From positions 1-64,000 of the forward strand of contig NZ_FZOC01000009.1 in assembly GCF_900188225.1 (NCBI RefSeq): a stretch of 64,000 nucleotides of DNA. Direction: 5' to 3'. Made by a program: the position numbers and the translations under genes. Under the pieces are notes generated by a model. The model worked only from the letters and a program-made list of their open reading frames with translations. It was not told the DNA's origin and searched no databases. Source of the DNA: Humidesulfovibrio mexicanus. GTDB taxonomy: Bacteria > Desulfobacterota > Desulfovibrionia > Desulfovibrionales > Desulfovibrionaceae. Below are positions 1 through 64,000 of this stretch, one piece after another. The first letter of the stretch is position 1. Each line of letters begins with the position of its first letter.

Positions 1-93
1 CCACGCATCGGCGGCGAGCGCAAGCTGCAGGTCCTGCGCTGGGGCGCCGCATACTACTTCCAGTTCCTGCGCGAAGTGGTGTGGTGGAAATAG
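1..93 (+). CDS. Glycosyltransferase family 2, C-terminal end (partial)
   Basis: The window opens inside an open frame that ends at the TAG at 91-93. The last 30 residues include GGERKLQVLRWG and YYFQFLREVVWWK, ending with the stop. This basic, aromatic C-terminus resembles dolichol-phosphate-mannose-synthase-like family 2 glycosyltransferases, and the next gene is a lipid-linked-sugar-type membrane protein, so the pair is plausible. Too little is present to be firm about family or substrate. Confidence 0.5.
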   Translation, partial: PRIGGERKLQVLRWGAAYYFQFLREVVWWK

Positions 94-216
94 GCTCGAT
101 CTCCAGCTAGTGCACTGTGCGGCCTGCCCCGCCCAATGCACTGCACCTTACAGAATGCGACCGGAAATGCGCGGCGGCCGCAGGCCGAGGGCTCCCGTCG
201 CGAAGGGGGCTTCGGT

Positions 217-2847
217 ATGACCTCCGCCAGTCATGACCAGGGGGCGCGCCCGCGCCCGTACAGGGACATCCTGCTCTTTCTGGGGCTCGCTGCCGCCCTG
301 TGCATCGACCAGATCATGCTCGGTCCCTACGCTGCGGTCTCCTTCTTCGACACCATCGAAATCCATTTCCCCATGTACCGGCTTCTGGGAACCCTGACCC
401 TGGAGCACGGGCTTTTCTCCTGGAATCCCTTACTGTGCGGGGGGCTGCCCTCCTTCGCCTCGCAGCATCCTCCCTATGCGCCTCCAGCGCTTTTGGCCAC
501 CGTCATGCCCTTGTGGATTCTTTCCCTGGCCTGGAACCTGCTGCGGGCTTTCGTCGCGGGATATGGAATGCACAGAATGCTGGAAGGCTTCCTGGGCCTG
601 GACAAACGGGCGGCGATCCTGGGCGGGGCGCTGTTCGCCGTGGCCTGTCAGTCGGGTCTGGTGCTCGCGGTCATGAGCTACTCCCTGCCGCTTCTGTGCG
701 CCTGGACGCGGGATCTTGCAGGCGGCGGGCAGAGCCGCGCCATCCGCTGGCTCAAGGCGGCAGGATTGCTGTTCCTGAGCTCCCTCTCCTATCCGGTGCT
801 CTCGCTGCCGTACGCTCCTGTGCTGCACCTTGCCCTGGTGTTGCTCTTCCGTCGGGACGATCCCTTCCTGCGCCGACACGTGGCCCTGGTATTCCTGTTG
901 TGGACGGCCTACGTTCTGCTCTTTATGCCGAACCTGCTGGAGCTGTACAACTTCGTCCCCTACGTCCACCGGGGCTATGCGACCCCTTACGATGGCCCGA
1001 CCCAGGCGCTGCTTCAGACGCTCCGCCTGGTGTTCAACGCCTTCCGCAACAATGCATACCTGCCGCTGCTCGTATTCGCCCTGCCGACGATGCTCGCCAG
1101 CAAACGCCTCAGGCCGGTGTTCGCCTTCGCAGTGTTGCCCGTGGTCGTGTTCAACCCCCTCATGCCCGGCACCCAGTTGCTGCACCTGCTGGAAGGCTCA
1201 TTCATCTTGAAGATGGACCTTTCCAACATCCGTTTCTTCTCGGAGATGACCCTTATTCTCGGCTTCAGTGCGGCCTTCGACGACATGCTGCGCTCAGGAA
1301 AGCGGCCAGATTGGCGGTGGGGGCTTGTCGCCGCAGCCTCCGCCTTCGCCAGCGGCCGCGTACAAGACGGGATAACCGGACTCTTTCTGCTCGGCGCGTT
1401 CTGGGGCGGACTACTGGCCCTTGCCTCGGCCTCCCGTGCGGCCCGGTCCCGGCCGTCCCCGGCCGCGTGCTGGATGCTGTTCGTCTTCTGCCTCTGCGGC
1501 TGGACCATGATGACCCGCCAGCAGTTCCTGCTCCAAACGCAATCCATGCCCTATTCCCGCATCTTCGAAAACCACCCGCAGCTTGCGGAGATCGCCAAGG
1601 AACAGCGGCAGACTCCCTTCCGGGTGGCGTGTCTGGACTTTCAGCCTGTGGTGGCCCTGGGCAACGGCCTGGACACGCTGGGCCAAAAGGGGCCCCTGTT
1701 CAACAAGCACTACAAGCACTACGCCAAGCTGGTCATCCTGCCACAGTTGGAACGCCTGGACCAGGTGGAATGGTACGACAGCTTTTGGCACCACATCTAC
1801 TTTGGCCGCACCGAAGACCGCGCACCGTTTGTCACACGGGTGACCCTTACTCCGCGGCAGCCGCGCAGCATTGCGGATTTCAATCTGCCGCTGCTTCTGG
1901 CCATGAACGTGCGCTACATCCTCTCCACCTCGCCAGTGGAAGGACTGGAGGCGCACAGCGACCAGCACCTGTTCCTGCCCGGCCGCAGCCTGCCCCTGGC
2001 TCCTTCCGGCAGCCAGTTGGATGCGGAGTACTCGCTTCCGCTGCATGTGTATCGGTTGCAGGGCTCCTTCGAGCGCGGCTACCTGGTGCGCCAGTCCCAA
2101 ACCTTCACCTCGGATGAAGACCTGGCGGCGGTTCTGGCGGGTCAGGACACGCCCAGCCTGCGCGATGTCGTGTTCATAAGCGGCCCAGCTTCGGCCACCG
2201 GCATGGCGAGCGCAGCAATGCCCTTTGCCGGGGAACAGGCAGGGCCGGGACAGATCGCCCTGGTGGAGCACGGCCCGGACCGGCTTGTGTTCAAGGGCGA
2301 CATTTCCGAACCATGCAGCCTCGTGGTCACCAACAACTACCACCCAAACTGGACAGCCCGCATCAACGGCAGCCGTGTGCCGGTTCAGCGGGCCAATCTG
2401 AGCTTCCAGGCCATCGCCATCCCCACGACCGGGCCGGTGACCATCGAATTGGACTATGCCGCCCCGCTGCTGCGCTGGGCACACGCCGCCACGGGCCTGG
2501 GGATTCTCCTGTTTCTGCTGCTCGCGGCATGGAGACAAGCCAATGACGGACAAAAGCCCCCTTCAGGAACCGCCAGCAACTGCGCCTGCGTTTCGCCCTC
2601 CAGAATCCTGACCGGCGCCATGCTCTCCGGCGTGGTCTGGACTGCCGCGTATCTCCTTTTCGTCTTTGGGAGAAACGTCGGCAAGAGCGACAGACCCCTG
2701 GTGTACCTGCTGTGCACCACGCCTCTTTTGGCGCTCGCGCTGGGAGCCTGGGCCTGCAGCCTCAACCGCTTCCTGAGCCGCAATCCGAACATGGCCGCAG
2801 CAGCTCCGGAACGGGTCGACTCGGCACAGGAGACGAATAGGGCGTAG
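217..2847 (+). CDS. YfhO-like polytopic membrane protein
   Basis: An integral membrane protein of 876 residues with many hydrophobic helices, starting with DILLFLGLAAALCIDQI near the N-terminus and ending with two or three near the C-terminus. Before the last helices lies a soluble beta-rich stretch (NNYHPNWTARINGS, about residues 700-715) of the kind seen at the end of YfhO-family proteins. That family is GT-C-like and tied to glycosylation of cell-wall or lipid-linked glycans. An ATG at 136 is in frame, but the ATG at 217 is preferred because AAGGGGG lies about 7 bases before it and the upstream residues are unlike a membrane protein start. It follows a family 2 glycosyltransferase, which would supply a lipid-linked sugar donor. 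The substrate cannot be told from sequence. Confidence 0.75.
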   Translation: MTSASHDQGARPRPYRDILLFLGLAAALCIDQIMLGPYAAVSFFDTIEIHFPMYRLLGTLTLEHGLFSWNPLLCGGLPSFASQHPPYAPPALLATVMPLWILSLAWNLLRAFVAGYGMHRMLEGFLGLDKRAAILGGALFAVACQSGLVLAVMSYSLPLLCAWTRDLAGGGQSRAIRWLKAAGLLFLSSLSYPVLSLPYAPVLHLALVLLFRRDDPFLRRHVALVFLLWTAYVLLFMPNLLELYNFVPYVHRGYATPYDGPTQALLQTLRLVFNAFRNNAYLPLLVFALPTMLASKRLRPVFAFAVLPVVVFNPLMPGTQLLHLLEGSFILKMDLSNIRFFSEMTLILGFSAAFDDMLRSGKRPDWRWGLVAAASAFASGRVQDGITGLFLLGAFWGGLLALASASRAARSRPSPAACWMLFVFCLCGWTMMTRQQFLLQTQSMPYSRIFENHPQLAEIAKEQRQTPFRVACLDFQPVVALGNGLDTLGQKGPLFNKHYKHYAKLVILPQLERLDQVEWYDSFWHHIYFGRTEDRAPFVTRVTLTPRQPRSIADFNLPLLLAMNVRYILSTSPVEGLEAHSDQHLFLPGRSLPLAPSGSQLDAEYSLPLHVYRLQGSFERGYLVRQSQTFTSDEDLAAVLAGQDTPSLRDVVFISGPASATGMASAAMPFAGEQAGPGQIALVEHGPDRLVFKGDISEPCSLVVTNNYHPNWTARINGSRVPVQRANLSFQAIAIPTTGPVTIELDYAAPLLRWAHAATGLGILLFLLLAAWRQANDGQKPPSGTASNCACVSPSRILTGAMLSGVVWTAAYLLFVFGRNVGKSDRPLVYLLCTTPLLALALGAWACSLNRFLSRNPNMAAAAPERVDSAQETNRA

Positions 2848-2872
2848 GCCCACAATGGCCCTGCCCAAACAG

Positions 2873-2912
2873 AAACGTCCCGGACGGCGCATCGGCCATC
2901 CGGGACGTTTTC
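2873..2912. terminator. Bidirectional intrinsic terminator
   Basis: A perfect 12-bp inverted repeat (AAACGTCCCGGA at 2873-2884 and TCCGGGACGTTT at 2899-2910) with a 14-base loop, followed by TTTT on the plus strand. It lies between the converging yfhO-like gene and phoU. It has A/T runs on both sides, so it can serve both. Confidence 0.8.
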
Positions 2913-3009
2913 GTATCACTGTGGCGCCCGGTGAAAAGACGGATTCCGCGTACCTGCGGCACCAACCACCACGCGGCCCGGCGAACGGTCCGCCTTTCCT
3001 GGCCCCGTC

Positions 3010-3675
3010 TCAGCCCCGGCAGCGGTGCTTAAGGTTCTGCCCTTCCTTGATGAAGACCACGGCCTCGGCGATGTTGGTGGCCAGGTCCCCGATGCGTTCC
3101 AGGTGGCGCGAGGCCATGATGACGTGCACGCTGCGCTCCACGATGCGGGTCTCGTCCACCATGGTGTTGATGGCTTCCTTGAGCACCTTGAGGGACAGCT
3201 CGTCGGCGCGGTGGTCCATGGCGCAAATGCCTTCGGCCAGCGCGGTATCCTCATCCACAAGGGCGCGCACGGCCTTTTGCAGCATGTCCTGCACATGGGC
3301 GCACAGCTGGGCCATGCGCGGATTGTCCGGCAGGGAATGGCGCGTGGAAAGGAACAGGGTGCGGTGGGCCAGATTGACGGCCTCGTCGCCTACGCGTTCC
3401 AGGTTCATGGTGATGCGCATGGAGCCGATGATCAGGCGCAAGTCGCAGGCCATGGGCTGGTCCAGGGCGAGCAGCTCCAGGTTGAAGGCGTCGATCTGGT
3501 CTTCCATGTCGTTGATGTTCATGTCGTTCATGACGACGCTTTCAGCCAGGTCGGTGTCGTGCTCCAAATAGGCGCGGCAGGCGTGCTGCACGGCCTGTTC
3601 GGAGAGGGCGGCCATGCGGATGAGCCGCATCCGCAGTTCGGAGAGCTTTTGAGTGAAATGGCTGCGTTGCTGCAT
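3010..3675 (-). CDS. phoU: Phosphate transport regulator PhoU
   Basis: A 221-residue protein with the PhoU pattern of two three-helix repeats. The acidic metal-cluster motifs include MEDQIDAFNLELLALDQPMA and RVGDEAVNLAHRT in the first repeat and RHLERIGDLATNIAEAV in the second. PhoU signals phosphate sufficiency between the Pst transporter and the PhoR/PhoB two-component system. The start at 3675 (MQQRSHF) is chosen because AAAAAGGA lies a few bases before it. The gene follows pstB with a gap of only 16 bases, so the two are co-transcribed. The permease genes pstS, pstC and pstA are not adjacent. Confidence 0.95.
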   Translation of the reverse strand: MQQRSHFTQKLSELRMRLIRMAALSEQAVQHACRAYLEHDTDLAESVVMNDMNINDMEDQIDAFNLELLALDQPMACDLRLIIGSMRITMNLERVGDEAVNLAHRTLFLSTRHSLPDNPRMAQLCAHVQDMLQKAVRALVDEDTALAEGICAMDHRADELSLKVLKEAINTMVDETRIVERSVHVIMASRHLERIGDLATNIAEAVVFIKEGQNLKHRCRG

Positions 3676-3691
3676 GGCTGTATCCTTTTTC

Positions 3692-4450
3692 CTAGCCGAA
3701 ACGGCCGGTGATGTAGTCTTCGGTCTGGCGGTTGCGCGGTTTGGTGAAGATGGTGCGCGTGTCGCCTTCCTCAATGAGGGTTCCCAGGTAGAAGAAGGCG
3801 GTGCGGTCGGAAACGCGCGCGGCCTGCTGCATGCTGTGGGTGACGATGATGATGGTCAGGTCGCGCTTGAGCTCGTGGATCAAGTCCTCGATCTTCTGGG
3901 TGGCGATGGGGTCCAGCGCGCTTGCGGGCTCGTCCATGAGCAGCACCTCCGGCCGCACGGCCAGGGCGCGGGCGATGCACAGACGCTGCTGCTGGCCGCC
4001 GGAGAGGCCCAGGGCCGAGGTTTCCAGACGGTCCTTGACCTCGTCCCAAAGCGCCGCACCGCGCAGGGAGGACTCCACCCCCTGGTCGAGCACGCGCTTG
4101 TCGCTTATTCCATTGACGCGAAGCCCATAGGCCACGTTCTCATAAATGGTCTTGGGAAAGGGATTGGGCTTCTGAAAGACCATTCCAATGCGCCGCCTGA
4201 GGGCGACCACGTCCACTCCGGGGGCGTGGATGTCCTCGCCGTCGAGGGCGAGAAGCCCGGTGACGCGCGTGCCGGGGATGAGGTCGTTCATGCGGTTGAT
4301 GCAGCGCAGAAAGGTGCTCTTGCCGCAACCGGAGGGCCCGATGAGGGCGGTGACGTGATGCTTTTCGAAATCCAGGCTCACCTGATGCAGGGCGTGGAAA
4401 TCGCCGTAATAGAAATCCAGGGATTGCGACGTGATTTTGATGTCGGGCAT
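3692..4450 (-). CDS. pstB: Phosphate ABC transporter ATP-binding protein PstB
   Basis: A 252-residue ABC ATPase that powers high-affinity phosphate import. Walker A is [19 protein letters not shown], the ABC signature is [15 protein letters not shown], Walker B is [14 protein letters not shown], and the H-loop is [11 protein letters not shown]. The match to PstB is very close ([15 protein letters not shown] at the N-terminus, [20 protein letters not shown] at the Q-loop). The start at 4450 has GGAG upstream. pstSCA are absent immediately upstream, where an AMIN-domain gene lies instead, so this pstB-phoU pair is detached from its membrane partners. Confidence 0.96.
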
Positions 4451-4548
4451 GTGCGTCTCCGTGTGCTTGCCGCCGCTTGCCGCAGGGACGCGGACGCGGC
4501 GTGCCGCACCAGGAGATGTACGCACGGGAAGCGACATCTGGACCACGG

Positions 4549-4570
4549 ATTTGTGACGATTGCGTGACGG
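4549..4570 (-). promoter_or_regulatory. Predicted Pho box upstream of pstB
   Basis: Read on the minus strand, two 7-base direct repeats CCGTCAC and TCGTCAC are separated by GCAA and followed by AAAT. This is the 7-4-7 layout of PhoB-binding Pho boxes (consensus CTGTCAT). It lies about 100 bases before the pstB start, the expected place. The call rests on spacing and similarity only. Confidence 0.6.
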
Positions 4571-4590
4571 AAGACGGCGCTGACGGAAGG

Positions 4591-5526
4591 CTAGGACCCC
4601 AGACGCACGGCCAGGGGGATGGAAACACGCAGGCTCCCCGCCTCCTTGACGAGATCCGGGTCAAGCTCGCGGGACACGGCCCCGTTGCGGAACTCGATGG
4701 ACAGGCGCAAACGGTCCTGGTGTTCCCCCACGGCCACGGCCTTCACCGGGCCGGTGTCGTAGCGCAGCAAGGTGCCGCCCTTCTTGCGCCAGGGGCCGCG
4801 CAGGTCCACGGCCAGCTTGCGCGGGGCGTCCGGCGTGGCGAGGTTGAACCAGGTGACGCGCTCCACAACGGTGTTGGTGGCCGCGTGCACGATCACCCGA
4901 TCCGGCTGAAATTCCAGCACGATGTCGCCGACCCATTTGCCATCCGGCGGCAGGGGCAGGGGCGTGCCCTGCGGCTTTTGTTGCGGCAGGGCCAGGGCCT
5001 TGGGGTCGACCGCCGGGGCGGCGGACACGCGCACGGCCTTTTCCGCCGCGGCCTTCGGGGCGGCGTCCTTTTTTGGCTCGGCCTGGGGAATTGCGGCCGT
5101 GGCCGGGGCCGCTTTCGACGCGGCGGAAAGGTCCGGCGCGACCATCGCCTTGGCCGCGCCTGGCGCATGGGCCGCCGCCACGGGCTGCGCCTGGGCCGAC
5201 TTGGCCGGGGCGGGCTTCGCCTCGGACGTGCGCACAGGCTTTGCCGCAGCCTTTTCGGCAGTGGCGGCCGCCTCCGCGGCGCGTCCCAGGGCCGTCTTGG
5301 GGGCGGTTGGAGCATCAGCCCGCTTTTCGGCCGTGGCGGGAGCGGAGTCGGTGGTGGCAGGAGCGGGCTGTTCGGGCAGGGTCATGCGCGCGGTCTTCTG
5401 CACAGGCAACCGCAGCTCCCACTCCCCGGCCAAGGCCGCGACCGGACCGAAAAACAGGGCCAAAGCCAATGCGCCCAGGCCCGTGCCCATGGCCACTGTG
5501 TTCGTGAGGCGTTCCAAGGCTCGCAT
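4591..5526 (-). CDS. AMIN-domain exported protein with long Ala/Pro/Lys linker
   Basis: A 311-residue protein. Residues 1-33 form a signal peptide ([19 protein letters not shown]). Residues about 50-190 are a low-complexity Ala/Pro/Lys segment of the kind that spans the periplasm. The last 110 residues ([18 protein letters not shown] onward) fit the AMIN fold, which in AmiC, PilQ and similar proteins binds peptidoglycan. No amidase or secretin domain is attached. The start at 5526 places the signal peptide at the N-terminus; its ribosome site is weak. It may anchor an envelope complex, but no partner is shown by the neighbours. Confidence 0.75.
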
Positions 5527-5564
5527 GGGCGGCACCCTACACCATTCGCGCGCCGGAGCAAACC

Positions 5565-6524
5565 CTAGAGCGCATCCCAGAAATCGCACAGCCCACCGGC
5601 CACCTTGGCCTCAGGCCAGCACTGCTCCACAAAGCGGCGCGAATCCTCGCCAATGCGGCGGCAGCGGTCCATATCCCCGGCAAGGCCGCGCAGGGCGGCG
5701 GCAAGACCGTCCGCATCGCGCGCAAGCACCCAGGGCAGTTCGTCCACACAGCGCCCGGAAAATTCCGCCACATGGTCCAGATTCCACCGGTCCAGGCCCG
5801 CAATGACCGCCAGCCCCTGGCTCAGACCCTCCAGGCTGCTCACCCCGTAGTACCCTTGCATGTGGTCGAACAGCGCGTGGCAGGCCCGCTTGCGCGCCAG
5901 ACACGCCGCATGGGGCACATTGTCGATGAGGTCCAGCTCCAGGCCGATATCCTGGGCCTGCAGCGAAGCCGTGACCTCCAGCAGTTCCTCGGTGTTTTTG
6001 AGATCCCTGCGCGTGGGGGAATGGGCGAGCCTGAGCGGGCCGGACCAGTCACGCGGAAAAGGCCGCAGGCTTTCGTCGTCCTGATGCACGAGGTTGGGCT
6101 GCCAGCGGGCCTCGGGCATCATGCGCAGCAGGTCCGGGGTGCTCACCAGCAGGTGTCTGCGGCCCAGGCGGCGATATTTCTCCCGGAAACGCTCCGGATC
6201 GGCGCGGAACTCGTGGTGCCCGTGCTCATGGTGGACCACGGCCTTGCCCGGAAGGTAGTCGGCGGGCAGAAACGGCCCAAGGCGCAACTGCTCGTCCGCG
6301 GTCATGTGGAAGTGCAACACGTCGCTCTGCCGCAGCAGGCGTTCAAGTTCCGCCAGACCGGCATCGTCCAGGTCCGGCACGTGCAGATCCTTGGGCCAGG
6401 AATGGGTGTAGCGCGTCTCCAGGGTGACCATGCGGCAGTGGTGGCGGCCCAGACGGTTCACGGCCCGGCAGAAGCCGATGCCCGTGCCCGCCGGGTCGTT
6501 CACCGCGATCATGAGAATGTTCAC
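5565..6524 (-). CDS. GT-B-type glycosyltransferase
   Basis: A 319-residue protein with a GT-B (GT4-like) layout. The N-terminal half begins NILMIAVNDPAGTGIGFCRA and contains DVLHFHM and VVHHEHGHHEFR. The C-terminal half has RLAHSPTRRDLKNTEELLE and YYGVSSLEGLSQGLAVIAG, where the glutamate-containing loop would hold the sugar nucleotide. The GTG start overlaps the stop of the acetolactate decarboxylase gene (GTGA), so the two are translationally coupled even though their functions look unrelated. Donor and acceptor are unknown. Confidence 0.75.
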   Translation of the reverse strand: MNILMIAVNDPAGTGIGFCRAVNRLGRHHCRMVTLETRYTHSWPKDLHVPDLDDAGLAELERLLRQSDVLHFHMTADEQLRLGPFLPADYLPGKAVVHHEHGHHEFRADPERFREKYRRLGRRHLLVSTPDLLRMMPEARWQPNLVHQDDESLRPFPRDWSGPLRLAHSPTRRDLKNTEELLEVTASLQAQDIGLELDLIDNVPHAACLARKRACHALFDHMQGYYGVSSLEGLSQGLAVIAGLDRWNLDHVAEFSGRCVDELPWVLARDADGLAAALRGLAGDMDRCRRIGEDSRRFVEQCWPEAKVAGGLCDFWDAL

Positions 6525-7309
6525 TGCGGGGCCTCCACGGAATGCAGCTCCCCGCTGCGGTCGCGGCCAAGGTCGAAGCCCGAAAGCCCCTTGTCCGGCA
6601 GGACAAGCACAAAGCGGCGCAATGCGGACACCCGCGCCTGGGGGCGTGCCGTGGCGTCCAGCACGCAGGAAAGCACATGTCCGCCGCGCGTGCGGTCACG
6701 GGTAAGAAAATGCCAATGCCAGCCCGGAACGCCCAAGCCCTTGGCGTAGGCCGGGCCGCGCAGGCCCACAAGCGTCCCCTCCACGGCCTGGAAACGGAAC
6801 AGGGTCTGCTCCTTGGCCACCTCGGCCAACGGCCGGTACGGAGGGCTCTGGCGGGGCACGCTGCGCGCGCTGAGGCTGGCGAAGCGGCCATCCACACGCG
6901 CCGCGGCAAAGACGTTGGCATCGCCAAGCACCGCGTCCAGGCGCCGCCCCAAACCCTCCAGGTCCAGCCCGGGCTCAAGGGGGAAGGCCGCCTGCGCGCC
7001 CATGCGCGCCACCTGGGCAAAGGGGGTGGTCAGACTGTCCGGCGGAATGACCACAGCGCCGCTGGCCAGCACCTGGTGCACGCGACCGTCCAGCACCACC
7101 ATCTCGCCGTCAAGGGCGTCGAAGGTGCCCAGCCCGATGTCGCCCAAGGCGCGCACACGTTCGATGGACATGGCCCCCTCGTACCCCCCGGCGAGCAGCG
7201 CATCGATGACGCCGACCTGCGTGAGCGCGGGGGTATCCGCCGCCATGGCGCTGGCGAGGCAGGCCAGCGAAAGAATCGTCGAGAAAACGAATTGCATGAT
7301 GCGCTGCAT
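6521..7309 (-). CDS. budA: Acetolactate decarboxylase, exported form
   Basis: A 262-residue member of the alpha-acetolactate decarboxylase family, which converts acetolactate to acetoin. The family core is clear: LGTFDALDGEMVVLDGRVHQ, and the zinc site GWHWHFLTRDRTRGGHV supplies the three histidines (HxH, then H ten residues on). Unlike the usual cytoplasmic enzymes of Gram-negatives, it carries an N-terminal signal peptide (MQFVFSTILSLACLASAMAA), so it should act in the periplasm or outside. The start at 7309 has GGAAGGG upstream. No acetolactate synthase or butanediol dehydrogenase gene is adjacent. It lies 2 bases from cheD and overlaps the next glycosyltransferase gene. Confidence 0.88.
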   Translation of the reverse strand: MQRIMQFVFSTILSLACLASAMAADTPALTQVGVIDALLAGGYEGAMSIERVRALGDIGLGTFDALDGEMVVLDGRVHQVLASGAVVIPPDSLTTPFAQVARMGAQAAFPLEPGLDLEGLGRRLDAVLGDANVFAAARVDGRFASLSARSVPRQSPPYRPLAEVAKEQTLFRFQAVEGTLVGLRGPAYAKGLGVPGWHWHFLTRDRTRGGHVLSCVLDATARPQARVSALRRFVLVLPDKGLSGFDLGRDRSGELHSVEAPQ

Positions 7310-7311
7310 AC

Positions 7312-7869
7312 TCACCCTTCCCTTCCGCTGCGGTTCAACTGCTTCACCCACACATCGCCAGTATGCGTGAGAAAATGGAGCTTTCTCCCGTTGTTTCCGC
7401 CCACCTGCGACTTGAAGATGGGCAGGCCATGGTTCATGAGCCAGAGGCGGACGGCCATGATGTTCCTGCTGCCGATATCGTAGAGCGACGTGCGCTGCAC
7501 CCCGCCCATAAGCCCGGAAGCCCCGCCGAAGACCTTGACCACGAGATCTTCGGGCCGGACCGCCAGCTTCAAAAGCGAGGCGTACATGCTGTCCAGGGCG
7601 GTATCGACAAAGCGGCAGAGCTGGGGCTCGCGTCCATGCGAATCAAAGGTCACGCTGTTCGGCAAAAAGGCGTGGCATATGGCGCCGAGCCCCTTGCGCG
7701 GATCGCACATGGTGACGGCCACGCAGGAGCCGAGCACCGTGGTGACCAGGGTGGGCTGGACGCCGAGGTAGCAGTCGCCCGTATGGAGAAACACTCGTGG
7801 GAGCTGATCAATATCCTGCACTGGCGAAGGCTCCGATACTGCGCGATGCGTGGTGTGCGTCAGCATCAT
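7312..7869 (-). CDS. cheD: Chemoreceptor glutamine deamidase CheD
   Basis: A CheD-family protein that deamidates glutamines in methyl-accepting chemotaxis proteins, and in some species also assists CheC. The catalytic cysteine is in TTVLGSCVAVTMCD and the catalytic histidine in GAICHAFLPN. The C-terminal part includes KVFGGASGLMGG and NIMAVRLWL, typical of the family. Start choice is uncertain: tandem ATGs at 7869 and 7866 and a TTG at 7893 are in frame and none has a strong ribosome site. No other che gene is near, so this is an orphan copy, apparently in an operon with budA. Confidence 0.9.
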   Translation of the reverse strand: MMLTHTTHRAVSEPSPVQDIDQLPRVFLHTGDCYLGVQPTLVTTVLGSCVAVTMCDPRKGLGAICHAFLPNSVTFDSHGREPQLCRFVDTALDSMYASLLKLAVRPEDLVVKVFGGASGLMGGVQRTSLYDIGSRNIMAVRLWLMNHGLPIFKSQVGGNNGRKLHFLTHTGDVWVKQLNRSGREG

Positions 7870-7934
7870 CGGCCCAACAACTACGCAAGTCAACCGCGCC
7901 GCATAAGCAAAAAGCTATGCGACCAGTGGGAAAA

Positions 7935-8573
7935 TCAATCGCGGGATTCGTCGAAACGGATGTGGAAAGCGGCGGCGTAGAAATAGTGGAAGAAATCCAC
8001 ATACTCCAAATGGATGTGCTTGGGCACGGCGATGCGCGCCGGGGCGAAGTTGATGATGCCCTTGATGCCCGCGCCGATGAGGTAATTGGCGGCGCGCTGG
8101 GCGCGTTCCGGCGGCGTGGTGATGACGCCGATATCCAGGCCCAGTTCCTTGACCTTGGCGGGCAACTGGCGGGAGCAGACAATCTCCATGCCTTCCACCA
8201 CCTCGCCGATCTTGTAGGGATCGCAGTCGAAGGCGCCGCGGATGATGAAGCCCTTGCGCGAGAACTCTCGGTGGCGCAAAAGCGCGCGCCCCAGGTTGCC
8301 CACGCCCACAAGCGCGCAGTTCCAGGCGCGGTCGATGCCGAGAGAACGCTTGATGGAGGTGATGAGATCCTGGACGTAGTAGCCCACACCCCGGACGCCG
8401 AATTCTCCGAAGTAAGCCAAGTCCTTACGGATTTGCGAAGAATTCACGGAGCAGGCCTCGGCCAGGCGCTCCGAGGAGACAACGTCGGTGCCCTCGCGCT
8501 TGAATTCCGACAGGACCTGTATGTAGGTGGCCAGTCGGGCAATGGTGGCCTTGGGAATATGCTCGCTCTTCAC
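7935..8573 (-). CDS. rex: Redox-sensing transcriptional repressor Rex
   Basis: A 212-residue Rex protein. The N-terminal winged helix (residues 1-80) includes VSSERLAEACSVNSSQIRKD and LAYFGEFGVRGVGYYV, where recognition residues lie. The Rossmann domain that senses NADH/NAD+ follows with ALVGVGNLGRALL. A C-terminal helix for domain swapping completes it. In sulfate reducers Rex controls sulfate-reduction, ATP synthase and fermentation genes. The start is GTG at 8573 with TAAGG just before it. It lies downstream of the F0 operon but behind a terminator and its own predicted operator. Confidence 0.96.
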   Translation of the reverse strand: MKSEHIPKATIARLATYIQVLSEFKREGTDVVSSERLAEACSVNSSQIRKDLAYFGEFGVRGVGYYVQDLITSIKRSLGIDRAWNCALVGVGNLGRALLRHREFSRKGFIIRGAFDCDPYKIGEVVEGMEIVCSRQLPAKVKELGLDIGVITTPPERAQRAANYLIGAGIKGIINFAPARIAVPKHIHLEYVDFFHYFYAAAFHIRFDESRD

Positions 8574-8598
8574 GGCCTTACATCCGGCTGGATATATA

Positions 8599-8618
8599 TT
8601 TGTGAAATTATTAACAGA
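8599..8618. promoter_or_regulatory. Predicted Rex operator
   Basis: The sequence TTTGTGAAATTATTAACAGA is a near-palindrome (TTGTGAA / TTAACAG half-sites) close to the Rex operator consensus TTGTGAA-N4-TTCACAA. It lies 25 bases before the rex start and after the atpE terminator. Autoregulation of rex is the simplest reading. Confidence 0.7.
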
Positions 8619-8625
8619 TGCCCCG

Positions 8626-8652
8626 GAAAAAAGGAGGCCTTACGGCCTCCTT
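8626..8652 (-). terminator. Terminator of the F0 ATP synthase operon
   Basis: On the minus strand, AAGGAGGCC-GTAA-GGCCTCCTT forms a 9-bp stem with a 4-base loop and runs into TTTT. It lies 23 bases after the atpE stop. Confidence 0.9.
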
Positions 8653-8674
8653 GAATCCGGATGCAGACAGGAAA

Positions 8675-9001
8675 CTAGGCGCCCAGGGGCTTCACGAAGA
8701 GCAGGATCAGGTTGACGACCAGGGCGTAAATGGCCAGGGACTCGATGAAGGCCAGGCCCAGGATCAGGGTAACGGTGATCTTGCCACCGGCTTCGGGGTT
8801 GCGGGCGGTGCCTTCGCAGGCGGCCTTCAGGCCAAGGCCCTGACCGATGCCGCAGAGGCCGGCGGCGATGCCCATGCCGATGGCGGTGGCCCAGGCGGCC
8901 ACGGGGCCGACAGCGGCGCCGGCGGCGGCGACATCGTCGGAAGCGAAGGCGGCGGAAGCGCAGAGAACCATAGCCAGGGTCATCAGAAGAGCTTTACGCA
9001 T
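8675..9001 (-). CDS. atpE: F0F1 ATP synthase subunit c
   Basis: A 108-residue rotor subunit of the membrane F0 sector. Residues 1-20 look like a cleavable signal peptide ([14 protein letters not shown] then SDD), longer than the usual 70-80-residue subunit. Two membrane helices follow, joined by the polar loop CEGTARNPE. The ion-binding glutamate is E87. Q54, E87, S88 and Y92 match four positions of the sodium-binding c-ring signature of Ilyobacter (Q32, E65, S66, Y70), with identical 33-residue spacing between Q and E, but the threonine at the next position is replaced by L89. Ion choice is therefore open. TAGGAG precedes the start. Confidence 0.95.
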
Positions 9002-9054
9002 GAGGGTGACTCCTAAAGGTATGTTGTTGTGGTCAGACGACCATTTCCCCGTGA

Positions 9055-9741
9055 TTAGTGGGCGTGCTCCAGGGAGCCCTTCAAGTAGATCATGGTGAGC
9101 ATGAAGAAGATGAAGGCCTGAATGGTTTTGCCCAGGATGAACAGGAAGTACATGGGCAGGGTGCCGAGCACCGGAGCAAGCACGAAGAGCAGCACCAGGA
9201 CGATTTCCTCGCCGCGGATGTTGCCGAAAAGACGGAGGGTGAGCGAGACCGGGCGGGCCAGGTGGCTCACGGTCTCAAGAATGAGCATCAGCGGGGCCAG
9301 TGCGGCCATGGGGCCCATGAAGTGCTTAATGTAGCCGAAGCCCCATTTCTTGATGCCGATGTAGTTGTAATAGAGGAACACGCAGATGGCCATGGCGGCA
9401 TTGGTGTTCACGTTGGCCGTGGCGGCGTCGCAGCCGGGGATCAGGCCGATGTAGTTCATCACCAGGATGAAGATGAAGATGGAGCACAGGAACGGGAACA
9501 CCCTTCGGCCTTCCTCTCCTATGTTCGCCACCGTGAAGTCCTCAAGCCCGCCGATGACGGTCTCGAACACGTTCTGCAGCCCGCCGGGCACCAGCTGGAG
9601 TCGCCCGCGCAGCATGAAGGCGCAGGTGAACAGAATGATCATGGCCAGCCACATGTAATACACGTGCGGCGGCAGACCCAGCCCCAGCTTCTCGTCGATG
9701 ATCATCGAATAGGTCAGCGGATGCGGAAGTCCTGCAGACAT
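9055..9741 (-). CDS. atpB: F0F1 ATP synthase subunit a
   Basis: A 228-residue polytopic membrane protein forming the ion half-channels next to the c-ring. The essential arginine lies in the helix [22 protein letters not shown], and the last helix is [20 protein letters not shown]. The start at 9741 has GGAGG upstream, within the end of the preceding gene. Order is atpZ-like, atpI-like, atpB, atpE; no b subunit or F1 genes are here, so those must be encoded elsewhere. Confidence 0.96.
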
Positions 9742-9744
9742 GTC

Positions 9745-10188
9745 CTAAGCCTCCTTCCCCTTCCCCACAGTGGGGACTTTGTGCCTGATCTGAAGAACCC
9801 CCCACAACACCGCGTTGGCGATCGCGGTGGAGAGCCCGGCCAAAAGCCCGTAAGCCGACGCCCCGGCCCATGCGACCAGCATGGCGATGGCGGCGGCGGT
9901 CAACACCAGCCTTCCGTAAAAGAGCGTCAAAAGCGTGAACATGGCGCCGCGCCTCACCCGGACCAACTCTTGCGCGGCCTTGGAAAGCCACCAGAAATTG
10001 ATGCTGATGATGCACGCACCGGCGGCGAAGGAGAACCCCCAGTTGGAGAACCCGCTCGCCAGACACGCAACCGCCGACCCACCCGCGGCCAGAAGCACCT
10101 GGTTGCGCATCAGCCGCCTTGCCTCCACCAGGGCGAAGCCCCGGCGGTACAATACGGCGTCCATCTTCCGGACAAGCTCTGCGAACAT
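9745..10188 (-). CDS. ATP synthase I-like membrane protein
   Basis: A 147-residue protein with about four membrane helices (VLLAAGGSAVACLASGFSNW; FAAGACIISINFWWLSKAA; LVLTAAAIAMLVAWAG; GLLAGLSTAIANAVLWGVL). Position and topology match the AtpI/AtpR-type proteins found before atpB, which help c-ring assembly or magnesium supply. The ATG at 10188 is chosen since GAGGGTGC precedes it and the residues encoded upstream are not membrane-like. Its stop is 3 bases before the atpB start. Confidence 0.75.
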   Translation of the reverse strand: MFAELVRKMDAVLYRRGFALVEARRLMRNQVLLAAGGSAVACLASGFSNWGFSFAAGACIISINFWWLSKAAQELVRVRRGAMFTLLTLFYGRLVLTAAAIAMLVAWAGASAYGLLAGLSTAIANAVLWGVLQIRHKVPTVGKGKEA

Positions 10189-10223
10189 GCACCCTCGCGC
10201 CAACGAGCCCAAAAGCCCGCCGT

Positions 10224-10496
10224 CTATTTCCCCGGTTCCTGGCCGTCCTTGCCAGTCCCCTCGCCAGTGCGCCTCTGGATGCGCCTGGCCTCCCGGTACA
10301 CGTCGCGGAACCCCGCAACGATGCCCAGTAGGAGAAACACCACCAGGAGCCACGGACTCGTGCCCAGCCACTTGTCCAAAAAGTAGCCCATGGCCAGGCC
10401 GATGAAGGTGGCGCTCACAAGCTGGAGACCGATGGTCCCGGCGACGTAGAACAGTTCCAGTGCCCCGGATTGCTTGCCCTGCTTGGGAAAGAACAT
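10224..10496 (-). CDS. AtpZ/AtpQ-like F0 accessory membrane protein
   Basis: A 90-residue protein with two membrane helices (LFYVAGTIGLQLVSATFIGLA and WLLVVFLLLGIVAGFRDVY) joined by a loop with FLDKWLG, followed by a basic tail. This is the AtpZ (AtpI-domain) pattern of small proteins heading ATP synthase operons, proposed to work with AtpI. The ATG at 10496 is taken; an in-frame TTG lies two codons before. Confidence 0.75.
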   Translation of the reverse strand: MFFPKQGKQSGALELFYVAGTIGLQLVSATFIGLAMGYFLDKWLGTSPWLLVVFLLLGIVAGFRDVYREARRIQRRTGEGTGKDGQEPGK

Positions 10497-10757
10497 ACTC
10501 AAACCCCGGACGGTTGTTCCGGATGGCCTGCGCGCGGCCCCCGGACCCGGAATGCCGGGACGTTCATTTCTTCACAAGGAGAAGTAGCTAGCACAAGCCC
10601 CTTGCCCCGTCAATGCGGTTGCGCCCTCGCGGCCACGCATTTTTCATCTTTTCCGCACCCAGGCCGCGCTGGCGCAAATAGTGACAATCGCGCCCGAAGC
10701 CAGTATGAGCAGTCATCCGCGCCACTGCGCGCACGCCACAGCCAGCATGGATGGAGC

Positions 10758-13253
10758 ATGACCCGAAAGACCGGCACCACAATCGTCCGGGCGGCGGCGA
10801 CCCTGCCCCCGGAGAAACTGAGGACCCGCCTTGACCCGGCCTCCCTGCCCTGCGCAGACAGCCGCGGACTCGCAAAGCGTAACGGCCAGGCGGCCTTCCA
10901 GCCGCGCGCCATGCAGGCCCTGCGCATGGCGCTCATGATCCCCGGCCTGGAATACAATGTCTTTGTGGCCGGCGATCCCGGCCAGGGACGCACCCACTTC
11001 GTCCGGAGCATCCTCTCGCCGGAGGCGGCCAAGCGGCCCACCCCGCCGGACTGGCTCTACCTGCACAATTTCGAGGACGAGGACCGCCCGCACGCCGTGA
11101 GCCTGCCGGCCGGCCAGGGCCGCGCCTACAAGACCGCCCTGGCCAAGGCGCTGGCCGACGTGCGCCTGGCCATCAACGCCAGCTTCGACCAGGACGCCTA
11201 CCGCAACAAGCACGAAACGCTCTTCAAGCGCTTCTCGGCCAAGCGGGACAGCATCTATAATAAAATGGAAGCCATGGCCCGCGACAAGGGCTTCGCCCTG
11301 GACATGGACGACAACGGCGGGCTGACCATACTGCCCATGGCGGGCGGAAAGGTCATGGAGGACGAGGAATACGGGCGCCTGCCTCCGGCCCGGCGCAAGC
11401 TGCTCAAGACCAAGGGCGAGCGCCTGCTGTCCGACATCGGCGTGCTGTTGCGCAAGCTCACCCAAAGCGAGCAGGGCTTCCGCCAGGGCGAACTCAAGCT
11501 CCACCGCGAAGTCGCCGCCGAGGCCCTCACCACGCGCCTGGCCCCCCTGCGCAAGGACTTCGCCGCCCATGCCCGGCTCATTGAGCACATGGCCGCCGTT
11601 GAAAAGGACATCCTGGACAACGTGAACGATTATCTCCCCCGCGACGCGGCGGAGCGCTGGGGCGCGGCAGCACCGGCCGCGCAGTCCGCCCACGGGGCCC
11701 ACGGCGAAGCCCACGGCCAGGCGCAGGCGCAAGATGACATCGGCTACCGCCACGAGGTGAACCTCTTCGTGGACAACGGACGGCTGGCCCAGGACCGGCA
11801 GGGCGCGCCCGTTGTGGTGGAGGACCACCCCACGGCCTTCAACCTGCTGGGCAGCATTGAGCGCGAAAGCGAACTGGGCGCGTTCTACACCGACTTCTCG
11901 CTGGTGCGCGCGGGGAGCGTGCACCGGGCCAATGGCGGCTTCCTCATCCTGAACGTGGAGGACCTGCTGGGCAACCAGGGCTCCTGGGAGGGACTCTTGC
12001 GCGCCCTGCGCCTGGGCCGCCTGCGCATGGAGGACCCCGGCGACGGCGAGCAGACCCGGACCCGCACCATCGAGCCAGAGCCAATCCCCCTGGACCTCAA
12101 GATCATCCTTGTGGGCACGGACGAAGCCTATGAGGCCCTGCTTTCGGGCGACGACCGCTTCCGCAAGCACTTCAAGCTCAAGGCCCATCTGCAGGGCAGC
12201 GTGGCCCGCACCGCCGCCAGCACCCGGCAGTACCTCGCCGCCCTGGCGGGCATCATCGACCAGGGCGGACTGCCGCCGTTTTCGCGGGAGGCGCTGGCCG
12301 GACTGGTGGACCACGCCAGCCGCCTGGCCGAAGACCAGAAGCGCCTCACCCTGTCCTTCACCCAGGTTCGCGGACGCATGATCGAGGCCGCGGCCATCGC
12401 CCGCATGGACGGCCGGGAACTGGTGGAACTGTCGGACCTTTCGCGCGCCGTGGCCGAACACGACTTCCGGGCCAACCTCTTCGAAGAGGAGTTCATGGCC
12501 GACTACGACCGGCAGATCATCAAGGTGGCCACTGGCGGCAGCGCGGTGGGCCGCGCCAACGGCCTGTCGGTCACGCTCTTCGGCGACTACGAGTTCGGCC
12601 TGCCGCACCAGATTTCCTGCACCGTGGGCGTGGGGCACGGCGGCATTCTGGACCTGGAGCGCGAGGCCCAGCTGGGCGGGCCCATCCACACCAAGGGCAT
12701 GATGATCATCAAGAGCTGTCTGGTGCGGCTCTTCGCCCAGGACAAGCCGCTGGTCTTGACCGGCAGCCTGTGCTTCGAGCAAAACTACGCCGGGGTGGAG
12801 GGCGACTCCGCCTCGGGCGCGGAGCTGGCGGCGCTTTTGTCCGCGCTTTCCGGCGCGCCCATAGACCTGTCCCTGGCCTTCACCGGCGCGGTAAGCCAAA
12901 GCGGGGCCATCATGGCCGTGGGCGGCGTGAACCGCAAGGTGGAAGGCTTCTTCGAGGTCTGCCGCAGGCGGGGACTTAGCGGACGGCAGGGCGTGCTCTT
13001 CCCGGCGGACAACGCCGTGCATCTGCTGCTGAAGGACGAGGTGGTGGAGGCCGTGCGCGCGGGCCAGTTCCACCTCTACCCCGTGGCCAGCATAGAGCAG
13101 GCCATGACCATTCTGACCGGCCTGCCCGCCGGCACGCGCCGCAAGGACGGCCGCTACACGCCGGGATCGCTCTACAGCATGGTGGACGCGCGGCTGGCCG
13201 AACTGACGCGGCTGGCCTCCCAGGCCGAACATCCACGCAAGAAAAGGGGCTAA
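10758..13253 (+). CDS. Lon-like ATP-dependent protease (S16, AAA_32 type)
   Basis: An 831-residue protein. Residues 65-85 hold a P-loop-like GDPGQGRTHF, with arginine at the usual lysine position, followed by a long coiled-coil/helical insertion (about residues 140-300) and a Walker-B-like FLILNVEDLLG. The C-terminal S16 protease domain has the catalytic serine S684 in EGDSASGAEL and lysine K727 in GGVNRKVEGFF. This is the LonB/YcbZ-like group, distinct from canonical Lon because it lacks the N-terminal LAN domain. Start 10758 has GGAG upstream. It is coupled to the next gene, 3 bases away. Substrates are unknown. Confidence 0.88.
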   Translation: MTRKTGTTIVRAAATLPPEKLRTRLDPASLPCADSRGLAKRNGQAAFQPRAMQALRMALMIPGLEYNVFVAGDPGQGRTHFVRSILSPEAAKRPTPPDWLYLHNFEDEDRPHAVSLPAGQGRAYKTALAKALADVRLAINASFDQDAYRNKHETLFKRFSAKRDSIYNKMEAMARDKGFALDMDDNGGLTILPMAGGKVMEDEEYGRLPPARRKLLKTKGERLLSDIGVLLRKLTQSEQGFRQGELKLHREVAAEALTTRLAPLRKDFAAHARLIEHMAAVEKDILDNVNDYLPRDAAERWGAAAPAAQSAHGAHGEAHGQAQAQDDIGYRHEVNLFVDNGRLAQDRQGAPVVVEDHPTAFNLLGSIERESELGAFYTDFSLVRAGSVHRANGGFLILNVEDLLGNQGSWEGLLRALRLGRLRMEDPGDGEQTRTRTIEPEPIPLDLKIILVGTDEAYEALLSGDDRFRKHFKLKAHLQGSVARTAASTRQYLAALAGIIDQGGLPPFSREALAGLVDHASRLAEDQKRLTLSFTQVRGRMIEAAAIARMDGRELVELSDLSRAVAEHDFRANLFEEEFMADYDRQIIKVATGGSAVGRANGLSVTLFGDYEFGLPHQISCTVGVGHGGILDLEREAQLGGPIHTKGMMIIKSCLVRLFAQDKPLVLTGSLCFEQNYAGVEGDSASGAELAALLSALSGAPIDLSLAFTGAVSQSGAIMAVGGVNRKVEGFFEVCRRRGLSGRQGVLFPADNAVHLLLKDEVVEAVRAGQFHLYPVASIEQAMTILTGLPAGTRRKDGRYTPGSLYSMVDARLAELTRLASQAEHPRKKRG

Positions 13254-13256
13254 CGC

Positions 13257-14027
13257 ATGTCCAAGACCTGGATTCGGGCCAAGCTGCCGGAGTTCGTGCG
13301 CGACATGTTCCGCAACTTTTGCATGTCGTGCAAGGCGCTGGAGCAACAGTTCGGCTCCTTCGACCGCGAAGGCGCGGTGGCCTTCACCATCCTGCGCGAC
13401 CTGATCGGACAGGAGATGGACAAGGGGCTCTTGTGGCGCATGAAGGACACCTCCCACCACGTGTTCCGCAACGACCCGGAGACCCCGCTCACCGGGCAGT
13501 TCCTGGACTGGGGCCTGGGCTACATCTTCCACGAGACCATCAAGCTCAAGGAGGACGCCTACCAGGCGTTGACCTACGCGCCGTGGTTCCTGGCCCTGCG
13601 CGGCCGCGACCTGCCCGAGGCCGAACGCGTGGTGGTGGAGGAGCTCTTCCAGGTGCTGCGCCAGACGGAAGAAAGTATGCGCCGCGAAATCGACCGCATC
13701 CGCTTCATCATGAGCCAGTGCCGACAGTTGTTCCCCATCTACCTGGCCCGCCACAGCGAAAACGCCTTGCTGGCGCGCTACCTGTTCTCGCAAAACCAGC
13801 TGGTGCGCGAAGTCTTTGGCGCGGATTACGCCAACCTCGTGGCCACCATTTACGGCGAGCACCCGGAACGCATGTTCGTGCTGGCGGCGCAAAGCCTGCG
13901 CCTTGGCGGCTGGGTTGACGAAGCGGCGCTCGCCGTGCAAGGCGCTTTGGCCATCAATCCGAACGAGCGCCTTGTGCTGCAGGAGAAAAAAATTCTCGAC
14001 AACTGGACGCAAAGAATGGTTGGTTAA
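13257..14027 (+). CDS. Conserved hypothetical protein, partner of Lon-like protease
   Basis: A 256-residue soluble protein, mostly helical, without signal peptide or membrane segments. It has paired cysteines near the N-terminus (NFCMSCKAL) and a TPR-like C-terminal stretch (VDEAALAVQGALAINPNERL). I do not recognise a named family. The start is 3 bases after the protease stop, so it is almost surely co-translated and may act as an adaptor or substrate of that protease, which is inference only. Confidence 0.7.
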   Translation: MSKTWIRAKLPEFVRDMFRNFCMSCKALEQQFGSFDREGAVAFTILRDLIGQEMDKGLLWRMKDTSHHVFRNDPETPLTGQFLDWGLGYIFHETIKLKEDAYQALTYAPWFLALRGRDLPEAERVVVEELFQVLRQTEESMRREIDRIRFIMSQCRQLFPIYLARHSENALLARYLFSQNQLVREVFGADYANLVATIYGEHPERMFVLAAQSLRLGGWVDEAALAVQGALAINPNERLVLQEKKILDNWTQRMVG

Positions 14028-14089
14028 GCTTGACAGGTTCCGGCGGCCAGGAATATCTTGCAGTTCCCAACTGGAGGAGGGAGTTAACT

Positions 14090-14554
14090 ATGAAAAAGTT
14101 CATGCTGCTGACCATCGCCTGCTGTGCTGTTTTCGCCCTTGGCTGCTCCAAAAAGGTCGAGCCCGCACCGGCTCCGGCCCCGGCGCCCGTCGTTGAAACC
14201 CGCGAAGCCGCCCCCGCACCTCTGTCCCCGCGCCAGATCTACGAGGCCGACTACGCCAAACTGCCCACGTCCTACACCGTGGTGAAGGGCAATTGCCTGT
14301 GGTGGATCTCCGAATTCAAGGAGATCTACAACGACCCCTTCATGTGGCCCCTGATCTTCAAGGCCAACCGCGCCAAAATCAAGAACGCCAACCTGATCTA
14401 CCCCGGCCAGGTGTTCGAGATTCCCCGCGCCTTCTCCCTGGATGACGCCAAGGCCGCCCGCGTGAAGGCCGGCAAGTCCAAGAAGAAGTCCGCTCCTGAG
14501 AGCAAGGCCAACCTGCCCGCGGACATCCGCGAGGCCCTGGGCTACGGCTTCTAA
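14090..14554 (+). CDS. LysM-domain lipoprotein
   Basis: A 154-residue lipoprotein. The lipobox is FALGC, with Cys19 or so as the lipidated residue, followed by a Pro/Ala linker. A LysM-like domain (YTVVKGNCLWWISEFKEIYN through LIYPGQVFEIPR) should bind peptidoglycan. The start is at 14090 because GGAGGGAG lies about 9 bases before it. A strong terminator follows the gene. The role is likely envelope structure or anchoring. Confidence 0.85.
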   Translation: MKKFMLLTIACCAVFALGCSKKVEPAPAPAPAPVVETREAAPAPLSPRQIYEADYAKLPTSYTVVKGNCLWWISEFKEIYNDPFMWPLIFKANRAKIKNANLIYPGQVFEIPRAFSLDDAKAARVKAGKSKKKSAPESKANLPADIREALGYGF

Positions 14555-14580
14555 GACCCGCAAGGGCACAATCGGCTAAG

Positions 14581-14616
14581 GACGGCGCCCGGTCGAAAGA
14601 CCGGGCGTCTTTTTTT
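14581..14616 (+). terminator. Intrinsic terminator after LysM gene
   Basis: GACGGCGCCCGGTC, GAAA loop, GACCGGGCGTC, then TTTTTTT. Classic rho-independent terminator with a tetraloop, 26 bases after the stop. Confidence 0.95.
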
Positions 14617-14810
14617 GCGTGTGGCGACACGAACCAAAAGACTCGGAGCCGACCACGGACGCGAACGAAGCCGAGACCGACAGGCGAACGCCCTTGTGGA
14701 TTCTCGGCCCATCCCCGCCTCAGCCCCTTGCATTCCAACACGCGCTGCCCTATTCTAGACTTTGTTTAACAAACACGGCTCCCCCACCCGTCCAACGCAC
14801 GGAGGCCCCC

Positions 14811-15476
14811 ATGAACGGTCCACGCCTGCTTTCCCGCGCGCAAGCGCTGGCCCTGGCCGGGCTCATCCTGCTGCCCGCCTGCGCCCCGCGCAAGTCCATC
14901 CCTTCCGACCCGCCAGAAGTGCGCACAGAGGCCGAGGTGCGCGGTGAACGCAAAGGGCCGCCGCCCCCGCACGGCGAGCGCGTCCCGGACACGCGCCCGG
15001 TGACCCACGACACGAGCGACGTGGTCGTCGCCGAGGTCACGGACCCGAAACCCTCCAATCCGCCCGCCGCGTCCAAGCCGACAGAGCCCAAGGCCAAGGC
15101 GGCCGCCCCCAAGGCGGTGCCCGCGCCAGAGGCCAAGGCCGAAGCGCCGAAGCAGCAGACGGCCGCGCCCAAGCCGGAGCCCTCGCCAGAGGCCAAGGCC
15201 GACGCGGCCGAGCAGGCCGCCAAGGCGGACCCGGCGGCCGTCCCCAGGACCCCGGTGGTGCAGATCGCATCCTTTACGACGGAGAAGAACGCCGAGGCCG
15301 CGCGGGCCTGGCTGACGGGAAAAGGATATGAGGAGGCGCGGGTGGCGCGCGTGGAGCAAGGGCAGACGGTGTTTCACCGCGTGCAGGCAGGCCCCTTCCA
15401 GGACCTCGCGGCAGCCCGCAAGGCCCTGGAAGAGCTCAAGGCCGACTGGCCCCAGGCGTTTATTCCTGCGGATTGA
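14811..15476 (+). CDS. SPOR-domain lipoprotein
   Basis: A 221-residue lipoprotein. The signal peptide ends in the lipobox LLPAC. The middle is a low-complexity Ala/Lys/Pro stretch with repeated PEAKA units. The last 75 residues form a SPOR domain (VVQIASFTTEKNAEAARAWL onward), which binds denuded glycan strands at division sites. ACGGAGG precedes the chosen ATG at 14811. The 3' end overlaps that of the convergent IHF gene by 17 bases. Confidence 0.88.
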   Translation: MNGPRLLSRAQALALAGLILLPACAPRKSIPSDPPEVRTEAEVRGERKGPPPPHGERVPDTRPVTHDTSDVVVAEVTDPKPSNPPAASKPTEPKAKAAAPKAVPAPEAKAEAPKQQTAAPKPEPSPEAKADAAEQAAKADPAAVPRTPVVQIASFTTEKNAEAARAWLTGKGYEEARVARVEQGQTVFHRVQAGPFQDLAAARKALEELKADWPQAFIPAD

Positions 15477-15756
15477 GCTCCGCGCGGAATTTACGCGACA
15501 GGCGGAACACAACAACCTTGCGCGGCGGCAGGGTGATGCTTTCGTTGGTCTGGGGGTTGCGCCCGCGCCGCGAGTTCTTGTCGTAGGCCTCGAACTTGCC
15601 GAAGCCGCTCACCAGCATGGCATGGTCCTTCTTGATGGCCTGCTTCATCAGCTCAAGGGTGGTCTCGACGAGATCCTTGATTTCCGCGCGGTTGCGGTCC
15701 GTCTTCTTGTAGATGGCGTCGACGATGTGCGCCTTGGTCAAAGTCTGCCCGCTCAT
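15460..15756 (-). CDS. ihfA: Integration host factor / HU-family DNA-binding protein
   Basis: A 98-residue nucleoid protein. It has the HU/IHF body LTKAHIVDAIYKKTDRNRAE, the turn SGFGKFEAYDKNSRRGRNPQ, and the proline-tipped DNA-bending arm in that region; the order resembles IHF alpha more than HU. GGAGG lies 5 bases before the ATG at 15756. It would bend DNA as a heterodimer if IHF beta is encoded elsewhere. The subunit identity is less sure than the family. Confidence 0.9.
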   Translation of the reverse strand: MSGQTLTKAHIVDAIYKKTDRNRAEIKDLVETTLELMKQAIKKDHAMLVSGFGKFEAYDKNSRRGRNPQTNESITLPPRKVVVFRLSRKFRAELNPQE

Positions 15757-15782
15757 GAAACCTCCGTGGGGTTCCCGTTTGT

Positions 15783-16199
15783 TCAGCCCAGAGCCGCCGC
15801 GATGGCCTGGGCGAGCTTGCGCATTTCCTCCGTACTCTCGTAGGCGTGCTGGGTCCAAAGGGTCAGCCCGTCCCCGTCGTGGCGCGGAATAAGGTGGAAG
15901 TGCGCGTGGTGCACCAATTGTCCGGCGGACTCGTAGTTGTTCATGCCCACGTTCAGTCCGCTGGCGCCGGTGGCCGTCATCACGGCCCGGCCGACGTTCT
16001 TGAGGGCGGCGAGCATCTCGCGCCCCAGGTCGTCGGGCAGGTCGAACAAGGTCGCGTAGTGCTTCTTAGGCACCACAAGCGCGTGGCCCTTGTTCACCGG
16101 GGCGATGTCCAAAAAGGCGTACACCCCGCCCTGGTCATAGATCTTGGCCGAGGGAATCTGCCCGGCGATGATCTTGCAGAATATGCAGTCCTGGCTCAC
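15783..16199 (-). CDS. HIT-family nucleotide hydrolase
   Basis: A 138-residue histidine-triad protein. CIFCKIIAGQIPSAKIYD at the start is typical of the Hint branch, the metal-type CxxC is present, and the catalytic triad is in HHAHFHLIPR. Such enzymes hydrolyse AMP-lysine-type nucleoside phosphoramidates. The GTG at 16199 is chosen because GGAGAG precedes it; another GTG lies four codons earlier. It is followed by the IHF gene in the same direction. Confidence 0.93.
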   Translation of the reverse strand: MSQDCIFCKIIAGQIPSAKIYDQGGVYAFLDIAPVNKGHALVVPKKHYATLFDLPDDLGREMLAALKNVGRAVMTATGASGLNVGMNNYESAGQLVHHAHFHLIPRHDGDGLTLWTQHAYESTEEMRKLAQAIAAALG

Positions 16200-16325
16200 T
16201 GTGCTCTCCACTGTTTAAACACGCCAACTGTCGCCAATCATTACGCGTCTGCCACAAATAATTCAAGTCTTTTCCACCGCAACGCGCAACAAATTATCGG
16301 TTCTCCCCAGCCGCAACGTCCAGCG

Positions 16326-17285
16326 TCATATTCCAGAGCCGCTGATGAAAAACTGCTCGGGCGCGCGCGCCTGCACAACGCGCGCGCCCGGCGCCACATC
16401 GCTGGTGACCCACACGTTGCCGCCGATGACCGCGCCCCGGCCGATGGTGACCCGGCCCAGGATGGTGGCCCCGGCGTAGACCGTCACATCGTCCTCCACG
16501 ATGGGGTGCCGGGCCAGGCCCTTCACCAGGCGCGAGCCCGTGTCGTCCTTGGGGAAGCTCTTGGCTCCCAGGGTTACGCCCTGGTACAGCCGCACGTTGC
16601 TGCCGATGACGCAGGTCTCGCCGATGACCGTGCCGGTGCCGTGGTCGATGAAGAAGCGCGGGCCGATGTGCGCGCCGGGGTGGATGTCGATGCCGGTGTC
16701 CGAGTGCGCCATTTCCCCGATGATGCGCGGGATGATGTCCACCCCCAGATGGTGCAGCTGGTGGGCGATGCGGTGGTTGGTGAGCGCCTTGATGCTGGGA
16801 TAGCAGAAAATGGTTTCGCCGGGGCTCTTTGCCGCAGGGTCGCCGTCAAAGGCGGCCTGCACGTCGCTTGAAAGCAGCTCGCGCACCCTGGGCAGCCGTT
16901 CCACGAACCGCAGCGCCACCGCGCGGGACCGCTCCGCGCAGTCCAGGCAGGGCTCGCGCCTGTCCCTGGTGCACACAAAGCAATACCCCCGGTTGATCTG
17001 CTCGGACAGCAGCTTCACCACGCGGTCCAGCGCACTGCCCACGTAAAAAGGCATGGTGCGGCCGCTCACGTCCGGCGGTCCGAAAAAACCCGGGAACAGC
17101 ACCGCGCGCAGCAGCTCCACCACCTCGGCCAGCACCTCCAGCGAGGGCATGGGCTGGTCGCGGTTGACGTGGTGGCAGGCGGCCTCGCAGGCCGTTGGCG
17201 CGCACAGCCGGGCCACGGTCTCAGCCAGCACGGCGTCCTTGTCCAGGTTGGCGGCGTTCGCGTCGGGCGCGGCGTCTTCGCTCAT
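16326..17285 (-). CDS. cysE: Serine O-acetyltransferase with Cys4 motif
   Basis: A 319-residue enzyme making O-acetylserine from serine and acetyl-CoA, the first step to cysteine. The C-terminal left-handed beta-helix has hexapeptide repeats and the active-site region [20 protein letters not shown] plus VIGETCVIG. The N-terminal half is longer than in E. coli CysE and carries C102-x2-C105-x7-C113-x2-C116 ([20 protein letters not shown]), a possible zinc or Fe-S site, and three more cysteines at 28, 33 and 37. GGAGG precedes the start. The ATGA overlap with cysK couples the two genes. Confidence 0.94.
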
Positions 17286-18220
17286 GCGCCCTCCTCCCCC
17301 TCGGCGAACAGCGGGGTGGACAGATAGCGCTCCCCGGTGTCGCACACGATGAACACCACGGTCTTGCCCGCCATCTCCGGTCGGGCGGCCACGGCCAGCG
17401 CGGCGAAGGCGTTGGCTCCGGAGGAGATGCCGCAGCTGATCCCCTCCTCGCGCATGAGGCGGCGCGCCGTGGCGAAGGCGTCCTGTGCCGTCACGGGGAA
17501 CACCTCGTCATACACGCCGGTGTCCAACACCTGGGGCACAAAGCCCGCGCCGATGCCCTGGATCTTGTGCGGCCCGGCCGCACCGCCGGAGAGCACCGGC
17601 GAGTCGCTGGGCTCCACGGCCACCACGCGCAGGCCGGGCTTGCGAGCCTTGAGCGCCTGGCCCACGCCGGTGATGGTGCCGCCCGTGCCCACACCGGCCA
17701 CGAAGCAGTCCACGCCGCCGTCGGTATCGTCCCAGATCTCCAGGGCCGTGGCGGCCCGGTGCGCTTCCGGGTTGGCGGGATTGGCGAACTGCATGGGCAT
17801 GAAGGCCCCCGGCGTGGCGGCCACCAGCTCTTCAGCCTTGCGGATGGCCCCGGTCATGCCTTCGGCCGCGGGGGTCAGCACCAGCCGCGCCCCGTATCCG
17901 GCCAGCAGCTTGCGGCGCTCCAGGCTCATGCTCTCCGGCATGGTGAGCACAAGCGACAGGCCCTGTATGGCGCAGATGAGCGCCAGCCCGATGCCGGTAT
18001 TGCCGCTGGTGGGCTCCACGATGAGGCTCTGCGGGGTGATGCGCCCGTCCGCCAGCGCGGCCTCGATCATGGAGGCGGCGATGCGGTCCTTCACGGAACC
18101 GCCGGGGTTGCGGGACTCCAGCTTGGCCAGAACCTGGGCGGAAAGCCCGGCGGCCAGCCTGTTCAACCGCACCAGCGGCGTTGCGCCGATGAGTTCGGCC
18201 ATGGACTGTGCGATGCGCAT
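17282..18220 (-). CDS. cysK: Cysteine synthase A
   Basis: A 312-residue PLP enzyme joining O-acetylserine and sulfide into cysteine. The PLP lysine is in [11 protein letters not shown], the phosphate-binding loop is TSGNTG, and the glycine loop is [10 protein letters not shown]. It is the first gene of a cysK-cysE operon, the two enzymes that can form the cysteine synthase complex. AAGGAG lies 6 bases before the ATG at 18220. Confidence 0.97.
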
Positions 18221-18268
18221 GGAACGCTCCTTGTTTCACGACGACGCAGCGGCCCACTGGCCGACTGC

Positions 18269-18294
18269 ACTCAGCCGACATCCGTCGACTGAGT
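18269..18294. promoter_or_regulatory. Inverted repeat upstream of cysK
   Basis: ACTCAG at 18269-18274 pairs with CTGAGT at 18289-18294, and the inner CGAC/GTCG pairs around an ATCC loop with one mismatch. It lies about 50 bases before cysK and could be an operator or a leader hairpin. Confidence 0.4.
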
Positions 18295-18443
18295 GTAACC
18301 ATCTGAAACCATGCGGCAAGGGGCCGCACTGTATTTTCCACCCGCCCGTTCGGCTACGGCCCTATTCACCCCCACAATACCTGTTTCCGCACAACTGTCC
18401 ACGCTGCGGGTCAAATGGCGCACGTTTGTCGCATCAACTTCAC

Positions 18444-18472
18444 TTGACACTCAAATATTTTTAAAGCTAAAA
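18444..18472 (+). promoter_or_regulatory. Predicted promoter of metal ATPase gene
   Basis: TTGACA at 18444-18449, a 17-base spacer that is AT-rich (CTCAAATATTTTTAAAG), then CTAAAA. The AT-rich spacer stands out from the local GC content and may hold an operator for the MarR protein encoded downstream. Confidence 0.45.
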
Positions 18473-18505
18473 AGCCATCACATCAAACGACAAGGAGCCC
18501 CCCAA

Positions 18506-20431
18506 ATGATTGGACGCTTTTCCCACCTTGGCGAATACCGCGAGCTGTTCCGCAAACGCGAGGTGCTCCAATGCCTTTCGGGCGGTGCACTGGCCCTGCT
18601 TTCCTGGGCGTGGGCGGAGCGCGGGCTTGAACCGGCCTGGGCGGCCATGGCGCTCGGCCTGGCCGCCGTGGCGGTGAACGGGCTGCCCATCGTCTGGGGC
18701 GCGGCGCAGGGGCTTTTGCAGCGCCGCGTCAACGTGGACGAGCTGGTGGCGCTGGCCATCACGGCTTCGCTCATCCAGGGCGAGGTGCTCACCGCCGCCG
18801 TGGTGGCCTTCATCATGGCCCTGGGCTCCCAGTTGGAGGAGGCCATCAGCGACTCGGCCCGGCGTTCCATAGAATCGCTGGCGGCCATGACCCCGGAGGA
18901 GGCCACGGTGATCGGCGAGGACGGCCCGCGCACCATGCCCGTGCAGGGCATCCGGCCCGGCGACAGGTTGCTGGTGCGCCCGGGTGAGCGCATCCCCGTG
19001 GATGGCGAGCTTCTCTCCGGCACGGCCGCGGTGGACGAGTCGAGCATCACCGGCGAGTCCATTCCCGTCGAGCGCGGTCCCGGCGACACCCTGCTGGCCG
19101 GAACCCTCAACCACAACGGCGTGCTGGAGCTGCGCGCCTCGCGCATCGGCGCGGACAGCACCCTGGGACGCGTCATGCGGCTGGTGGAGGAGGCCGAGGC
19201 CCACAAGCCGGAGGCCGTGCGCTTCGTGGACTCCTATGCGCGCTGGTTCACGCCCCTGGTGCTCACCCTGGCCGGTTTGGCCTGGGCCGCAAGCGGCGAT
19301 CCCTCGCGGGCCGTGGCGGTGCTGGTGGCGGGCTGCCCCTGCGCGCTGCTGCTGGCCGCGCCCACGGCCACGGTGGCGACGGTGGCGCGCGCGGCGCGCG
19401 CCGGGGTGCTGGTGAAGGGCGGGGCGCAGCTGGAAGCCGCCGCCACGGCCGACGCCGCGCTGTTCGACAAGACCGGCACCCTCACCCTGGGCCAGCCCCG
19501 CGTGGACGAGGCCGCTCCCGCCGCGGGGGTTGGCCTGGACGAACTCTTGTCCGCCGCCGCCGGGGTGGAACGCCACGCCGCGCATCCGCTGGCCCGGGCC
19601 GTGCTGCGCGCGGCCGAAACGCGCGGCCTCGCCATTCCGGAGGCGCAGGGCGTTGTGGCCGAAGCGGGCCTTGGGGTGCGGGGGCGGCTGGTCATGAACG
19701 GAACACACCGCGCAATCGAGGTGGGCGGCCCGGCCCTGCTCGCCGGGCGCACCCTGCCGCCGGAGCTGGCGGAACGCCTGGACGCCATGCGCGCGGCCGG
19801 AGCCACGGCTTTGGTGGTGCTGGCCGATGGCGCGCCCCTGGGATTGCTCGCCATCACGGACACGCCCCGGCCTGGCGCGCGGCGCACCCTGGACGCCTTG
19901 CGTTCACTCGGCATCACCAGCCTGGAAATGCTCTCCGGCGACGAACCAGCGGCCGTGCGGCGCATGGCCGATTCCCTGGGCCTTGCGGACGCCAGGCCCA
20001 GCCTCAAGCCCGGCGACAAGGGCGAGGTCATCGCCGCGCACCAGCGTCACGGCCGCCGCGTGCTCTTCGTGGGCGACGGGGTGAACGACGCGCCCGCCCT
20101 GGCCCGCGCCGACCTCGGCGTGGCCATGGCAGCGGCGGGAACGGACGTGGCCCTGGACACCGCGGGCATGGCCCTCACGCGCGACGACATCACCCGCCTG
20201 CCCTTCGTGGTCTCCCTCTCGCGCCGTATGCTCATGGTGATCAAGATGAACATCGGCCTGGGGCTTCTGTCCAACACCGTGGCCGTGTACGGCGGCATGA
20301 GCGGCCTGCTCTCCCCGATCGCCGCCTCGCTGCTGCACAACGCGGGCTCCATCCTCGTGGTGCTGGCTTCCGCAAGCCTGCTGCTGTACAAGGACCGCAC
20401 CCCGGCCCCGGAGACCGCACCCAACGCCTAG
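18506..20431 (+). CDS. P1B-type heavy-metal translocating ATPase
   Basis: A 641-residue metal pump. The membrane metal site is CPC at 277-279 (AGCPCALLLAAPTA), the phosphorylated aspartate is D321 in FDKTGTL, and the hinge motif GDGVNDAPALARADLGVAM follows. There is no N-terminal heavy-metal-binding domain (CxxC), so the protein is shorter than CopA or ZntA. The last helices contain HNAGSILVVLASASLL. The CPC motif is compatible with copper, zinc or cadmium; I cannot choose. AAGGAG precedes the ATG at 18506. It is co-transcribed with the MarR gene starting 11 bases later. Confidence 0.9.
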   Translation: MIGRFSHLGEYRELFRKREVLQCLSGGALALLSWAWAERGLEPAWAAMALGLAAVAVNGLPIVWGAAQGLLQRRVNVDELVALAITASLIQGEVLTAAVVAFIMALGSQLEEAISDSARRSIESLAAMTPEEATVIGEDGPRTMPVQGIRPGDRLLVRPGERIPVDGELLSGTAAVDESSITGESIPVERGPGDTLLAGTLNHNGVLELRASRIGADSTLGRVMRLVEEAEAHKPEAVRFVDSYARWFTPLVLTLAGLAWAASGDPSRAVAVLVAGCPCALLLAAPTATVATVARAARAGVLVKGGAQLEAAATADAALFDKTGTLTLGQPRVDEAAPAAGVGLDELLSAAAGVERHAAHPLARAVLRAAETRGLAIPEAQGVVAEAGLGVRGRLVMNGTHRAIEVGGPALLAGRTLPPELAERLDAMRAAGATALVVLADGAPLGLLAITDTPRPGARRTLDALRSLGITSLEMLSGDEPAAVRRMADSLGLADARPSLKPGDKGEVIAAHQRHGRRVLFVGDGVNDAPALARADLGVAMAAAGTDVALDTAGMALTRDDITRLPFVVSLSRRMLMVIKMNIGLGLLSNTVAVYGGMSGLLSPIAASLLHNAGSILVVLASASLLLYKDRTPAPETAPNA

Positions 20432-20442
20432 GAGGACACGAC

Positions 20443-20907
20443 ATGACCGGCCAGAACGCCCATGCGGGCGCCTGCGGCGCCGACGAAGAGGAGCGCCGCA
20501 CCGACGCGTTCACGCGACTGCTCATCGAATTCTACGAACGCTTTTCCTCCTGGGAACAGGATGTGGTGCGCGGCACGGGCATCACCCTGCAGCAGATGCA
20601 TACCCTGGAGATCCTCGGCTCTGGCGGCGAAATGCGCATGAAGGAACTGGCGGGCAAGATGAGCATCACCACCGGCTCCCTCACCGTGCTGGTGGATCGG
20701 CTGGTGCGCGCGGGCCTGGTGGAGCGCATCCCCAATCCCCAGGACCGCCGCTCCATCCAGGTGGGCCTGACCCCCGAGGGACGGCGGCTGTTCAAGGAGC
20801 ACCACGCCCTGCACGGCCAGCTGAGCCAGGACATGGCCGGCGCCCTTGCCCCGGAGGAACTGGCCCGGTTCATGGACATGCTGGCCAAGGTCGTTGCGCG
20901 GCTCTAG
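20443..20907 (+). CDS. MarR-family transcriptional regulator
   Basis: A 154-residue winged-helix regulator. The recognition region is MRMKELAGKMSITTGSLTVL and the wing is RRSIQVGLTPEG. A short acidic N-terminal tail holds the only cysteine (AGACGAD). GGAGG precedes the start. Its position directly after the metal ATPase suggests it controls that pump. Most metal pumps use MerR-, ArsR- or CsoR-type regulators, so this pairing is uncommon; zinc-sensing MarR members such as AdcR are a precedent. Confidence 0.9.
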   Translation: MTGQNAHAGACGADEEERRTDAFTRLLIEFYERFSSWEQDVVRGTGITLQQMHTLEILGSGGEMRMKELAGKMSITTGSLTVLVDRLVRAGLVERIPNPQDRRSIQVGLTPEGRRLFKEHHALHGQLSQDMAGALAPEELARFMDMLAKVVARL

Positions 20908-21103
20908 CTCGGCCTGCAACTGATTCTGATTTTCATCCTCTTCCGCCGCCGACATCCCCGCCAGCCTTCCGGCGGCGGTTTCACCCTTCGTCTTGCAGCG
21001 CAACATACGGCAATCCATTCGCAACCGTTTAGAAACGCAAGGATTGTCAGGCGGCAGCGTCCGTCATGCCAACGGCGTGCCGCGTCTTTTTCCGCGCCAA
21101 TCA

Positions 21104-21124
21104 TTGACATCGAAAATCATTTTC
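21104..21124 (+). promoter_or_regulatory. Predicted Fur box with -35 element upstream of feo
   Basis: TTGACA at 21104-21109 is followed at once by the inverted repeat GAAAATCATTTTC (21112-21124), which matches the core of the Fur box consensus (GATAATGATAATCATTATC). It lies about 60 bases before the first gene of the feo operon. Iron repression by Fur is expected. Confidence 0.7.
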
Positions 21125-21184
21125 AATAGAACCTTTCCGACGGCACAGGCCCGGGTGGGCGTGCCGCGCAAAGGAGCAAGCGGC

Positions 21185-21397
21185 ATGTGGCAGGAGATAC
21201 TGGTCTATCTCACCATCGCCCTGGGGGTGTGCCTGACCCTGTGGCGGTTTCAAACCACGCTCGGCAGGCGGACCCTTGTTCATGAAGACGGGTGCGTCGG
21301 CAAGAATTCTTGCGGACGTTCCGGAATGGCCGGGCTGGCCGACCGGAAACACCCCAATGGGTTCGGCGTTCCGCGCCGGGAAGACCAGGCATGTTGA
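21185..21397 (+). CDS. FeoB-associated Cys-rich membrane protein
   Basis: A 70-residue protein with one N-terminal membrane helix (ILVYLTIALGVCLTLWRF) and a short cysteine-containing tail (DGCVGKNSCGRSG). This is the layout of the small proteins often found beside feoB in anaerobes. AAGGAG lies before the ATG at 21185. It heads the operon, after the Fur box. The exact role is unknown; cysteines could handle ferrous iron. Confidence 0.7.
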   Translation: MWQEILVYLTIALGVCLTLWRFQTTLGRRTLVHEDGCVGKNSCGRSGMAGLADRKHPNGFGVPRREDQAC

Positions 21398-21439
21398 ACC
21401 GCGCGGGGGTGTTCCCGCGCATTCGCAGAGGAGGGTTCC

Positions 21440-21679
21440 ATGGATTCGTGTCTATCGTTGCGCCACGCGCAGTTGAACCAAAGAATGCGCATCTGTTCCA
21501 TTGACGCCGACGGCGAACTGGGTCGCAGGGTACGCGACATGGGCCTTGTGCCCGGAACAGAGGTCACCGTCGTGGGCAAGGCCCCGCTGCGCGATCCCGT
21601 GGCCCTGCGCCTGCGCGACTTCACCATGACCCTGCGCAACAAAGAGGCCGACCACATCACCGTGGAGCCGATGGAGTAA
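21440..21679 (+). CDS. feoA: Ferrous iron transport protein FeoA
   Basis: A 79-residue SH3-like protein. The family motifs are LGRRVRDMGLVPGTEVTVVG and the C-terminal DFTMTLRNKEADHITVEP. FeoA associates with FeoB at the membrane and is needed for iron uptake. GAGGAGGG precedes the start, and feoB begins 5 bases after its stop. Confidence 0.93.
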   Translation: MDSCLSLRHAQLNQRMRICSIDADGELGRRVRDMGLVPGTEVTVVGKAPLRDPVALRLRDFTMTLRNKEADHITVEPME

Positions 21680-21684
21680 CCGCC

Positions 21685-23940
21685 ATGTCAACGACAATCA
21701 CCATCGGTCTTGCCGGCAACCCCAACTGCGGCAAGACCACAATGTTCAACGCCATCACCGGGGCCCACCAGCATGTGGGCAACTGGCCGGGCGTCACCGT
21801 GGAAAAGAAAAGCGGCGTCATCCGCCAGGGCGAAACCGTCCTTGACATTGTGGACCTGCCGGGGACTTACTCCCTCACGGCCTACTCCGAGGAGGAGAAG
21901 GCCGCGCGCAACTTTCTCACCGACGACAAGCCCGACGCGGTCATCAGCGTGCTGAACGCCGACGCCCTGGAGCGCAACCTGTACCTCACCGTGCAGATCA
22001 TGGAGCTTGGGGTGCCGGTGGTGCTGGCCCTCAACATGATGGACGAGGTGCGCAAGGGCGGCAAAGACATCGACGTGGGCCTGCTTTCCACATTGCTGAA
22101 CTGCCCCGCCGTGGAGACCGTGGCCCGCGAGGGCAAGGGCAAGCACCAGCTGCTGGACGAGGCGGTGCGCATCGCCAAGGGCGCCAACGGCAAGGCCGAG
22201 CCCCTGCGCATTTCCTACGGCATGGACCTGGATCCCGTGCTCGACGAGATGGAGGCCATCATCGAGAAGGCCGGGCTGCTGGCCGCCAAGGGCCCCGCCC
22301 GCTGGGTGGGCATCAAGTACCTGGAGGCCGACTCCTCGGTCATCCGCCAGGGGCGCGAACAGGACGCCAGCACCTCGGCCCGCCTGGAATCCCTGGTGGA
22401 CAAGGTCGCGCAGCACCTCAAGAAAACCCTCAAGGCCACGCCGGACGGCATCATCGCCGACTACCGCTACGGGTTCATAGCGGGCATCACCAAACAGGTG
22501 GTGCGCTACCCCGAGGACCGCGCCAAGCGCATCCGCCTCTCCGACCGCATGGACAAGCTGCTCACCCACCAGCTGGCCGGACCGGTGATCATGGGCGTCA
22601 TCATCTATCTGCTCTACACCGTCACCTTTGTGCTGGGCGAGTACCCCATGGGCTGGCTGGAAGACGGCTTCGGCTGGCTGAGCGACACGGTGACCGGCGC
22701 CATGGCCGACGGGCTGCTGCGCTCCCTCATCGTGGACGGCGCCATCGGCGGCGTGGGCGGCGTGCTCGGCTTTGTGCCGCTCATCATGATCATGTTCTTC
22801 CTGCTCTCCGCCCTGGAGGACTCCGGCTACGTGGCGCGCATGGCCTACATGCTCGACCGCGTGTTCCGGGTGTTCGGCCTGCACGGCATCAGCGTGCTGC
22901 CCTTCATCATCTCCGGCGGCATCGCCGGCGGTTGCGCCGTGCCCGGCGTCATGGCCGCCCGCACCCTGAAAAGCCCCAAGGAGAAGCTGGCCACTCTGCT
23001 GGTCGCTCCCTTCATGACCTGCGGCGCAAAAGTGCCCGTGTTCCTGATGCTCGCCGCGGCCTTCTTCCCCGGCGAAGAGGCCGCCATCATGAGCGCCGTG
23101 ACCTTCAGCGCCTGGGCCGCAGCCCTGCTGGTGGCCAGGCTTCTGCGCTCCACCATAGTCAAGGGCGAAAGCACCCCCTTTGTCATGGAGCTTCCCCCGT
23201 ACCGTATGCCCACCCTGCGCGGCCTGTGCATCCATACCTGGGAGCGCAGCTGGGCGTACATCCGCAAGGCCGGTACAGTCATCCTGGCCATCTCGGTGAT
23301 CCTTTGGGCGGCCATGACCTTCCCTGCCCTGCCCGAGGACCAGGCCGCGCCCTTTGACGAGCGCATCGCCGCCATCGAGGCCCAGGCCGAGGCCGCCAAA
23401 GCCGCAGCCCCTGAAGCCGCAGCTCCCGAAGCCGCAGCTCCCGCCGCCGCGGCCTCCACGACCGAAGTCGCGGAAGGCGAAGAGCCCGCAGACCCCTTTG
23501 CCGAGGCCGTCGCCGCGGTGGAGGCCGAGAAGTCCGAGGCCGAGCTGCGCAACTCCCTCGCCGGACGCGCCGGCGTGGCCCTGGAGGGCATCAGCGAGGC
23601 GGCCGGATTCAACTGGCGCGTGAACATCGCCCTTATCGGCGGGTTCGCGGCCAAGGAAGTCGTGGTCTCCACCCTGGGCACCGCCTACGCCCTGGGCGAG
23701 GTGGACGCCGAGGACGCCGCCCCCCTGTCCGAGAAGATCGCGGCGGACGACAGCTTCTCCAAGGCCGCGGCCATGGCCCTCATGGCCTTTGTCATCCTCT
23801 ATGCGCCCTGCTTCGTCACCGTGGTGGCCATGGCCAAGGAGGTCGGCTGGAAGTGGGCCGGTTTCTCCATGGTCTTCAACACCGTCCTGGCCTACGCCGT
23901 GGCCGTCGTCATCTACCAGGCCGCACGCCTCGTGGCCTGA
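21685..23940 (+). CDS. feoB: Ferrous iron transporter FeoB with Ala/Glu insertion
   Basis: A 751-residue GTP-gated ferrous iron importer. The G domain has G1 at 11-18 (GNPNCGKT), G3 DLPGTYSL and G4 NMMD; a GDI domain and two Gate regions follow (LSALEDSGYVARMAYMLDRV; GAKVPVFLMLAAAFFPGEEA). Residues about 557-625 form an Ala/Pro/Glu-rich low-complexity insertion between membrane helices, before the conserved FNWRVNIALIGGFAAKEVV. Most FeoB proteins have a short loop there. A strong terminator follows. Confidence 0.96.
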   Translation: MSTTITIGLAGNPNCGKTTMFNAITGAHQHVGNWPGVTVEKKSGVIRQGETVLDIVDLPGTYSLTAYSEEEKAARNFLTDDKPDAVISVLNADALERNLYLTVQIMELGVPVVLALNMMDEVRKGGKDIDVGLLSTLLNCPAVETVAREGKGKHQLLDEAVRIAKGANGKAEPLRISYGMDLDPVLDEMEAIIEKAGLLAAKGPARWVGIKYLEADSSVIRQGREQDASTSARLESLVDKVAQHLKKTLKATPDGIIADYRYGFIAGITKQVVRYPEDRAKRIRLSDRMDKLLTHQLAGPVIMGVIIYLLYTVTFVLGEYPMGWLEDGFGWLSDTVTGAMADGLLRSLIVDGAIGGVGGVLGFVPLIMIMFFLLSALEDSGYVARMAYMLDRVFRVFGLHGISVLPFIISGGIAGGCAVPGVMAARTLKSPKEKLATLLVAPFMTCGAKVPVFLMLAAAFFPGEEAAIMSAVTFSAWAAALLVARLLRSTIVKGESTPFVMELPPYRMPTLRGLCIHTWERSWAYIRKAGTVILAISVILWAAMTFPALPEDQAAPFDERIAAIEAQAEAAKAAAPEAAAPEAAAPAAAASTTEVAEGEEPADPFAEAVAAVEAEKSEAELRNSLAGRAGVALEGISEAAGFNWRVNIALIGGFAAKEVVVSTLGTAYALGEVDAEDAAPLSEKIAADDSFSKAAAMALMAFVILYAPCFVTVVAMAKEVGWKWAGFSMVFNTVLAYAVAVVIYQAARLVA

Positions 23941-24033
23941 TCCCTCCTGTCACACCCACCCTCCCTCGCACCTGCGCGCGGGTCTCCGGAGATAGGCTCC
24001 GGGGACCCAAGCGCCGCCCGCCCCAAAAACAGC

Positions 24034-24068
24034 AAAAGCCGGGAGGCCAACCTCCCGGCTTTTCTTCT
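24034..24068. terminator. Terminator after feoB
   Basis: AAAAGCCGGGAGG, CCAA loop, CCTCCCGGCTTTT, then CTTCT. A 13-bp stem with A and T runs on both sides, so it may also end the converging CsgG-like gene. Confidence 0.9.
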
Positions 24069-24085
24069 GTGCCCTCCTGGCTTGG

Positions 24086-25327
24086 CTAGCAGCCGTGCCT
24101 GCGGATCACCGGCGGCGGCGTGTAGGTGGGCGTGGCCGGAGTGACCACCGGGTGCGTGGTGCTGGTGGGCAGCACGCCCTGGGCCGCGCTGGCGGCCTCG
24201 ATGCGCTGGCCCACCACATCGCCCGAGGACTGCTGGCCGATTGTGATGGTCACGCCCACGGGAACATGGTCCCTGGCCAGGCGCGCCAGCATGAAACTGG
24301 AGTCGAGCTTCGCCGCGCGGGCGAAATGCTCCTGGGCCGCAAGCCAGTCCTGCTTGTCCAGCGCGTCGAGCCCTTGGCCGTAGGCCACGGTGGCCTCGAA
24401 GCTCCGCGTGTGGTAGCTGCGCAACAGCGTCCGTCCCTGCTCCGGGTCGAGCTGGATTTTGTTCACCTCGACGATGCGCGCAAGAACCTGCTTTTGCAGC
24501 TCGAAAAACTTTTCCTTGGCCTCGCTCAGCCCGAAGGAGCCGACCACATCGCCCTGCCTGGTGGAGGCCACGCTGCTGGCCAAGCCCAGCTTGCCCGAAG
24601 CATCGTTCATGCTGCCAACCACCAGCCGTTCCGCGCCGAGCATCCGGCCCGCCCTGGGGGCAGTGGCCGGATCCACAGCGCCTGTTGCGCCGAGGGCCAG
24701 CTCGTCCAGCAGGGCCTGCATCCGCGCGCGCTCCACCACGCTTATGCCCTTGATCTGCGCCAGGTCCGAGATGGTCATGGCGGTGAGCGCCTTCTGCAGG
24801 GGCACCAGTTCCTGCCCGCTGCCCGCTATGGCGAAGTTGAACACGGCGTAGGAGTTGTCCTTGGCGGCCGCAAGGGACCGCTGGCCCTCCGCGGCCAGGG
24901 CCTTGCGGGCCAGCTTCTTGCTCTGCTCTATTTCCACCAGGGTGATGAGGCGGCCCACCTCCTGCGCCACCAGCGGCTTGCCGGGGTCGTTGAAGGCGCG
25001 CCAGGCCGCAAGCGCCTTGTCCTGCTGGTCAAGCTTCACGTAAGCCCAGCCCAGGTACACGTGGCACATGCTGGCCTTGGGCTCCTGGGCCAGGGCGCGC
25101 TCCAGCTCGGGGATGGCGCGCGCGGCGTCGCCGCTTTTGAGGTAGGCGTAGCCCAGCAGCTCGCGTGCCTGCCAGTTGGCGGGATCCGCGGCCGCCTGGG
25201 CCTGGAAGTCGGCGATGGCCTCGGCGTAGTTTCCGGCGCGCAGGGCGCTGGTGCCCTTCATGGCGGCGTTGCACCCGGCCAACACGGCCGCGCAACACAA
25301 CAGCGATACGGCGAAACGGGTCTTCAT
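24086..25327 (-). CDS. TPR and CsgG-domain lipoprotein
   Basis: A 413-residue lipoprotein with lipobox VLAGC at residues 15-19. Residues about 25-130 hold TPR-like repeats (AGNYAEAIADFQAQAAADP; SGDAARAIPELERALAQEP). Residues about 155-300 resemble the CsgG/FlgO domain: VFNFAIAGSG, IKGISVVERARMQALLDELA, and AGRMLGAERLVVGSMND. CsgG forms the outer-membrane pore for curli subunits, but TPR-fused relatives are little studied. A further TPR follows (QDWLAAQEHFARAAKLDSS). GGGAGG precedes the start. It is last in a minus-strand group with the repeat protein and the HfaB-like lipoprotein. Confidence 0.82.
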   Translation of the reverse strand: MKTRFAVSLLCCAAVLAGCNAAMKGTSALRAGNYAEAIADFQAQAAADPANWQARELLGYAYLKSGDAARAIPELERALAQEPKASMCHVYLGWAYVKLDQQDKALAAWRAFNDPGKPLVAQEVGRLITLVEIEQSKKLARKALAAEGQRSLAAAKDNSYAVFNFAIAGSGQELVPLQKALTAMTISDLAQIKGISVVERARMQALLDELALGATGAVDPATAPRAGRMLGAERLVVGSMNDASGKLGLASSVASTRQGDVVGSFGLSEAKEKFFELQKQVLARIVEVNKIQLDPEQGRTLLRSYHTRSFEATVAYGQGLDALDKQDWLAAQEHFARAAKLDSSFMLARLARDHVPVGVTITIGQQSSGDVVGQRIEAASAAQGVLPTSTTHPVVTPATPTYTPPPVIRRHGC

Positions 25328-25442
25328 GCGCGCCTCCCTGCCCGAATGCGGGCATCGGCCGTTGCCCCTGGCGGGCGAACGCGGGTCGTTCGCGGAAGGA
25401 GACGGCCCGGTTTGTGGCCGCCCCCTCCCGCCATGACATGTC

Positions 25443-25736
25443 CTACTTGCCGCCGACCTTGACGCTGCCGACGTTGGTCTCGCTCTTGACGTTGTGGCCG
25501 TAGCCCACGTTGGTGACGCTGCCGGCCTTGCCCTTGATGGTGATGTCGCCGGTCTTGGCGCCGTCCTTCACATCAACGGAATGCACGTTGGTCTTGGCCT
25601 CCACGTTCTGGCCGGAGGCCACGTTGGTCACGTTGCCCACCTTGCTGTCCACGGTGATGTCGCCGGTCTTGGCGGCGGCGAAAGCCAGCGCGGTGCTGGC
25701 CAGCACGATGATCATGCTCAGTGCGAACTTCTTCAT
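25443..25736 (-). CDS. Small exported two-repeat protein (candidate fibre subunit)
   Basis: A 97-residue protein: signal peptide at 1-20 (LASTALAFA), then two repeats of about 37 residues. Repeat 1 starts KTGDITVDSKVGNVTNV and repeat 2 KTGDITIKGKAGSVTNV; both continue with G-x-N-V and end in TNVxSV. There is no cysteine or tryptophan. Alternating Val/Ile/Thr with Gly/Asn turns suggests stacked beta strands, like the Asn/Gln ladders of curlins, though no curlin motif is exact. It shares its repeat with the protein at 28109-28456. AGGAGGAG precedes the start, so it should be well translated. It sits between two CsgG/HfaB-type lipoprotein genes. Confidence 0.8.
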   Translation of the reverse strand: MKKFALSMIIVLASTALAFAAAKTGDITVDSKVGNVTNVASGQNVEAKTNVHSVDVKDGAKTGDITIKGKAGSVTNVGYGHNVKSETNVGSVKVGGK

Positions 25737-25823
25737 GGTCTCCTCCTGAATTTGCGGGTTCGATGGCCTTCTCTTCCGTATGCGCAAGGGGGAGGGGGTT
25801 CCCCCGCGGGGGGCGTTCGCCGC

Positions 25824-27473
25824 TTACTTGGCCTTGGTGGTTATCAGCACGCTCTGCTCCACCACCTCGGCGGAGGCGCCGGGGGCCTGCTGGGGCTTCA
25901 TGGGCGGAGCGGCCTCCCTGGCCTCCGTGGGCACGGGCGGGGCCGCTGGCTTGGCCTCGCTGATCTTGATGCCTCGGCTCAAGCCCTTGAGGGCCTGCGC
26001 GCCGCCCTCGACGCTGAGCATCCCGGTTTCGCCCAGGGAGCGGGTCTTGACCGCTGGCAGGCGCGACTCGCTGGCGTACAGGACGATGCGCTCCGCGCCG
26101 TAGGGCGGGGCCACGTCCAGGGAGAAGCCGTCGGAGTCCTCGGGCACGGTGTAGCTGCGCCCGCCCTTGAAGAAGTCCAGGCTGCGGTGCCCGTTGGGCA
26201 GAAGCTGCACGGTCTGGCCGTCTGCGGTGACGTAGACGATCTTGCCGTAGAAATCCTTGTTGCCGGAAAGGGTGATGCGGATCTTTTCGCCCTGCTTGTA
26301 CACGGCCTTGTCGGTCTTGATCTGCACCGAGAGGGGCACGCCGGGCTGGGTGGACTGGGCCGGGGCGCGGCTGACCAGGGCCGGTCCGGCCGTAGCCTGG
26401 GCGGCGACGGCCCCGCTTCCGGCCACGCGGCTCTTCTCGCCCAGCACGGGGGCGTTCAGGAACAGATTCTCATAAAAATCCTCGTCCAGGCTGGCGGCCG
26501 GGAAACCGTAGGCCGCGCTCACGGCCTGGATGGCCGCGCCGGTCTCCGCATCGAGGGTTCCGGTGCTGCGCAGGCTGCGGTAGCCGTACACGTACAGCAG
26601 GTTCTGGATCATGCGCACGCGGCCCTGCTGGTCGGCCAGGGCGAACTGTTCGCGGACGTTCTCCATCACCACGGGGTCGGGCTTGGCGCCCTGGTCCACA
26701 CACTTCCAATAGGGCAGGTTCAGGTACTTGCCCAAGGTCTCCAGCACGGAGAGGTCCACCAGCACGCGCACGGCGGCGTGGCGGCCCTGGATCTTCTTGA
26801 CGCTGCTCTTGTAGCCGAAGGTGGCCCCGAAGATGGAGAAGCCGATGTCCAGGTCGCTGGCGGCCTTGAACACGCGCATGGTGTTCACGGCCTGCACGCG
26901 CGGCACCATGACCATGGTCTCAACGTCCGTGACGTTCAGGTCGATGGTGATGCTGGACACGGAATCGCGGTCCTGCTTGCCGAAATCCACGCCCGGCGAG
27001 TTCTTTCCCGCGCCGAACTGGCCGCCGAAATCCAGCCCGGAGCTGCCGGACTCCAGCGCCCGGTCGAACTCGGTGATGCCGCCGTTCAGCACCACGTCGG
27101 GCTTCACCTTGCCCTCCAGCGTGGTCATGTTCAGCGCGGCCTGGTTCTTGATGTAGATGGGGTCGTAGGGGATGAACACGATGCTGCCGCCGATGCTGTT
27201 GATGGCGCTCATGATCATCTTGGTGATGTCGAAGGGGATTTCCGCGCCGCTGGCCTGGGAGGAGCCGGTCTCGTCCTGCACCTGGGTGGTCTGCACGCGC
27301 AGGGTGCCCACGCGGAACTCGCGCGTCAGGCGGCCGAAGCGCTTGAGCGCACCGGTGTAGGTGGTCTCCTGGGCCTTGGGCGGCTCCACCGGGAGGGTGG
27401 GCGAGGGCTGTTTGCACGAAACCAGGAGCAATGCCATGGCCAAAATGGCCGCGATGCTGGCGCGGGTGTTCAT
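25824..27473 (-). CDS. HfaB/CsgG-like lipoprotein with DUF4384-like domain
   Basis: A 549-residue lipoprotein with lipobox LLVSC. Residues about 30-255 resemble the CsgG/HfaB family: FDITKMIMSAINSIGGSIVF, PDVVLNGGITEFDRALES and VRVLVDLSVLETLGKYLNLP. HfaB anchors the Caulobacter holdfast. Residues about 270-335 look like a peptidoglycan-binding helix bundle (RVRMIQNLLYVYGYRSLRST). Residues about 375-475 fit a DUF4384-like domain (KTDKAVYKQGEKIRITLSGN), which occurs with CsgG and caspase-like proteins. A Pro/Ala tail follows. AAGGAG precedes the start. It is upstream of the two-repeat protein and the TPR-CsgG gene. Confidence 0.8.
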   Translation of the reverse strand: MNTRASIAAILAMALLLVSCKQPSPTLPVEPPKAQETTYTGALKRFGRLTREFRVGTLRVQTTQVQDETGSSQASGAEIPFDITKMIMSAINSIGGSIVFIPYDPIYIKNQAALNMTTLEGKVKPDVVLNGGITEFDRALESGSSGLDFGGQFGAGKNSPGVDFGKQDRDSVSSITIDLNVTDVETMVMVPRVQAVNTMRVFKAASDLDIGFSIFGATFGYKSSVKKIQGRHAAVRVLVDLSVLETLGKYLNLPYWKCVDQGAKPDPVVMENVREQFALADQQGRVRMIQNLLYVYGYRSLRSTGTLDAETGAAIQAVSAAYGFPAASLDEDFYENLFLNAPVLGEKSRVAGSGAVAAQATAGPALVSRAPAQSTQPGVPLSVQIKTDKAVYKQGEKIRITLSGNKDFYGKIVYVTADGQTVQLLPNGHRSLDFFKGGRSYTVPEDSDGFSLDVAPPYGAERIVLYASESRLPAVKTRSLGETGMLSVEGGAQALKGLSRGIKISEAKPAAPPVPTEAREAAPPMKPQQAPGASAEVVEQSVLITTKAK

Positions 27474-27514
27474 GGAGCGTCTCCTTGGGCTTGGCCCGCC
27501 GGGCCTGCTCCCGG

Positions 27515-27832
27515 CTACTTTCCCTTGATGATGTTCTTGTCGCCCTTGCCTTCGTCGATGATGACGATGTCGCCGTAGACGTTGCCGCCCACGACCGCGC
27601 TGTTGACGTTGGTGTCGCCGGATCCGGCCTCGATGGCGCCGCCCTGCTGGCGCTTGGCCAGAGACTTGGCCTTGACCTTCTCGTACTTGACGTTGGTGCC
27701 CTTCTTGAGGGTGTTGTCGAACTCGAAGCCGTCGTCGTTGTCGATCTTGTCGTCCATGTCCTTGGCGAGGGCCGGGCCTCCGGCGGCAAGCGCCAGGCTC
27801 ATGCCCAGGATGACCGCTGCAAGACGCTTCAT
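27515..27832 (-). CDS. Small exported protein, acidic N-half, Gly/Asn-rich C-half
   Basis: A 105-residue protein of unknown family. The signal peptide is at 1-23 (LALAAGGPALA), then an acidic stretch (KDMDDKIDNDDGFEFDN), a basic middle, and a C-terminal part of alternating hydrophobic residues and Gly/Asn (GDTNVNSAVVGGNVYGDIVI) ending KGDKNIIKGK. That last part resembles the repeat proteins of this cluster in style, but I see no clear full repeat. GGGGGAGG precedes the start. It is the first gene of the minus-strand group. Confidence 0.7.
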   Translation of the reverse strand: MKRLAAVILGMSLALAAGGPALAKDMDDKIDNDDGFEFDNTLKKGTNVKYEKVKAKSLAKRQQGGAIEAGSGDTNVNSAVVGGNVYGDIVIIDEGKGDKNIIKGK

Positions 27833-27907
27833 GGCCGCCTCCCCCGGACGCCGCACCCGCCGACGCTGCCTTGCGCCGGGGCTGGACGCCCGTCCGTTAC
27901 GTGTATC

Positions 27908-27962
27908 GCTGGAAGCTATTCCAGCATACCATGTACGTATAATGACGCAACACTGTTGTCAA
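27908..27962 (-). promoter_or_regulatory. Predicted promoter and operator of the CsgG-like cluster
   Basis: On the minus strand TTGACA (27957-27962) is followed after 15 bases by TATACG (27936-27941). Downstream, near the expected transcript start, lies a 7-bp dyad GCTGGAA-GCTA-TTCCAGC (27908-27925). A second dyad CAACACTGTTG overlaps the -35. On the plus strand a TATAAT occurs at 27938-27943, but without a good -35. The 276-base gap (27833-28108) separates the two divergent arms of the cluster and is clearly richer in A/T than the genes. Confidence 0.45.
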
Positions 27963-28079
27963 GGCGAGCACACGAAACAACACGCAGGAAGAAGCTGGCC
28001 GTGGGGCATTGCAACGCTTTCCGGCGCGTGCTAGCATTTGTCATTACCTTGTGCCCCCCAGCCGTCCGTGCAGGAGACC

Positions 28080-28096
28080 CTCAAACAACGTTTGAG
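28080..28096 (+). promoter_or_regulatory. Stem-loop just before a ribosome-binding site
   Basis: CTCAAAC-AAC-GTTTGAG is a 7-bp stem with a 3-base loop, immediately before the AGGAGGA ribosome site of the repeat-protein gene at 28109. It could stabilise the transcript or modulate translation. Confidence 0.45.
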
Positions 28097-28108
28097 AGGA
28101 GGAACGCC

Positions 28109-28456
28109 ATGAACGCCTTGCCCGTCCACAAGCCGGATGCTGCAGGGAACTGGACACAGTTTCACATGCTTTTCCTTTGCCTGGCCGCAGCTCTTGCCCT
28201 CCCGGCGGCGGGGCTGGCCGCCCAGGTGCACGAATCCGACCTCGCGGTCTCCAGCAAGGTGGGCAAGGTGTCCACCCAGGCCGAGGGCCGGAACGCCGAA
28301 GCGCGCTCCGTGGTCCACTCCGTGACCATCCACCCCGATGCCCGCACCGGCGACGTGCGGGTGAGCGGAGCCGTGGACAAGGTCCATTCCCAGTCCGTGG
28401 GCCAGAACACCAGCGCCGACAGCGCCGTGGGCGGGGTGAACGTGGGCGGCAAGTAA
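28109..28456 (+). CDS. Small exported two-repeat protein, second copy
   Basis: A 115-residue protein whose N-terminus carries a somewhat long signal peptide (MLFLCLAAALALPAAGLA, after about 23 residues). The mature part holds two repeats of about 37 residues in register with the protein at 25443-25736: HESDLAVSSKVGKVSTQ and RTGDVRVSGAVDKVHSQ, each followed by G-x-N and a final V-G/H-x-V; both proteins end in VGGK. The repeat is more diverged here (Ser, Gln and Ala replace Thr and Asn). AGGAGGA precedes the ATG. An in-frame ATG inside the leader (at the MLFLC position) would give a standard-length signal peptide, so the start is not certain. Confidence 0.75.
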   Translation: MNALPVHKPDAAGNWTQFHMLFLCLAAALALPAAGLAAQVHESDLAVSSKVGKVSTQAEGRNAEARSVVHSVTIHPDARTGDVRVSGAVDKVHSQSVGQNTSADSAVGGVNVGGK

Positions 28457-28460
28457 AGCC

Positions 28461-28760
28461 CTACCGTCCCTTGACCGTGGCCACGGCCTCGCCGGGCGCG
28501 CGTCCCGGCGCCACGCGGCCCTGGTAGATGATCTGGGAGTCCGGCCCCTCGGCGGCGTCCTTGCGGCCGCGTTCGCGCCAAAGCCACACGTGGCCGTCCT
28601 TGGTGTCCACGATGAGCACCTTGGGCGGAAACAGATTGTTGTCGCCGCTCTGCACCACCACGGGCTTGTAGCGGATGATCTCCTCCGCCAGGGCGGTGGC
28701 GCGGCACAGCGGCAGGGAGAGGATGACCAGAAGAAACGGAAGGGCGATGCGCCTGGGCAT
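28461..28760 (-). CDS. Small exported protein of unknown function
   Basis: A 99-residue protein with a signal peptide (IALPFLLVILSLPLCRATALA) and a mature part containing EIIRYKPVVVQSGDNNLFPP, KVLIVDTKDGHVWLWRE and a basic tail. I do not recognise the family; the KDGHVWLW element recurs in small periplasmic proteins. GAGGAGG precedes the start. It converges with the two-repeat gene, stops only 4 bases away. Confidence 0.65.
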   Translation of the reverse strand: MPRRIALPFLLVILSLPLCRATALAEEIIRYKPVVVQSGDNNLFPPKVLIVDTKDGHVWLWRERGRKDAAEGPDSQIIYQGRVAPGRAPGEAVATVKGR

Positions 28761-28862
28761 GGGGCCTCCTCGTCTGCGGTGAAGATGCGCGGGACGTTCG
28801 GGGGGCTTGGACACAGCATATCCCGAAACGCGCCGTGCGGGCAAGGGGTTTGCTTTCCCGCC

Positions 28863-28891
28863 TTGATAATCGACGCGTGTTCGTGCATACG
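28863..28891 (+). promoter_or_regulatory. Predicted promoter
   Basis: TTGATA, a 17-base spacer and CATACG, about 40 bases before the 28934 gene, in a short A/T-richer stretch. Weak -10 match. Confidence 0.35.
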
Positions 28892-28933
28892 TAGGGTATC
28901 AACCCCCCGGTCCAGCAAGAGGAGGCCCCCGCC

Positions 28934-29350
28934 ATGCAGGCGCATCCGCACATGCCGTTGGCCGCTTCCGCAGCGGCCCTGCTTGCCCTGGCTCTGCTCT
29001 GCCTGCCTGCGGCCGCTCCGGGCGCCGGCCGCATGGACACGCCCTCGGAGGAGGAACTCATCGCGCGCGGCTTCCGCTTCGTCACGGAGAAGCCCGCCGA
29101 CAAATTCCACGAGATCCCCGGCGACGACACCGTCATCCGCGTGTACAAGAAGGGCCAGGAGACCGTGGGGCTCTATATCCTGCGCAACGGGCGCATCTAC
29201 GGCTACGCGGTGAAGGTGGGCGGGCAGCCCATGGCCGCCTACATCGACGAGTACAACTCCGGCTATTGCGCAAAAGACGTGAGCGCGGGCGAAAACTTCA
29301 TGATCGATCTGCGCGCCTATGGCATGGACCGGGCCAGCCGCCGCAAATAG
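28934..29350 (+). CDS. Exported protein of unknown function upstream of CsgG-like gene
   Basis: A 138-residue protein. The signal peptide is residues 1-30 (ALLALALLCLPAAAPGAG). The mature region is a small globular domain (EELIARGFRFVTEKPADKFH; VGLYILRNGRIYGYAVKVGG; YIDEYNSGYCAKD) with one cysteine. I recognise no family. GAGGAGG lies before the ATG. It is 24 bases before the CsgG-like gene and so probably co-transcribed with it. Confidence 0.7.
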   Translation: MQAHPHMPLAASAAALLALALLCLPAAAPGAGRMDTPSEEELIARGFRFVTEKPADKFHEIPGDDTVIRVYKKGQETVGLYILRNGRIYGYAVKVGGQPMAAYIDEYNSGYCAKDVSAGENFMIDLRAYGMDRASRRK

Positions 29351-29374
29351 CACCGCACACAGGAGGTTTTTTTC

Positions 29375-30049
29375 ATGCGCATCCGACTCCGCGCCCAGGC
29401 CATGGCCCTGGCTCTTGTCCTGGCCCTGTGCGGCCTGGCCCGCGCCCAGGCCCCCACCACCCTGGCCGTGCTGCCCTTCGAGAACAACGCCGTCACCGAT
29501 GCGAAGATGTACGAGCCCCTCGCCCAGGGGCTGGCCGCCATGCTCATCACGGACCTCAAGATGGCCGGAACGAGCCTCAAGGTCATCGAGCGGGCGCAGA
29601 TCGCCGCCATCCTGAAGGAGGTGGCCTTGAGCCAGAGCGGCATGGTGGACGCGGCCACGGCGGTGCAGGCCGGGCGGCTCCTGGGCGCGCAGAGCATCGC
29701 CTTCGGCGCGTTCATGGTCCTGGGCGACGACGTGCGCATGGACGCCCGCATCATCAACGTGGAGACCAGCGAGTGCATCATGGCCGCCTCCATCACCGGC
29801 GGCAAGAAGGACTTCATGAAGCTGGAGCGCCAGTTGGCGGAGAAGATCGCCGCCGCCCTCAAGGTGAGCCTGTCGCAGATTCCGCCCGCGGCCAGCGGCA
29901 TGGACGCGGCGCTTCTGTACTCCCGCGGGCTGGAGGCCCTGGACAAGGGCGACCGCGCCGGGGCCGAGAAGCTCTTCGCCGAGACCGTGGCCGCCGACCC
30001 GGCCTACAAGCGGCAGGTGGAGGGCATCATGGCCGCGTTGAACCAGTAG
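29375..30049 (+). CDS. CsgG-domain exported protein
   Basis: A 224-residue protein with a signal peptide (ALALVLALCGLARAQA) lacking a proper lipobox, so it should be periplasmic or outer-membrane associated rather than lipidated as CsgG is. The CsgG domain is clear: TLAVLPFENNAVTD, GTSLKVIERAQIAAILKEVA, VQAGRLLGAQSIAFGAFMV and ARIINVETSECIMAASITGG. A single TPR-like stretch (GDRAGAEKLFAETVAADP) ends it. AGGAGG precedes the start, and a terminator follows. Confidence 0.85.
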   Translation: MRIRLRAQAMALALVLALCGLARAQAPTTLAVLPFENNAVTDAKMYEPLAQGLAAMLITDLKMAGTSLKVIERAQIAAILKEVALSQSGMVDAATAVQAGRLLGAQSIAFGAFMVLGDDVRMDARIINVETSECIMAASITGGKKDFMKLERQLAEKIAAALKVSLSQIPPAASGMDAALLYSRGLEALDKGDRAGAEKLFAETVAADPAYKRQVEGIMAALNQ

Positions 30050-30067
30050 CCCGGCCCTGACGCGAAA

Positions 30068-30106
30068 GCCCCGGCAGGACGAACGTCCCGCCGGGGCCTT
30101 TTGTTT
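30068..30106. terminator. Terminator between CsgG-like and metacaspase genes
   Basis: GCCCCGGCAGGAC, GAAC loop, GTCCCGCCGGGGC with one mismatch, then CTTTTGTTTT. It ends the plus-strand gene and lies just before the converging minus-strand gene. Confidence 0.88.
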
Positions 30107-30127
30107 TGCCCCCGACTCCGCGCCCGG

Positions 30128-31852
30128 CTACCGGATGCGCACGTCCACCTGCCCGGCCGCAAAATCCTGCACCACGATGCGCCGCTTGCCGGAAAGGGGC
30201 GTGTTGTCCACGGCCACGGCCAGGTCCTCGCCCGTGCCGCCGTAGCGCACGTCCAGCACCAGCAGGCCGCTCTGCTTGTTCCAGCGGTCCGTGGCCACCT
30301 CGTTCACGCTGGAGGTCTTTTGCAGGGCGGACAAAAGCGACGCGTAGGCCGACATGTCGCCCACGCCGGTGGCGAAGAGGCGTATCTGCCCGCCCTCGGC
30401 CGCGTCCTTCATGGCCAGGCTGGTCAACGTGGGGGCCACGTAGCCGTCTATGGTCGCGCGGGAGGCCTGGGCCAGGGCCTTCTGCGCGCCGTTGAGCGCG
30501 CTTACGTGCGCTGCGGCCGCGCTCTGCACCGTGGAGCCCAGCACCTGCCCATTCTGGGCGCTGACGATCTTGAGCTGGATGTTGGTTTGAATGGAGCGCA
30601 GGTTGGTTCCAGGCATAACCTCGCCCGCATCCTGTATGGCGGCCTTTCCCACCAGCACGTACCGCGCGCCGAACATGGCCCCGAGCTGCTTGGCCGCGTC
30701 GGCGTCGCCGGAAAGGGCCAGCCGCACCTGCCCCTTCTGGTTGGCGGCCTCAAGCTGGGCCTTGTCGATGAGCGGGTAGCCCAGGGCGGAGAGCCGGGCC
30801 AAAAGCTCGTTCTCGGCCATGCTCATGCCCTTTACCGGACAGTTCACGCAGTCCTCCTGCACCAGCAGCATGAGCTTGGGCGGCTTGGCTTGTCGCTGGG
30901 CCGCGGGCCGGGCAGGGGCAGGGGCAGGGCTTACCGCCGGGTCCGGGGCGGGCCTGGAAGCCGCCGCCTGGGCCTGCTGCTGGCCGCGCTCTATCTGCCG
31001 CTTGAGCTCCGCGATCTCCGCGCGCTCCTTCTCTATCCTGGCCCATTCCTCGGCCGCGGCCTTGTCCATGGCTCCGCCCGCGGTCTCGCCCCCGCCCCTG
31101 AAAAAGAAATCACCGGTGAGGGACGAGGACTGCCAGGGCACCTGCCGCTTGCTGGTCTCGCGCATGACGGACACGCGCACCTTCTTGAGCACCTTGTCCA
31201 CCTCCAGATTCGGGGTGGGCATGTACTCCAGCATGTACTTGGTGAACACGCCGTTCCTGCCCTCTCCGTCGGCGGCGGTGTCGCCCGGGGCGGTGGCGTA
31301 GGCGATGAAGGTGCCCGTGGGCGCGTCCATGCGCGCAAGCCCCTTGGAGGACGAGCGGTAGCTGCGGGCAAAGGGGTTGTCGCGGCAGGCGTCCAAAATG
31401 ACGATATTGAGCGGGTTGCCCGCGTTGTGCATGGCGTCCAGCACGCGCCCGGCATCCACGGACTCGTACTTGATGTCGCTTTCCTGGCTGATCTTGGCCC
31501 CGATGGGGATGAGGTAGTTGACGCCGCCCACCTGCATTCCGTGCCCGGCGAAGAAGAAGAGTCCCATGGATTCCTTGTTCAGCTTGCCCTGGAACTCGCG
31601 GATGGCGTCCTCCATCTGCTTCTGGTTGGCGTTCAGCCGCGAGATGACCTCGAAGCCCAGATTCTTGAGCATGGAGCCCATGTCCGTGGCGTCGTTGACC
31701 GGATTCTTCAGCGGCGAGGACTCGTAGGCGGAGTTTCCGATGACCAGCGCCAGGCGCTTCTGGGTGTCGGCCAGGGCCGGGGCGGCGGCCAGCAGGGCCA
31801 GGCCGGTCAGGACACCAGCCAGGACGAGGGCCAAAGGTGGGCGGATGCGCAT
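30128..31852 (-). CDS. Exported metacaspase-like (C14) protein with CsgG/FlgO-like C-terminus
   Basis: A 574-residue protein with a signal peptide (residues 1-28). The caspase-like domain (about 32-270) begins KRLALVIGNSAY, with the catalytic histidine H104 in FFFAGHGMQ and cysteine C156 in VILDACRDNP. An acidic substrate pocket for basic residues would make it metacaspase- rather than caspase-like. A Lys/Glu/Gln coiled-coil and Pro/Ala linker follow, then a second domain (about 350-500) with ALGYPLIDKAQLEAANQ and LGAMFGARYVLVGKAAI resembling CsgG/FlgO proteins. AAGGAGG precedes the start. It is in the same neighbourhood as the CsgG-like genes. Confidence 0.85.
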   Translation of the reverse strand: MRIRPPLALVLAGVLTGLALLAAAPALADTQKRLALVIGNSAYESSPLKNPVNDATDMGSMLKNLGFEVISRLNANQKQMEDAIREFQGKLNKESMGLFFFAGHGMQVGGVNYLIPIGAKISQESDIKYESVDAGRVLDAMHNAGNPLNIVILDACRDNPFARSYRSSSKGLARMDAPTGTFIAYATAPGDTAADGEGRNGVFTKYMLEYMPTPNLEVDKVLKKVRVSVMRETSKRQVPWQSSSLTGDFFFRGGGETAGGAMDKAAAEEWARIEKERAEIAELKRQIERGQQQAQAAASRPAPDPAVSPAPAPARPAAQRQAKPPKLMLLVQEDCVNCPVKGMSMAENELLARLSALGYPLIDKAQLEAANQKGQVRLALSGDADAAKQLGAMFGARYVLVGKAAIQDAGEVMPGTNLRSIQTNIQLKIVSAQNGQVLGSTVQSAAAAHVSALNGAQKALAQASRATIDGYVAPTLTSLAMKDAAEGGQIRLFATGVGDMSAYASLLSALQKTSSVNEVATDRWNKQSGLLVLDVRYGGTGEDLAVAVDNTPLSGKRRIVVQDFAAGQVDVRIR

Positions 31853-31973
31853 GGGTTCCTCCTTGGCGGACTCAAGGGGGGGTGGATATGTATGCATCTA
31901 CCCAATGACGCGGAAAATGGCAACGCGCCCCAAGGGGCCGGGCGGGGCAACAGGGCGCGAGCGCACCCGGCGG

Positions 31974-32540
31974 CTACGTGCGGGTCAGCGCCTGGGCCCG
32001 GCGCTTGACACGCTCCGGGTACCAGGTGGTGAACAGCAGGCAGGAGAGCATCATGGAGTAGTTGAGCGCCTCGATCTGCCACTCCGGCCATGCCGTGCCC
32101 TGGCTTTTGAGCTAGGCCAGGCCCGCGCCCACGGTGAACACCGCCGCCCAGGTGGCGGTGAGCACGGTGTTGGTGCGCACAAAGGCCGGATGGCTCCAAC
32201 GCGAGGGATCGGTATGCTCCTTGGCGTACTCCAGGGTGAAGGGGCGGCCCAGGGCGAGCGTGGTCCAGGCGCCCACGGCCAGCGCGCCGTTGGCCAGCAC
32301 GCCCATGAAGCGCACGGTCCACATGTGCTCGAAGGCGAACACGGCCACGCAGGCGTAGCTGAAAAACACGATGCCCACCCACATGATGACGCCCTTGTGC
32401 AGCTTGAGCACGGCCATGACCAGGGTGAGCGCGGCGGCCACGGCCAGCCCCAGCTTGAGCCGGAACATGGAGCCGTGCGCGAGGAAGAGGAACGCGATCC
32501 ACGGCGCGAAGCCGAGCATGAGTTTGATGAACTGACGCAT
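31974..32540 (-). pseudogene. Integral membrane protein gene split by an in-frame amber codon
   Basis: An open frame from the ATG at 32540 gives 142 residues with four or more membrane helices (FIKLMLGFAPWIAFLFLA; LGLAVAAALTLVMAVL; VIMWVGIVFFSYACVAVF) and ends at a TAG at 32112-32114. The same frame then continues for 45 codons in protein-like style, through TAWPEWQIEALNYSMMLSCL and FTTWYPERVKRR, to a TAG at 31974-31976. The full product would be 188 residues. The tail adds the last helix and a basic C-terminus typical of such proteins. A single-base change, an amber-suppressed codon or a sequencing error could all explain it. I do not know the function. Confidence 0.75.
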
Positions 32541-32570
32541 TGGAGGTCCTCGCTAGAGCTTGCGGGATTG

Positions 32571-33473
32571 CTAGTCGTCGAAACGCTTCACGATGTTCTG
32601 GTAGGCGTCGGTGCGGCGGTCGCGCAAAAACGGCCAGCCCCGGCGCACGTCCTCCATGCGCCCGGGGTCCACCCGGGCCAGCAGGATGGTCTCCTCGTCC
32701 GTGGGCGCCTGGGCCACCAGCTCGCCCGCCGGGCCGGCCACGAAGCTCGTGCCCCAGAACTCTATGCCCGCGCCCGCCGCGTTGTTGCCGTCGAGCAAAG
32801 GGCGCTCCAGCCCGATGCGGTTGGCCGCCGCGATGTAGCAGCCGTTGGCCACGGCGTGGCCGCGCTGCACCAGCATCCAGGCGTCGCGCTGCTCCTGGCC
32901 CAGCTGGGCCTTTTCCTGCGGGTGCCAGCCGATGGCCGTGGGGTAAAAGATGACCTCGGCCCCTTTCAGCGCGGTCAAACGCGCGGCCTCCGGGTACCAC
33001 TGGTCCCAGCACACGCACACGCCGATGCGCCCCACGTGGGTGTCCACGGCCAGAAAGCCCAGATCGCCGGGGGTGAAGTAGAACTTCTCGTAGAACGCCG
33101 GGTCGTCGGGGATGTGCATCTTGCGATACACGCCGAGCACGTTCCCCTCGCGGCCGATGACCGCCGCCGTGTTGTGGTAGAGCCCGATGGCGCGCTTCTC
33201 GAACAGCGAGACCACCATGGCCGCGCCGGTCTTTTTCGCCAGCGTGCCGAAGGCCTCTGTGGTGGGGCCGGGAACCGGCTCGGCCAAATCAAAGAGGCGG
33301 GCATCCTCCTGCTGGCAGAAGTAGGGGCCTTTGAAGAGCTCCTGCAGGCAGACGACATCGGCCCCGAGGCCTGCGGCGCGCTCGGCCAGCTCCAGGTTGG
33401 CCTGGAGGTTCTCCTGGGCGCTGTCGCGGCAGGCGGTCTGCACAAGGGCGATGGTGTAGGGCGTGCGGCTCAT
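32571..33473 (-). CDS. aguB: N-carbamoylputrescine amidase
   Basis: A 300-residue nitrilase-superfamily enzyme of putrescine synthesis from agmatine, releasing ammonia and CO2. The catalytic triad is visible: E45 (LQELFKGPYF), K118 (YRKMHIPDDP) and C155 (GVCVCWDQWYPE). The residues around the cysteine and the GWHPQEKAQ loop are characteristic of AguB. Agmatine deiminase, its usual partner, is not adjacent. It lies 30 bases before the membrane-protein gene on the same strand. Confidence 0.93.
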   Translation of the reverse strand: MSRTPYTIALVQTACRDSAQENLQANLELAERAAGLGADVVCLQELFKGPYFCQQEDARLFDLAEPVPGPTTEAFGTLAKKTGAAMVVSLFEKRAIGLYHNTAAVIGREGNVLGVYRKMHIPDDPAFYEKFYFTPGDLGFLAVDTHVGRIGVCVCWDQWYPEAARLTALKGAEVIFYPTAIGWHPQEKAQLGQEQRDAWMLVQRGHAVANGCYIAAANRIGLERPLLDGNNAAGAGIEFWGTSFVAGPAGELVAQAPTDEETILLARVDPGRMEDVRRGWPFLRDRRTDAYQNIVKRFDD

Positions 33474-33577
33474 GGACGGCCTCGCGATGCTGCTGGTGTG
33501 AAAGAAAAAGCGCCGGGGTGGGTTGTTGCGCCCGCCCCGGCGCCGCCGATGCGTGTAGAGCTGTGCCGCCCGCGCCC

Positions 33578-34672
33578 CTACTTGGGGTCAAGCGCGTCGA
33601 TGACCTTGACGCCGAACTCCTTGACCGCGTCTGGCGGCTTGAAGAACACGGCCATGAAGGGTGTGTCCATGCCGGTCTTGAGGAAGGTGTTGCTGGTGAG
33701 GATGCCGACCTCCGAGGAAAGGCTGGCGTTGATCTCCTCCTCGCTTTGCACCTGGAGCTGGAACTGGGAAAGGGTGTTGCCGCACAAAAGCTGCTTGCTG
33801 GCCAGCACCTGCCCCTTTTCGTCGAACAGGGTGATCTCGACCTTGATGCGCTCCTTGGGGGTGGCGAAGTTGTTCACCGCCTTGCCTTCCACCACGAAGA
33901 CGTTCCCCGCCTTTTCATTGGGGATGTAGTACTGGCGAACGTTCCGGAGGGCAATGTCCTTGACCTTGTCGATCTTCTCCTCGCCTTGTTTCTCTCCGGA
34001 GAGGGAGCCCAGGAAAGGAATGTTCATCTTGGTCCAGGGCTTGAACACGAAGAGCGCGGCCACCAGCGCGGCCACCACGGCAAGCGAGACCCCCAGGATG
34101 ATGAGCTTCTTCTTTTTCGCCGCCCCGGCGTCCTTGGCGGGAGCGTCCAGGCTGGCGCCGCCCAGGGAGTTCAGGAAGTCGTCTTCGCCGCCGATCTTGG
34201 CCTCGTGGCCGGAGGCCGCGTCCAGGCTGGCGCTGAAGCTGCCGCCATCGTCGTCGACATCGGTCCTGGTGGAAGGCGCGACGGGCTCGTCGTCGAAGGG
34301 ACTCTTGCCCGCCGTGGCGGAGAAGCCGGGCAGGTCGTCGTCGTCTGCCGGACCAGCCGCGGGCTCGTCATCGTCCCAGGGCAGCTTCTTGCCTCCGGCA
34401 GCGGCAGGGGCCGCGGGCTCGTCGTCGTCCCAGGGCAGTTTCTTGCCAGGGGCCGTGGCCGGGGCTTCGGGCGCGGCGGGCGCGGCGGGCGCGGGCCGGG
34501 CGGCGGCCTCGGCCGCGTTCAGGTCGCCAAGCTCCTTGTCGAAATCCTTGCCCGGAGGCATGACGGTGAACACGTGCTTGCACCGCGCGCAGCGCACCTT
34601 GGATCCGGTGGGCGCGATCTTTTCCTCTGGGAGGTTGTACTTGCTCTGGCAGTTGGGACAGGCGACAATCAT
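33578..34672 (-). CDS. Zinc-ribbon and DUF3426 membrane protein
   Basis: A 364-residue protein. It starts with an MJ0042-type zinc ribbon (IVACPNCQSKYNLPEEKI, then VRCARCKHVF), followed by an acidic linker containing a duplicated GKKLPWDDDEPAA unit, one membrane helix (LIILGVSLAVVAALVAALFV, about 195-215), and a C-terminal domain of DUF3426 type. Such proteins are common in this group and of unknown function; the topology is cytoplasmic zinc ribbon, single helix, periplasmic domain. Confidence 0.85.
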   Translation of the reverse strand: MIVACPNCQSKYNLPEEKIAPTGSKVRCARCKHVFTVMPPGKDFDKELGDLNAAEAAARPAPAAPAAPEAPATAPGKKLPWDDDEPAAPAAAGGKKLPWDDDEPAAGPADDDDLPGFSATAGKSPFDDEPVAPSTRTDVDDDGGSFSASLDAASGHEAKIGGEDDFLNSLGGASLDAPAKDAGAAKKKKLIILGVSLAVVAALVAALFVFKPWTKMNIPFLGSLSGEKQGEEKIDKVKDIALRNVRQYYIPNEKAGNVFVVEGKAVNNFATPKERIKVEITLFDEKGQVLASKQLLCGNTLSQFQLQVQSEEEINASLSSEVGILTSNTFLKTGMDTPFMAVFFKPPDAVKEFGVKVIDALDPK

Positions 34673-34698
34673 GATGTTTCTCTAGCTCCAACGCCCCG

Positions 34699-35223
34699 TT
34701 ACAGGACGAGTTCGTACACGGCGTCCAACTCGCGGTATTTCTCCGCATAGTCCATGCCGTATCCCACAATAAACCCCTTTTGAAGGGGGAAGCCCGCAAA
34801 GTCAACCGTGAGCGCGATCTCTCTGCGCTCGTGCTTGTCCACGGCGGCGCAAATCCGCACGCTTTCGGCCCCGCGCTTCTCCAGCACGTCGAACAAAAAC
34901 CGCGCGGAATGCCCGGTGTCCACGATGTCCTCCACAAGGAGCACGTGCTTGCCCGAGACATCCACCTCCATGTCCTTGCTGAAGATGGTCTGCCTGCTGC
35001 GGTTTGTACCGGAGCCGTAGCTGGCCATGCGCACGAAGTCGAGCTCCAGCGCGTCGTTCTTGATGTGGCGCACCAGGTCGGCGAAGAAGAGGAACGCGCC
35101 CTTGAGGACGCACACGGCCACCAGCGGCTTGCCCGCGTAGAACGCGGTTATTTCCGCCCCCAGTTCGGCCACGCGCCGCTGGATGGACTGCGAATCGATG
35201 ACGGTCTTCATGCTGTGGGACAT
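34699..35223 (-). CDS. hpt: Hypoxanthine phosphoribosyltransferase
   Basis: A 174-residue purine salvage enzyme making IMP or GMP. The PRPP-binding motif is HVLLVEDIVDTGHS and the family loop SYGSGTNRSRQTI; the hood contains FIVGYGMDYAEKYRE. The start at 35223 has AAGGA upstream. It is preceded by a GNAT gene and followed by the zinc-ribbon gene, all on the same strand. Confidence 0.96.
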   Translation of the reverse strand: MSHSMKTVIDSQSIQRRVAELGAEITAFYAGKPLVAVCVLKGAFLFFADLVRHIKNDALELDFVRMASYGSGTNRSRQTIFSKDMEVDVSGKHVLLVEDIVDTGHSARFLFDVLEKRGAESVRICAAVDKHERREIALTVDFAGFPLQKGFIVGYGMDYAEKYRELDAVYELVL

Positions 35224-35236
35224 GTTTAAAGAATCC

Positions 35237-35701
35237 TTACAGTTCGATATGCAACGCGATCTCGTCGCAGTCGGGGAAGCGCGGGCAGTTCAGGCAATCG
35301 CTCCACACCTTCTGCGGCAGGGTGTCCTTGGACACCTCGACGAAGCCCATGTGACGAAAGAAGTCCGGCGTGTTGGTCAGGGCGAACACGCGGTAGATGC
35401 CCAGCGTCACCGCGTCGGACAGGCAGGCCTCCACCAGCTTGCGGCCCAGGCCCTGGCCGCGCGCCTCGCGGGCCACCACAAGGGAGCGCACCTCGGCCAG
35501 GTTCTCCCAGCAGATGGACAGGGCGCAGCAGCCCAGCGCCTCGTCTTCGCGCGACTCGTCCACGATGACGAAAAAGTCGCGCAGGTGGCTGTAGAGCTGG
35601 TTGTACGAGCGCGGCAGCACCAGCCCGTCGTCGGCGCTGGTGTTCATGATGAGCTTGTGCACGCCCTTGACGTCGGTGATGCGCGCCTTGCGCAACCGCA
35701 T
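35237..35701 (-). CDS. GNAT acetyltransferase, ArgA-like
   Basis: A protein of about 154 residues with the GNAT fold. The acetyl-CoA loop is VVAREARGQGLGRKLVEA. The N-terminus (MRLRKARITDVKGVHKLI) and the region FALTNTPDFFRHMGFVEVSK resemble the short stand-alone N-acetylglutamate synthases that start arginine synthesis. A cysteine-rich turn (SDCLNCPRFPDCDE) near the end is typical of this subgroup. The ATG at 35701 is chosen; a TTG two codons before is possible. It lies 10 bases after the TlpA-like gene. Confidence 0.85.
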   Translation of the reverse strand: MRLRKARITDVKGVHKLIMNTSADDGLVLPRSYNQLYSHLRDFFVIVDESREDEALGCCALSICWENLAEVRSLVVAREARGQGLGRKLVEACLSDAVTLGIYRVFALTNTPDFFRHMGFVEVSKDTLPQKVWSDCLNCPRFPDCDEIALHIEL

Positions 35702-35710
35702 CGCCAACGC

Positions 35711-36208
35711 CTAGTCCCTCGCCAAAGGTCCGATGACCTGGTCAAGCATTTCAAAAGGATACGCGCCAGCGCTATTGAAGGCCACCTGGCCGTTCTTGTC
35801 CAGCACGTACAGGGCGGGCACGCCCTTGACGCCGAATTCCGAGCCGACCTCCGCCTTGGAGAGGTACACCGGCACCGTGGTGGGCCGCGATTTGAGGTAT
35901 TCGGCCATGATCTCCTCGGTGTCATCCACGCTGATGGCCAGGATGTCCAGCTCCTCGGGCGGGTACTTGGCGCGCAGCTGCTCCAGCACGGGCAGTTCGG
36001 TCTTGCAGGCCGGGCACCAGGTGGCCCAGAACATCACCAGGGTGATCTTGCCCTTGTTGGCGGCGAAACGCTGCTCAACGGCGGGCATGTCCAGGGTCTC
36101 CAGCTTGCCGCCGGAGGGCGCCGGGGCCGTCGCGTCGCCGGAGCAGGCGGCCAAGAGCAACAGGCAGGACAACACCCCCGCCCAAAGCGGTCGTACGTAT
36201 GCGTTCAT
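35711..36208 (-). CDS. TlpA/ResA-like thioredoxin-fold lipoprotein
   Basis: A 165-residue protein with lipobox LLAAC and a thioredoxin fold. The active site is WATWCPACKTELPVLEQL and the cis-proline loop VKGVPALYVLD. It probably reduces periplasmic disulfides, for example in cytochrome c maturation. GAGGAG precedes the start. Attached to the outer side of a membrane by its lipid. Confidence 0.92.
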   Translation of the reverse strand: MNAYVRPLWAGVLSCLLLLAACSGDATAPAPSGGKLETLDMPAVEQRFAANKGKITLVMFWATWCPACKTELPVLEQLRAKYPPEELDILAISVDDTEEIMAEYLKSRPTTVPVYLSKAEVGSEFGVKGVPALYVLDKNGQVAFNSAGAYPFEMLDQVIGPLARD

Positions 36209-36293
36209 CCAGAACTCCTCAAGCGGGCGCGCAAAAGGGCCGCGCCAGCGTCTGCTGGCCGTGTAGCAGAAACCCGCGGCGGACGCAAAGGCG

Positions 36294-38741
36294 CTACTGC
36301 GCCAGCACCCGGCCCGACAACTCCGCCGCCAGCTTCACCGCGGCCACGGCATCGCGGGAAAAGCCGTCCGCCCCGATGGACAGGGCGAAGGCCTCGGTGA
36401 CCACGGCCCCGCCGATCATGACCTTGATGGGGAGGCCGCGCTCCTTGACCAGGCGCACGGTGTCCTCCATGCGCACCATGGTGGTGGTCATCAGCGCGGA
36501 AAGCCCGATGACCTTGGCCCCCACGCGCTCGGCCTCGTCCACTATCTGCGCGGCGGGCACGTCCTTGCCCAGGTCGAAGACCTCGAAGCCGTGGTTTTTC
36601 AGCATCAGACAGACGATGTTCTTGCCGATGTCGTGGATGTCGCCCTCCACCGTGGCCATGACGATGGGCGTCTTCTTCTCCGCCCGGCCGGAGGCCATGA
36701 GCAGGGGCTCCAACCGGGCGAAGCCCGCCTGCATGGCTTCGGCGCTGCGCAACAGCTGCGGCAGGAAGTATTCCTTGCGCTCGTATTTGCGGCCCACCTC
36801 CAATATGGCGGGGATGAGCGCGCCGTCCACCAGGGCGAAGGGGTCGGCCCCGGCGGCCAGCTCGGCCTCGATGAGCGAGATGAGCCCGTCGCGGTCGCCC
36901 ATGACCACGGCCTCGCCAGGGGTGGCGGCCTTGCCCCGGCCCGCGCCGCCGCCCGCGCCAGACGCCGGCCCGCCCACTCCGCCCGCGCCTGGGGTCCAGT
37001 CGGCGTAGGAGGCGATGTAGCGTCCGGCGTTGGCGTCGCGCGCCAGCAGCACCTCGGCCGCGGCCGCGGCCTCGCGCAGGCGGCGGCTGGCCGGGTTGGC
37101 GATGCACGAGGACAGGCCCGCGCCCATGGAGAGCGTGAGGAAGCTTGAATTGAGCAGCTCGCGCGCGGGCAGCCCGAAGGAGACGTTGGACAGCCCCATG
37201 GTGGTGGGCAGGCCCAGCACGTCCGCGCAGTGGCGGATGGTCTCCAGGCAGTGGCGCGCGGCCAGCGCCTTGGACGACACCGTGAGCACCAGAGCGTCCA
37301 CCATGACCAGTCGGCGCGGAATGCCCAGACTGTCGGCCTGCGCGAGCAGGCGGTCGATGACCGCGATGCGCTCCTGCGCGGTGTAGGGCAGCTTCCGGCC
37401 CTCAAGGGGCAGCAGGATGAAGGGCGCGCCGAACTTCTTGCACAGGGGGCCCAGTTGCTCCATGCGGCCGGGCTCCCCGCTGATGGAGTTCACCAGCGGC
37501 GAGCCGGGCTGCGTCCACAGGGCGTTCTCCATGGCCTCGATGTCCGAGGTGTCCAGCGACAGCGGCAACTCGAAGCGGGAGCTCAAGGCCAGGGCCAGGG
37601 CGGGCAGCACGGTCTTTTCGTCCACCATGGGCGCGCCCACGTTCACGTCCAGCACGCCGGCCCCCTGGGCCGCCTGCTCGGTGGCCAGGCGCAGGGCCTC
37701 GGCGTGCAGGTTCTGGGAAAGCTCGTCCGCCAGAACCTTCTTGCCTGTGGGGTTGATGCGCTCGCCGATGATGACCAGCGGGTTCTCGCCGCCAAAGGCC
37801 ACGGAGGACGACCGGCAGGTCAGCACCAGCGGCGAGGGGTCCGGCGGAACGGGCCTGCGCCAGGGCAGGTCGGCCACGGCGGCGCGCAAGGCGGAAATGT
37901 GCGCGGGCGTGGTGCCGCAGCAGCCGCCCAGGAACTTGGCCCCCATCTCGGCGAAGGCGCGGCACTGCCGGGCAAAGTCCTCGGGCCCCAGGCGGAACAC
38001 CGTGCGCCCTTCCTCGTCCAGCTCCGGCAGGCCCGCGTTGGGCTGCACCAGAAGCGGCGTGGAGAGCCTGGGCAGCATGGCCCGCACTACATCCACTATC
38101 TGCTCCGGCCCGGCGGAGCAGTTGGTGCCAAGAAAGTCCACGCCCAGGTTCTGCATGGTGTCGATGAAAGTCAGCGGCGACGTTCCCGTCAGGGACTTGG
38201 CGCCCTCGAAGGTCATGGTGACGCCCACCGGCAGGTCGCGGGAGAGCTGCTCGGAGACCTCGCGCGCGGCGATGACGATGGCCTTGGCCTCGGCCAGGTC
38301 GAACTGCGTCTCGCCCAGGATAAGGTCGGCTCCGCCCTCGGCCAAGCCCAAGATCTGCTCGCGATAGGCGGCCACCATTTCGCGGAAGCTCACGTCGCCC
38401 AGAGGGGCGATGAAGTGCCCGGAAGGCCCCACGCTGCCCGCCACAAAGGCCCGGCCGTCCACGGCGCGCTTGGCGATGCGCGCCAGCTCGCGGTTCAGCG
38501 CGCGGGCGTCCACGCCGGGGTCCAGCTTGAAGCGCGTGCCGCCGAAGGTGTTGGTGGTGACCACCTCGGCCCCGGCCGCGGCGTATTCGGCGTGGATGGC
38601 GGCCACGGGTTCCGGGTTCTTGACGCCGAACATTTCCGGCGCAACGCCCGGGGGCAGCCCGCGCGACTGCAAGAGCGCGCCGAAGCCGCCGTCGAAGAAG
38701 TGGAGGGAGGAATCGGACAAAAGCGAGCGGAAGTCGGACAT
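36294..38741 (-). CDS. metH: Cobalamin-dependent methionine synthase without reactivation domain
   Basis: An 815-residue enzyme. Domain 1 is the homocysteine methyltransferase (zinc ligands in TNCSA and GGCCGTTPAHI). Domain 2 is the methyltetrahydrofolate (pterin) domain starting PLVIIGERINPTGKKVL. The cobalamin part has a helical cap then DIHDIGKNIV, where the histidine ligates cobalt. The C-terminal AdoMet reactivation domain of E. coli MetH is missing, as in Thermotoga and other anaerobes, so a separate reactivation factor is expected. GGAGAG precedes the ATG at 38741. A Gly/Ala/Pro linker separates domains 2 and 3. Confidence 0.95.
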   Translation of the reverse strand: MSDFRSLLSDSSLHFFDGGFGALLQSRGLPPGVAPEMFGVKNPEPVAAIHAEYAAAGAEVVTTNTFGGTRFKLDPGVDARALNRELARIAKRAVDGRAFVAGSVGPSGHFIAPLGDVSFREMVAAYREQILGLAEGGADLILGETQFDLAEAKAIVIAAREVSEQLSRDLPVGVTMTFEGAKSLTGTSPLTFIDTMQNLGVDFLGTNCSAGPEQIVDVVRAMLPRLSTPLLVQPNAGLPELDEEGRTVFRLGPEDFARQCRAFAEMGAKFLGGCCGTTPAHISALRAAVADLPWRRPVPPDPSPLVLTCRSSSVAFGGENPLVIIGERINPTGKKVLADELSQNLHAEALRLATEQAAQGAGVLDVNVGAPMVDEKTVLPALALALSSRFELPLSLDTSDIEAMENALWTQPGSPLVNSISGEPGRMEQLGPLCKKFGAPFILLPLEGRKLPYTAQERIAVIDRLLAQADSLGIPRRLVMVDALVLTVSSKALAARHCLETIRHCADVLGLPTTMGLSNVSFGLPARELLNSSFLTLSMGAGLSSCIANPASRRLREAAAAAEVLLARDANAGRYIASYADWTPGAGGVGGPASGAGGGAGRGKAATPGEAVVMGDRDGLISLIEAELAAGADPFALVDGALIPAILEVGRKYERKEYFLPQLLRSAEAMQAGFARLEPLLMASGRAEKKTPIVMATVEGDIHDIGKNIVCLMLKNHGFEVFDLGKDVPAAQIVDEAERVGAKVIGLSALMTTTMVRMEDTVRLVKERGLPIKVMIGGAVVTEAFALSIGADGFSRDAVAAVKLAAELSGRVLAQ

Positions 38742-38850
38742 GGGAATCTCTCCGTCAGCGGTGGGGCCGGGCGGGGCGGGGCCGTCCTGGCCCTTGCGCG
38801 ACGGGCGCGAAGCCTTTGCCGGGCCGGGAATCCGGGTGTACTGAAAATCG

Positions 38851-38877
38851 TTGAAAAGGACAAACAAAAACTATACG
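38851..38877 (+). promoter_or_regulatory. Predicted promoter of rpoH
   Basis: TTGAAA, a 15-base A-rich spacer, TATACG, about 80 bases before the sigma factor gene. TTGAAA resembles sigma-32-type -35 elements as well as sigma-70 ones. It lies in the 218-base divergent gap with metH. Confidence 0.4.
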
Positions 38878-38959
38878 CTTCCCCCTTGCGCAACCCACGA
38901 CCCGGCCCAGGGGGCCAGACGCCCTGCCGGGCCGAACCGCCAGGTCGGCCAAATTCGGA

Positions 38960-39937
38960 ATGAAATCGGAAAACACCCACGCCGCCTCCCCAGAGAGCAG
39001 GCCCGCCGCCCCCCCGGCCCTGGCCGGGAAGAAGCCCTTCCTGCCCGCACCCGTCGCCCGAAAACGGGGCGAGGTCTCCACGCGCGACTCGCTCAGCCAC
39101 TACCTGCGCGAGATCGCCCGCTTTCCCCTGCTCGCCCCGGAAGAGGAGTTCGAGCTGGCCAAGCGCGTGCGCGACGAGAACGACCAGGAGGCCGCCTTCC
39201 GGCTGGTGTCCTCGCACTTGCGCCTGGTGGTCAAGATCGCCATGGACTTCCAGCGCCGCTGGATGCAGAACGTGCAGGACCTCATCCAGGAAGGCAACGT
39301 GGGCCTGATGAAGGCCGTCCGCAAGTTCGATCCTGACAAAGGCATCAAGTTCAGCTATTACGCGGCGTTCTGGATCAAGGCCTACATCCTCAAGTACATC
39401 ATGGACAACTGGCGCATGGTCAAGATCGGCACCACGCAGACCCAGCGCAAGCTGTTCTACAACCTGAACAAGGAACGCCAGCGGCTCACCAACATGGGCT
39501 TCGACCCCACCACCAGCGCGCTTTCCGAAAGCCTGCAGGTGAGCGAGGCCGAAATCGAGCAGATGGACCAGCGCCTCTCGCGCCAGGACATGAGCCTGGA
39601 CATTTCCATCGGCGAGGATTCGGAGAACACGCGCCTGGACTTCCTGCCCGCCCTTGGCCCCGGCATCGAGGAGATCCTCGGCCAGGACCAGATTTCCGCG
39701 CTGCTGCTGGAAAACCTCAAGACCATCGCGCCCAGGCTTTCGGACAAGGAGCAGGCCATCCTGAACGAACGGCTGCTCTCCGACAGCCCGGTGACCCTGC
39801 GCGAAATCGGCGACCGCTACGGGGTGACCCGCGAACGCGTGCGGCAAATTGAGGCGCGCCTGCTGGAAAAGCTCAAGGCGCATCTGCAAAGCACGGTGAA
39901 GGACTTTTCGCCCGAGTGGATTAAAGGCAACGACTAG
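38960..39937 (+). CDS. rpoH: RNA polymerase sigma factor RpoH-like (sigma-32)
   Basis: A 325-residue sigma-70-family factor. Region 1.2/2.1 is [20 protein letters not shown], region 2.2-2.4 holds [18 protein letters not shown] and [17 protein letters not shown], and region 4 has [20 protein letters not shown]. Length and absence of a long region 1.1 fit the alternative heat-shock type. The first 40 residues are a Pro/Ala-rich extension. It is divergent from metH and precedes an HD-domain gene. Target promoters are not evident here. Confidence 0.88.
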
Positions 39938-39955
39938 ACGGGGGGGCTTCTCACG

Positions 39956-40720
39956 ATGGATCCGCGCATTCTCGACATCAAACGCAGGGCGAAGGAAATC
40001 TCCGCCGCGCGGCCGAAGACGGCCTTCAGCACGGAGTGCGCAGAGGAATTGCGCCACGCCTCCAACCTCTTCTTCGACCATCCGCTGATGCTGCGCCTGC
40101 AGGGTGATGCCATTGGGTTCCTGAATGATGTCTGCGGCTTCGGTGTCGCACACGGCAAGCGGGTGGCCATGGACGCCGCGGCCATCGTGCTGGCCGAGCC
40201 CTGCGATCTTTCCCCGGACGACCGCCGCCGCGCGGCCCTGCTGGCCGCCATGGCCGGGCTTTTGCACGATGCCATGAACCATGAGGACGAGCACCCGGAA
40301 CGCGGCGCGGACCTGTGTCTGCGGCTTTTGCGCGGCTATGCCCTTACCCCGGAGGAACGGGTGTGGATCGCCCAGGCCGTGGCCCTGCACGAGGCCGACC
40401 TGCCCTTGGCCGAGGCCGGACCCGAGGCCGCGCACCTGATCTGCGGAGCCGTGCACGACGCCGACCGCTTCCGCTTCGGGCCCGACATCTTCGCCGCCAC
40501 CATGTGGGAATACTGCGACTGTGACGAATGGCCGCTGGAAGAAATCGCCCAGGCATTCACCAAGGGCGCGGACAGGGCCGCAAGCTGCGCGCGCAGCTTC
40601 CGCACGGAGATAGGCCGCCGCTACGGCCCGGCCTTGCTGGACGAGGGGCAGGCCCTGGCCCGGCGCTACGCGGCCATGATTCGCGAAAGACTGGCCGATG
40701 GAGTTCCGTCCAACACATGA
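39956..40720 (+). CDS. HD-domain protein
   Basis: A 254-residue protein with an HD phosphohydrolase-like pattern: an upstream histidine (VAHGKRV), the HD pair in AGLLHDAMNHEDEHPE, a further histidine (ALHEADLP), and a late aspartate (GAVHDADRFRFGPD). Such enzymes bind metal and hydrolyse phosphomonoesters or nucleotides; substrate unknown. It starts 18 bases after rpoH and overlaps a possible early start of the TPR gene. Confidence 0.75.
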   Translation: MDPRILDIKRRAKEISAARPKTAFSTECAEELRHASNLFFDHPLMLRLQGDAIGFLNDVCGFGVAHGKRVAMDAAAIVLAEPCDLSPDDRRRAALLAAMAGLLHDAMNHEDEHPERGADLCLRLLRGYALTPEERVWIAQAVALHEADLPLAEAGPEAAHLICGAVHDADRFRFGPDIFAATMWEYCDCDEWPLEEIAQAFTKGADRAASCARSFRTEIGRRYGPALLDEGQALARRYAAMIRERLADGVPSNT

Positions 40721-40728
40721 GGACCACA

Positions 40729-42504
40729 ATGCGTCGCATCTCTTCCCTGGGCCTGCGCCCCGCCCTTTTCCTGGCCATGGCCCTGTGCACGGCCTGCGCC
40801 CCGGCCCAGCCCAGGGTCCAGCCGCCCCGGCCCGTCGCCCAGGCCGCCAGCTCCACCTACGACTACCTGGAATACCAAGCGCTTCTGCAGCAAATGTCGC
40901 GCACGGCCTCCACGGCGCGACTTTCCCCGGAAGCCTTTGCGCGCACCCTCGCGCTCCAAAAAGCCGCGGCCCGGGCCCTGGACCGCGTCATCGCCCGCGA
41001 GTCCGCGCCCTCTCTCTACATGGACAAGGCCTTCCTGTACTGGAACCCCGAGCAGGCCGGCCAGGCGCGGACCATACTGGACCAGGGCCTTGAGAAGTAC
41101 CCGAACGACTATAATCTGAACGCGGCCCTGGCCAACGCCTTCCTCATGGAAAACAGGCTCGCCGAGGCGGCCGCCGTGCTCTCCGGCTATCTTTCGCGCC
41201 AGGAGAACACCACCTTGCGCGAGCGTCTGGGCCAGCTCTACGTGGACTCGGAACAGCCGGAAAAGGCGCTGGAGACCTTGAAGCGCATCCCGCCCAAGGA
41301 ACGCAGCGCCGATGCCCAGTTCCAGATGGCCCGGGCCGAGGCCCGGCTGGGCCGCAAAACCGCGGCCATGAACGCCCTCAAGCAGCTGCTGAAGCAGAAC
41401 CCGGAGCACCTGGAGGCCTGGGTGGAGCTGGCCTTTCAGCAGGAGATGGACCGCGACTACGCCGCCGCCGTGGCCACCTATTCGCAGATCCTCGAACTCG
41501 GCGCCACGCGCGAGGACATCCGCCAGCGCATCGAGAACGGCGGGGGCGAAGGCCGGGAGGACATCCGCCTGCGCGTGGTGGGCCTGTGGCTCAAGCTGAA
41601 CAACCCCGACAAGGCCCTGGACGCCGCCCTGCGAAGCTCCGGCGGCAAGCCCTTCATCCTGGCGGCCGCGCTGCTGTTCCTGAACGAGAGCTACTCCGCC
41701 CAGGCCAGCACCCTGCTGGACGTGCTGGCAAGCCAGCCGCCCGTGCCCGGCGAGTATTTCTTCTACAAGGCGGTCATCGCCCACGATGGCGAAGGCAACC
41801 CGCAAAAAGCGCTGCAGTTCCTGGACCTGGTTCCAGAGAGCGACCCGCACTTCAGCCAGGCCCTGCAGTTCCGCATCCAGCTGCTCTACGGCATGGGCCG
41901 CGAGCACGAAGCCGTCGCGCTCATGGACCAGGGCAAGCGGCTGTACCCCGGACAGAGCCGCTTCCCGCTGCTGCAGGCGGGCTACCTCATAGAGAAGAAG
42001 CGCCTCCCCGAAGCCAGGGAGGTTCTTGAAAAGGCCCTGGACGACCAGCCCGAGGACGAGGATCTGCGCTACCAGCTGGGGGCCGTGCTGGACCGGCAGG
42101 GCGACCGCAAGACGGCGCTTGGGCTTATGCAGAAAATCGTGGACAAGAATCCGGACCACGCCGACGCCCTCAACTACATCGGCTACACCCTGGCCGAGGA
42201 AGGCCGCGACCTGGAGCGCGCTTTGGCCCTGGTCAAGAAGGCCGACCGCCTCAAGCCGGAGAACGGCTACATCGTGGACTCCCTGGCCTGGACCTACTTC
42301 CGCCTGGGCAAGCTGGAGGAAGCCTGGAAGCACATCCAGCGCGCCGTGACCCTGACCAAAGACGATCCCACCATGTGGGAGCACTACGGCGACATAGCCA
42401 AGCAGTCCGGCCGCGCCGCCCAGGCCCAAAAGGCCTACCAGAACGCGCTCAAGTTCAAGCACGAGCACCCCGAACGCATCAAGAAAAAGCTGAGAGCGAA
42501 ATGA
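40729..42504 (+). CDS. TPR-repeat lipoprotein
   Basis: A 591-residue lipoprotein. The lipobox is ALCTAC at about residues 20-25. The rest is a chain of tetratricopeptide repeats (LEKYPNDYNLNAALANAFL; LARGQ-type helices through to NPDHADALNYIGYTLAEEG). The ATG at 40729 is used because TGAGGACCAC sits properly before it; another ATG at 40717 overlaps the HD-gene stop. It is likely an outer-membrane-linked scaffold. It overlaps the next gene by ATGA. Confidence 0.85.
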   Translation: MRRISSLGLRPALFLAMALCTACAPAQPRVQPPRPVAQAASSTYDYLEYQALLQQMSRTASTARLSPEAFARTLALQKAAARALDRVIARESAPSLYMDKAFLYWNPEQAGQARTILDQGLEKYPNDYNLNAALANAFLMENRLAEAAAVLSGYLSRQENTTLRERLGQLYVDSEQPEKALETLKRIPPKERSADAQFQMARAEARLGRKTAAMNALKQLLKQNPEHLEAWVELAFQQEMDRDYAAAVATYSQILELGATREDIRQRIENGGGEGREDIRLRVVGLWLKLNNPDKALDAALRSSGGKPFILAAALLFLNESYSAQASTLLDVLASQPPVPGEYFFYKAVIAHDGEGNPQKALQFLDLVPESDPHFSQALQFRIQLLYGMGREHEAVALMDQGKRLYPGQSRFPLLQAGYLIEKKRLPEAREVLEKALDDQPEDEDLRYQLGAVLDRQGDRKTALGLMQKIVDKNPDHADALNYIGYTLAEEGRDLERALALVKKADRLKPENGYIVDSLAWTYFRLGKLEEAWKHIQRAVTLTKDDPTMWEHYGDIAKQSGRAAQAQKAYQNALKFKHEHPERIKKKLRAK

Positions 42505-43439
42505 CCGTCACCGCCCCCCATGTCCATCGGCTCCGCGCCGCCCTGGCCGCCGCACTCTGCATCTGCTCGCTGTGCGCCTGCGCGCCGCGCATCGAGCTGC
42601 CCCGCCACGAAGAAGCGGCGGAGGACATGGCCGCCTTCCGCGCCCGGTTCGTGGAGCCGGGCCTTCCCGGCGCTGGCGTGGCCGTGCGCGCCAGCCTGCT
42701 CTACTCCACGCCCACCAAGGCCAACCGTACCGATGTGCAGCTCTTCGGCGAGTTCGACCGGCCCCTCAGGCTCGACGTGCGCGCGGGCATCGGCACCATG
42801 CTGGCCCTCATGCGCGAGGACCAAGGCGGGCTGCTGGCCTTCTATCCCGGCCAGAAGCGCGCCTACGCCCACCGCGACCCCGTCGTCGGCGCGCAGCTTC
42901 TGGGCCTGCCCTTCCCCTTCGCCCTGCGCGACCTCGCCATGGTGAGCGCCGGGCACTTCGGCTCCCTTGTGCCCGAGACCCCGAACCGCGTGCGGGCCAT
43001 TCCCGGCGGCGGCTTCGCCTTCAGCTACGAAACGGGCGCGGTGCGCCGACTGGTCCTGGACCGCTACGGTCGGCCAGAGCGCATGGAGGGCGTGCTCTCC
43101 GAACATTTCAAGGCCCAGGTGGAGCGCGACGGCCAGAAGATTTCCGGCCCGCGCGTGTGGGGACTGGAGTTCTCCGGCTATCCCGAGGACGAAGGCGATC
43201 CCGTGGGTCCGGCCAAGACCCTCACCCTCACCCTGCCCAAGGGCGACAGCGCCGTGCTGCGCGTCAAAGCCGTCACCCCCAGGCAGGAGCCTTGGGCCGC
43301 CAAGGCCCTTGGGCTTGTCCTGCCCGCCGGCGTGGAATTCATCCCCCTTGAGCGGCAGGCCGCTCCCGCGCAGGTGCGCGAAGTCATTACCGGAGGAGAC
43401 GATGGCACAGGAAACCCGGCCCCTGATTCCGGTCGCTGA
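42501..43439 (+). CDS. LolB-like lipoprotein
   Basis: A 312-residue lipoprotein (lipobox SLCAC). Its mature part is beta-rich, with stretches such as RASLLYSTPTKANRTDVQLF and LLAFYPGQKRAYAH, and DUF4292/LolB-type layout: a shallow hydrophobic cup for lipids or lipoproteins. Its start ATGA overlaps the TPR gene stop, so the two are coupled. The lipid-binding role is inference. Confidence 0.65.
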   Translation: MTVTAPHVHRLRAALAAALCICSLCACAPRIELPRHEEAAEDMAAFRARFVEPGLPGAGVAVRASLLYSTPTKANRTDVQLFGEFDRPLRLDVRAGIGTMLALMREDQGGLLAFYPGQKRAYAHRDPVVGAQLLGLPFPFALRDLAMVSAGHFGSLVPETPNRVRAIPGGGFAFSYETGAVRRLVLDRYGRPERMEGVLSEHFKAQVERDGQKISGPRVWGLEFSGYPEDEGDPVGPAKTLTLTLPKGDSAVLRVKAVTPRQEPWAAKALGLVLPAGVEFIPLERQAAPAQVREVITGGDDGTGNPAPDSGR

Positions 43440-43713
43440 GGCCGACAAGCCCGGCGTCATCGGAACCTTCGTCCTGGGCGTGAAGGTCTGGGGACGCGAG
43501 ATGGCCCGGCTGGCCACACGGCAGGCCATGCGCCACGAACTGCGGCAGCTGGACGCCCGCCTGCGCCAGGAGACCGACCTGCTGGCCAGGCTCGACGCCG
43601 CGCCCGGACCGGAACGCGACCTGTGCCTGCGCCAGGTGGAGATGCTCAAAATTGAAATCGCCCGGCTGCGGCGCGAGGAACAGGCGACGAACGGCCGGAG
43701 AAGCCCGCAATGA
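43402..43713 (+). CDS. Small helical protein of unknown function
   Basis: A 103-residue protein with a central basic, helical region (RQAMRHELRQLDARLRQETD) likely to form a coiled coil. It starts inside the previous gene (38-base overlap in another frame) with GGAGGAG just before the ATG, so it is likely genuine. No family recognised. The N-terminus has VIGTFVLGVKVWG, a weak hydrophobic patch. Confidence 0.6.
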   Translation: MAQETRPLIPVAEADKPGVIGTFVLGVKVWGREMARLATRQAMRHELRQLDARLRQETDLLARLDAAPGPERDLCLRQVEMLKIEIARLRREEQATNGRRSPQ

Positions 43714-43736
43714 GCCAAACCCCTCAGGAGGAGCAG

Positions 43737-44204
43737 ATGCGCAAGACGGTGTTCATCGCCTCGGACCACGGCGGCTTCGCCCTCAAGGGCGCCCTTGTGC
43801 AGGCCCTGCGCAACGCGGGCTGCCAAGTGGAGGATCTTGGGCCTGATGGCACAGGCTCCTGCGATTATCCGGCCTACGCCGAAAAGCTGTGCCGCCGCGT
43901 GCTGGATGCGGGCGAAGCGGGGCAGAACGGCGAGACCCTGGGCATCCTGGTCTGCGGCACGGGGCTCGGCATGAGCATGGCCGCCAACCGGCTGCCCGGC
44001 ATCCGCGCGGCGGTGTGCACCTGCGAATTCATGGCCCGCATGGCGCGCGCGCACAACAACGCCAACGTGCTCTGCCTAGGCGAGCGCGTGCTGGGCCAGG
44101 GCCTCGGGCTCGACATCGCCCGCGTGTTTCTCTCCACCGGCTTCGAAGGCGCGCGGCACCTGCGGCGCATCAGCCAGTTCGACGCGCTCACCCCAAAACC
44201 ATAA
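43737..44204 (+). CDS. rpiB: Ribose 5-phosphate isomerase B
   Basis: A 155-residue enzyme interconverting ribose 5-phosphate and ribulose 5-phosphate. The N-terminal IASDHGGFALKG, the active-site cysteine in GILVCGTGLGMSMAANR, and ARMARAHNNANVLCLGERV are hallmarks of RpiB/LacAB. The ATG at 43737 is preceded by AGGAGGAG; an ATG at 43710 is also possible. It precedes transketolase, the next step of the non-oxidative pentose phosphate pathway. Confidence 0.95.
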   Translation: MRKTVFIASDHGGFALKGALVQALRNAGCQVEDLGPDGTGSCDYPAYAEKLCRRVLDAGEAGQNGETLGILVCGTGLGMSMAANRLPGIRAAVCTCEFMARMARAHNNANVLCLGERVLGQGLGLDIARVFLSTGFEGARHLRRISQFDALTPKP

Positions 44205-44244
44205 GGGCGCTTTCGCGCCAAATCCACCTGAAGGACAGACATCC

Positions 44245-46248
44245 ATGGCACAGACCATCGCCCCAGACCAGCTTGTGGTGAACACCCTCAAAGGGCTCAT
44301 CATGGACATGACCCGCGCGGCCAACTCCGGCCATCCGGGCGGCGCCATGAGCTCCGCGGACTTCGCGGCCGTGCTCTACTCGGAGTTCCTGAACTTCGAC
44401 CCCGACCGGGCAGGCTGGTTCAACCGCGACCGCTTCGTGCTCTCCGCCGGGCACGAATCCGCCCTGCTCTACGGCCTGCTGCACATGGCCGGGTTCATCG
44501 ACGAGACGGACGTGGCGGGCTTCCGCCAGCTGGGCAGCCGCACCCCCGGACACCCGGAGCACGACGTAACCCCCGGCGTGGAGGCCACCACCGGGCCCCT
44601 GGGCCAGGGCTTCGCCATGGGCGTGGGCATGGCCCAGGCCGAGGCCTTCCTGCGGGCGAAGCTGGGCAAGGCCGTGGCGGACCACCACACCTACGTGCTG
44701 GCCAGCGACGGCGACATGCAGGAGCCCGTGGTCATGGGCGCGGCCTCCCTGGCCGGGCTCTGGGGGCTGGGTAAACTCGTGGTCTACTACGACTCCAACA
44801 AGGTGCAGCTGGCCGGTCCCACCAGCCGCGTGGACAAAACCGACTACGCCAAGGTCTTCTCCGCCATGGGCTGGCACGTGCAGTCCGTGGACGGCCACGA
44901 CCGCGACCAGATCCGCGCGGCCATCAAGAAGGCGCAGGCCCAAAAGAAGAAGCCCAGCCTCATCATCGGCCACACGGTCATGGCCAAGGGCGCGGCCACC
45001 CGCGAAGGCGACTTCGGCACCCACGGCGAGCCCCTTTCGCCGGAGGAAATCGCCGCCACCAAGACCGGCATGTGCCTGCACCAGGGCAAGTGCTACGAGG
45101 TTCCCGCCGAAGCCAAGGCCCATTTCCAGGCCCGCTTTCCGGAACTGCGCAAGCGCGCCAAGGCCTGGCAGGGCACGCTGGCGCGCACCCTCAAAAAGGC
45201 CGATCCGGATTTCCTGGCCTTCTGGAAGGCCATGAACACCGGCCGCCACGAGCTTCCCATCGCCATGCCCGCCTTCGAGCCCGGCAAGAAGATCGCCACA
45301 CGGCAGGCCTGGGGCGCGTGCCTGAACGCCATGAAGGACTTCCTGCCCAACCTCGTGGGCGGCAGCGCGGACCTCGACCCCTCCAACCAGACCGCGAAAT
45401 TCCGCGACGCCGTGGGCATCTTCGGGGCGGACAACCCGCTCGGCCGCAACCTGTCCTTCGGCGTGCGCGAATTCCCCATGGCCGCCATCATGAACGGCAT
45501 GGCCCTGCACGGCGGGGTCATCCCCTTCGGGGCCACCTTCCTCACCTTCTCCGACTACTGCAGGAACGCCATCCGCATGTCCGCCTTGCAGAAGCTGCCC
45601 GTGCTCTACATCTTCACCCACGACTCCTTCCATGTGGGCGAGGACGGCCCCACCCACCAGCCCATCGAACATGTGGCCTCGCTGCGCCTCATTCCGGAGC
45701 TCATCGACCTGCGCCCGGCCGACGCCACCGAAACCGCCCTGTGCCTGGAGACGGCCCTGCGCCAGACGGCCAAGCCCTCGTGCGTGTTCCTCACCCGGCA
45801 GGGCTTGCCGGTCATGGATCCCAAGAGCTTCCCGGCCATGGCCGAAGGCGTCAAAAAAGGCGGCTACGTGCTCAAGGACTGCGGAGGGACGCCGGAACTC
45901 ATCATGCTGGCCTCGGGCTCCGAGGTCTCCCTGGTGCTGGAAGCGGCGGAAATCCTGGAAAAAGAAGCCCCCGGCCGCAAGATACGCGTGGTGTCCATGC
46001 CCTCCGTGGCGCTTTTCGAGGAGCAGCCGCAGGAATACAAGGACGCCGTTCTGCCCCCGGCCTGCCGCAAGCGCGTGGCCGTGGAGGCAGGACGCGCCGA
46101 AGGCTGGTACCGCTACGTGGGCCTGGACGGCCTGGCCCTTGGTCTAGGCCACTTCGGCGAGAGCGCGCCCGCTGGCAAGCTGGCGGAAAAATACGGCTTC
46201 ACCGCGCCCACCGTGGCCCGCAAGGTCCGGGAGCGCTTCTTCGGCTAG
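44245..46248 (+). CDS. tkt: Transketolase
   Basis: A 667-residue thiamine-diphosphate enzyme moving two-carbon ketol units between sugar phosphates. The ThDP motif is [20 protein letters not shown], and the substrate-site histidines are visible ([37 protein letters not shown]). It follows rpiB by 40 bases. The plus-strand order rpiB, tkt, dj-1, glpX joins pentose phosphate and gluconeogenesis functions. Confidence 0.97.
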
Positions 46249-46331
46249 GGAGGCCCGCGGCGGGGCCGGAAACACCGGCGGGCCGTGCGGCGCGTTGGGA
46301 CCAGAACCTGTTTCTTTTCTCAGGAGGATGC

Positions 46332-47087
46332 ATGGCGACGGCGAAAAAACCCGCACCGGCCAAGAAAACCCCGGTCACGAAGGCCCCGGCCAAGGCGCCC
46401 GCGAAAAAGGCGGCGGCTCCCAAGAAAGCGGCCAAGCCCATGGCGAAAGCCGGGGCCAAGCCCGCGGCGGCCGCCAAGAAGCCCGCGCCCAAGGCCGCGG
46501 AGAAGGCCCAGGTCAAGCGCATCCTCTTCCTCGTGGGCGACTACGTGGAGGATTATGAAGTCATGGTGCCCTTCCAGGCCCTGCTCATGCTGGGCTACCA
46601 GGTGGATGCGGCCTGCCCGGACAAGACGGCCGGAGACATCGTGCGCACCAGCATCCACGACTTCGAGGGCGACCAGACCTATTCCGAGAAGCGTGGGCAC
46701 AACTTCAGCCTGAACAAGGACTTCGCCAAGATCAACGCGGCCGACTACGCCGGGCTCGTCATTCCCGGCGGCCGCGCCCCGGAATACATCCGCCTGAACA
46801 CGCGCGTCATCGAAATCGTGCGGCAGTTCAACGCGGCGAAGAAGCCCATCGCCGCCATCTGCCACGGCCCCCTGGTGCTGGTTACGGCGGGCGTGCTCAA
46901 GGGCCGCACAAGCGCCGCCTACCCGGCCTGCGGCCCGGACGTGACCTGCGCGGGCGGCGCGTACGCGGAAATCGCCCTGGACAAGGCCGTCACCGACGGC
47001 AACCTGGTCACGGCCCCGGCCTGGCCCGCCCACCCGGACTGGCTGGCCCAGTTCGTGGCCCTCTTGGGCGCCAAGATCAGCATTTAG
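46332..47087 (+). CDS. DJ-1/PfpI-family protein with histone-H1-like N-terminal tail
   Basis: A 251-residue protein. Residues 1-61 are almost only Ala, Lys and Pro (repeats of KKPAPAKK and [14 protein letters not shown]), like the tail of histone H1 or of bacterial H1-like proteins, with net charge strongly positive. Residues 62-251 are a DJ-1/PfpI domain: [19 protein letters not shown] with an acidic residue near the active site, and nucleophile C177 in [11 protein letters not shown]. Family members act as proteases, glyoxalases or protein/nucleotide deglycases. AGGAGGATGC precedes the ATG. A terminator follows. Confidence 0.85.
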
Positions 47088-47113
47088 GACACGGCTTCCA
47101 AAACGGCGTCACA

Positions 47114-47147
47114 CGGGGCGGTTCGCACGGGCCGCCCCGCTTTTTTT
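47114..47147 (+). terminator. Intrinsic terminator after DJ-1 gene
   Basis: CGGGGCGG and CCGCCCCG with a 10-base loop, then C and TTTTTTT, 27 bases after the stop. Confidence 0.9.
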
Positions 47148-47279
47148 CGCCCGCCACAGGCGGACTCCGCGGCCGCATGTCCCCACGGCCCTTGCCGACC
47201 TGCCGTCTGCTCTGTTAGCATCCCACCCACGCAACATACGACGAACAAGACACTTCGTCCCCACACAAGGAGAGCACGG

Positions 47280-48263
47280 ATGGAAGCTCCGCAGAGAAAT
47301 TTGGCCCTGGACCTGGTGCGCGTCACCGAGGCGGCGGCGCTGGCCAGCGCGCGCTGGCTGGGCAAGGGCGACAAGAACGCCGGAGACGGCGCGGCCGTGG
47401 AGGCCATGCGCCTGTCGTTCAACTCGCTGGCCATCAGCGGCACGGTGGTCATCGGCGAAGGCGAGAAGGACAACGCCCCCATGCTGCACAACGGCGAGAA
47501 GGTGGGCGGCGGCGGGCCCCTGGCCGTGGACGTGGCCGTGGACCCGGTGGAAGGCACCAGCCTGCTGGCCTATGGGCGGCCCAACGCCATTTCCGTGGTG
47601 GGCGTGGCCCCGGCCGGAACCATGTTCGTGCCCGGACCCAGCTTCTACATGCAGAAGCTCGTGGTGCCCGCGGCGGCCAAAAACGTGGTGGACATCGAGG
47701 CCCCCGTGCCCGCCAACCTCACCCGCATCGCCAAGGCCCTGGGCAAGGACGTGGACGACCTGGTGGTCTTCGTTCTCGACAAGCCGCGCCACAAAAAGCT
47801 CATCGCAGACATCCGCGAGGCCGGGGCGCGCATCCAGCTGCACACCGACGGCGACGTGGCCGGGGCGCTCATGGCCATCGACCCGCGCAACGAAGTGGAC
47901 GTGATGATGGGCACCGGCGGCACGCCGGAGGGCGTCCTGGCCGCCTGCGCCATCCGCATCATGGGCGGCGAGATGTTCTGCAAGCTCGACCCGCAGAAGC
48001 AGGACGAAAAGAACGCGCTGGCCCAGTCCGGCATCGACATCCGCCGCGTGCTCACCGTGGGCGACCTGGTCAAAAGCGACGACGTGTTCTTCGCCGCCAC
48101 CGGCATCAGCGGCGGCACCTTCCTCAAGGGCGTGCGCTACCTGGGCTACGGCGCGGAGACCAGCTCCCTGGTCATGCGCGGCAAGACCGGCACCATCCGC
48201 TACATCGAGGCCATCCACTCCTGGGACAGCCTCATGAAGTTCAGCGCCGTCAAGTACGACTAG
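47280..48263 (+). CDS. glpX: Fructose-1,6-bisphosphatase class II
   Basis: A 327-residue GlpX-type phosphatase of gluconeogenesis. Motifs include GKGDKNAGDGAAVEAMR, VIGEGEKDNAPMLHNGE (metal-binding glutamates), VDPVEGTSLLAYGRPNA and TGGTPEGVLAACAI. AAGGAG lies before the ATG. It is its own unit, flanked by terminators. It belongs to the same metabolic group as rpiB and tkt upstream. Confidence 0.97.
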   Translation: MEAPQRNLALDLVRVTEAAALASARWLGKGDKNAGDGAAVEAMRLSFNSLAISGTVVIGEGEKDNAPMLHNGEKVGGGGPLAVDVAVDPVEGTSLLAYGRPNAISVVGVAPAGTMFVPGPSFYMQKLVVPAAAKNVVDIEAPVPANLTRIAKALGKDVDDLVVFVLDKPRHKKLIADIREAGARIQLHTDGDVAGALMAIDPRNEVDVMMGTGGTPEGVLAACAIRIMGGEMFCKLDPQKQDEKNALAQSGIDIRRVLTVGDLVKSDDVFFAATGISGGTFLKGVRYLGYGAETSSLVMRGKTGTIRYIEAIHSWDSLMKFSAVKYD

Positions 48264-48269
48264 CGGCGC

Positions 48270-48311
48270 GAACAAGGCCGGGAAGGGCTTGTGCCCCCCC
48301 CGGCCTTGTTC
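48270..48311 (+). terminator. Hairpin terminator after glpX
   Basis: GAACAAGGCCGGG and CCCGGCCTTGTTC form a perfect 13-bp stem with a 16-base loop. The T-run after it is poor, so termination may be partial. Confidence 0.65.
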
Positions 48312-48365
48312 TTCAGGTCCGGCCGCGCCCCAGCACGCAGGCGCACCCAAAAAAAGCGACCGGCC

Positions 48366-48605
48366 CTACAGATCCGGATTGGACAGCTTGGCCGAAATGA
48401 TGCCCGCGTCCTCCGGCCTGGCCTGGGCCTCCAGGCTCTCGGACTCGCCATGGCAGGCGAAGCCGCTGCCCGCCAGATGCACATACCCGGCGGAAAGCAC
48501 CTTGGTGTAGGGAATCTGCTCGCGCAGCTCGGCAAAATCGATGCGCTTGGGAAAAATGATGGGTACCGGCGCGCCGGAAAAATCCTCGAACATGATGTAC
48601 TTCAT
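48366..48605 (-). CDS. Small hypothetical protein
   Basis: A 79-residue protein starting MKYIMFEDFSGAPVPIIFPK, with HLAGSGFACHGESESLEAQA in the second half. No signal peptide or membrane segment. I do not recognise a family. GGAGGAAG precedes the start, and it is divergent from waaF. Confidence 0.65.
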   Translation of the reverse strand: MKYIMFEDFSGAPVPIIFPKRIDFAELREQIPYTKVLSAGYVHLAGSGFACHGESESLEAQARPEDAGIISAKLSNPDL

Positions 48606-48707
48606 GGCTTCCTCCAGGGCGGTCGCCCAGAACTCTAGCGCTGTAGTAGCGCAGCCCTGGCCCAAGGGCAAGACGCCTCTCCGCATTCGGACCCAGGAGC
48701 CGCGCCC

Positions 48708-49769
48708 ATGAGCGACCTCTCCACCCGCGAATTCCGCAAGATCGGCCTGTGGCAGACCGCCTTTCTTGGCGATGCCGTGCTCACCCTGCCCTTTGTCCAG
48801 GTGTTGAAGGGCCGCTACCCGGAGGCCGAAATCCATTTCTTCGTGCGCGCCGGGCTCGAAGGGCTGTTCAGCGCCCAGAAGGAGCTCGCCAGCGCCCGGC
48901 CCTTCGCCAAGCGCGGCAGCCAAAGGGGCCTGCTCGCCGCCCGCGCCCTGGGAAACGAGCTCTCGCTCGAGGGCTTCGACCTCTGGATCTCCCCGCACGC
49001 AAGCCTGCGCAGCGCCTACATGGCCAGAAGCGTGGGCGCGCCCGTGCGCATCGGCTACGGCTCGCCCTGGTTCAACTGGCTGGCCTATACCCATCTGGTG
49101 GACCGCCGCTTCGACAGCTTGGAGGAGATCGAACGCATCTTCCAACTGGGCGGACCGCTGGGCATTTTCGCCACGGCCGAAACCCCGGCCCCCCTGCCCC
49201 GCCTGGACATCGCGCCCGAAGGCAAGGCCCGGGCCGATGAAATTTTCTCCGGCCTGCCGCACGGGCCGATACTGGGCATCCATCCCGGCTCCACCTGGCC
49301 CACAAAGTGCTGGCCCAAAGAGCACTTCGCAGAGGTGGCGCGCCGCGCCTTGGCCGCCGGAGCCGTGGTGCTGCTCTTCGCCGGGCCGGGCGAAGAGACG
49401 CTCGCAGCGGACATCGAACGCGAAGCCGGGCCCGCTCCGGGCCACCTGGTGAACCTGGCCAACATGCTCACCCTCCCGGCCCTGGCCGCCTGCCTGGGCA
49501 GGCTCGACGCCTGCCTGACCAACGACTCCGGCCCCATGCACCTGGCCTGGGCGCAAGGCGTGCCGCTGGCCGCCTGCTTCGGCCCCACGGTCCGCTCCCT
49601 CGGCTTCTTCCCGCGCGGGCCGAACTCCCGCGTGCTGGAGACCGACCTGGACTGCCGCCCCTGCGGGCTGCACGGGCACAAGGCCTGCCCCCTCGGGCAC
49701 CACCACTGCATGAAGGACATCCGCCCCGAACGCGTGTGGGACGTGCTCAAGGGGATGCTCGGCGTCTAG
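48708..49769 (+). CDS. waaF: Glycosyltransferase family 9, ADP-heptose:LPS heptosyltransferase II-like
   Basis: A 353-residue GT-B enzyme adding heptose to the LPS inner core. The N-terminal domain has IGLWQTAFLGDAVLTLPFVQ and the nucleotide-binding domain has GIHPGSTWPTKCWPKEHFAE and LTNDSGPMHLAWAQGVP. A cysteine-rich patch (DLDCRPCGLHGHKACPLGHH) near the end matches WaaF-type proteins. It follows a short gap from a divergent small gene. Substrate choice between WaaC- and WaaF-like is not fully settled. Confidence 0.85.
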   Translation: MSDLSTREFRKIGLWQTAFLGDAVLTLPFVQVLKGRYPEAEIHFFVRAGLEGLFSAQKELASARPFAKRGSQRGLLAARALGNELSLEGFDLWISPHASLRSAYMARSVGAPVRIGYGSPWFNWLAYTHLVDRRFDSLEEIERIFQLGGPLGIFATAETPAPLPRLDIAPEGKARADEIFSGLPHGPILGIHPGSTWPTKCWPKEHFAEVARRALAAGAVVLLFAGPGEETLAADIEREAGPAPGHLVNLANMLTLPALAACLGRLDACLTNDSGPMHLAWAQGVPLAACFGPTVRSLGFFPRGPNSRVLETDLDCRPCGLHGHKACPLGHHHCMKDIRPERVWDVLKGMLGV

Positions 49770-49827
49770 CCCCCCTGCTGGCGGACAGGTCGGCAGCAGC
49801 CGGAGGACAGGAATATGCCTCCGGCGG

Positions 49828-49850
49828 CCGGGGGGCTTCGCGCCCCCCGG
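49828..49850. repeat. GC hairpin in waaF-cobA/hemD intergenic region
   Basis: CCGGGGGGC-TTCGC-GCCCCCCGG, a 9-bp perfect stem. It is the first of several palindromes in the gene-free stretch 49770-50079, which otherwise holds no coding signal I can support. Confidence 0.6.
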
Positions 49851-49865
49851 AGCCCCTGCGCACGC

Positions 49866-49905
49866 GATGTGGAGACTGCGGGCGGGAGCCCGCAGTCTCC
49901 ACATC
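49866..49905. repeat. Long perfect palindrome
   Basis: GATGTGGAGACTGCGGGC and its exact reverse complement, separated by GGGA, give an 18-bp stem with a 4-base loop, extendable by one more pair on each side. There is no T-run. It sits between converging genes, so it could be a strong transcriptional barrier, an mRNA stabiliser or a dispersed palindromic element. Confidence 0.75.
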
Positions 49906-50025
49906 GTGAGCATGGGTCCAGAACGGGGGCCTCTTCGGCGCAACGTCCAGAATCCCCGCCTCTCCCCAGACCGTATCCTCTCCCGCCAGAACCCTTGCCG
50001 GGCCGTCATGCTCGGCAAAGGGATT

Positions 50026-50070
50026 CCAAAGGGCCCGCGGCCCTTTGGCGGGAGCAGGGGGCGGCGCCCC
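50026..50070. repeat. Paired palindromes, likely dispersed intergenic repeat
   Basis: CCAAAGGGCC-CGC-GGCCCTTTGG (50026-50048) and GGGGC-GGC-GCCCC (50058-50070) stand side by side 10 bases before the end of cobA/hemD. From general recall, such AAAGGGCC...GGCCCTTTGG plus GGGGCGGCGCCCC blocks recur in genomes of this group; this could not be checked here. Confidence 0.55.
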
Positions 50071-50079
50071 TTGATTCCG

Positions 50080-51585
50080 TTATATGCCTTGGGCCAGGGC
50101 GGCGGCCAGGCCGGGGATGGTGTAGTCCTCGGGCTGGATGTGCGGGGTGAAGCCGAAGCGCGAAAGCGTGTTGGCGGTCACCGGCCCGATGCAGGCGATT
50201 TTGACATCCGGATACTGTTTGAGGGTCTCGGGCGACAGCAGGGTGAAGAAGTTCTCCACGGTGCTGGAGCTGGTGAAGGTCAGCGCGTGGATCTTGCCCT
50301 TTTCCAGCGCCTCGACGATTTCCGCCGGGTCCTGCTGGGTCAGGCGCGTCTCGTACACGGGCAGCACGCGCACATGCGCCCCGGCGCGGGCAAGCTCCTC
50401 GGGCAGCACTTCGCGCGCGACCCTGGCGCGCGGAATGAGCACGTTCTTGCCCGCTATGCCGCGCTCCAAAAGCCCGGCCACAACCTCCTCGGCCACGTAC
50501 TTCGCCGGAACGAAGTCGGGCGTGACGCCGCGCGCCTTCAGCTCGTCGGCCGTGGCCGGGCCTATGGCCGCCACGCTGATGCCGCCCAGGGCGCGCGTAT
50601 CCAGGCCGATTTCGGCCAACTGATTCCAGAAATGCTTCACGCCGTTGACCGAGGTCAGGATGAGCCAATCCACCGCGCCAAGGGTCAGGATGGCCTTTTC
50701 CACCTCTTCGTAGTCGTCCAGCGGCTCCACGGTGATGGTGGGGAATTCGTAGACGCAGGCCCCCAGGTTCTTGAGCACGTCGGCCAAGTCGCTGGCCTGC
50801 TCACGCGCGCGGGTGACCACAACGCCCTTGCCGAGCAGGGGTTTTTTCTCGAACCAGGCGAGCTTGTCCGCCAGGGAGCACACGCCGCCCACGATGATGA
50901 TGCTGGGCGCGGCGAACTTGCGCTTCTCGGCATCGGCGGCCACGTTCTCCAGGGTGCTGACCATACTCTGCTGGGTGCAGCGGGTGCCCCAGCGCACCAG
51001 GGCCACCGGGGTTTTGGGGTCGCGGCCGTTCGCCATGAGGTTGCCCGCGATCATGGGCAGGTTCTTGACGCCCATGTAGAACACGAGCGTGCTGGTGCTC
51101 TTGGCGTACACCTCCCAATTGTGGCCGGTCTCCTCCTTGGTGGGGTCCTCGTGCCCGGTGATGAAGCAGACGCTGGTGGTGAAGTCGCGGTGGGTGACCG
51201 GAATGCCCGCATAGGCCGGGGCGGCCACGCCCGCAGTGACGCCGGGCACCACCTCGAAGGGAATGCCCGCCTCCACCAGTTCCTCGGCCTCCTCGCCCCC
51301 GCGGCCGAAGACGTACGGGTCGCCGCCCTTCAGGCGCGCCACGCTCTTGCCCTCCTTGGCCTTGGCGATGATGAGCTGGTTGATCTGGTCCTGGGGCAGG
51401 GTGTGGTCGCCGCCCTTCTTGCCCACGTAGATGATCTCCGCGTCCGTGCGGGCGTATTTGAGGAAGTCCTTGTTGGCGAGGTAGTCGTAGACCACCACGT
51501 CGCAGGTCTCGATGAGCTCCTTGGCCCGGATGGTGAGCAGGCCGGGATCGCCGGGGCCTGCGCCGATGAGGTGGACGGTGGACAT
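50080..51585 (-). CDS. cobA/hemD: Fused uroporphyrinogen-III C-methyltransferase / uroporphyrinogen-III synthase
   Basis: A 501-residue bifunctional enzyme. Residues about 1-245 are the SAM-dependent CobA domain ([40 protein letters not shown]). Residues about 250-501 are the HemD domain, containing [20 protein letters not shown] and [13 protein letters not shown]. Together they make precorrin-2 from hydroxymethylbilane, needed for cobalamin, siroheme and the alternative heme route. GAGGAG precedes the start. Precedes valS in an opposite neighbourhood of palindromes, with no adjacent hem genes. Confidence 0.96.
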
Positions 51586-51666
51586 GGTGTTCGCTCCTCG
51601 TGGCCTGGATGTATGGCCGTGCCGGATGCCCGGCGGTATGTGTTTCGCTGTCCCGGACGGGCGGCC

Positions 51667-54408
51667 TTATTCCCCTTCCGCCAGGGCGTTCTTCAAGCGC
51701 TCTTGCAGTTCGGCCAGCTTGGCGCGCGCGTCCTCGATGCCCGCCAGCTTCTCGCGCTCCGCGGCGACGATGTCCGCCGGGGCGTTGTTCGCGAAGCCGG
51801 GGGCGGAGAGCTTTCCCGTGATGGCGGCGAGCTGCTTGTCCAGCTTGCCAAGCTCCTTGTCCAGGCGGGCCACCTCGGCCCCGAAGTCCACGATGCCCTT
51901 CAAGGGCACGAACACGCGCGCGCCCTCCACCACGGCGGTGCCGCTGGCGCGGGGGCCGGTCTTGCCGGGGCCGATGTCGGCGGAGTCCACACGGGCCAGC
52001 TGGGCGATGAGGTGCACGTTGTCCGCCAGCACGGAGAGCGCGCCATCGTACGCGCCCTCGGTATCCACCACCAGGGGCAGCTTCCTGGCCGGGTCGATGC
52101 AGAGCTCGGTGCGGATGGTGCGCACGCTGCCCACCAGGCCCTGGAAAAAGGCCATGTCGCGGGCGGCCTTGGCGTCGCGGCAGCCTGGCCTGCGCTGCGG
52201 GTAGGGCAAGAGGGCCAGCTCGCGGCCGTTGTTTTCCTCGGGAATGCCCGGCAGCACGCTCCAGATCTCCTGGGTCACGAAGGGCATCACCGGGTGCAGC
52301 AGCACCATGGTCTCGGAAAGCACGGTCAAGAGCACGCGGCGGGTGGCGTCCTTGGCCGCCTCGTCCTCGCCGTACAGGTCGCCCTTGGCCATCTCCACGT
52401 ACCAGTCGCAGAACTCGCTCCAAATGAAGCGGTACAGGCTCTGGGCGATGTCGTTGAAGCGGTATTCCAGGGACGCGCTCTCCACTTCATCCTTCACTTC
52501 CTCCAGCCGGTGCAGAATCCACCGGTTGGCCAGGGGGGCGTTCGTAAGCGCCTCGTCCAGCGTGGCCCTGGGGGCCTCCGGCAGGTTCATGAGGGCGAAG
52601 CGGGCGCTGTTCCAGATCTTGTTCACGAAGTGGCGGTAGCCCTCGATGCGCTTTTCGGAAAGCTTGATGTCGCGGCCCATGGCGGCGAAGGAGGCCAGGG
52701 TGAAGCGCATGGCGTCCGTGCCGTACTTGGCGGTCATCGCCAGGGGGTCGATGACGTTGCCCGTGGACTTGCTCATCTTCTTGCCCTGCTCGTCGCGCAC
52801 AAGGGCGTGCAGGTACACGTGCTTGAAGGGCACCTCGCCCATGAAGTGGATGCCCATCATCATCATGCGCGCCACCCAGAAGAACAGGATGTCGAACCCG
52901 GTGACGAGGACGCTGGTGGGATAGTAGGCCTTCAGGCGATCGGCGTCGCGGTCGGGCCAGCCCATGGTGGAAAACGGCCACAGGGCCGAGCTGAACCAGG
53001 TGTCCAGCACGTCCTCCTCCTGGGTGAGCGCGCCGCCGCATTTGGGACACGCGGCCGGGTCCTCCGTGGCCACGACCATCTCGCCGCAGGCCTGGCAGGT
53101 CCAGGCCGGGATGCGGTGCCCCCACCAGATTTGCCGGGAGATGCACCAGTCGCGGATGTTGTCCAGCCACTCGAAGTAGGTTTTCTCCCAGTTGGGCGGG
53201 AAAATCTGGGTCTGCGCGGGCACGGCCTCGCGCGCGGCCTTGGCCAGCGGGCCCACCTTCACGAACCACTGCTCGCTCACATGGGGCTCGATGACGGACT
53301 TGCAGCGATAGCACTCGCCCACGCTGTGGTCGTGGTCGGCGATGTCCACCAGCAACCCCGCCGCCTCCAGATCCTCCACGATCTTCTGGCGGCAGGCGGC
53401 GCAAGCCATGCCGCGGTAGGCCTCGGGCGCGTTGTCGTTCATCAGGCCCTTGTCGTCGATGACCGTGATGACCGGCAGGTCGTGCTTTTTGGAGAGGGCC
53501 CAGTCGTTCATGTCGTGGGCCGGGGTGATTTTGAGGCAGCCGGTGCCGAACTCGCGGTCCACGTAGGCATCGGCGATGACGGGAATTTCCTTGCCGACCA
53601 AAGGCAGAACGACCTTCCTGCCCACGGCCGAGGCGTAGCGCTCGTCCTCCGGGTGCACGGCCACGGCCACGTCGCCCAGCAGGGTCTCCGGCCGGGTGGT
53701 GGCCACGATGAGCTCGCCCGCCCCGTCGGCAAGGGGGCCGCCGGCCATTTTGTAGCGGATGCGGTACAGCTTGCCCTTCTTGGGCGCGTGCTCCACCTCG
53801 TCGTCGGCCAGGGCGGTGTGGCAGCGGTTGCACCAGTTGACGATGTAGTTGCCCTTGTAGATGAGGCCCTCGCCGTAGAGCCGCACGAACACCTCGCGCA
53901 CGGCCTTGGAAAGTCCTTCATCCATGGTGAAGCGCAGGTTGTCCCAGTCCACGCTGGCGCCCAGGCTGCGGATCTGGTTCAGGATGCGGTCGCCGTACTC
54001 CTTCTTCCAGTCCCACACGCGCTCGATGAAGGCCTCGCGCCCCAGGTCGTCGCGCTTCTTGCCCTCCTTTTTGAGCTGGCGTTCCACCACGTTCTGGGTG
54101 GCGATGCCCGCGTGGTCGGTGCCGGGCACCCACAGGACGCTCTTGCCCTGCTGGCGCATGAAGCGGCACAGGATGTCCTGGATGGTGATGTCCAGCGCGT
54201 GGCCCATGTGCAGCGCGCCGGTGACGTTCGGCGGCGGAATGACGATGGAGAAGGGCTCCTTCCGGCCTTCAAGCACGTCCTGGGGATCGGGGGTGAAGGT
54301 CTTGTTCTCCACCCAGTGCCTGCCCCAGCGGGCTTCCACGTCTGCGGGCTCGTAGCCCTTGGGGAGCGCGACTTCTTGGGGATTCTTCGCGGCGGTGGCG
54401 TCGGACAT
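51667..54408 (-). CDS. valS: Valyl-tRNA synthetase
   Basis: A 913-residue class I synthetase. The HIGH motif appears as PPPNVTGALHMGHAL and KMSKS as GKKMSKSTGNVIDP; the Rossmann, editing (CP1) and anticodon-binding domains follow in the usual order, and the C-terminal arm is a coiled coil (KLAGIEDARAKLAELQERLK). A cysteine pair CQACGEMVV and CPKCGGAL probably binds zinc. AAGGAG precedes the ATG at 54408. Confidence 0.98.
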   Translation of the reverse strand: MSDATAAKNPQEVALPKGYEPADVEARWGRHWVENKTFTPDPQDVLEGRKEPFSIVIPPPNVTGALHMGHALDITIQDILCRFMRQQGKSVLWVPGTDHAGIATQNVVERQLKKEGKKRDDLGREAFIERVWDWKKEYGDRILNQIRSLGASVDWDNLRFTMDEGLSKAVREVFVRLYGEGLIYKGNYIVNWCNRCHTALADDEVEHAPKKGKLYRIRYKMAGGPLADGAGELIVATTRPETLLGDVAVAVHPEDERYASAVGRKVVLPLVGKEIPVIADAYVDREFGTGCLKITPAHDMNDWALSKKHDLPVITVIDDKGLMNDNAPEAYRGMACAACRQKIVEDLEAAGLLVDIADHDHSVGECYRCKSVIEPHVSEQWFVKVGPLAKAAREAVPAQTQIFPPNWEKTYFEWLDNIRDWCISRQIWWGHRIPAWTCQACGEMVVATEDPAACPKCGGALTQEEDVLDTWFSSALWPFSTMGWPDRDADRLKAYYPTSVLVTGFDILFFWVARMMMMGIHFMGEVPFKHVYLHALVRDEQGKKMSKSTGNVIDPLAMTAKYGTDAMRFTLASFAAMGRDIKLSEKRIEGYRHFVNKIWNSARFALMNLPEAPRATLDEALTNAPLANRWILHRLEEVKDEVESASLEYRFNDIAQSLYRFIWSEFCDWYVEMAKGDLYGEDEAAKDATRRVLLTVLSETMVLLHPVMPFVTQEIWSVLPGIPEENNGRELALLPYPQRRPGCRDAKAARDMAFFQGLVGSVRTIRTELCIDPARKLPLVVDTEGAYDGALSVLADNVHLIAQLARVDSADIGPGKTGPRASGTAVVEGARVFVPLKGIVDFGAEVARLDKELGKLDKQLAAITGKLSAPGFANNAPADIVAAEREKLAGIEDARAKLAELQERLKNALAEGE

Positions 54409-54522
54409 GTGCTCTCCTTGGTCGCGCGCGGGCGGTGTACCGCCCTCCGCCATGCGTCCCCAAGGGGATTGCCAGGGGGAGCGGGCGCGGATAGGGTGCC
54501 CGGAAACCCTGGGGGCGGCTGA

Positions 54523-55887
54523 ATGACGCGCGTTTTCGTCTTGTGGGATGACTCGCACCTGTGGGGCCTGCTTGTGCTGCGCTTTCTGCGCGCGCTCCGG
54601 CTGCCCCACAAGATTTTGCGCGCCCATGACATAGCCGAGGGCGCGCTGTCTGGCAAGCCCGCCGCCTTCTGCGGGACCGCCGGGGAAGGCATAGCCGATG
54701 GCGGAGCGCACGACGCCCCGCCCCTGCTCATCGTGCCCGGAGGCTGGGCGCGCGGCAAGGCCCTGCGCCTGGGTCCGGCGGGCGTGCAGGCCATACGCGG
54801 CTTCGTGGCGCAGGGCGGCTGCTACCTGGGCTTCTGCGGCGGGGCCGGGCTGGCGCTCACCAGCCCACGGCCGGGGGATTCCCTGGGCCTGTGCCCCTGG
54901 GGCCGCATGGGCTTTGCCGGGCGCCTGCAACATTTCCTCTCCGGCGATGTGCGCCTGGCCCTTGCACCGCAGTCCGGCGGCCTTGCCCTGCCCGGCGCGC
55001 AGGAACTGCTGGGCCAGGTGTGGTGGCCCGCCCAGTTCGCGCCGTCCGGCGACAAAGACGGCGAAGGGGACGGCGGCGTGACGGTGCTGGCCCGCTACTG
55101 CGGCCTTGGGCCGGATTTCCAGGTGGCGGACTTGGCCCTTGCCCGTTTCCCGGACGAGGCGCTCTCGGACTGGGAAAACCTATACGGCCTGCAAGTGCGG
55201 CCGCACTTCCTCTTCGGCCGCCCGGCGGTCATTGCCGGAACCCATGGGCAGGGGCGCTACGTGCTCTCCTACCCGCACCTGGAAACGCCGGATTCGCCCC
55301 AGGCCAACGCCTGGCTGGCGCATTTGCTGCACAGCCTGGCGGGCGCGCACTGCGCGGAAGCGGCCAGCCCGCCCTGGCGCGTAGGCGGCGCGCCGCCGCG
55401 CTGGCCCGATGCCGCGCTGCTGGCGGCCAAGGCCGCCGTGGAAGAGGTCATCGCCCTGGGGCAGGAGCACCTGCTGCTGTTCTGGCGCAACCCCTGGCTG
55501 CTGGGCTGGCGGCGCGGCATTCCCGGACCGGGCGTCAACAGCCTGTACGCGCTTGTGTGCGAGGCGCTGGAATGCGCCCCGCCAGCGCCCGGCGGCCCGG
55601 CCGCGGCCTTCTGGGAGGCCAGCCGGGAGGAATTCGCCCGGCTCGCGGCGCTGTTCCGGCAGGGGGTTTCCGGCCTGCTTCTGGCCGAGCGCCTGGACAT
55701 GACCGTGCGCCAGACGCCGGGCATGGACGGGGGGGACGAGGTGTTCGCGCGCAGCCTGCGCGACATGCGCGCCGCGCTCTTCGGCCTGCCGCCCGCCTCG
55801 GGCGGGGTGTGCGGGCAGATGCTGGCCATGCTGGAGGAACTGCTGGCGCGGGCGTGGGAGGCGAACGGCATCCAGCCTACCCGATAA
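54523..55887 (+). CDS. BPL-N domain (glutamine-amidotransferase-like) protein
   Basis: A 454-residue protein. The N-terminal half (about 1-250) has a class-I amidotransferase-like pattern: LLIVPGGWARGKALRLG and a cysteine-containing nucleophile elbow YLGFCGGAGLAL, as in biotin-protein-ligase N-terminal-domain (BPL-N) proteins. The C-terminal 170 residues are helical and I do not recognise them. It diverges from valS. The function is unknown; no biotin ligase domain follows. Confidence 0.65.
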   Translation: MTRVFVLWDDSHLWGLLVLRFLRALRLPHKILRAHDIAEGALSGKPAAFCGTAGEGIADGGAHDAPPLLIVPGGWARGKALRLGPAGVQAIRGFVAQGGCYLGFCGGAGLALTSPRPGDSLGLCPWGRMGFAGRLQHFLSGDVRLALAPQSGGLALPGAQELLGQVWWPAQFAPSGDKDGEGDGGVTVLARYCGLGPDFQVADLALARFPDEALSDWENLYGLQVRPHFLFGRPAVIAGTHGQGRYVLSYPHLETPDSPQANAWLAHLLHSLAGAHCAEAASPPWRVGGAPPRWPDAALLAAKAAVEEVIALGQEHLLLFWRNPWLLGWRRGIPGPGVNSLYALVCEALECAPPAPGGPAAAFWEASREEFARLAALFRQGVSGLLLAERLDMTVRQTPGMDGGDEVFARSLRDMRAALFGLPPASGGVCGQMLAMLEELLARAWEANGIQPTR

Positions 55888-55989
55888 GGTCCGGCGCCAT
55901 TTTTCACAACGAATCATGTTTGTTCACAAATAACCACGGTGCAGCCAAGAATGTGGCGTCCCCCCATTTTTTTGCCAAAGGACCGGTGC

Positions 55990-56628
55990 ATGTCTCCCGC
56001 CAGCAAAAAGCATTTCCCTTCACTCTTTTCCTTCCTCCTCCTCACCATCGGCCTGATCTGCGGCACGGCACACGCGCAGCCGCAGGGGCACACGGCGGAC
56101 GATACGGCCGCAACACTGGCGAACGCTTCCCTCAAGGAACACGAGCCGTTCATCCGCAGGTGCTACCAGTTGGCCATAGACGCCGGAAAGAAGGGGAACC
56201 ATCCTTTTGGAGCCCTGCTGGTGCACAAAGGCAAGATCGTACTGGAAGCGGAGAACACCGTGTTGACCGACAACGACTTCACCAACCATGCGGAGATGAA
56301 TCTTATTGCGGAGGCGGCGCGCACGCTGTCAAGGCAGATCATCCCGGAGGCGACCGTGTACACCAGTTGCGCGCCCTGCGCCATGTGCACCGCGACCCTC
56401 GCGATGGCTGGCTTTACCCGAATAGTGTACGGCGTCTCCCACGACGCTCTCAACAAACGCTTCGGGCTCAAGGGCAAGTCCGTGTCCTGCCCGGCCCTGT
56501 TCAAGACCATGGGCATGGAGCTGGAATTCGTCGGGCCGGTTCTCGAAAAGGAAGGCCTGCGTGTATTCGACTTCTGGCCCGAGAAAGATCCGCACGCGCA
56601 AATGCTCAAGAAGCAGGCGCGCAAGTAA
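55990..56628 (+). CDS. Exported cytidine/guanine-deaminase-family protein
   Basis: A 212-residue zinc deaminase. The first ~29 residues are a signal peptide (LFSFLLLTIGLICGTAHA) ahead of the catalytic domain. The zinc site is H100-A-E102 (TNHAEMNLIAEA), with E102 as proton shuttle, and P129-C130-A-M-C133 (CAPCAMC). The domain is close to guanine deaminase or cytosine-deaminase-type enzymes. Family members are normally cytoplasmic, so an exported copy is unusual. AAAGGA precedes the ATG. A/T content is higher than in the neighbours, which may mean recent transfer. Confidence 0.85.
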   Translation: MSPASKKHFPSLFSFLLLTIGLICGTAHAQPQGHTADDTAATLANASLKEHEPFIRRCYQLAIDAGKKGNHPFGALLVHKGKIVLEAENTVLTDNDFTNHAEMNLIAEAARTLSRQIIPEATVYTSCAPCAMCTATLAMAGFTRIVYGVSHDALNKRFGLKGKSVSCPALFKTMGMELEFVGPVLEKEGLRVFDFWPEKDPHAQMLKKQARK

Positions 56629-56795
56629 ATCCATGCCAAAGTCGGCACGCCGCCCCCCCTGGACTTCACGCTGCAGCGGATTGGCCGACACCAGTCCGGC
56701 GGCGGACCTTCTCCAGGCGCTTTGACGACGCAATGCCCCGTTCTTGACGCCCACGTCCATCTGGACTAGCGCATTCCCTTCGCTGCCCATCCGGC

Positions 56796-56857
56796 CCGGC
56801 GGGACGACCCGCCGGAGGACAAACCGTCCGCGCCGCCCGTTCACGGGGACGACCCCG
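56796..56857 (+). promoter_or_regulatory. Guanidine-II riboswitch (mini-ykkC)
   Basis: Two hairpins each close an ACGA loop: CCGGCGGG-ACGA-CCCGCCGG at 56796-56815, and CGGGG-ACGA-CCCCG at 56844-56857. Two stems with ACGR tetraloops separated by a linker are the defining layout of the guanidine-II class, which pairs the two loops when guanidinium binds. The ribosome site AAGGA at 56867-56870 follows the second stem directly, so guanidinium would turn on translation of the exporter downstream. Confidence 0.92.
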
Positions 56858-56880
56858 CCAGCCTTCAAGGAACACACATC

Positions 56881-57198
56881 ATGCCGTGGATATATCTGGT
56901 CATCGCCGGGCTCTTCGAGGTGGCCTGGGCGGTGGGACTCAAGTATACGGAAGGCTTCACCCGCTTTGTGCCCTCGGTGCTGGTGGCCGGGGCCATGGTC
57001 GCCAGCATGGGCCTTTTGGGCCTGGCCGTGCGGCATCTGCCCATCGGCACGGCCTACGCCGTGTGGACGGGCATCGGCACGCTTGGCGCGGCGGCGTTCG
57101 GCATGGCGGTGCTGGGCGAGCCCGCCGGGGCCCTGCGCCTGTGCTGCATCGGCCTCATCGCCGCGGGCATTGCGGGGCTGAAGCTCCTGCCCGCGTAA
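56881..57198 (+). CDS. sugE: SMR-family guanidinium exporter (Gdx/SugE)
   Basis: A 105-residue protein with four membrane helices. The essential glutamate is in the first helix ([15 protein letters not shown]), and the last helices carry [19 protein letters not shown], typical of the SugE/Gdx group of small multidrug resistance proteins that swap guanidinium for protons. It is likely to be a homodimer of dual topology. A guanidine-II riboswitch lies directly upstream, which supports guanidinium as substrate. Confidence 0.95.
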
Positions 57199-57297
57199 GC
57201 GCGCGGCCGGGCGCAGTGCCGGGGCCTCCGCCCAGACGTCTGCGGCAAGTCCGCCGGGCCGCTCGCCGAATCGCCCGCAACGCGCAGCGCCGGGCGC

Positions 57298-57331
57298 AAA
57301 AAAGCCCCCGCGCCATGACGGACGCGGGGGC
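57298..57331 (-). terminator. Terminator of the RRM gene
   Basis: On the minus strand GCCCCCGCG and CGCGGGGGC form a 9-bp stem with a 10-base loop, running into TTTTTT, 22 bases after the stop. Confidence 0.9.
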
Positions 57332-57352
57332 CTGTTCCATGCGGCGTGGTGT

Positions 57353-57619
57353 CTAGTAGCGGCGGGGCGGGCGGGGAGCACGCTCCTTGGCTTCGTTGAC
57401 GCGCAGGGTGCGGCCGCCGAAGTCTTTGCCGTCCAGGGCCTCAATGGCCTTGGCGGCGCCTGCGTCCTCCATCTCCACAAAGCCGAAGCCGCGGAAGCGG
57501 CCGGTCTCGCGGTCCATGACGAATTTGACCATCTGCACTTCACCGTAGGTGGCGAACAGATCGCGAATCTCGTCTTCCTTGGCGCTGAAAGGCAAATTAC
57601 CGACGTAAATGGACTTCAT
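57353..57619 (-). CDS. RRM-type RNA-binding protein
   Basis: An 88-residue protein with one RNA-recognition motif. RNP2 is SIYVGNLPF and RNP1 is GRFRGFGFVEM, both with the usual aromatic residues, followed by a short Arg/Pro tail (PRPPRRY). Similar small proteins in bacteria bind RNA and are often cold-induced. GAGGAG precedes the ATG. The long 5' gap (57620-57881) would fit a regulated leader, but I see no clear structure. Confidence 0.93.
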   Translation of the reverse strand: MKSIYVGNLPFSAKEDEIRDLFATYGEVQMVKFVMDRETGRFRGFGFVEMEDAGAAKAIEALDGKDFGGRTLRVNEAKERAPRPPRRY

Positions 57620-57881
57620 CGCTTCCTACTCCTCAAAAGTGAAAGACACGAATACCCGCCTTGCGTCGCCGTGGCGCGGCTCACCCGAAGCCGTGTTGCG
57701 GCGCCCCAAGCTTGCCTTGACCTATAGGCCGCACTATCCCAGCGAACCAAAAACAGCAAGAGGGAAAAGGCCAAAATGAAAGCATGTTGCAGGTTTTTTT
57801 TCCTCTTCAGCGGCAGGCTATGCCCTGACTGACCGGGCTTCAAGGCGCGGAGCCTTACGCATTGGCCGATTTCCTGGCCAA

Positions 57882-59732
57882 CTACCCCTTGCGGCTCAGG
57901 ATGCCGCCGCTGCCGGAAAACGCGGAAAAATCCAGCGTTGGCGCAGCGTCGTACAGGTCCAGCAGCTGGTTGGAGCGTTCCACCTGCGCTTCGGTGCGCG
58001 CCTCGCAAACGCGCAGGGCCGAGGCCGAGGCGTCCTCTTCCGCCCGCTCCCGCGCGGCTGGGGCGATCCAGGCGGCAGCCGCGGCGTCCTCGCCGCCAGC
58101 ACGCGCGCCCCGCGCCTCGCTCTCCAGCGCCGTGAGGAAACCGCCGCCGCCCGTCAGGGTGTCTTGAACCTCATCCGTGCGCGACAACAGCGCCACCAGA
58201 AAACGTTCCTCGTCCAGCCACAGGCTTTGGCCCGTGCGCGCCACGCCGATGGAATCGAGCGCCGTGGAGCGGCTGGCCGCGAGACTGGTCCAGGTGTCCA
58301 CCACACCGGCGCGCACCTCGCCAGCGTTGCGGGAAAGCAGGTCCTGCACCTCGTTGTAGGAATCGAGCACCGCGGCCAGGGCGTCGGCCAGGGCCTGCGC
58401 ACCCTCCTGCACGCGCACGGGCGCGGCCTCCCCGAACACGCCGGACGCCGTCAGCGTCAGCCGCCCGGAGTCGGCGCTGAAAACCCCGCTGGGACTGGTG
58501 CGCGTTCGGCCGTCGACGACCATTGCAGCCTCGCCGCCATATTCCGCCGGGTCGCCCAGGCCCAAGGCGTCCAGCAGCCCCTGCGCGGCCGCGTCCGCCC
58601 CGGAAAGCCTGAGCCGCCAGCCGCTCTTGCCCGAGGTCTCCGTCACCTCCAGGCCGCTGGCCTCGGCAAGGCCGCGTTCGCCCGTGGGCAGCTCGTACAC
58701 GCGGGTGGCGGGAACAAGCCGCGCGGCCATGGAGGGCGAGGCCGAACCCAGCACCCGCGCCATGCGCGCCAGCACCTCGCCCCAGGTGTCGCCGCTGGCC
58801 ACCTGGATGCTCACCTCGCCGCTCTCCCCCGCAGCCCCGGAGGCCGGACCCACGAGGTAGTCCAAGGTGTAGGCGCCGGGCGCAAGGGTGGTCTCGGCCT
58901 CGGGGTCGAAGCCCTGGCTGGCGTAGCGCGTGGCCCTGGCCGTGGACAGCACGGCCGCCTTGGTGACGCCGATCGCGGCGATGCCGTCCGCATCTCCGGA
59001 AACGCCCGCCAGCCGTTCCGCCGCCCCGGCCGAAAGGTCCAGCCAGCGCGTAAGGGCCGAGGACGCGCCCGTGGTCGCGGCGAGCGACGCCGCCTGCCCG
59101 GCCTGCGAAGCATCAGCCGAAAGCACCAGCGCTTCCCGGCCGATGAACATGCCCGAGGCGTTCCGGCGCACCTCGGCCTCCACGGCCAGGGACGAGGCGT
59201 TCACGGCCTCGGCCACGGCGTCGTGCACCTGGCCGGCCGTCCAGCCCGCGCCGATGTCCACGCTCAGGCTGTCGGTCTGTTCGCCAAGGGAGAGGGTAAG
59301 GCCATAGGTTCCGGCGGCCAGGCCGGAGGCGGCGGATTCGCGGCGCTGGCGGCTGGCCAGGCGCTCCTCCAGGGACGACGCGCCCGGCTCGTTGACGCTG
59401 GCCGCAAGCGCGCCAAAGGCCTGGCCGCCCACGCTGGCCGTGCGCGCGCCCAGGGGCGTTGCGCCCAGGCCCAGTCCGCCCACGGGCCACTCCACGGCGT
59501 CCAGGCGTTCCTCCAGCCGCGCGAGCGCCCCGGAAAGCGAGGCCGTGAGACTGCCCACAAGGCGTTTCTGGGTGGTGGAGGACAAATGCTGCCGGGCGTC
59601 GTCCAGGCCGGATTGGGTGGGGCCCACGCGGGCGCGGGAGCCGTCCACGTACAGGGAGACCCCGGCGGGCAGGCCGGTGGCGTCAGCTCCCCCGGCTATC
59701 CCCGGGGAGCCCCCCCATTTGATGCTCGTCAT
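57882..59732 (-). CDS. FliD-like flagellar protein (distant)
   Basis: A 616-residue Ala/Gly/Ser-rich protein. The C-terminal 200 residues resemble FliD/hook-associated proteins: YNEVQDLLSRNAGEVRAG, ALDSIGVARTGQSLWLDEER and RTDEVQDTLTGGGGFLTALE. The N-terminal half (about 1-330) is unlike FliD and repetitive in composition. It is followed on the map by truA (overlap of 50 bases) and near fliJ and motE-like genes. AAGGA precedes the ATG at 59732. A FliD-family capping or hook-associated role is plausible but not sure. Confidence 0.6.
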   Translation of the reverse strand: MTSIKWGGSPGIAGGADATGLPAGVSLYVDGSRARVGPTQSGLDDARQHLSSTTQKRLVGSLTASLSGALARLEERLDAVEWPVGGLGLGATPLGARTASVGGQAFGALAASVNEPGASSLEERLASRQRRESAASGLAAGTYGLTLSLGEQTDSLSVDIGAGWTAGQVHDAVAEAVNASSLAVEAEVRRNASGMFIGREALVLSADASQAGQAASLAATTGASSALTRWLDLSAGAAERLAGVSGDADGIAAIGVTKAAVLSTARATRYASQGFDPEAETTLAPGAYTLDYLVGPASGAAGESGEVSIQVASGDTWGEVLARMARVLGSASPSMAARLVPATRVYELPTGERGLAEASGLEVTETSGKSGWRLRLSGADAAAQGLLDALGLGDPAEYGGEAAMVVDGRTRTSPSGVFSADSGRLTLTASGVFGEAAPVRVQEGAQALADALAAVLDSYNEVQDLLSRNAGEVRAGVVDTWTSLAASRSTALDSIGVARTGQSLWLDEERFLVALLSRTDEVQDTLTGGGGFLTALESEARGARAGGEDAAAAAWIAPAARERAEEDASASALRVCEARTEAQVERSNQLLDLYDAAPTLDFSAFSGSGGILSRKG

Positions 59733-60549
59733 GGGCCGCGTCCTTCGAAGGCGCGCCCGCGTCCGGGGCGTCGTCCCCCTCGCCGGGGTAGAACACCCGC
59801 TCCATGCACAGGCCCCTGGCCGGGGCCGTGGCCGGTGCTGCGGCGCGGTCGCGCTTCTCAAGGATGCATCGGACATCGCCGGGCGCGACTTTACCCCGGC
59901 CCACCTCCACCAGGCAGCCCATGATGTTGCGGACCATCTGCTTCAAAAAGCCGTTGGCCTGGAAGCGCCAGACGCACTCCTCCGGCCCGGGGCCCGGCTC
60001 GCGCCAGATGCGCATGAGGGTGCGCACCGTGCCGCGCGGCCCCAGGGGCGTGCCCAGGTTGCGGAAGCTGTTGAAGTCGTGCGTGCCCAGCAGCAGGGTG
60101 GCGGCCTGGTCCATGGCGGCCAGGTTGAGCCCTGGCGTGGCCCACACGAAGCGGCGGCGCAGGGGATTCACCGGCCCTTGCCCCAGCCACAGGGTGTAGC
60201 CGTAGATCTTGCTTGCGGCGTTGAACCGGGCGTGGAAGCCCGCTGGCGCGGGAACAGCGGCAAGCACGCGCACGTCCGGCGCAAGCAGGCTGTTGAGGGC
60301 CTTGTCCCAAGGCACGCGGGCATACCGCTCCGGCACGTCGAAATGCGCGCGCTGCCCCAGGGCGTGCACGCCGGAGTCCGTGCGCCCGGAGGCCTCCACA
60401 TGCGTCGGTTCCCCGACGACACGGGCGATGGCGGCCTCCAGATCGCTCTGCACCGTGCGCACGCCGCCTTGATGCTGCCAGCCACAGAAGTCGGTGCCGT
60501 CGTAGGCCAGGGTAAGCATGATGCGGGTGGTGGTCGTCGTCTTCGCCAT
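59683..60549 (-). CDS. truA: tRNA pseudouridine(38-40) synthase TruA
   Basis: A 288-residue enzyme that modifies U38-40 of tRNA anticodon arms. The catalytic aspartate is in VEASGRTDSGVHALGQ, and the C-terminal FQANGFLKQMVRNIMGCLVE is also conserved. The last 30 residues extend the family end and overlap the start of the FliD-like gene. The start codon is likely ATG at 60549; an in-frame ATG ten codons later would give a more typical start. Confidence 0.95.
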   Translation of the reverse strand: MAKTTTTTRIMLTLAYDGTDFCGWQHQGGVRTVQSDLEAAIARVVGEPTHVEASGRTDSGVHALGQRAHFDVPERYARVPWDKALNSLLAPDVRVLAAVPAPAGFHARFNAASKIYGYTLWLGQGPVNPLRRRFVWATPGLNLAAMDQAATLLLGTHDFNSFRNLGTPLGPRGTVRTLMRIWREPGPGPEECVWRFQANGFLKQMVRNIMGCLVEVGRGKVAPGDVRCILEKRDRAAAPATAPARGLCMERVFYPGEGDDAPDAGAPSKDAAHDEHQMGGLPGDSRGS

Positions 60550-60627
60550 GGGGGCGCAGGTAGCACAGCCCCGGCCGGGCGTCCACGGGGAACGCCGGGC
60601 CGGGTCTGTGCGAATGGGGCGGGAATT

Positions 60628-61356
60628 TTACTGGGCCGGGCCTTGCATCGGGGCCTGGATCTTGGTCATGGCCTCGGTGAGCTTGGCCGCCTTGTCGGTC
60701 TTGATGTAGGTCATGATCTCGCCGGCCACCTTGGGCTTCATGCCGGTCAGGATCTTGACGGCCAGGTCCTGGTCCATGTTGGAGAGCACCTCGGCCGCCT
60801 GCTTGGCCTTCATGGCCTGATACGTGTCCACCTGCCGCTTGATGCGCGCGTCCTTGAGGCTGTCGGCCTCGTCCAGCAGCTTCTTGATGGAGGCTTCCAC
60901 GCGCTTCATCTCGGCCAATTTGTCGTCAATGCTCTTTTCCATGGCGGTGAGCGCGCGTTCCTTGGCGGCCAGTTCGGCCTCGCGGCGGTTGGCGGCCCCG
61001 GCCTCGCGGCTTTCGCCCACCTTGGGCTGGGGAATGGCGCTCTCGGCCAACATGCCGCCCTCGCCCAGGGCCTCGGCCAGGGGCGCGGCCAGGTCGGCCG
61101 GAGCGTCCGGGTCGGCCGGGACGGGCTTGGCCGCCTTGCCGGACTTGGCCGATTGCGCGGCCAGGGCGCTGGGAACGGGCAGCATGTCCTGCTCGGCCAG
61201 TTCCTGCCACAAATCAATGCCCAGGCTGCCCAGCACGGCCAGCTTCACGGCCGCCACCACGCACAAGGCCACAAGAACCTTAATGATCTTGAAGCTTATG
61301 CCGGAGCGTTGCCATTTCGTCGTATTCTTTTTGTTCAAGGAGATTTTCTGCGACAT
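60628..61356 (-). CDS. MotE-like flagellar protein
   Basis: A 242-residue protein with one membrane helix near the N-terminus (FKIIKVLVALCVVAAVKLAV), a Pro/Ala linker, a long coiled coil (REAELAAKERALTAMEKSID), and a C-terminal domain like the MgtE/MotE N-domain (VDTYQAMKAKQAAEVLSNMD). MotE helps FliG-MotAB assembly. Its start lies inside fliJ (77-base overlap in another frame), so the two are translationally coupled. Confidence 0.7.
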   Translation of the reverse strand: MSQKISLNKKNTTKWQRSGISFKIIKVLVALCVVAAVKLAVLGSLGIDLWQELAEQDMLPVPSALAAQSAKSGKAAKPVPADPDAPADLAAPLAEALGEGGMLAESAIPQPKVGESREAGAANRREAELAAKERALTAMEKSIDDKLAEMKRVEASIKKLLDEADSLKDARIKRQVDTYQAMKAKQAAEVLSNMDQDLAVKILTGMKPKVAGEIMTYIKTDKAAKLTEAMTKIQAPMQGPAQ

Positions 61357-61720
61357 GGTGTTTCCCGGCCTGCCTGTCCTTGAGTTTTTCCAAGAGCTTG
61401 CGATTCCTGGAGCGGAGCACGGCTTCCTGCCGCCGGGTTTGCAAAATCGAGGCCAGACGTTCCAATTCGGCAGTGGCAGCGGCCTCGTCGCGCTCCAGGG
61501 CCTCGCGGTAGCGCATGAAAAGCCAAATATCCGCCTCGGTGGCGCTCTGCCCGAAGCCCGCGGCGTTGTGCGCGGCAAGCCGCTGACGCACGTCCTCCAA
61601 AGCCTGCTTCTGGGCGTCGTGGGCGGCCTGGGCCTGGGCCAGCGCCATGCGCGCCTGGTCCTCCAGCTGGCGTCGGAACTCCAGCACCTTTTGCAGTCGG
61701 AACACGAAGGGCTTGGCCAT
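61280..61720 (-). CDS. fliJ: Flagellar export protein FliJ
   Basis: A 146-residue helical protein, start MAKPFVFRLQKVLEFRRQLE, and long coiled coils (EALERDEAAATAELERLASI). This is the FliJ pattern: it sits in the FliI ATPase ring and recycles export chaperones. It ends inside the motE-like gene. fliI is not in the window. Confidence 0.85.
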   Translation of the reverse strand: MAKPFVFRLQKVLEFRRQLEDQARMALAQAQAAHDAQKQALEDVRQRLAAHNAAGFGQSATEADIWLFMRYREALERDEAAATAELERLASILQTRRQEAVLRSRNRKLLEKLKDRQAGKHHVAENLLEQKEYDEMATLRHKLQDH

Positions 61721-61855
61721 GCCCCGTGATGCCACGTCGGCCCCGGCCCGGCAAGCCCCCCGGCCGCAGCCCTCCACGGCCTTGCACGCGGGGCGGGGGG
61801 CGTGTAGATTTCCGCCACCGCGCCTTCGCGGCCACATGCAAAGCCAAGGAGCCCC

Positions 61856-62539
61856 ATGAACATCCCCCCGCGCGCAGTGATATTCGACCTGGACGGCACC
61901 CTGCTGGACACCCTGGACGATCTGGCCGACTCCGGAAACGCCGTGCTGGCCGCCCTTTCCCTCCCCGTGCACCCGGTGGACGCCTACCGCTACTTCGTGG
62001 GCCTGGGCATAGAGGAGCTGGTGCGCCGCATGTTGCCCGAGGACCGCCGCGACCCGGACTTCGTGCGCGAGGCCACGGCCATGACCGGGGTGGAGTACAA
62101 GCGCCGCTGGAAGGACAAGACCAGGCCCTACCACGGCGTGGACCGGATGCTCGCCGGGCTTGGGGAGCTGGGGCTCCCGGCCTGCGTGCTGTCCAACAAG
62201 CCGCAGTATTACACCGACATCACGGTGAACGAATTCTTCCCGAGCGCCCCGTTCGTGCACGTGCGCGGGGCCAGGCCCGAAGTGCCCAACAAGCCGCACC
62301 CGGCCGGCGCGCTGGCGCTGGCGGCCGATCTCGGACTCACGCCAGGCGAGGTGGTCTTTGTGGGCGACACCGCCACGGACATGAAGACCGCGCGCGGCGC
62401 GGGAATGCTGCCCGTGGGCGCCCTGTGGGGCTTCCGCGACGAGGCCGAACTGCGTGAGAACGGGGCGCGGGACATCATTTCCCGGCCGGATGAATTGCCG
62501 AAGCTGCTGGCCGGGCTGATGGGACGCGGCAAAGGCTGA
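61856..62539 (+). CDS. gph: HAD-family phosphoglycolate phosphatase-like
   Basis: A 227-residue HAD hydrolase. Motif I is FDLDGTLLDTLDDLADS, motif II LSNKPQ, motif III the lysine in PNKPHP, and motif IV VFVGDTATDMKTAR. The helical cap between motifs I and II matches Gph/PhnX-type phosphatases that remove phosphate from 2-phosphoglycolate or similar. The substrate is inferred from family only. Confidence 0.85.
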   Translation: MNIPPRAVIFDLDGTLLDTLDDLADSGNAVLAALSLPVHPVDAYRYFVGLGIEELVRRMLPEDRRDPDFVREATAMTGVEYKRRWKDKTRPYHGVDRMLAGLGELGLPACVLSNKPQYYTDITVNEFFPSAPFVHVRGARPEVPNKPHPAGALALAADLGLTPGEVVFVGDTATDMKTARGAGMLPVGALWGFRDEAELRENGARDIISRPDELPKLLAGLMGRGKG

Positions 62540-62548
62540 ACCACATCC

Positions 62549-64000
62549 ATGCGCCGGGCCGAGCACAACACTCCCCTGAACGTGCAGGGCGACGCCGAGC
62601 TGCTGAACGCAGTGAACGCGGGCGTGCTGCTGCTGTGCGCGCGCACCGGCGCGGTGCTTGAGGCCAACGAACGGGCGCGCGCCATGCTCTGCCCCGGGGG
62701 GGACCCGCCGAAGCTCGCCGCCCTGTTCCCAGGAGGCGGATTCCCGCTTGAGGATCTGCTGGAAGGCATAAGCGGCGTGGAAACCCGCGTGCGCGGGGCC
62801 CAGGGCCGCAGCGTGCCTGTGCTGCTGGCTTCGCGCCGGGTTGAAGGGGGCGCGGGCGGCCTGCTGCTGCTCACCCTGACCGACCTTTCGCTTTTGCGCC
62901 GCGCCGAGGCCCGCTACCAAAGCTTCTTCGAGAACGTCATCGAGGGCGTGTTCCAGTCCACCAAGAGCGGCCGCTACCTCATGGTGAATCCCGGCCTGGC
63001 CAATATCCTGGGCTTCGACTCGCCGGAGGAGCTCATCGCCCACTTCAAGGACCTGCGCAGCCAGCTCTACGTGGACCCGGCCGACCGCGACACCCTGTTC
63101 CGCGTGCTGGGCAAAGCCGGGCAGATCAAGGGCTTCGAGACCCGCTTCATCTGCAAGGACGGCTCCACGCGCTGGATCTCCCTCACCGCGCGCGAGGTGC
63201 GCGACCCCACCAGCGGCGAGTTGTTGTACATCGAAGGCCTGAACATCGACATAACCGCCCGCAAGGAGGCCGAGCGCGCCCTGAAGGAGAGCGAGGAAAA
63301 ATTCCGCCACACCTTCGACCAATCGCCCATCGGGGCCAGCATGGTCAGCCTGGACAACACCTTCCTGCGCGCCAACGAGGCCTTTTGCCGCATCACCGGC
63401 TACACCGAGCCCGAACTCAAACGCATCACCTTCGACTCCATCACCCACCCGGACGAGCGAGGGGAAAGCCTGCGCCAATACGACCGCGTCAAGCGCGGCG
63501 AGATCGACTCCTGGGAGCAGGACAAACGCTACATCACCAAGGACGGGCGCGAGGTCTGGGTGCACCTTTCCGCCGGACTGGTGCGCGATTCGGCCGGAAC
63601 GCCCCTGTACCTGCTGCCCATGGTGCAGGACATCAACCACCGCATGGAGACCGAGCGCGCCATGCAGGCCATCCACGCGGAAAAGGAGCGCCTGCGCGCC
63701 GGGCTGGAGGCCGTGTTCCGCTCCATTCCCGACGCCATCATCACCGTGGACACGGACATGCGCGTCATCCAGACCAACCGCGCCCTGTCCGAGGTCTGCT
63801 GCATCGGCTCGCGCCTGGAGAAGGCCACCGACCTGGCGGGCGTCAGCGGCTCGTGCAGCCGGGGCTGCTTCTCCATGCTCAAGACCACCCTCGAAACCCG
63901 CAAGCCCGTGTTCGAGCATCGCGTGGAGTGCCGCACCAAGACTCCGGGCAAGGTGGTGGTCATCAACAGCTCGCCCTTGATCGACCAGGACAACAACTTC
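62549..64000 (+). CDS. Multi-PAS sensor protein (partial, C-terminus beyond window)
   Basis: An open frame of 484 codons from the ATG at 62549 to the window end. It has at least four PAS-like domains: a degenerate one (about 10-105), one starting RYQSFFENVIEGVFQSTKSG (about 120-245), one starting EEKFRHTFDQSPIGASMV (about 250-365), and one starting LEAVFRSIPDAIITVDTD (from about 385). No signal peptide is seen. The output domain, probably histidine kinase or c-di-GMP enzyme, lies outside the window. Confidence 0.8.
   Translation, partial: MRRAEHNTPLNVQGDAELLNAVNAGVLLLCARTGAVLEANERARAMLCPGGDPPKLAALFPGGGFPLEDLLEGISGVETRVRGAQGRSVPVLLASRRVEGGAGGLLLLTLTDLSLLRRAEARYQSFFENVIEGVFQSTKSGRYLMVNPGLANILGFDSPEELIAHFKDLRSQLYVDPADRDTLFRVLGKAGQIKGFETRFICKDGSTRWISLTAREVRDPTSGELLYIEGLNIDITARKEAERALKESEEKFRHTFDQSPIGASMVSLDNTFLRANEAFCRITGYTEPELKRITFDSITHPDERGESLRQYDRVKRGEIDSWEQDKRYITKDGREVWVHLSAGLVRDSAGTPLYLLPMVQDINHRMETERAMQAIHAEKERLRAGLEAVFRSIPDAIITVDTDMRVIQTNRALSEVCCIGSRLEKATDLAGVSGSCSRGCFSMLKTTLETRKPVFEHRVECRTKTPGKVVVINSSPLIDQDNNF

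Follow-up and report, generated by a model that had tools for sequence, protein, structure and literature searches.

An island of nine genes in Humidesulfovibrio mexicanus probably encodes a curli-like export system, in which repeat proteins are exported by a CsgG-type pore and build a surface fibre (probability roughly two in three). The island spans positions 24086–31852 of the window, the 64,000-nucleotide stretch of contig NZ_FZOC01000009.1 that was analysed, in a host genome of 3.52 Mb and 15 contigs. The core idea of an undescribed curli-like surface system was put forward in an initial annotation of the window, and is supported by the predicted CsgG fold of one protein, p3, and by the linkage of p3 to a repeat protein and a small partner, p4. 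No published description of such a system was found in a search that covered open-access literature, and the novelty of the system is therefore provisional.

All nine genes proposed in that annotation were recovered at their positions and scored as coding by a codon-usage gene caller combined with ribosome-binding-site scoring. Four of them, p4, p3, p2 and p1, form a run on the minus strand with intergenic gaps of 41–115 bases. This run is ended, after p1 as its last gene, by a strong terminator-like hairpin at 24063–24034. Neither a sigma-70-like promoter nor an Rfam family was found in the region.

The central protein, p3 (25824–27473, minus strand), is an outer-membrane lipoprotein in which a predicted CsgG-fold pore is followed by a PG_binding_1-like segment and a DUF4384 domain. 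Its score against the CsgG family (Pfam PF03783) is 18.8 bits, just under the cut-off of 20.8, and in the same database its DUF4384 match reaches an E value of 3.7e-21, with the PG_binding_1 match below cut-off. The lipobox cysteine (Cys20) is invariant across 45 aligned homologues. Comparison with E. coli CsgG by hhalign gave 95% with a 10-sequence alignment and 70% with the 45-sequence alignment; the p3 profile matched no solved structure when searched by sequence. The AlphaFold2 (AF2) model of p3 (pLDDT 75.5) contains four long strands arranged as two transmembrane hairpins (127–152/161–183 and 188–214/217–227). When this model was compared with the PDB by Foldseek, the top 25 matches were all CsgG, the best with an E value of 3.3e-11. 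A second aligner gave a VIA Z of 16.4 to CsgG over residues 33–267, with the transmembrane hairpins included, a value higher than those for the soluble relatives FlgT, PelC and TolB in the PDB comparison. Thus, p3 is predicted from its model to have the full CsgG fold including both membrane hairpins, as the initial annotation had proposed should be checked, and it would form an oligomeric pore. The closest named p3 relative comes from Humidesulfovibrio (L054).

Three proteins had been assigned to the CsgG/HfaB family, and three PF03783 matches were indeed found genome-wide, all inside the island. Judged by sequence, p3 is the only pore-like protein among them. The TPR lipoprotein p1 (24086–25327, minus strand), in which TPRs are also found by Pfam, matches only positions 38–98 of the 210 in the CsgG profile, and the exported protein p8 (29375–30049, plus strand) matches only positions 6–97 of 210 (E 3.3e-11). 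Both appear to lack the segments that form the two membrane hairpins, and carry the soluble CsgG half only. A reading of the island with three pores was therefore dropped, since p1 and p8 cover merely the first half of the profile. No orthologue of p1 was found in the loci searched.

These neighbours bear on another role for p3, namely that of a structural or regulatory envelope lipoprotein, which would tether the wall together with the caspase and the soluble CsgG-like proteins while the repeat proteins stay periplasmic. The added PG-binding-like and DUF4384 domains of p3 are consistent with such a role, as is the company that p3 keeps: p1, p8, the caspase p9 and the OmpA-like genes of relatives all encode envelope proteins. 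However, the p3 model keeps long membrane hairpins that a soluble role does not need, and p3 is strongly linked to exported proteins that are highly repetitive and differ widely in length. The envelope role is accordingly rated as improbable, and export of the repeat proteins via p3 is taken as the best reading.

The linkage was established with the p3 alignment as query against 84,980 species genomes, which yielded 64 loci. This number is a lower bound because only candidates matching either of two short patterns were considered. The loci belong to Desulfobacterota, methanotrophic and other Gammaproteobacteria, Nitrospirota, Campylobacterota, Planctomycetota (Scalindua) and Elusimicrobiota, with one assigned to Myxococcota. 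Repeat protein, p4 and pore recur as a trio in at least seven phyla and occur together in most of the 64 loci, in line with the co-occurrence expected for the curli-like proposal. A p4 model built from Desulfovibrionaceae only found p4 at 19 loci of other groups (E < 1e-3), each time directly upstream of p3. A broader model placed p4 immediately ahead of p3 in 54 of the 60 loci with sufficient upstream sequence; this model was partly trained on the counted loci, and the 19 hits are the unbiased figure. Only one round of the p4 search was used, with repeat ORFs removed, because the iterated model drifted into the repeat proteins. Among 395 Desulfobacterota genomes, p3 was found in nine and p4 in six, and all six p4 genes adjoin p3; p4 thus never occurs there without the pore.

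In 51 of 59 loci, p3 is accompanied on its own strand by an ORF with an internal repeat of 33–42 residues, no more than 3 kb upstream or 0.6 kb downstream. Such repeats were found in 77 of 411 ORFs close to p3 and in 14 of 2176 distant ORFs, of which several are additional copies of the family. By a stricter model of the repeat unit, a repeat protein was recognised in 37 of the 64 loci. The p3 tree largely follows phylum, with nine label changes compared to 24.5 in shuffles. One relative is located on an Azospirillum plasmid, where it adjoins genes for a two-repeat protein, OmpA and an integrase; the annotation there reads only DUF4384 and hypothetical proteins.

In the window, the repeat protein is p2 (25443–25736, minus strand), an exported protein with two 38-residue repeats and a putative fibre subunit, which lies downstream of p3 in this genus. 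Its repeat units are identical at 22 of 38 residues, and its repeat score of 17.5 compares with a maximum of 8.6 among shuffles (0 of 5000 reach p2). A divergent paralogue, p5 (28109–28456, plus strand; 41% identity, E 5.7e-15), may be a second subunit. The internal repeat of p5 is weak, at a lag of 38 residues, and its score of 7.4 narrowly exceeds the shuffle maximum of 7.2 (n = 5000). This gene is conserved at the same place in loci L046 and L047 and is also present in L051. All five small proteins of the island had been proposed as repeat proteins and fibre subunits; repeats, and with them a putative subunit role, are seen in p2 and, narrowly, in p5, whereas p4 is non-repetitive and the other two are not repeat proteins.

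Related multi-repeat proteins beside p3 were matched by p2 in L039, L074, L089 and L063 (phmmer E about 1e-9 or better). Across loci the unit length is nearly constant at about 35–40 residues, and the number of units varies from two in the window to eight (L039, L068) and at least 25 (L084). A typical unit reads AKTGDITVDSKVGNVTNVASGQNVEAKTNVHSVDVKDG in p2 and SAVKGAVINQSNAQGAANIAIGQGNEANMGSTAISG in L068. Some loci encode two repeat proteins, one long and one short. A repeat-unit model built without Desulfovibrionaceae units misses p2 (E 4.3), and the link between p2 and the other repeat proteins runs via p2 itself in the phmmer search and via the eight-repeat protein of L039 as an intermediate. 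A 93% identical copy of p2 sits alone on another contig. Two genomes of the same genus that lack p3 (G029, G083) keep just a p2-like gene, whose first repeat is decayed, a pattern consistent with function being lost when the pore is absent.

The AF2 model of p2 shows a strand-arc-strand arrangement in each unit (27–43 and 46–56; 65–81 and 84–94) with moderate confidence (pLDDT 72; worst of the five models, pLDDT 41). In the structure check suggested at the outset, the repeat protein was thus modelled as stacked arches and not as an enzyme, at that moderate level of confidence. Foldseek found no significant match to the model in the PDB. Fibrils of FapC (ranked first, E 1.1), HET-s and HELLF took the top ranks and CsgA came eleventh, with E above 1 in every case; the highest VIA Z in the PDB was 4.4. 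AF2 may favour solenoids on tandem repeats in general, and the modelled stacked-arch fold of p2 is therefore regarded as plausible. The repeat proteins may form a fibre or an amyloid. Both repeat proteins of the window have two units each, which is few for a self-stacking fibre.

The third member of the trio, p4 (27515–27832, minus strand), is a small exported non-repetitive protein. In the alignment of its homologues, the mature N-terminus is consistently acidic and a single Asn is invariant. A C-terminal stretch of 22 residues is similar to a single arch of the repeat family (hhalign 63%, E 7e-5). No relation of p4 to CsgF (0.7%) or CsgE was detected by hhalign. These features suggest that p4 may act as a combined pore adaptor and nucleator.

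A mechanism can be proposed from these parts. The Sec pathway would carry p3, p4 and the repeat proteins p2 and p5 into the periplasm, from where the lipoprotein p3 would reach the outer membrane and oligomerise as a CsgG-type pore; its PG-binding-like and DUF4384 domains may tether the pore to the wall. By its conserved acidic N-terminus p4 would dock at p3, and its C-terminal arch could serve as both anchor and nucleator, so that a single protein would unite the roles of CsgF and CsgB. Passing unfolded through p3, the repeat proteins would then assemble into a surface fibre by stacking their arches on one another.

How does this system relate to curli? The two share a lipoprotein pore of CsgG fold (predicted for p3), a gene for a small Sec-exported partner directly upstream of the pore gene (p4, mirroring csgF-csgG), and tandem-repeat subunits with a variable number of repeats and conserved N and G positions. 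CsgA homologues, for example, reach 22 repeats (PMC3521004). The island differs in its repeat unit of 35–40 residues, compared to the 23 ± 5 residues on average of curlin units with their N/Q motif (PMC10192328), and in the extra PG-binding-like and DUF4384 domains of p3. As the initial annotation had stated for csgA, csgB, csgE and csgF, genome-wide searches gave no match to the curlin repeat (PF07012), CsgE (PF10627) or CsgF (PF10614), with the E. coli control positive in all. CsgE is also missing from some curli systems (PMC3521004). A profile of the repeat family showed no detectable relation to CsgA (hhalign 0.4%).

The nearest functional rival system is HfaABD of Caulobacter, in which a CsgG-like pore protein, HfaB, is thought to export small surface proteins, and the surface location of HfaA and HfaD depends on HfaB (PMC6707917). 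By analogy, the exported repeat proteins of the island would coat the surface and tether exopolysaccharide, and no long fibres would form. The short subunits of the window would suit this arrangement, and the best NCBIfam match of p3 is the HfaB equivalog (NF037935), a weak match at 19.5 bits against a cut-off of 300; the membership in the HfaB family suggested initially thus fails. The subunits of relatives, however, reach 25 repeats, no link to holdfast polysaccharide was seen here, and p2, p4 and p5 have no meaningful match in NCBIfam, which may lack models of HfaA and HfaD. A holdfast-anchor-like role is therefore considered unlikely.

The Fap system (fapABCDEF) likewise exports subunits with imperfect repeats, and FapC is the top-ranked, non-significant fold match of p2. 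Its pore FapF is a trimeric barrel, whereas p3 is predicted to have the CsgG fold; Fap thus uses another kind of pore (PMC12822426). In addition, the repeats of the island are contiguous and vary in number, and FapC has almost invariably three (PMC12822426). Given the absence of curlin, CsgE and CsgF matches, the lack of relation between the repeats and CsgA, the failed HfaB score and the different Fap pore, the system appears to work like curli yet is not curli by its subunits. The chances are evenly balanced that it represents a third class of functional amyloid beside curli and Fap, found in at least seven phyla and combining a CsgG-type pore with unrelated subunits of ~36-residue repeats and with p4 as adaptor and nucleator.

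Curli surveys seek the curlin motif together with CsgE and CsgF, and leave other CsgG hits aside. The 2012 survey, based on the X6QXGX2NX10 motif together with Csg models, counted 171 of 601 Pfam CsgG hits as curli (PMC3521004), and the present system may explain part of the hits left out of such counts. It also offers a defined and testable gene set for putative surface fibres in sulfate reducers, methanotrophs, Nitrospira and an anammox relative. Should the proposal be true, CsgG pores handle substrates that are unrelated to each other, and a comparison of the substrate sets could reveal what the pore recognises. CsgG is in use as a nanopore, which gives practical interest to a divergent family of such pores with a dedicated partner.

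The remaining genes appear to be accessory or associated. The small exported protein p6 (28461–28760, minus strand) has relatives in other Desulfovibrionaceae (phmmer) and contains the conserved motif RY...LDT..G, which occurs a single time near p3 in each of 29 loci, on the same strand as p3 in every one, with no match among 4296 reversed ORFs. Another small exported protein, p7 (28934–29350, plus strand), is conserved together with p8 only in the genus and in genome G020. The exported protein p9 (30128–31852, minus strand) had been described as a metacaspase/CsgG-like protein. The protease part of this description stands, p9 being a caspase-family member (PF00656, E 4e-40) with the His in AGHG and the Cys in DACR, but no CsgG match was found in it by Pfam, and its C-terminal part gave only a sub-threshold match to LpoB. 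Three methanotroph loci carry relatives of p9 (E about 1e-73) at a distance of 3–4 kb on the upstream side of p3.

The flanks of the island (window 24034-32000) were found to be unlike among the close relatives compared (L046, L047 and L040/L051), and in genome G020 the island genes are dispersed to separate places. Thus, the island seems to have been moved or rearranged.

Additional copies of the gene for p2, the exported protein of two 38-residue repeats, were also observed. The second p2 gene of G000 (G000:C3:233280-233570, corresponding to L048:7281-7574) is 93% identical and stands alone on a separate contig; G098 and G110 also carry comparable second copies. Orphan p2-like genes, each with a decayed first repeat, are present in two genomes of the window's genus that are without the pore (G029:C8:647630-647914 and G083:C27:25956-26240).

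The trio of repeat protein, small exported partner p4 and CsgG-fold pore p3 has an exported caspase-family protein nearby in the window genus (30128-31852) and in methanotrophs (L061:4059-5357, L062:3036-4337 and L066:3629-4930). Look-alike exported proteins, DUF4097-like as judged by eye, lie close to the system in a Desulfovibrionaceae genome (L051:3956-4771) and a methanotroph (L062:9512-10285). Downstream of the trio in one Desulfovibrio-type clade, L042 and L052 encode a vWA-domain protein (tested in L042) along with ABC-transporter-like genes, and the downstream genes of L043 and L044 are longer. FHA-domain genes are found near the system at L087:2780-4648 and in L118 (Azospirillum lipoferum plasmid AZO_p4), the latter also containing PP2C genes nearby.

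Follow-up and report, generated by a model that had tools for sequence, protein, structure and literature searches.

The two small secreted repeat proteins P0001 and P0002, encoded in the 64,000-nucleotide stretch of Humidesulfovibrio mexicanus DNA analysed here (the window), are probably stacked-repeat surface subunits, possibly amyloid, of an export module with a CsgG/HfaB-type channel, to judge from their sequences and gene neighbourhood. The pairing of such repeat proteins with this exporter recurs in other bacterial families and thus looks like an undescribed curli-like surface system; no description of this module was found in the open-access full-text literature, (subscription journals being outside the scope of the search). 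The genes concerned are:

24086..25327, minus strand: P0005, a TPR and CsgG-fold lipoprotein, 413 aa, downstream of P0001 (Pfam CsgG 4.4e-6, TPR_16 1.8e-13).
25443..25736, minus strand: P0001, putative type A repeat subunit, 97 aa, with a signal peptide at about residues 1-20 and then two 38-residue repeats.
25824..27473, minus strand: P0004, exporter candidate, 549 aa, a lipoprotein with a full-length CsgG/HfaB-like domain, a PG-binding-like segment and DUF4384.
27515..27832, minus strand: P0003, companion small secreted protein, 105 aa, with an acidic DMDDxI..DD start and a C-terminal GxxNxNSVVxGxxxxGDIxIIDExKG motif.
28109..28456, plus strand: P0002, putative type B repeat subunit, 115 aa, with a signal peptide and then two 38-residue repeats.
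28461..28760, minus strand: P0006, small conserved secreted protein, 99 aa, its position kept in loci L055, L056, L063 and L065.
28934..29350, plus strand: P0007, small conserved secreted protein, 138 aa, its position conserved.
29375..30049, plus strand: P0008, short CsgG-domain secreted protein, 224 aa (Pfam CsgG 3.3e-11, residues 24-112).
30128..31897, minus strand: P0009, secreted caspase-fold (C14) protein, 589 aa (Peptidase_C14 4.3e-40), its C-terminal part weakly LpoB-like.

Both repeat genes have good Shine-Dalgarno sequences and encode Sec-type signal peptides (read from sequence), and their products are secreted paralogues, identical at 31 of 72 positions (43%; BLASTP E=3e-17). Within P0001 the two repeats share 22 of 39 residues (score 109, shuffle mean 27) and within P0002 they share 13 of 40 (score 57, shuffle mean 24), with none of 5000 shuffles reaching the score of either protein. 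Open reading frames, signal peptides, paralogy and shuffles therefore agree with the original prediction that these are two secreted proteins of two-repeat architecture. The repeat length given there, of about 37 residues, has to be corrected, as the internal register is best at 38 residues in both. The motifs it described are present (GD-I/V-x-V, SKVG-x-V, G-x-N, VHSV/VGxV and a final VGGK), except that the first repeat of P0002 opens with E-S-D-L and not with G-D.

Searches of Pfam, NCBIfam and PDB gave no credible family match for the repeats of P0001 or P0002, and a profile made from the repeats found relatives (for example in locus L062, described below). Weak Pfam rows for the long repeat proteins found elsewhere were rejected as artefacts of repeat summation, no single stretch passing alone. 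A third copy of the repeat gene, 93% identical to P0001, stands alone on another contig of the 3.52 Mb host genome (G000:C3:233280-233570), without exporter genes nearby. Values between copies (dN 0.05, dS 0.25) indicate purifying selection; of seven comparisons, five give a dN/dS of about 0.15-0.29 and the two most divergent give 0.54-0.63.

P0004 is, by profile comparison, a distant homologue of the curli channel CsgG. A profile of its family (15 members) aligned by hhalign with residues 4-257 of E. coli K-12 CsgG (probability 95.3, E 2e-8), the negative controls, two unrelated E. coli proteins, giving 0.2-0.4% probability; the Pfam CsgG model itself scores P0004 just under its cut-off (18.8 against 20.8 bits). 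The lipobox cysteine, C20, is invariant in all 15 aligned homologues, and the three CsgG-domain matches of the genome all fall within about 6 kb at this locus. An AlphaFold model of P0004, from an alignment of four sequences only, had a pLDDT of 33, too low for the channel hairpins to be read from it.

Reading along the minus strand from 27832 to 24086, P0003, P0004, P0001 and P0005 follow one another in one direction, and P0002 is divergent from P0003. Sister species keep the order caspase, P0008, P0007, P0006, type B gene, P0003, P0004, type A gene, with the B gene on the opposite strand (loci L055 and L056, and in part L063 and L065). P0009 is kept beside the module in these four loci and lies directly upstream of the repeat gene in L059, and P0007 also adjoins the repeat protein in L060; neither P0006 nor P0007 has a family in Pfam or NCBIfam. 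Most of the lineages examined have a P0003-like gene together with the exporter; in L059, L106, L108, L109 and L110 it separates the repeat gene from the exporter. We considered P0003 as a CsgF or CsgB homologue and rejected this, the P0003 family having no match to CsgF. The C-terminal motif of P0003 aligns with the repeat at a probability of 10% and E 0.003, too weak to claim a relation.

With a caspase-fold protein (P0009), a TPR-CsgG protein (P0005) and a short CsgG protein (P0008) surrounding the pair, the locus could alternatively encode an envelope stress or signalling system, in which the CsgG-like, DUF4384, TPR and caspase proteins would together act as a set of sensors in the periplasm, with the repeat proteins as soluble periplasmic ligands or substrates that are never exported. 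We regard this as distinctly unlikely: the core that persists across families is repeat protein, P0003 and exporter, the caspase, P0005, P0006 and P0008 not having been seen in it in L106 and L108-L110, and the exporter profile spans nearly all of CsgG.

The pairing of repeat protein and exporter recurs more widely. In more distant Desulfovibrionaceae an A-type double repeat is found next to the exporter, and larger secreted proteins of 401 and 513 aa (L059 and L060) end in this double repeat. In another genus (L062) the exporter has as its neighbour a protein of 282 residues in which a 37-residue unit is repeated seven times in tandem; this protein was matched by a repeat profile built from Desulfovibrionaceae units (E=7.5e-9). 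A further search, of 395 genomes of the phylum, used the alignment of the exporter alone, a query that is blind to the repeats, and found eight distant genomes that match over the CsgG part of the protein. When every open reading frame at these loci was scanned for internal repeats, all seven loci with an intact flank proved to encode, within about three genes of the exporter, a secreted tandem-repeat protein with a period of 35-39 residues; at the eighth (L107) the sequence begins 194 bases upstream of the exporter. The repeats number five of 36 residues in L106; seven of 36 in L109, which has a second protein of about eight of 36; two of 36 in L110 and in L112; and two of 35 in L113, the period in L108 and L111 being 35-39. 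As background, only two of 311 open reading frames of the window (60-450 aa) had a period of 33-40 at z>7, namely P0001 and P0005, a genuine TPR protein. Beyond the phylum, a plasmid of Azospirillum lipoferum 4B carries an exporter homologue and, a few genes upstream of it, the gene of a secreted protein of 97 residues with two 37-residue repeats (19 of 39 identities between repeats; none of 1000 shuffles reaching this). No repeat protein is encoded near the exporter homologue of Azospirillum ramasamyi.

It might be argued that repeats rich in glycine, valine and asparagine arise easily, and that those at these loci are convergent or of low complexity, share no function and are linked to the exporter incidentally. 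The distant repeat families are indeed weakly similar in sequence: those of L106, L109 and L110 are linked to the repeats of the window by a unit profile that reaches P0001 with E 0.0095, and with links of this weakness a shared origin of the repeat families is not proved. However, the presence of repeat proteins with much the same period at seven of seven intact-flank exporter loci and at one Azospirillum locus, the purifying selection on the copies and the decay of repeats where the exporter is missing make incidental linkage highly improbable. The repeats of L109 also matched PDB chain 5dra ('3beta1'), which we take to be a designed beta-solenoid (phmmer E 5.8e-5); this was set aside as evidence because biased composition can yield such a match.

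The decay just mentioned is seen among 15 Humidesulfovibrio genomes. The exporter is present in four (G000, G003, G009 and G013), and intact double repeats occur in exactly those four; in six, which have no exporter, the repeats persist as fragments or as single decayed copies whose first repeat has lost its pattern, and five have neither. This is suggestive of a joint loss of repeats and exporter, perhaps as the history of one clade, and is not to be read as a statistic because the genomes are related and several are incomplete.

In the gene tree of type A copies, those linked to the exporter in G003, G009 and G013 group together (support 0.97). P0001 is 71-76% identical to these and 88-93% identical to the dispersed copies of the genus, with which it clusters, and in G009 and G013 a dispersed repeat copy is followed by a TPR-CsgG gene (L051 and L054), as P0001 is followed by P0005. 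It therefore seems likely, from the tree, that in this genome a P0001-P0005 cassette has taken the place of the original A gene, either by relocating or through gene conversion. Duplication followed by rearrangement had been predicted from the opposite orientation of the two repeat genes; the duplication is clear and a relocation or conversion is likely, but the orientation is not the reason, as the opposite-strand arrangement is kept in sister genomes and is simply that of a divergent gene pair.

An AlphaFold model of mature P0001 (11 sequences; pLDDT 75.5, pTM 0.50) is all strand, with three strands in each repeat (residues 5-11/43-49, 14-19/52-57 and 24-34/62-72) that are exactly 38 residues apart, so that one beta layer per 38-residue repeat is predicted. 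A fold search with this model gave no match above noise among solved structures in the PDB, nor with any viral model. Since beta-solenoid models of repeat proteins are also easily over-predicted, the solenoid stays a prediction. The proposal that the repeats form stacked beta strands as in functional amyloids is thus supported indirectly, by the three predicted strands per repeat in register and above all by the conserved linkage to a CsgG-family exporter, and the solenoid, for which the structure search offered no solved counterpart, is not demonstrated. In HET-s(218-289) two pseudo-repeats per molecule are stacked as beta-solenoid layers. P0001 and P0002 resemble it in having two repeats per molecule, but it is a fungal prion domain with no sequence relation to them, and its place among the weak Foldseek matches of the P0001 model (E 4.5, TM 0.2) is at noise level.

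Several features recall curli: there too a CsgG-type lipoprotein is encoded alongside small secreted subunits that vary in their number of repeats, and there are, as here, two paralogous subunits and a small secreted companion gene. Curli subunits vary widely in repeat number (PMC10192328, PMC3521004), and Dueholm et al. reported one canonical curli system in Desulfovibrionales and placed CsgG within a larger family (PMC3521004). The curli repeat, however, has about 22 residues and the pattern N-x-psi-x-psi-x-Q, whereas the repeats here have 36-38 residues and three predicted strands; most curli subunits have more than two repeats, whereas those of the window have two; and the exporter here, unlike that of curli, carries a PG-binding-like extension and usually a DUF4384 or TPR extension. 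Curlin repeats (PF07012), CsgE (PF10627) and CsgF (PF10614) were found in none of the 16 module-bearing genomes, the E. coli controls being positive, and the repeat profile gave no alignment with CsgA, which bears out the earlier observation that the repeats match no curlin repeat exactly. As repeat sequence, repeat length and accessory genes all differ, we refuse this module membership in curli.

The Fap subunits FapB and FapC are, likewise, secreted proteins with imperfect repeats and conserved Gly/Asn positions, and one repeat per cross-beta layer, which is predicted here, is seen in FapC by cryo-EM. Fap proteins almost always have three repeats and are encoded by a fapABCDEF operon (PMC12822426); the present system differs in its repeat number, which ranges from two to eight, and in its exporter, which is of CsgG type. 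Comparison of the repeat-unit profile with the PDB found no FapC chain, and Pfam scans of the nine neighbouring window proteins found no fapA-F domains (FapF barrel, FapD peptidase).

The third comparison, with HfaA/HfaB/HfaD of Caulobacter, where a CsgG-like lipoprotein also serves small secreted proteins, brings with it an alternative to fibres. P0004 might deliver the repeat proteins to the outer membrane, where they would make up a short patch serving to tether some other surface polymer (a polysaccharide or an envelope layer), with no long amyloid fibres formed. Holdfast HfaB is the nearest named exporter to P0004 in NCBIfam (E 4e-4), both HfaA and HfaD require HfaB for their outer-membrane localisation and the multimers of HfaA resist SDS (PMC6707917), and an anchoring module would fit both the presence of only two repeats per subunit and the position of the double repeat at the end of the 401- and 513-aa proteins of L059 and L060. 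The HfaB match, at 19.5 bits against a cut-off of 300, nevertheless fails the equivalog criterion, the repeat proteins match neither the HfaA nor the HfaD family, the surroundings of the module contain no recognised holdfast genes, and the seven- and eight-repeat subunits found elsewhere resemble fibre or solenoid material. We consider an anchor without fibres rather unlikely. Membership in Fap or HfaABD is not supported, and the best reading, by analogy, is of a module that works like curli, Fap and HfaABD.

We propose that, in such an export module, P0001 and P0002 would cross the inner membrane by Sec, as their signal peptides suggest, and would be passed out unfolded through P0004, whose homology and linkage point to an outer-membrane channel. 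At the surface each 38-residue repeat is predicted to form one three-strand beta layer, and the stacking of such layers, both inside one subunit and from one subunit to the next, may build a fibre or a surface patch that is of amyloid or beta-solenoid type. P0003, from its position, could be a factor for coupling or nucleation, as a counterpart of CsgF or CsgB in curli, and the two paralogous subunits on divergent genes might be a major and a minor one.

More broadly, the functional amyloids of bacteria may, at a little short of an even chance, include another class in addition to curli and Fap, defined by tandem 36-38-residue three-strand repeats, a CsgG/HfaB-like channel and a coupling protein of its own (the P0003 family), and present in many families of Desulfobacterota and in Alphaproteobacteria. 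With neither the repeat motifs of curli and Fap nor the accessory genes of these systems, such a class would be invisible to present screens for them. Surveys of genomes for functional amyloids rely on curlin or Fap repeats and on the corresponding operons (PMC12822426), and a CsgG-type system with unrelated-looking repeats would escape all of them. If our proposal is true, it would add to the bacterial surface structures known from sulfate reducers and their relatives, and would provide a minimal two-layer subunit, of about 75 residues, with which to study how assembly is governed by the number of repeats.

The double repeat forms the C-terminal end of two unrelated larger secreted proteins in more distant Desulfovibrionaceae, as if it served as a surface-display or docking tail:

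L059:12407-13624, larger secreted protein, 401 aa
L060:9734-11275, larger secreted protein, 513 aa

In six Humidesulfovibrio relatives without the exporter (G001, G002, G005, G007, G011 and G012, for which loci L014, L010, L009, L013, L011 and L012 are listed), decayed type A genes are retained; repeat 1 is gone, repeat 2 is kept in part and the signal peptide is intact for the most part.

Further secreted proteins are encoded nearby:

28461-28760 (-), P0006, small secreted protein
28934-29350 (+), P0007, small secreted protein
30128-31897 (-), P0009, caspase-fold (C14) protein, adjoining the repeat/exporter module

P0006 and P0007 have no family match and keep their position from species to species; in L060 a P0007-like gene also follows the repeat protein. 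The adjacency of the caspase-fold protein to the putative surface module is kept across several genera, and in L059 its counterpart (L059:7594-8823), with a TPR-like N-terminal part, lies immediately 5' of the repeat gene.

Two more conserved secreted proteins, absent from the window's version of the module, are encoded 3' of distant exporters, one with a weak LPP20-like region:

L106:4821-6000, region 3' of exporter
L107:1595-2803, region 3' of exporter
L109:6762-8031, region 3' of exporter

Close to the exporter lie genes for FHA-like or FHA-annotated proteins (L108:4311-6251; L115:8809-13347) and, in Azospirillum, for protein phosphatases 2C too, a hint that these lineages may use phosphorylation for control.
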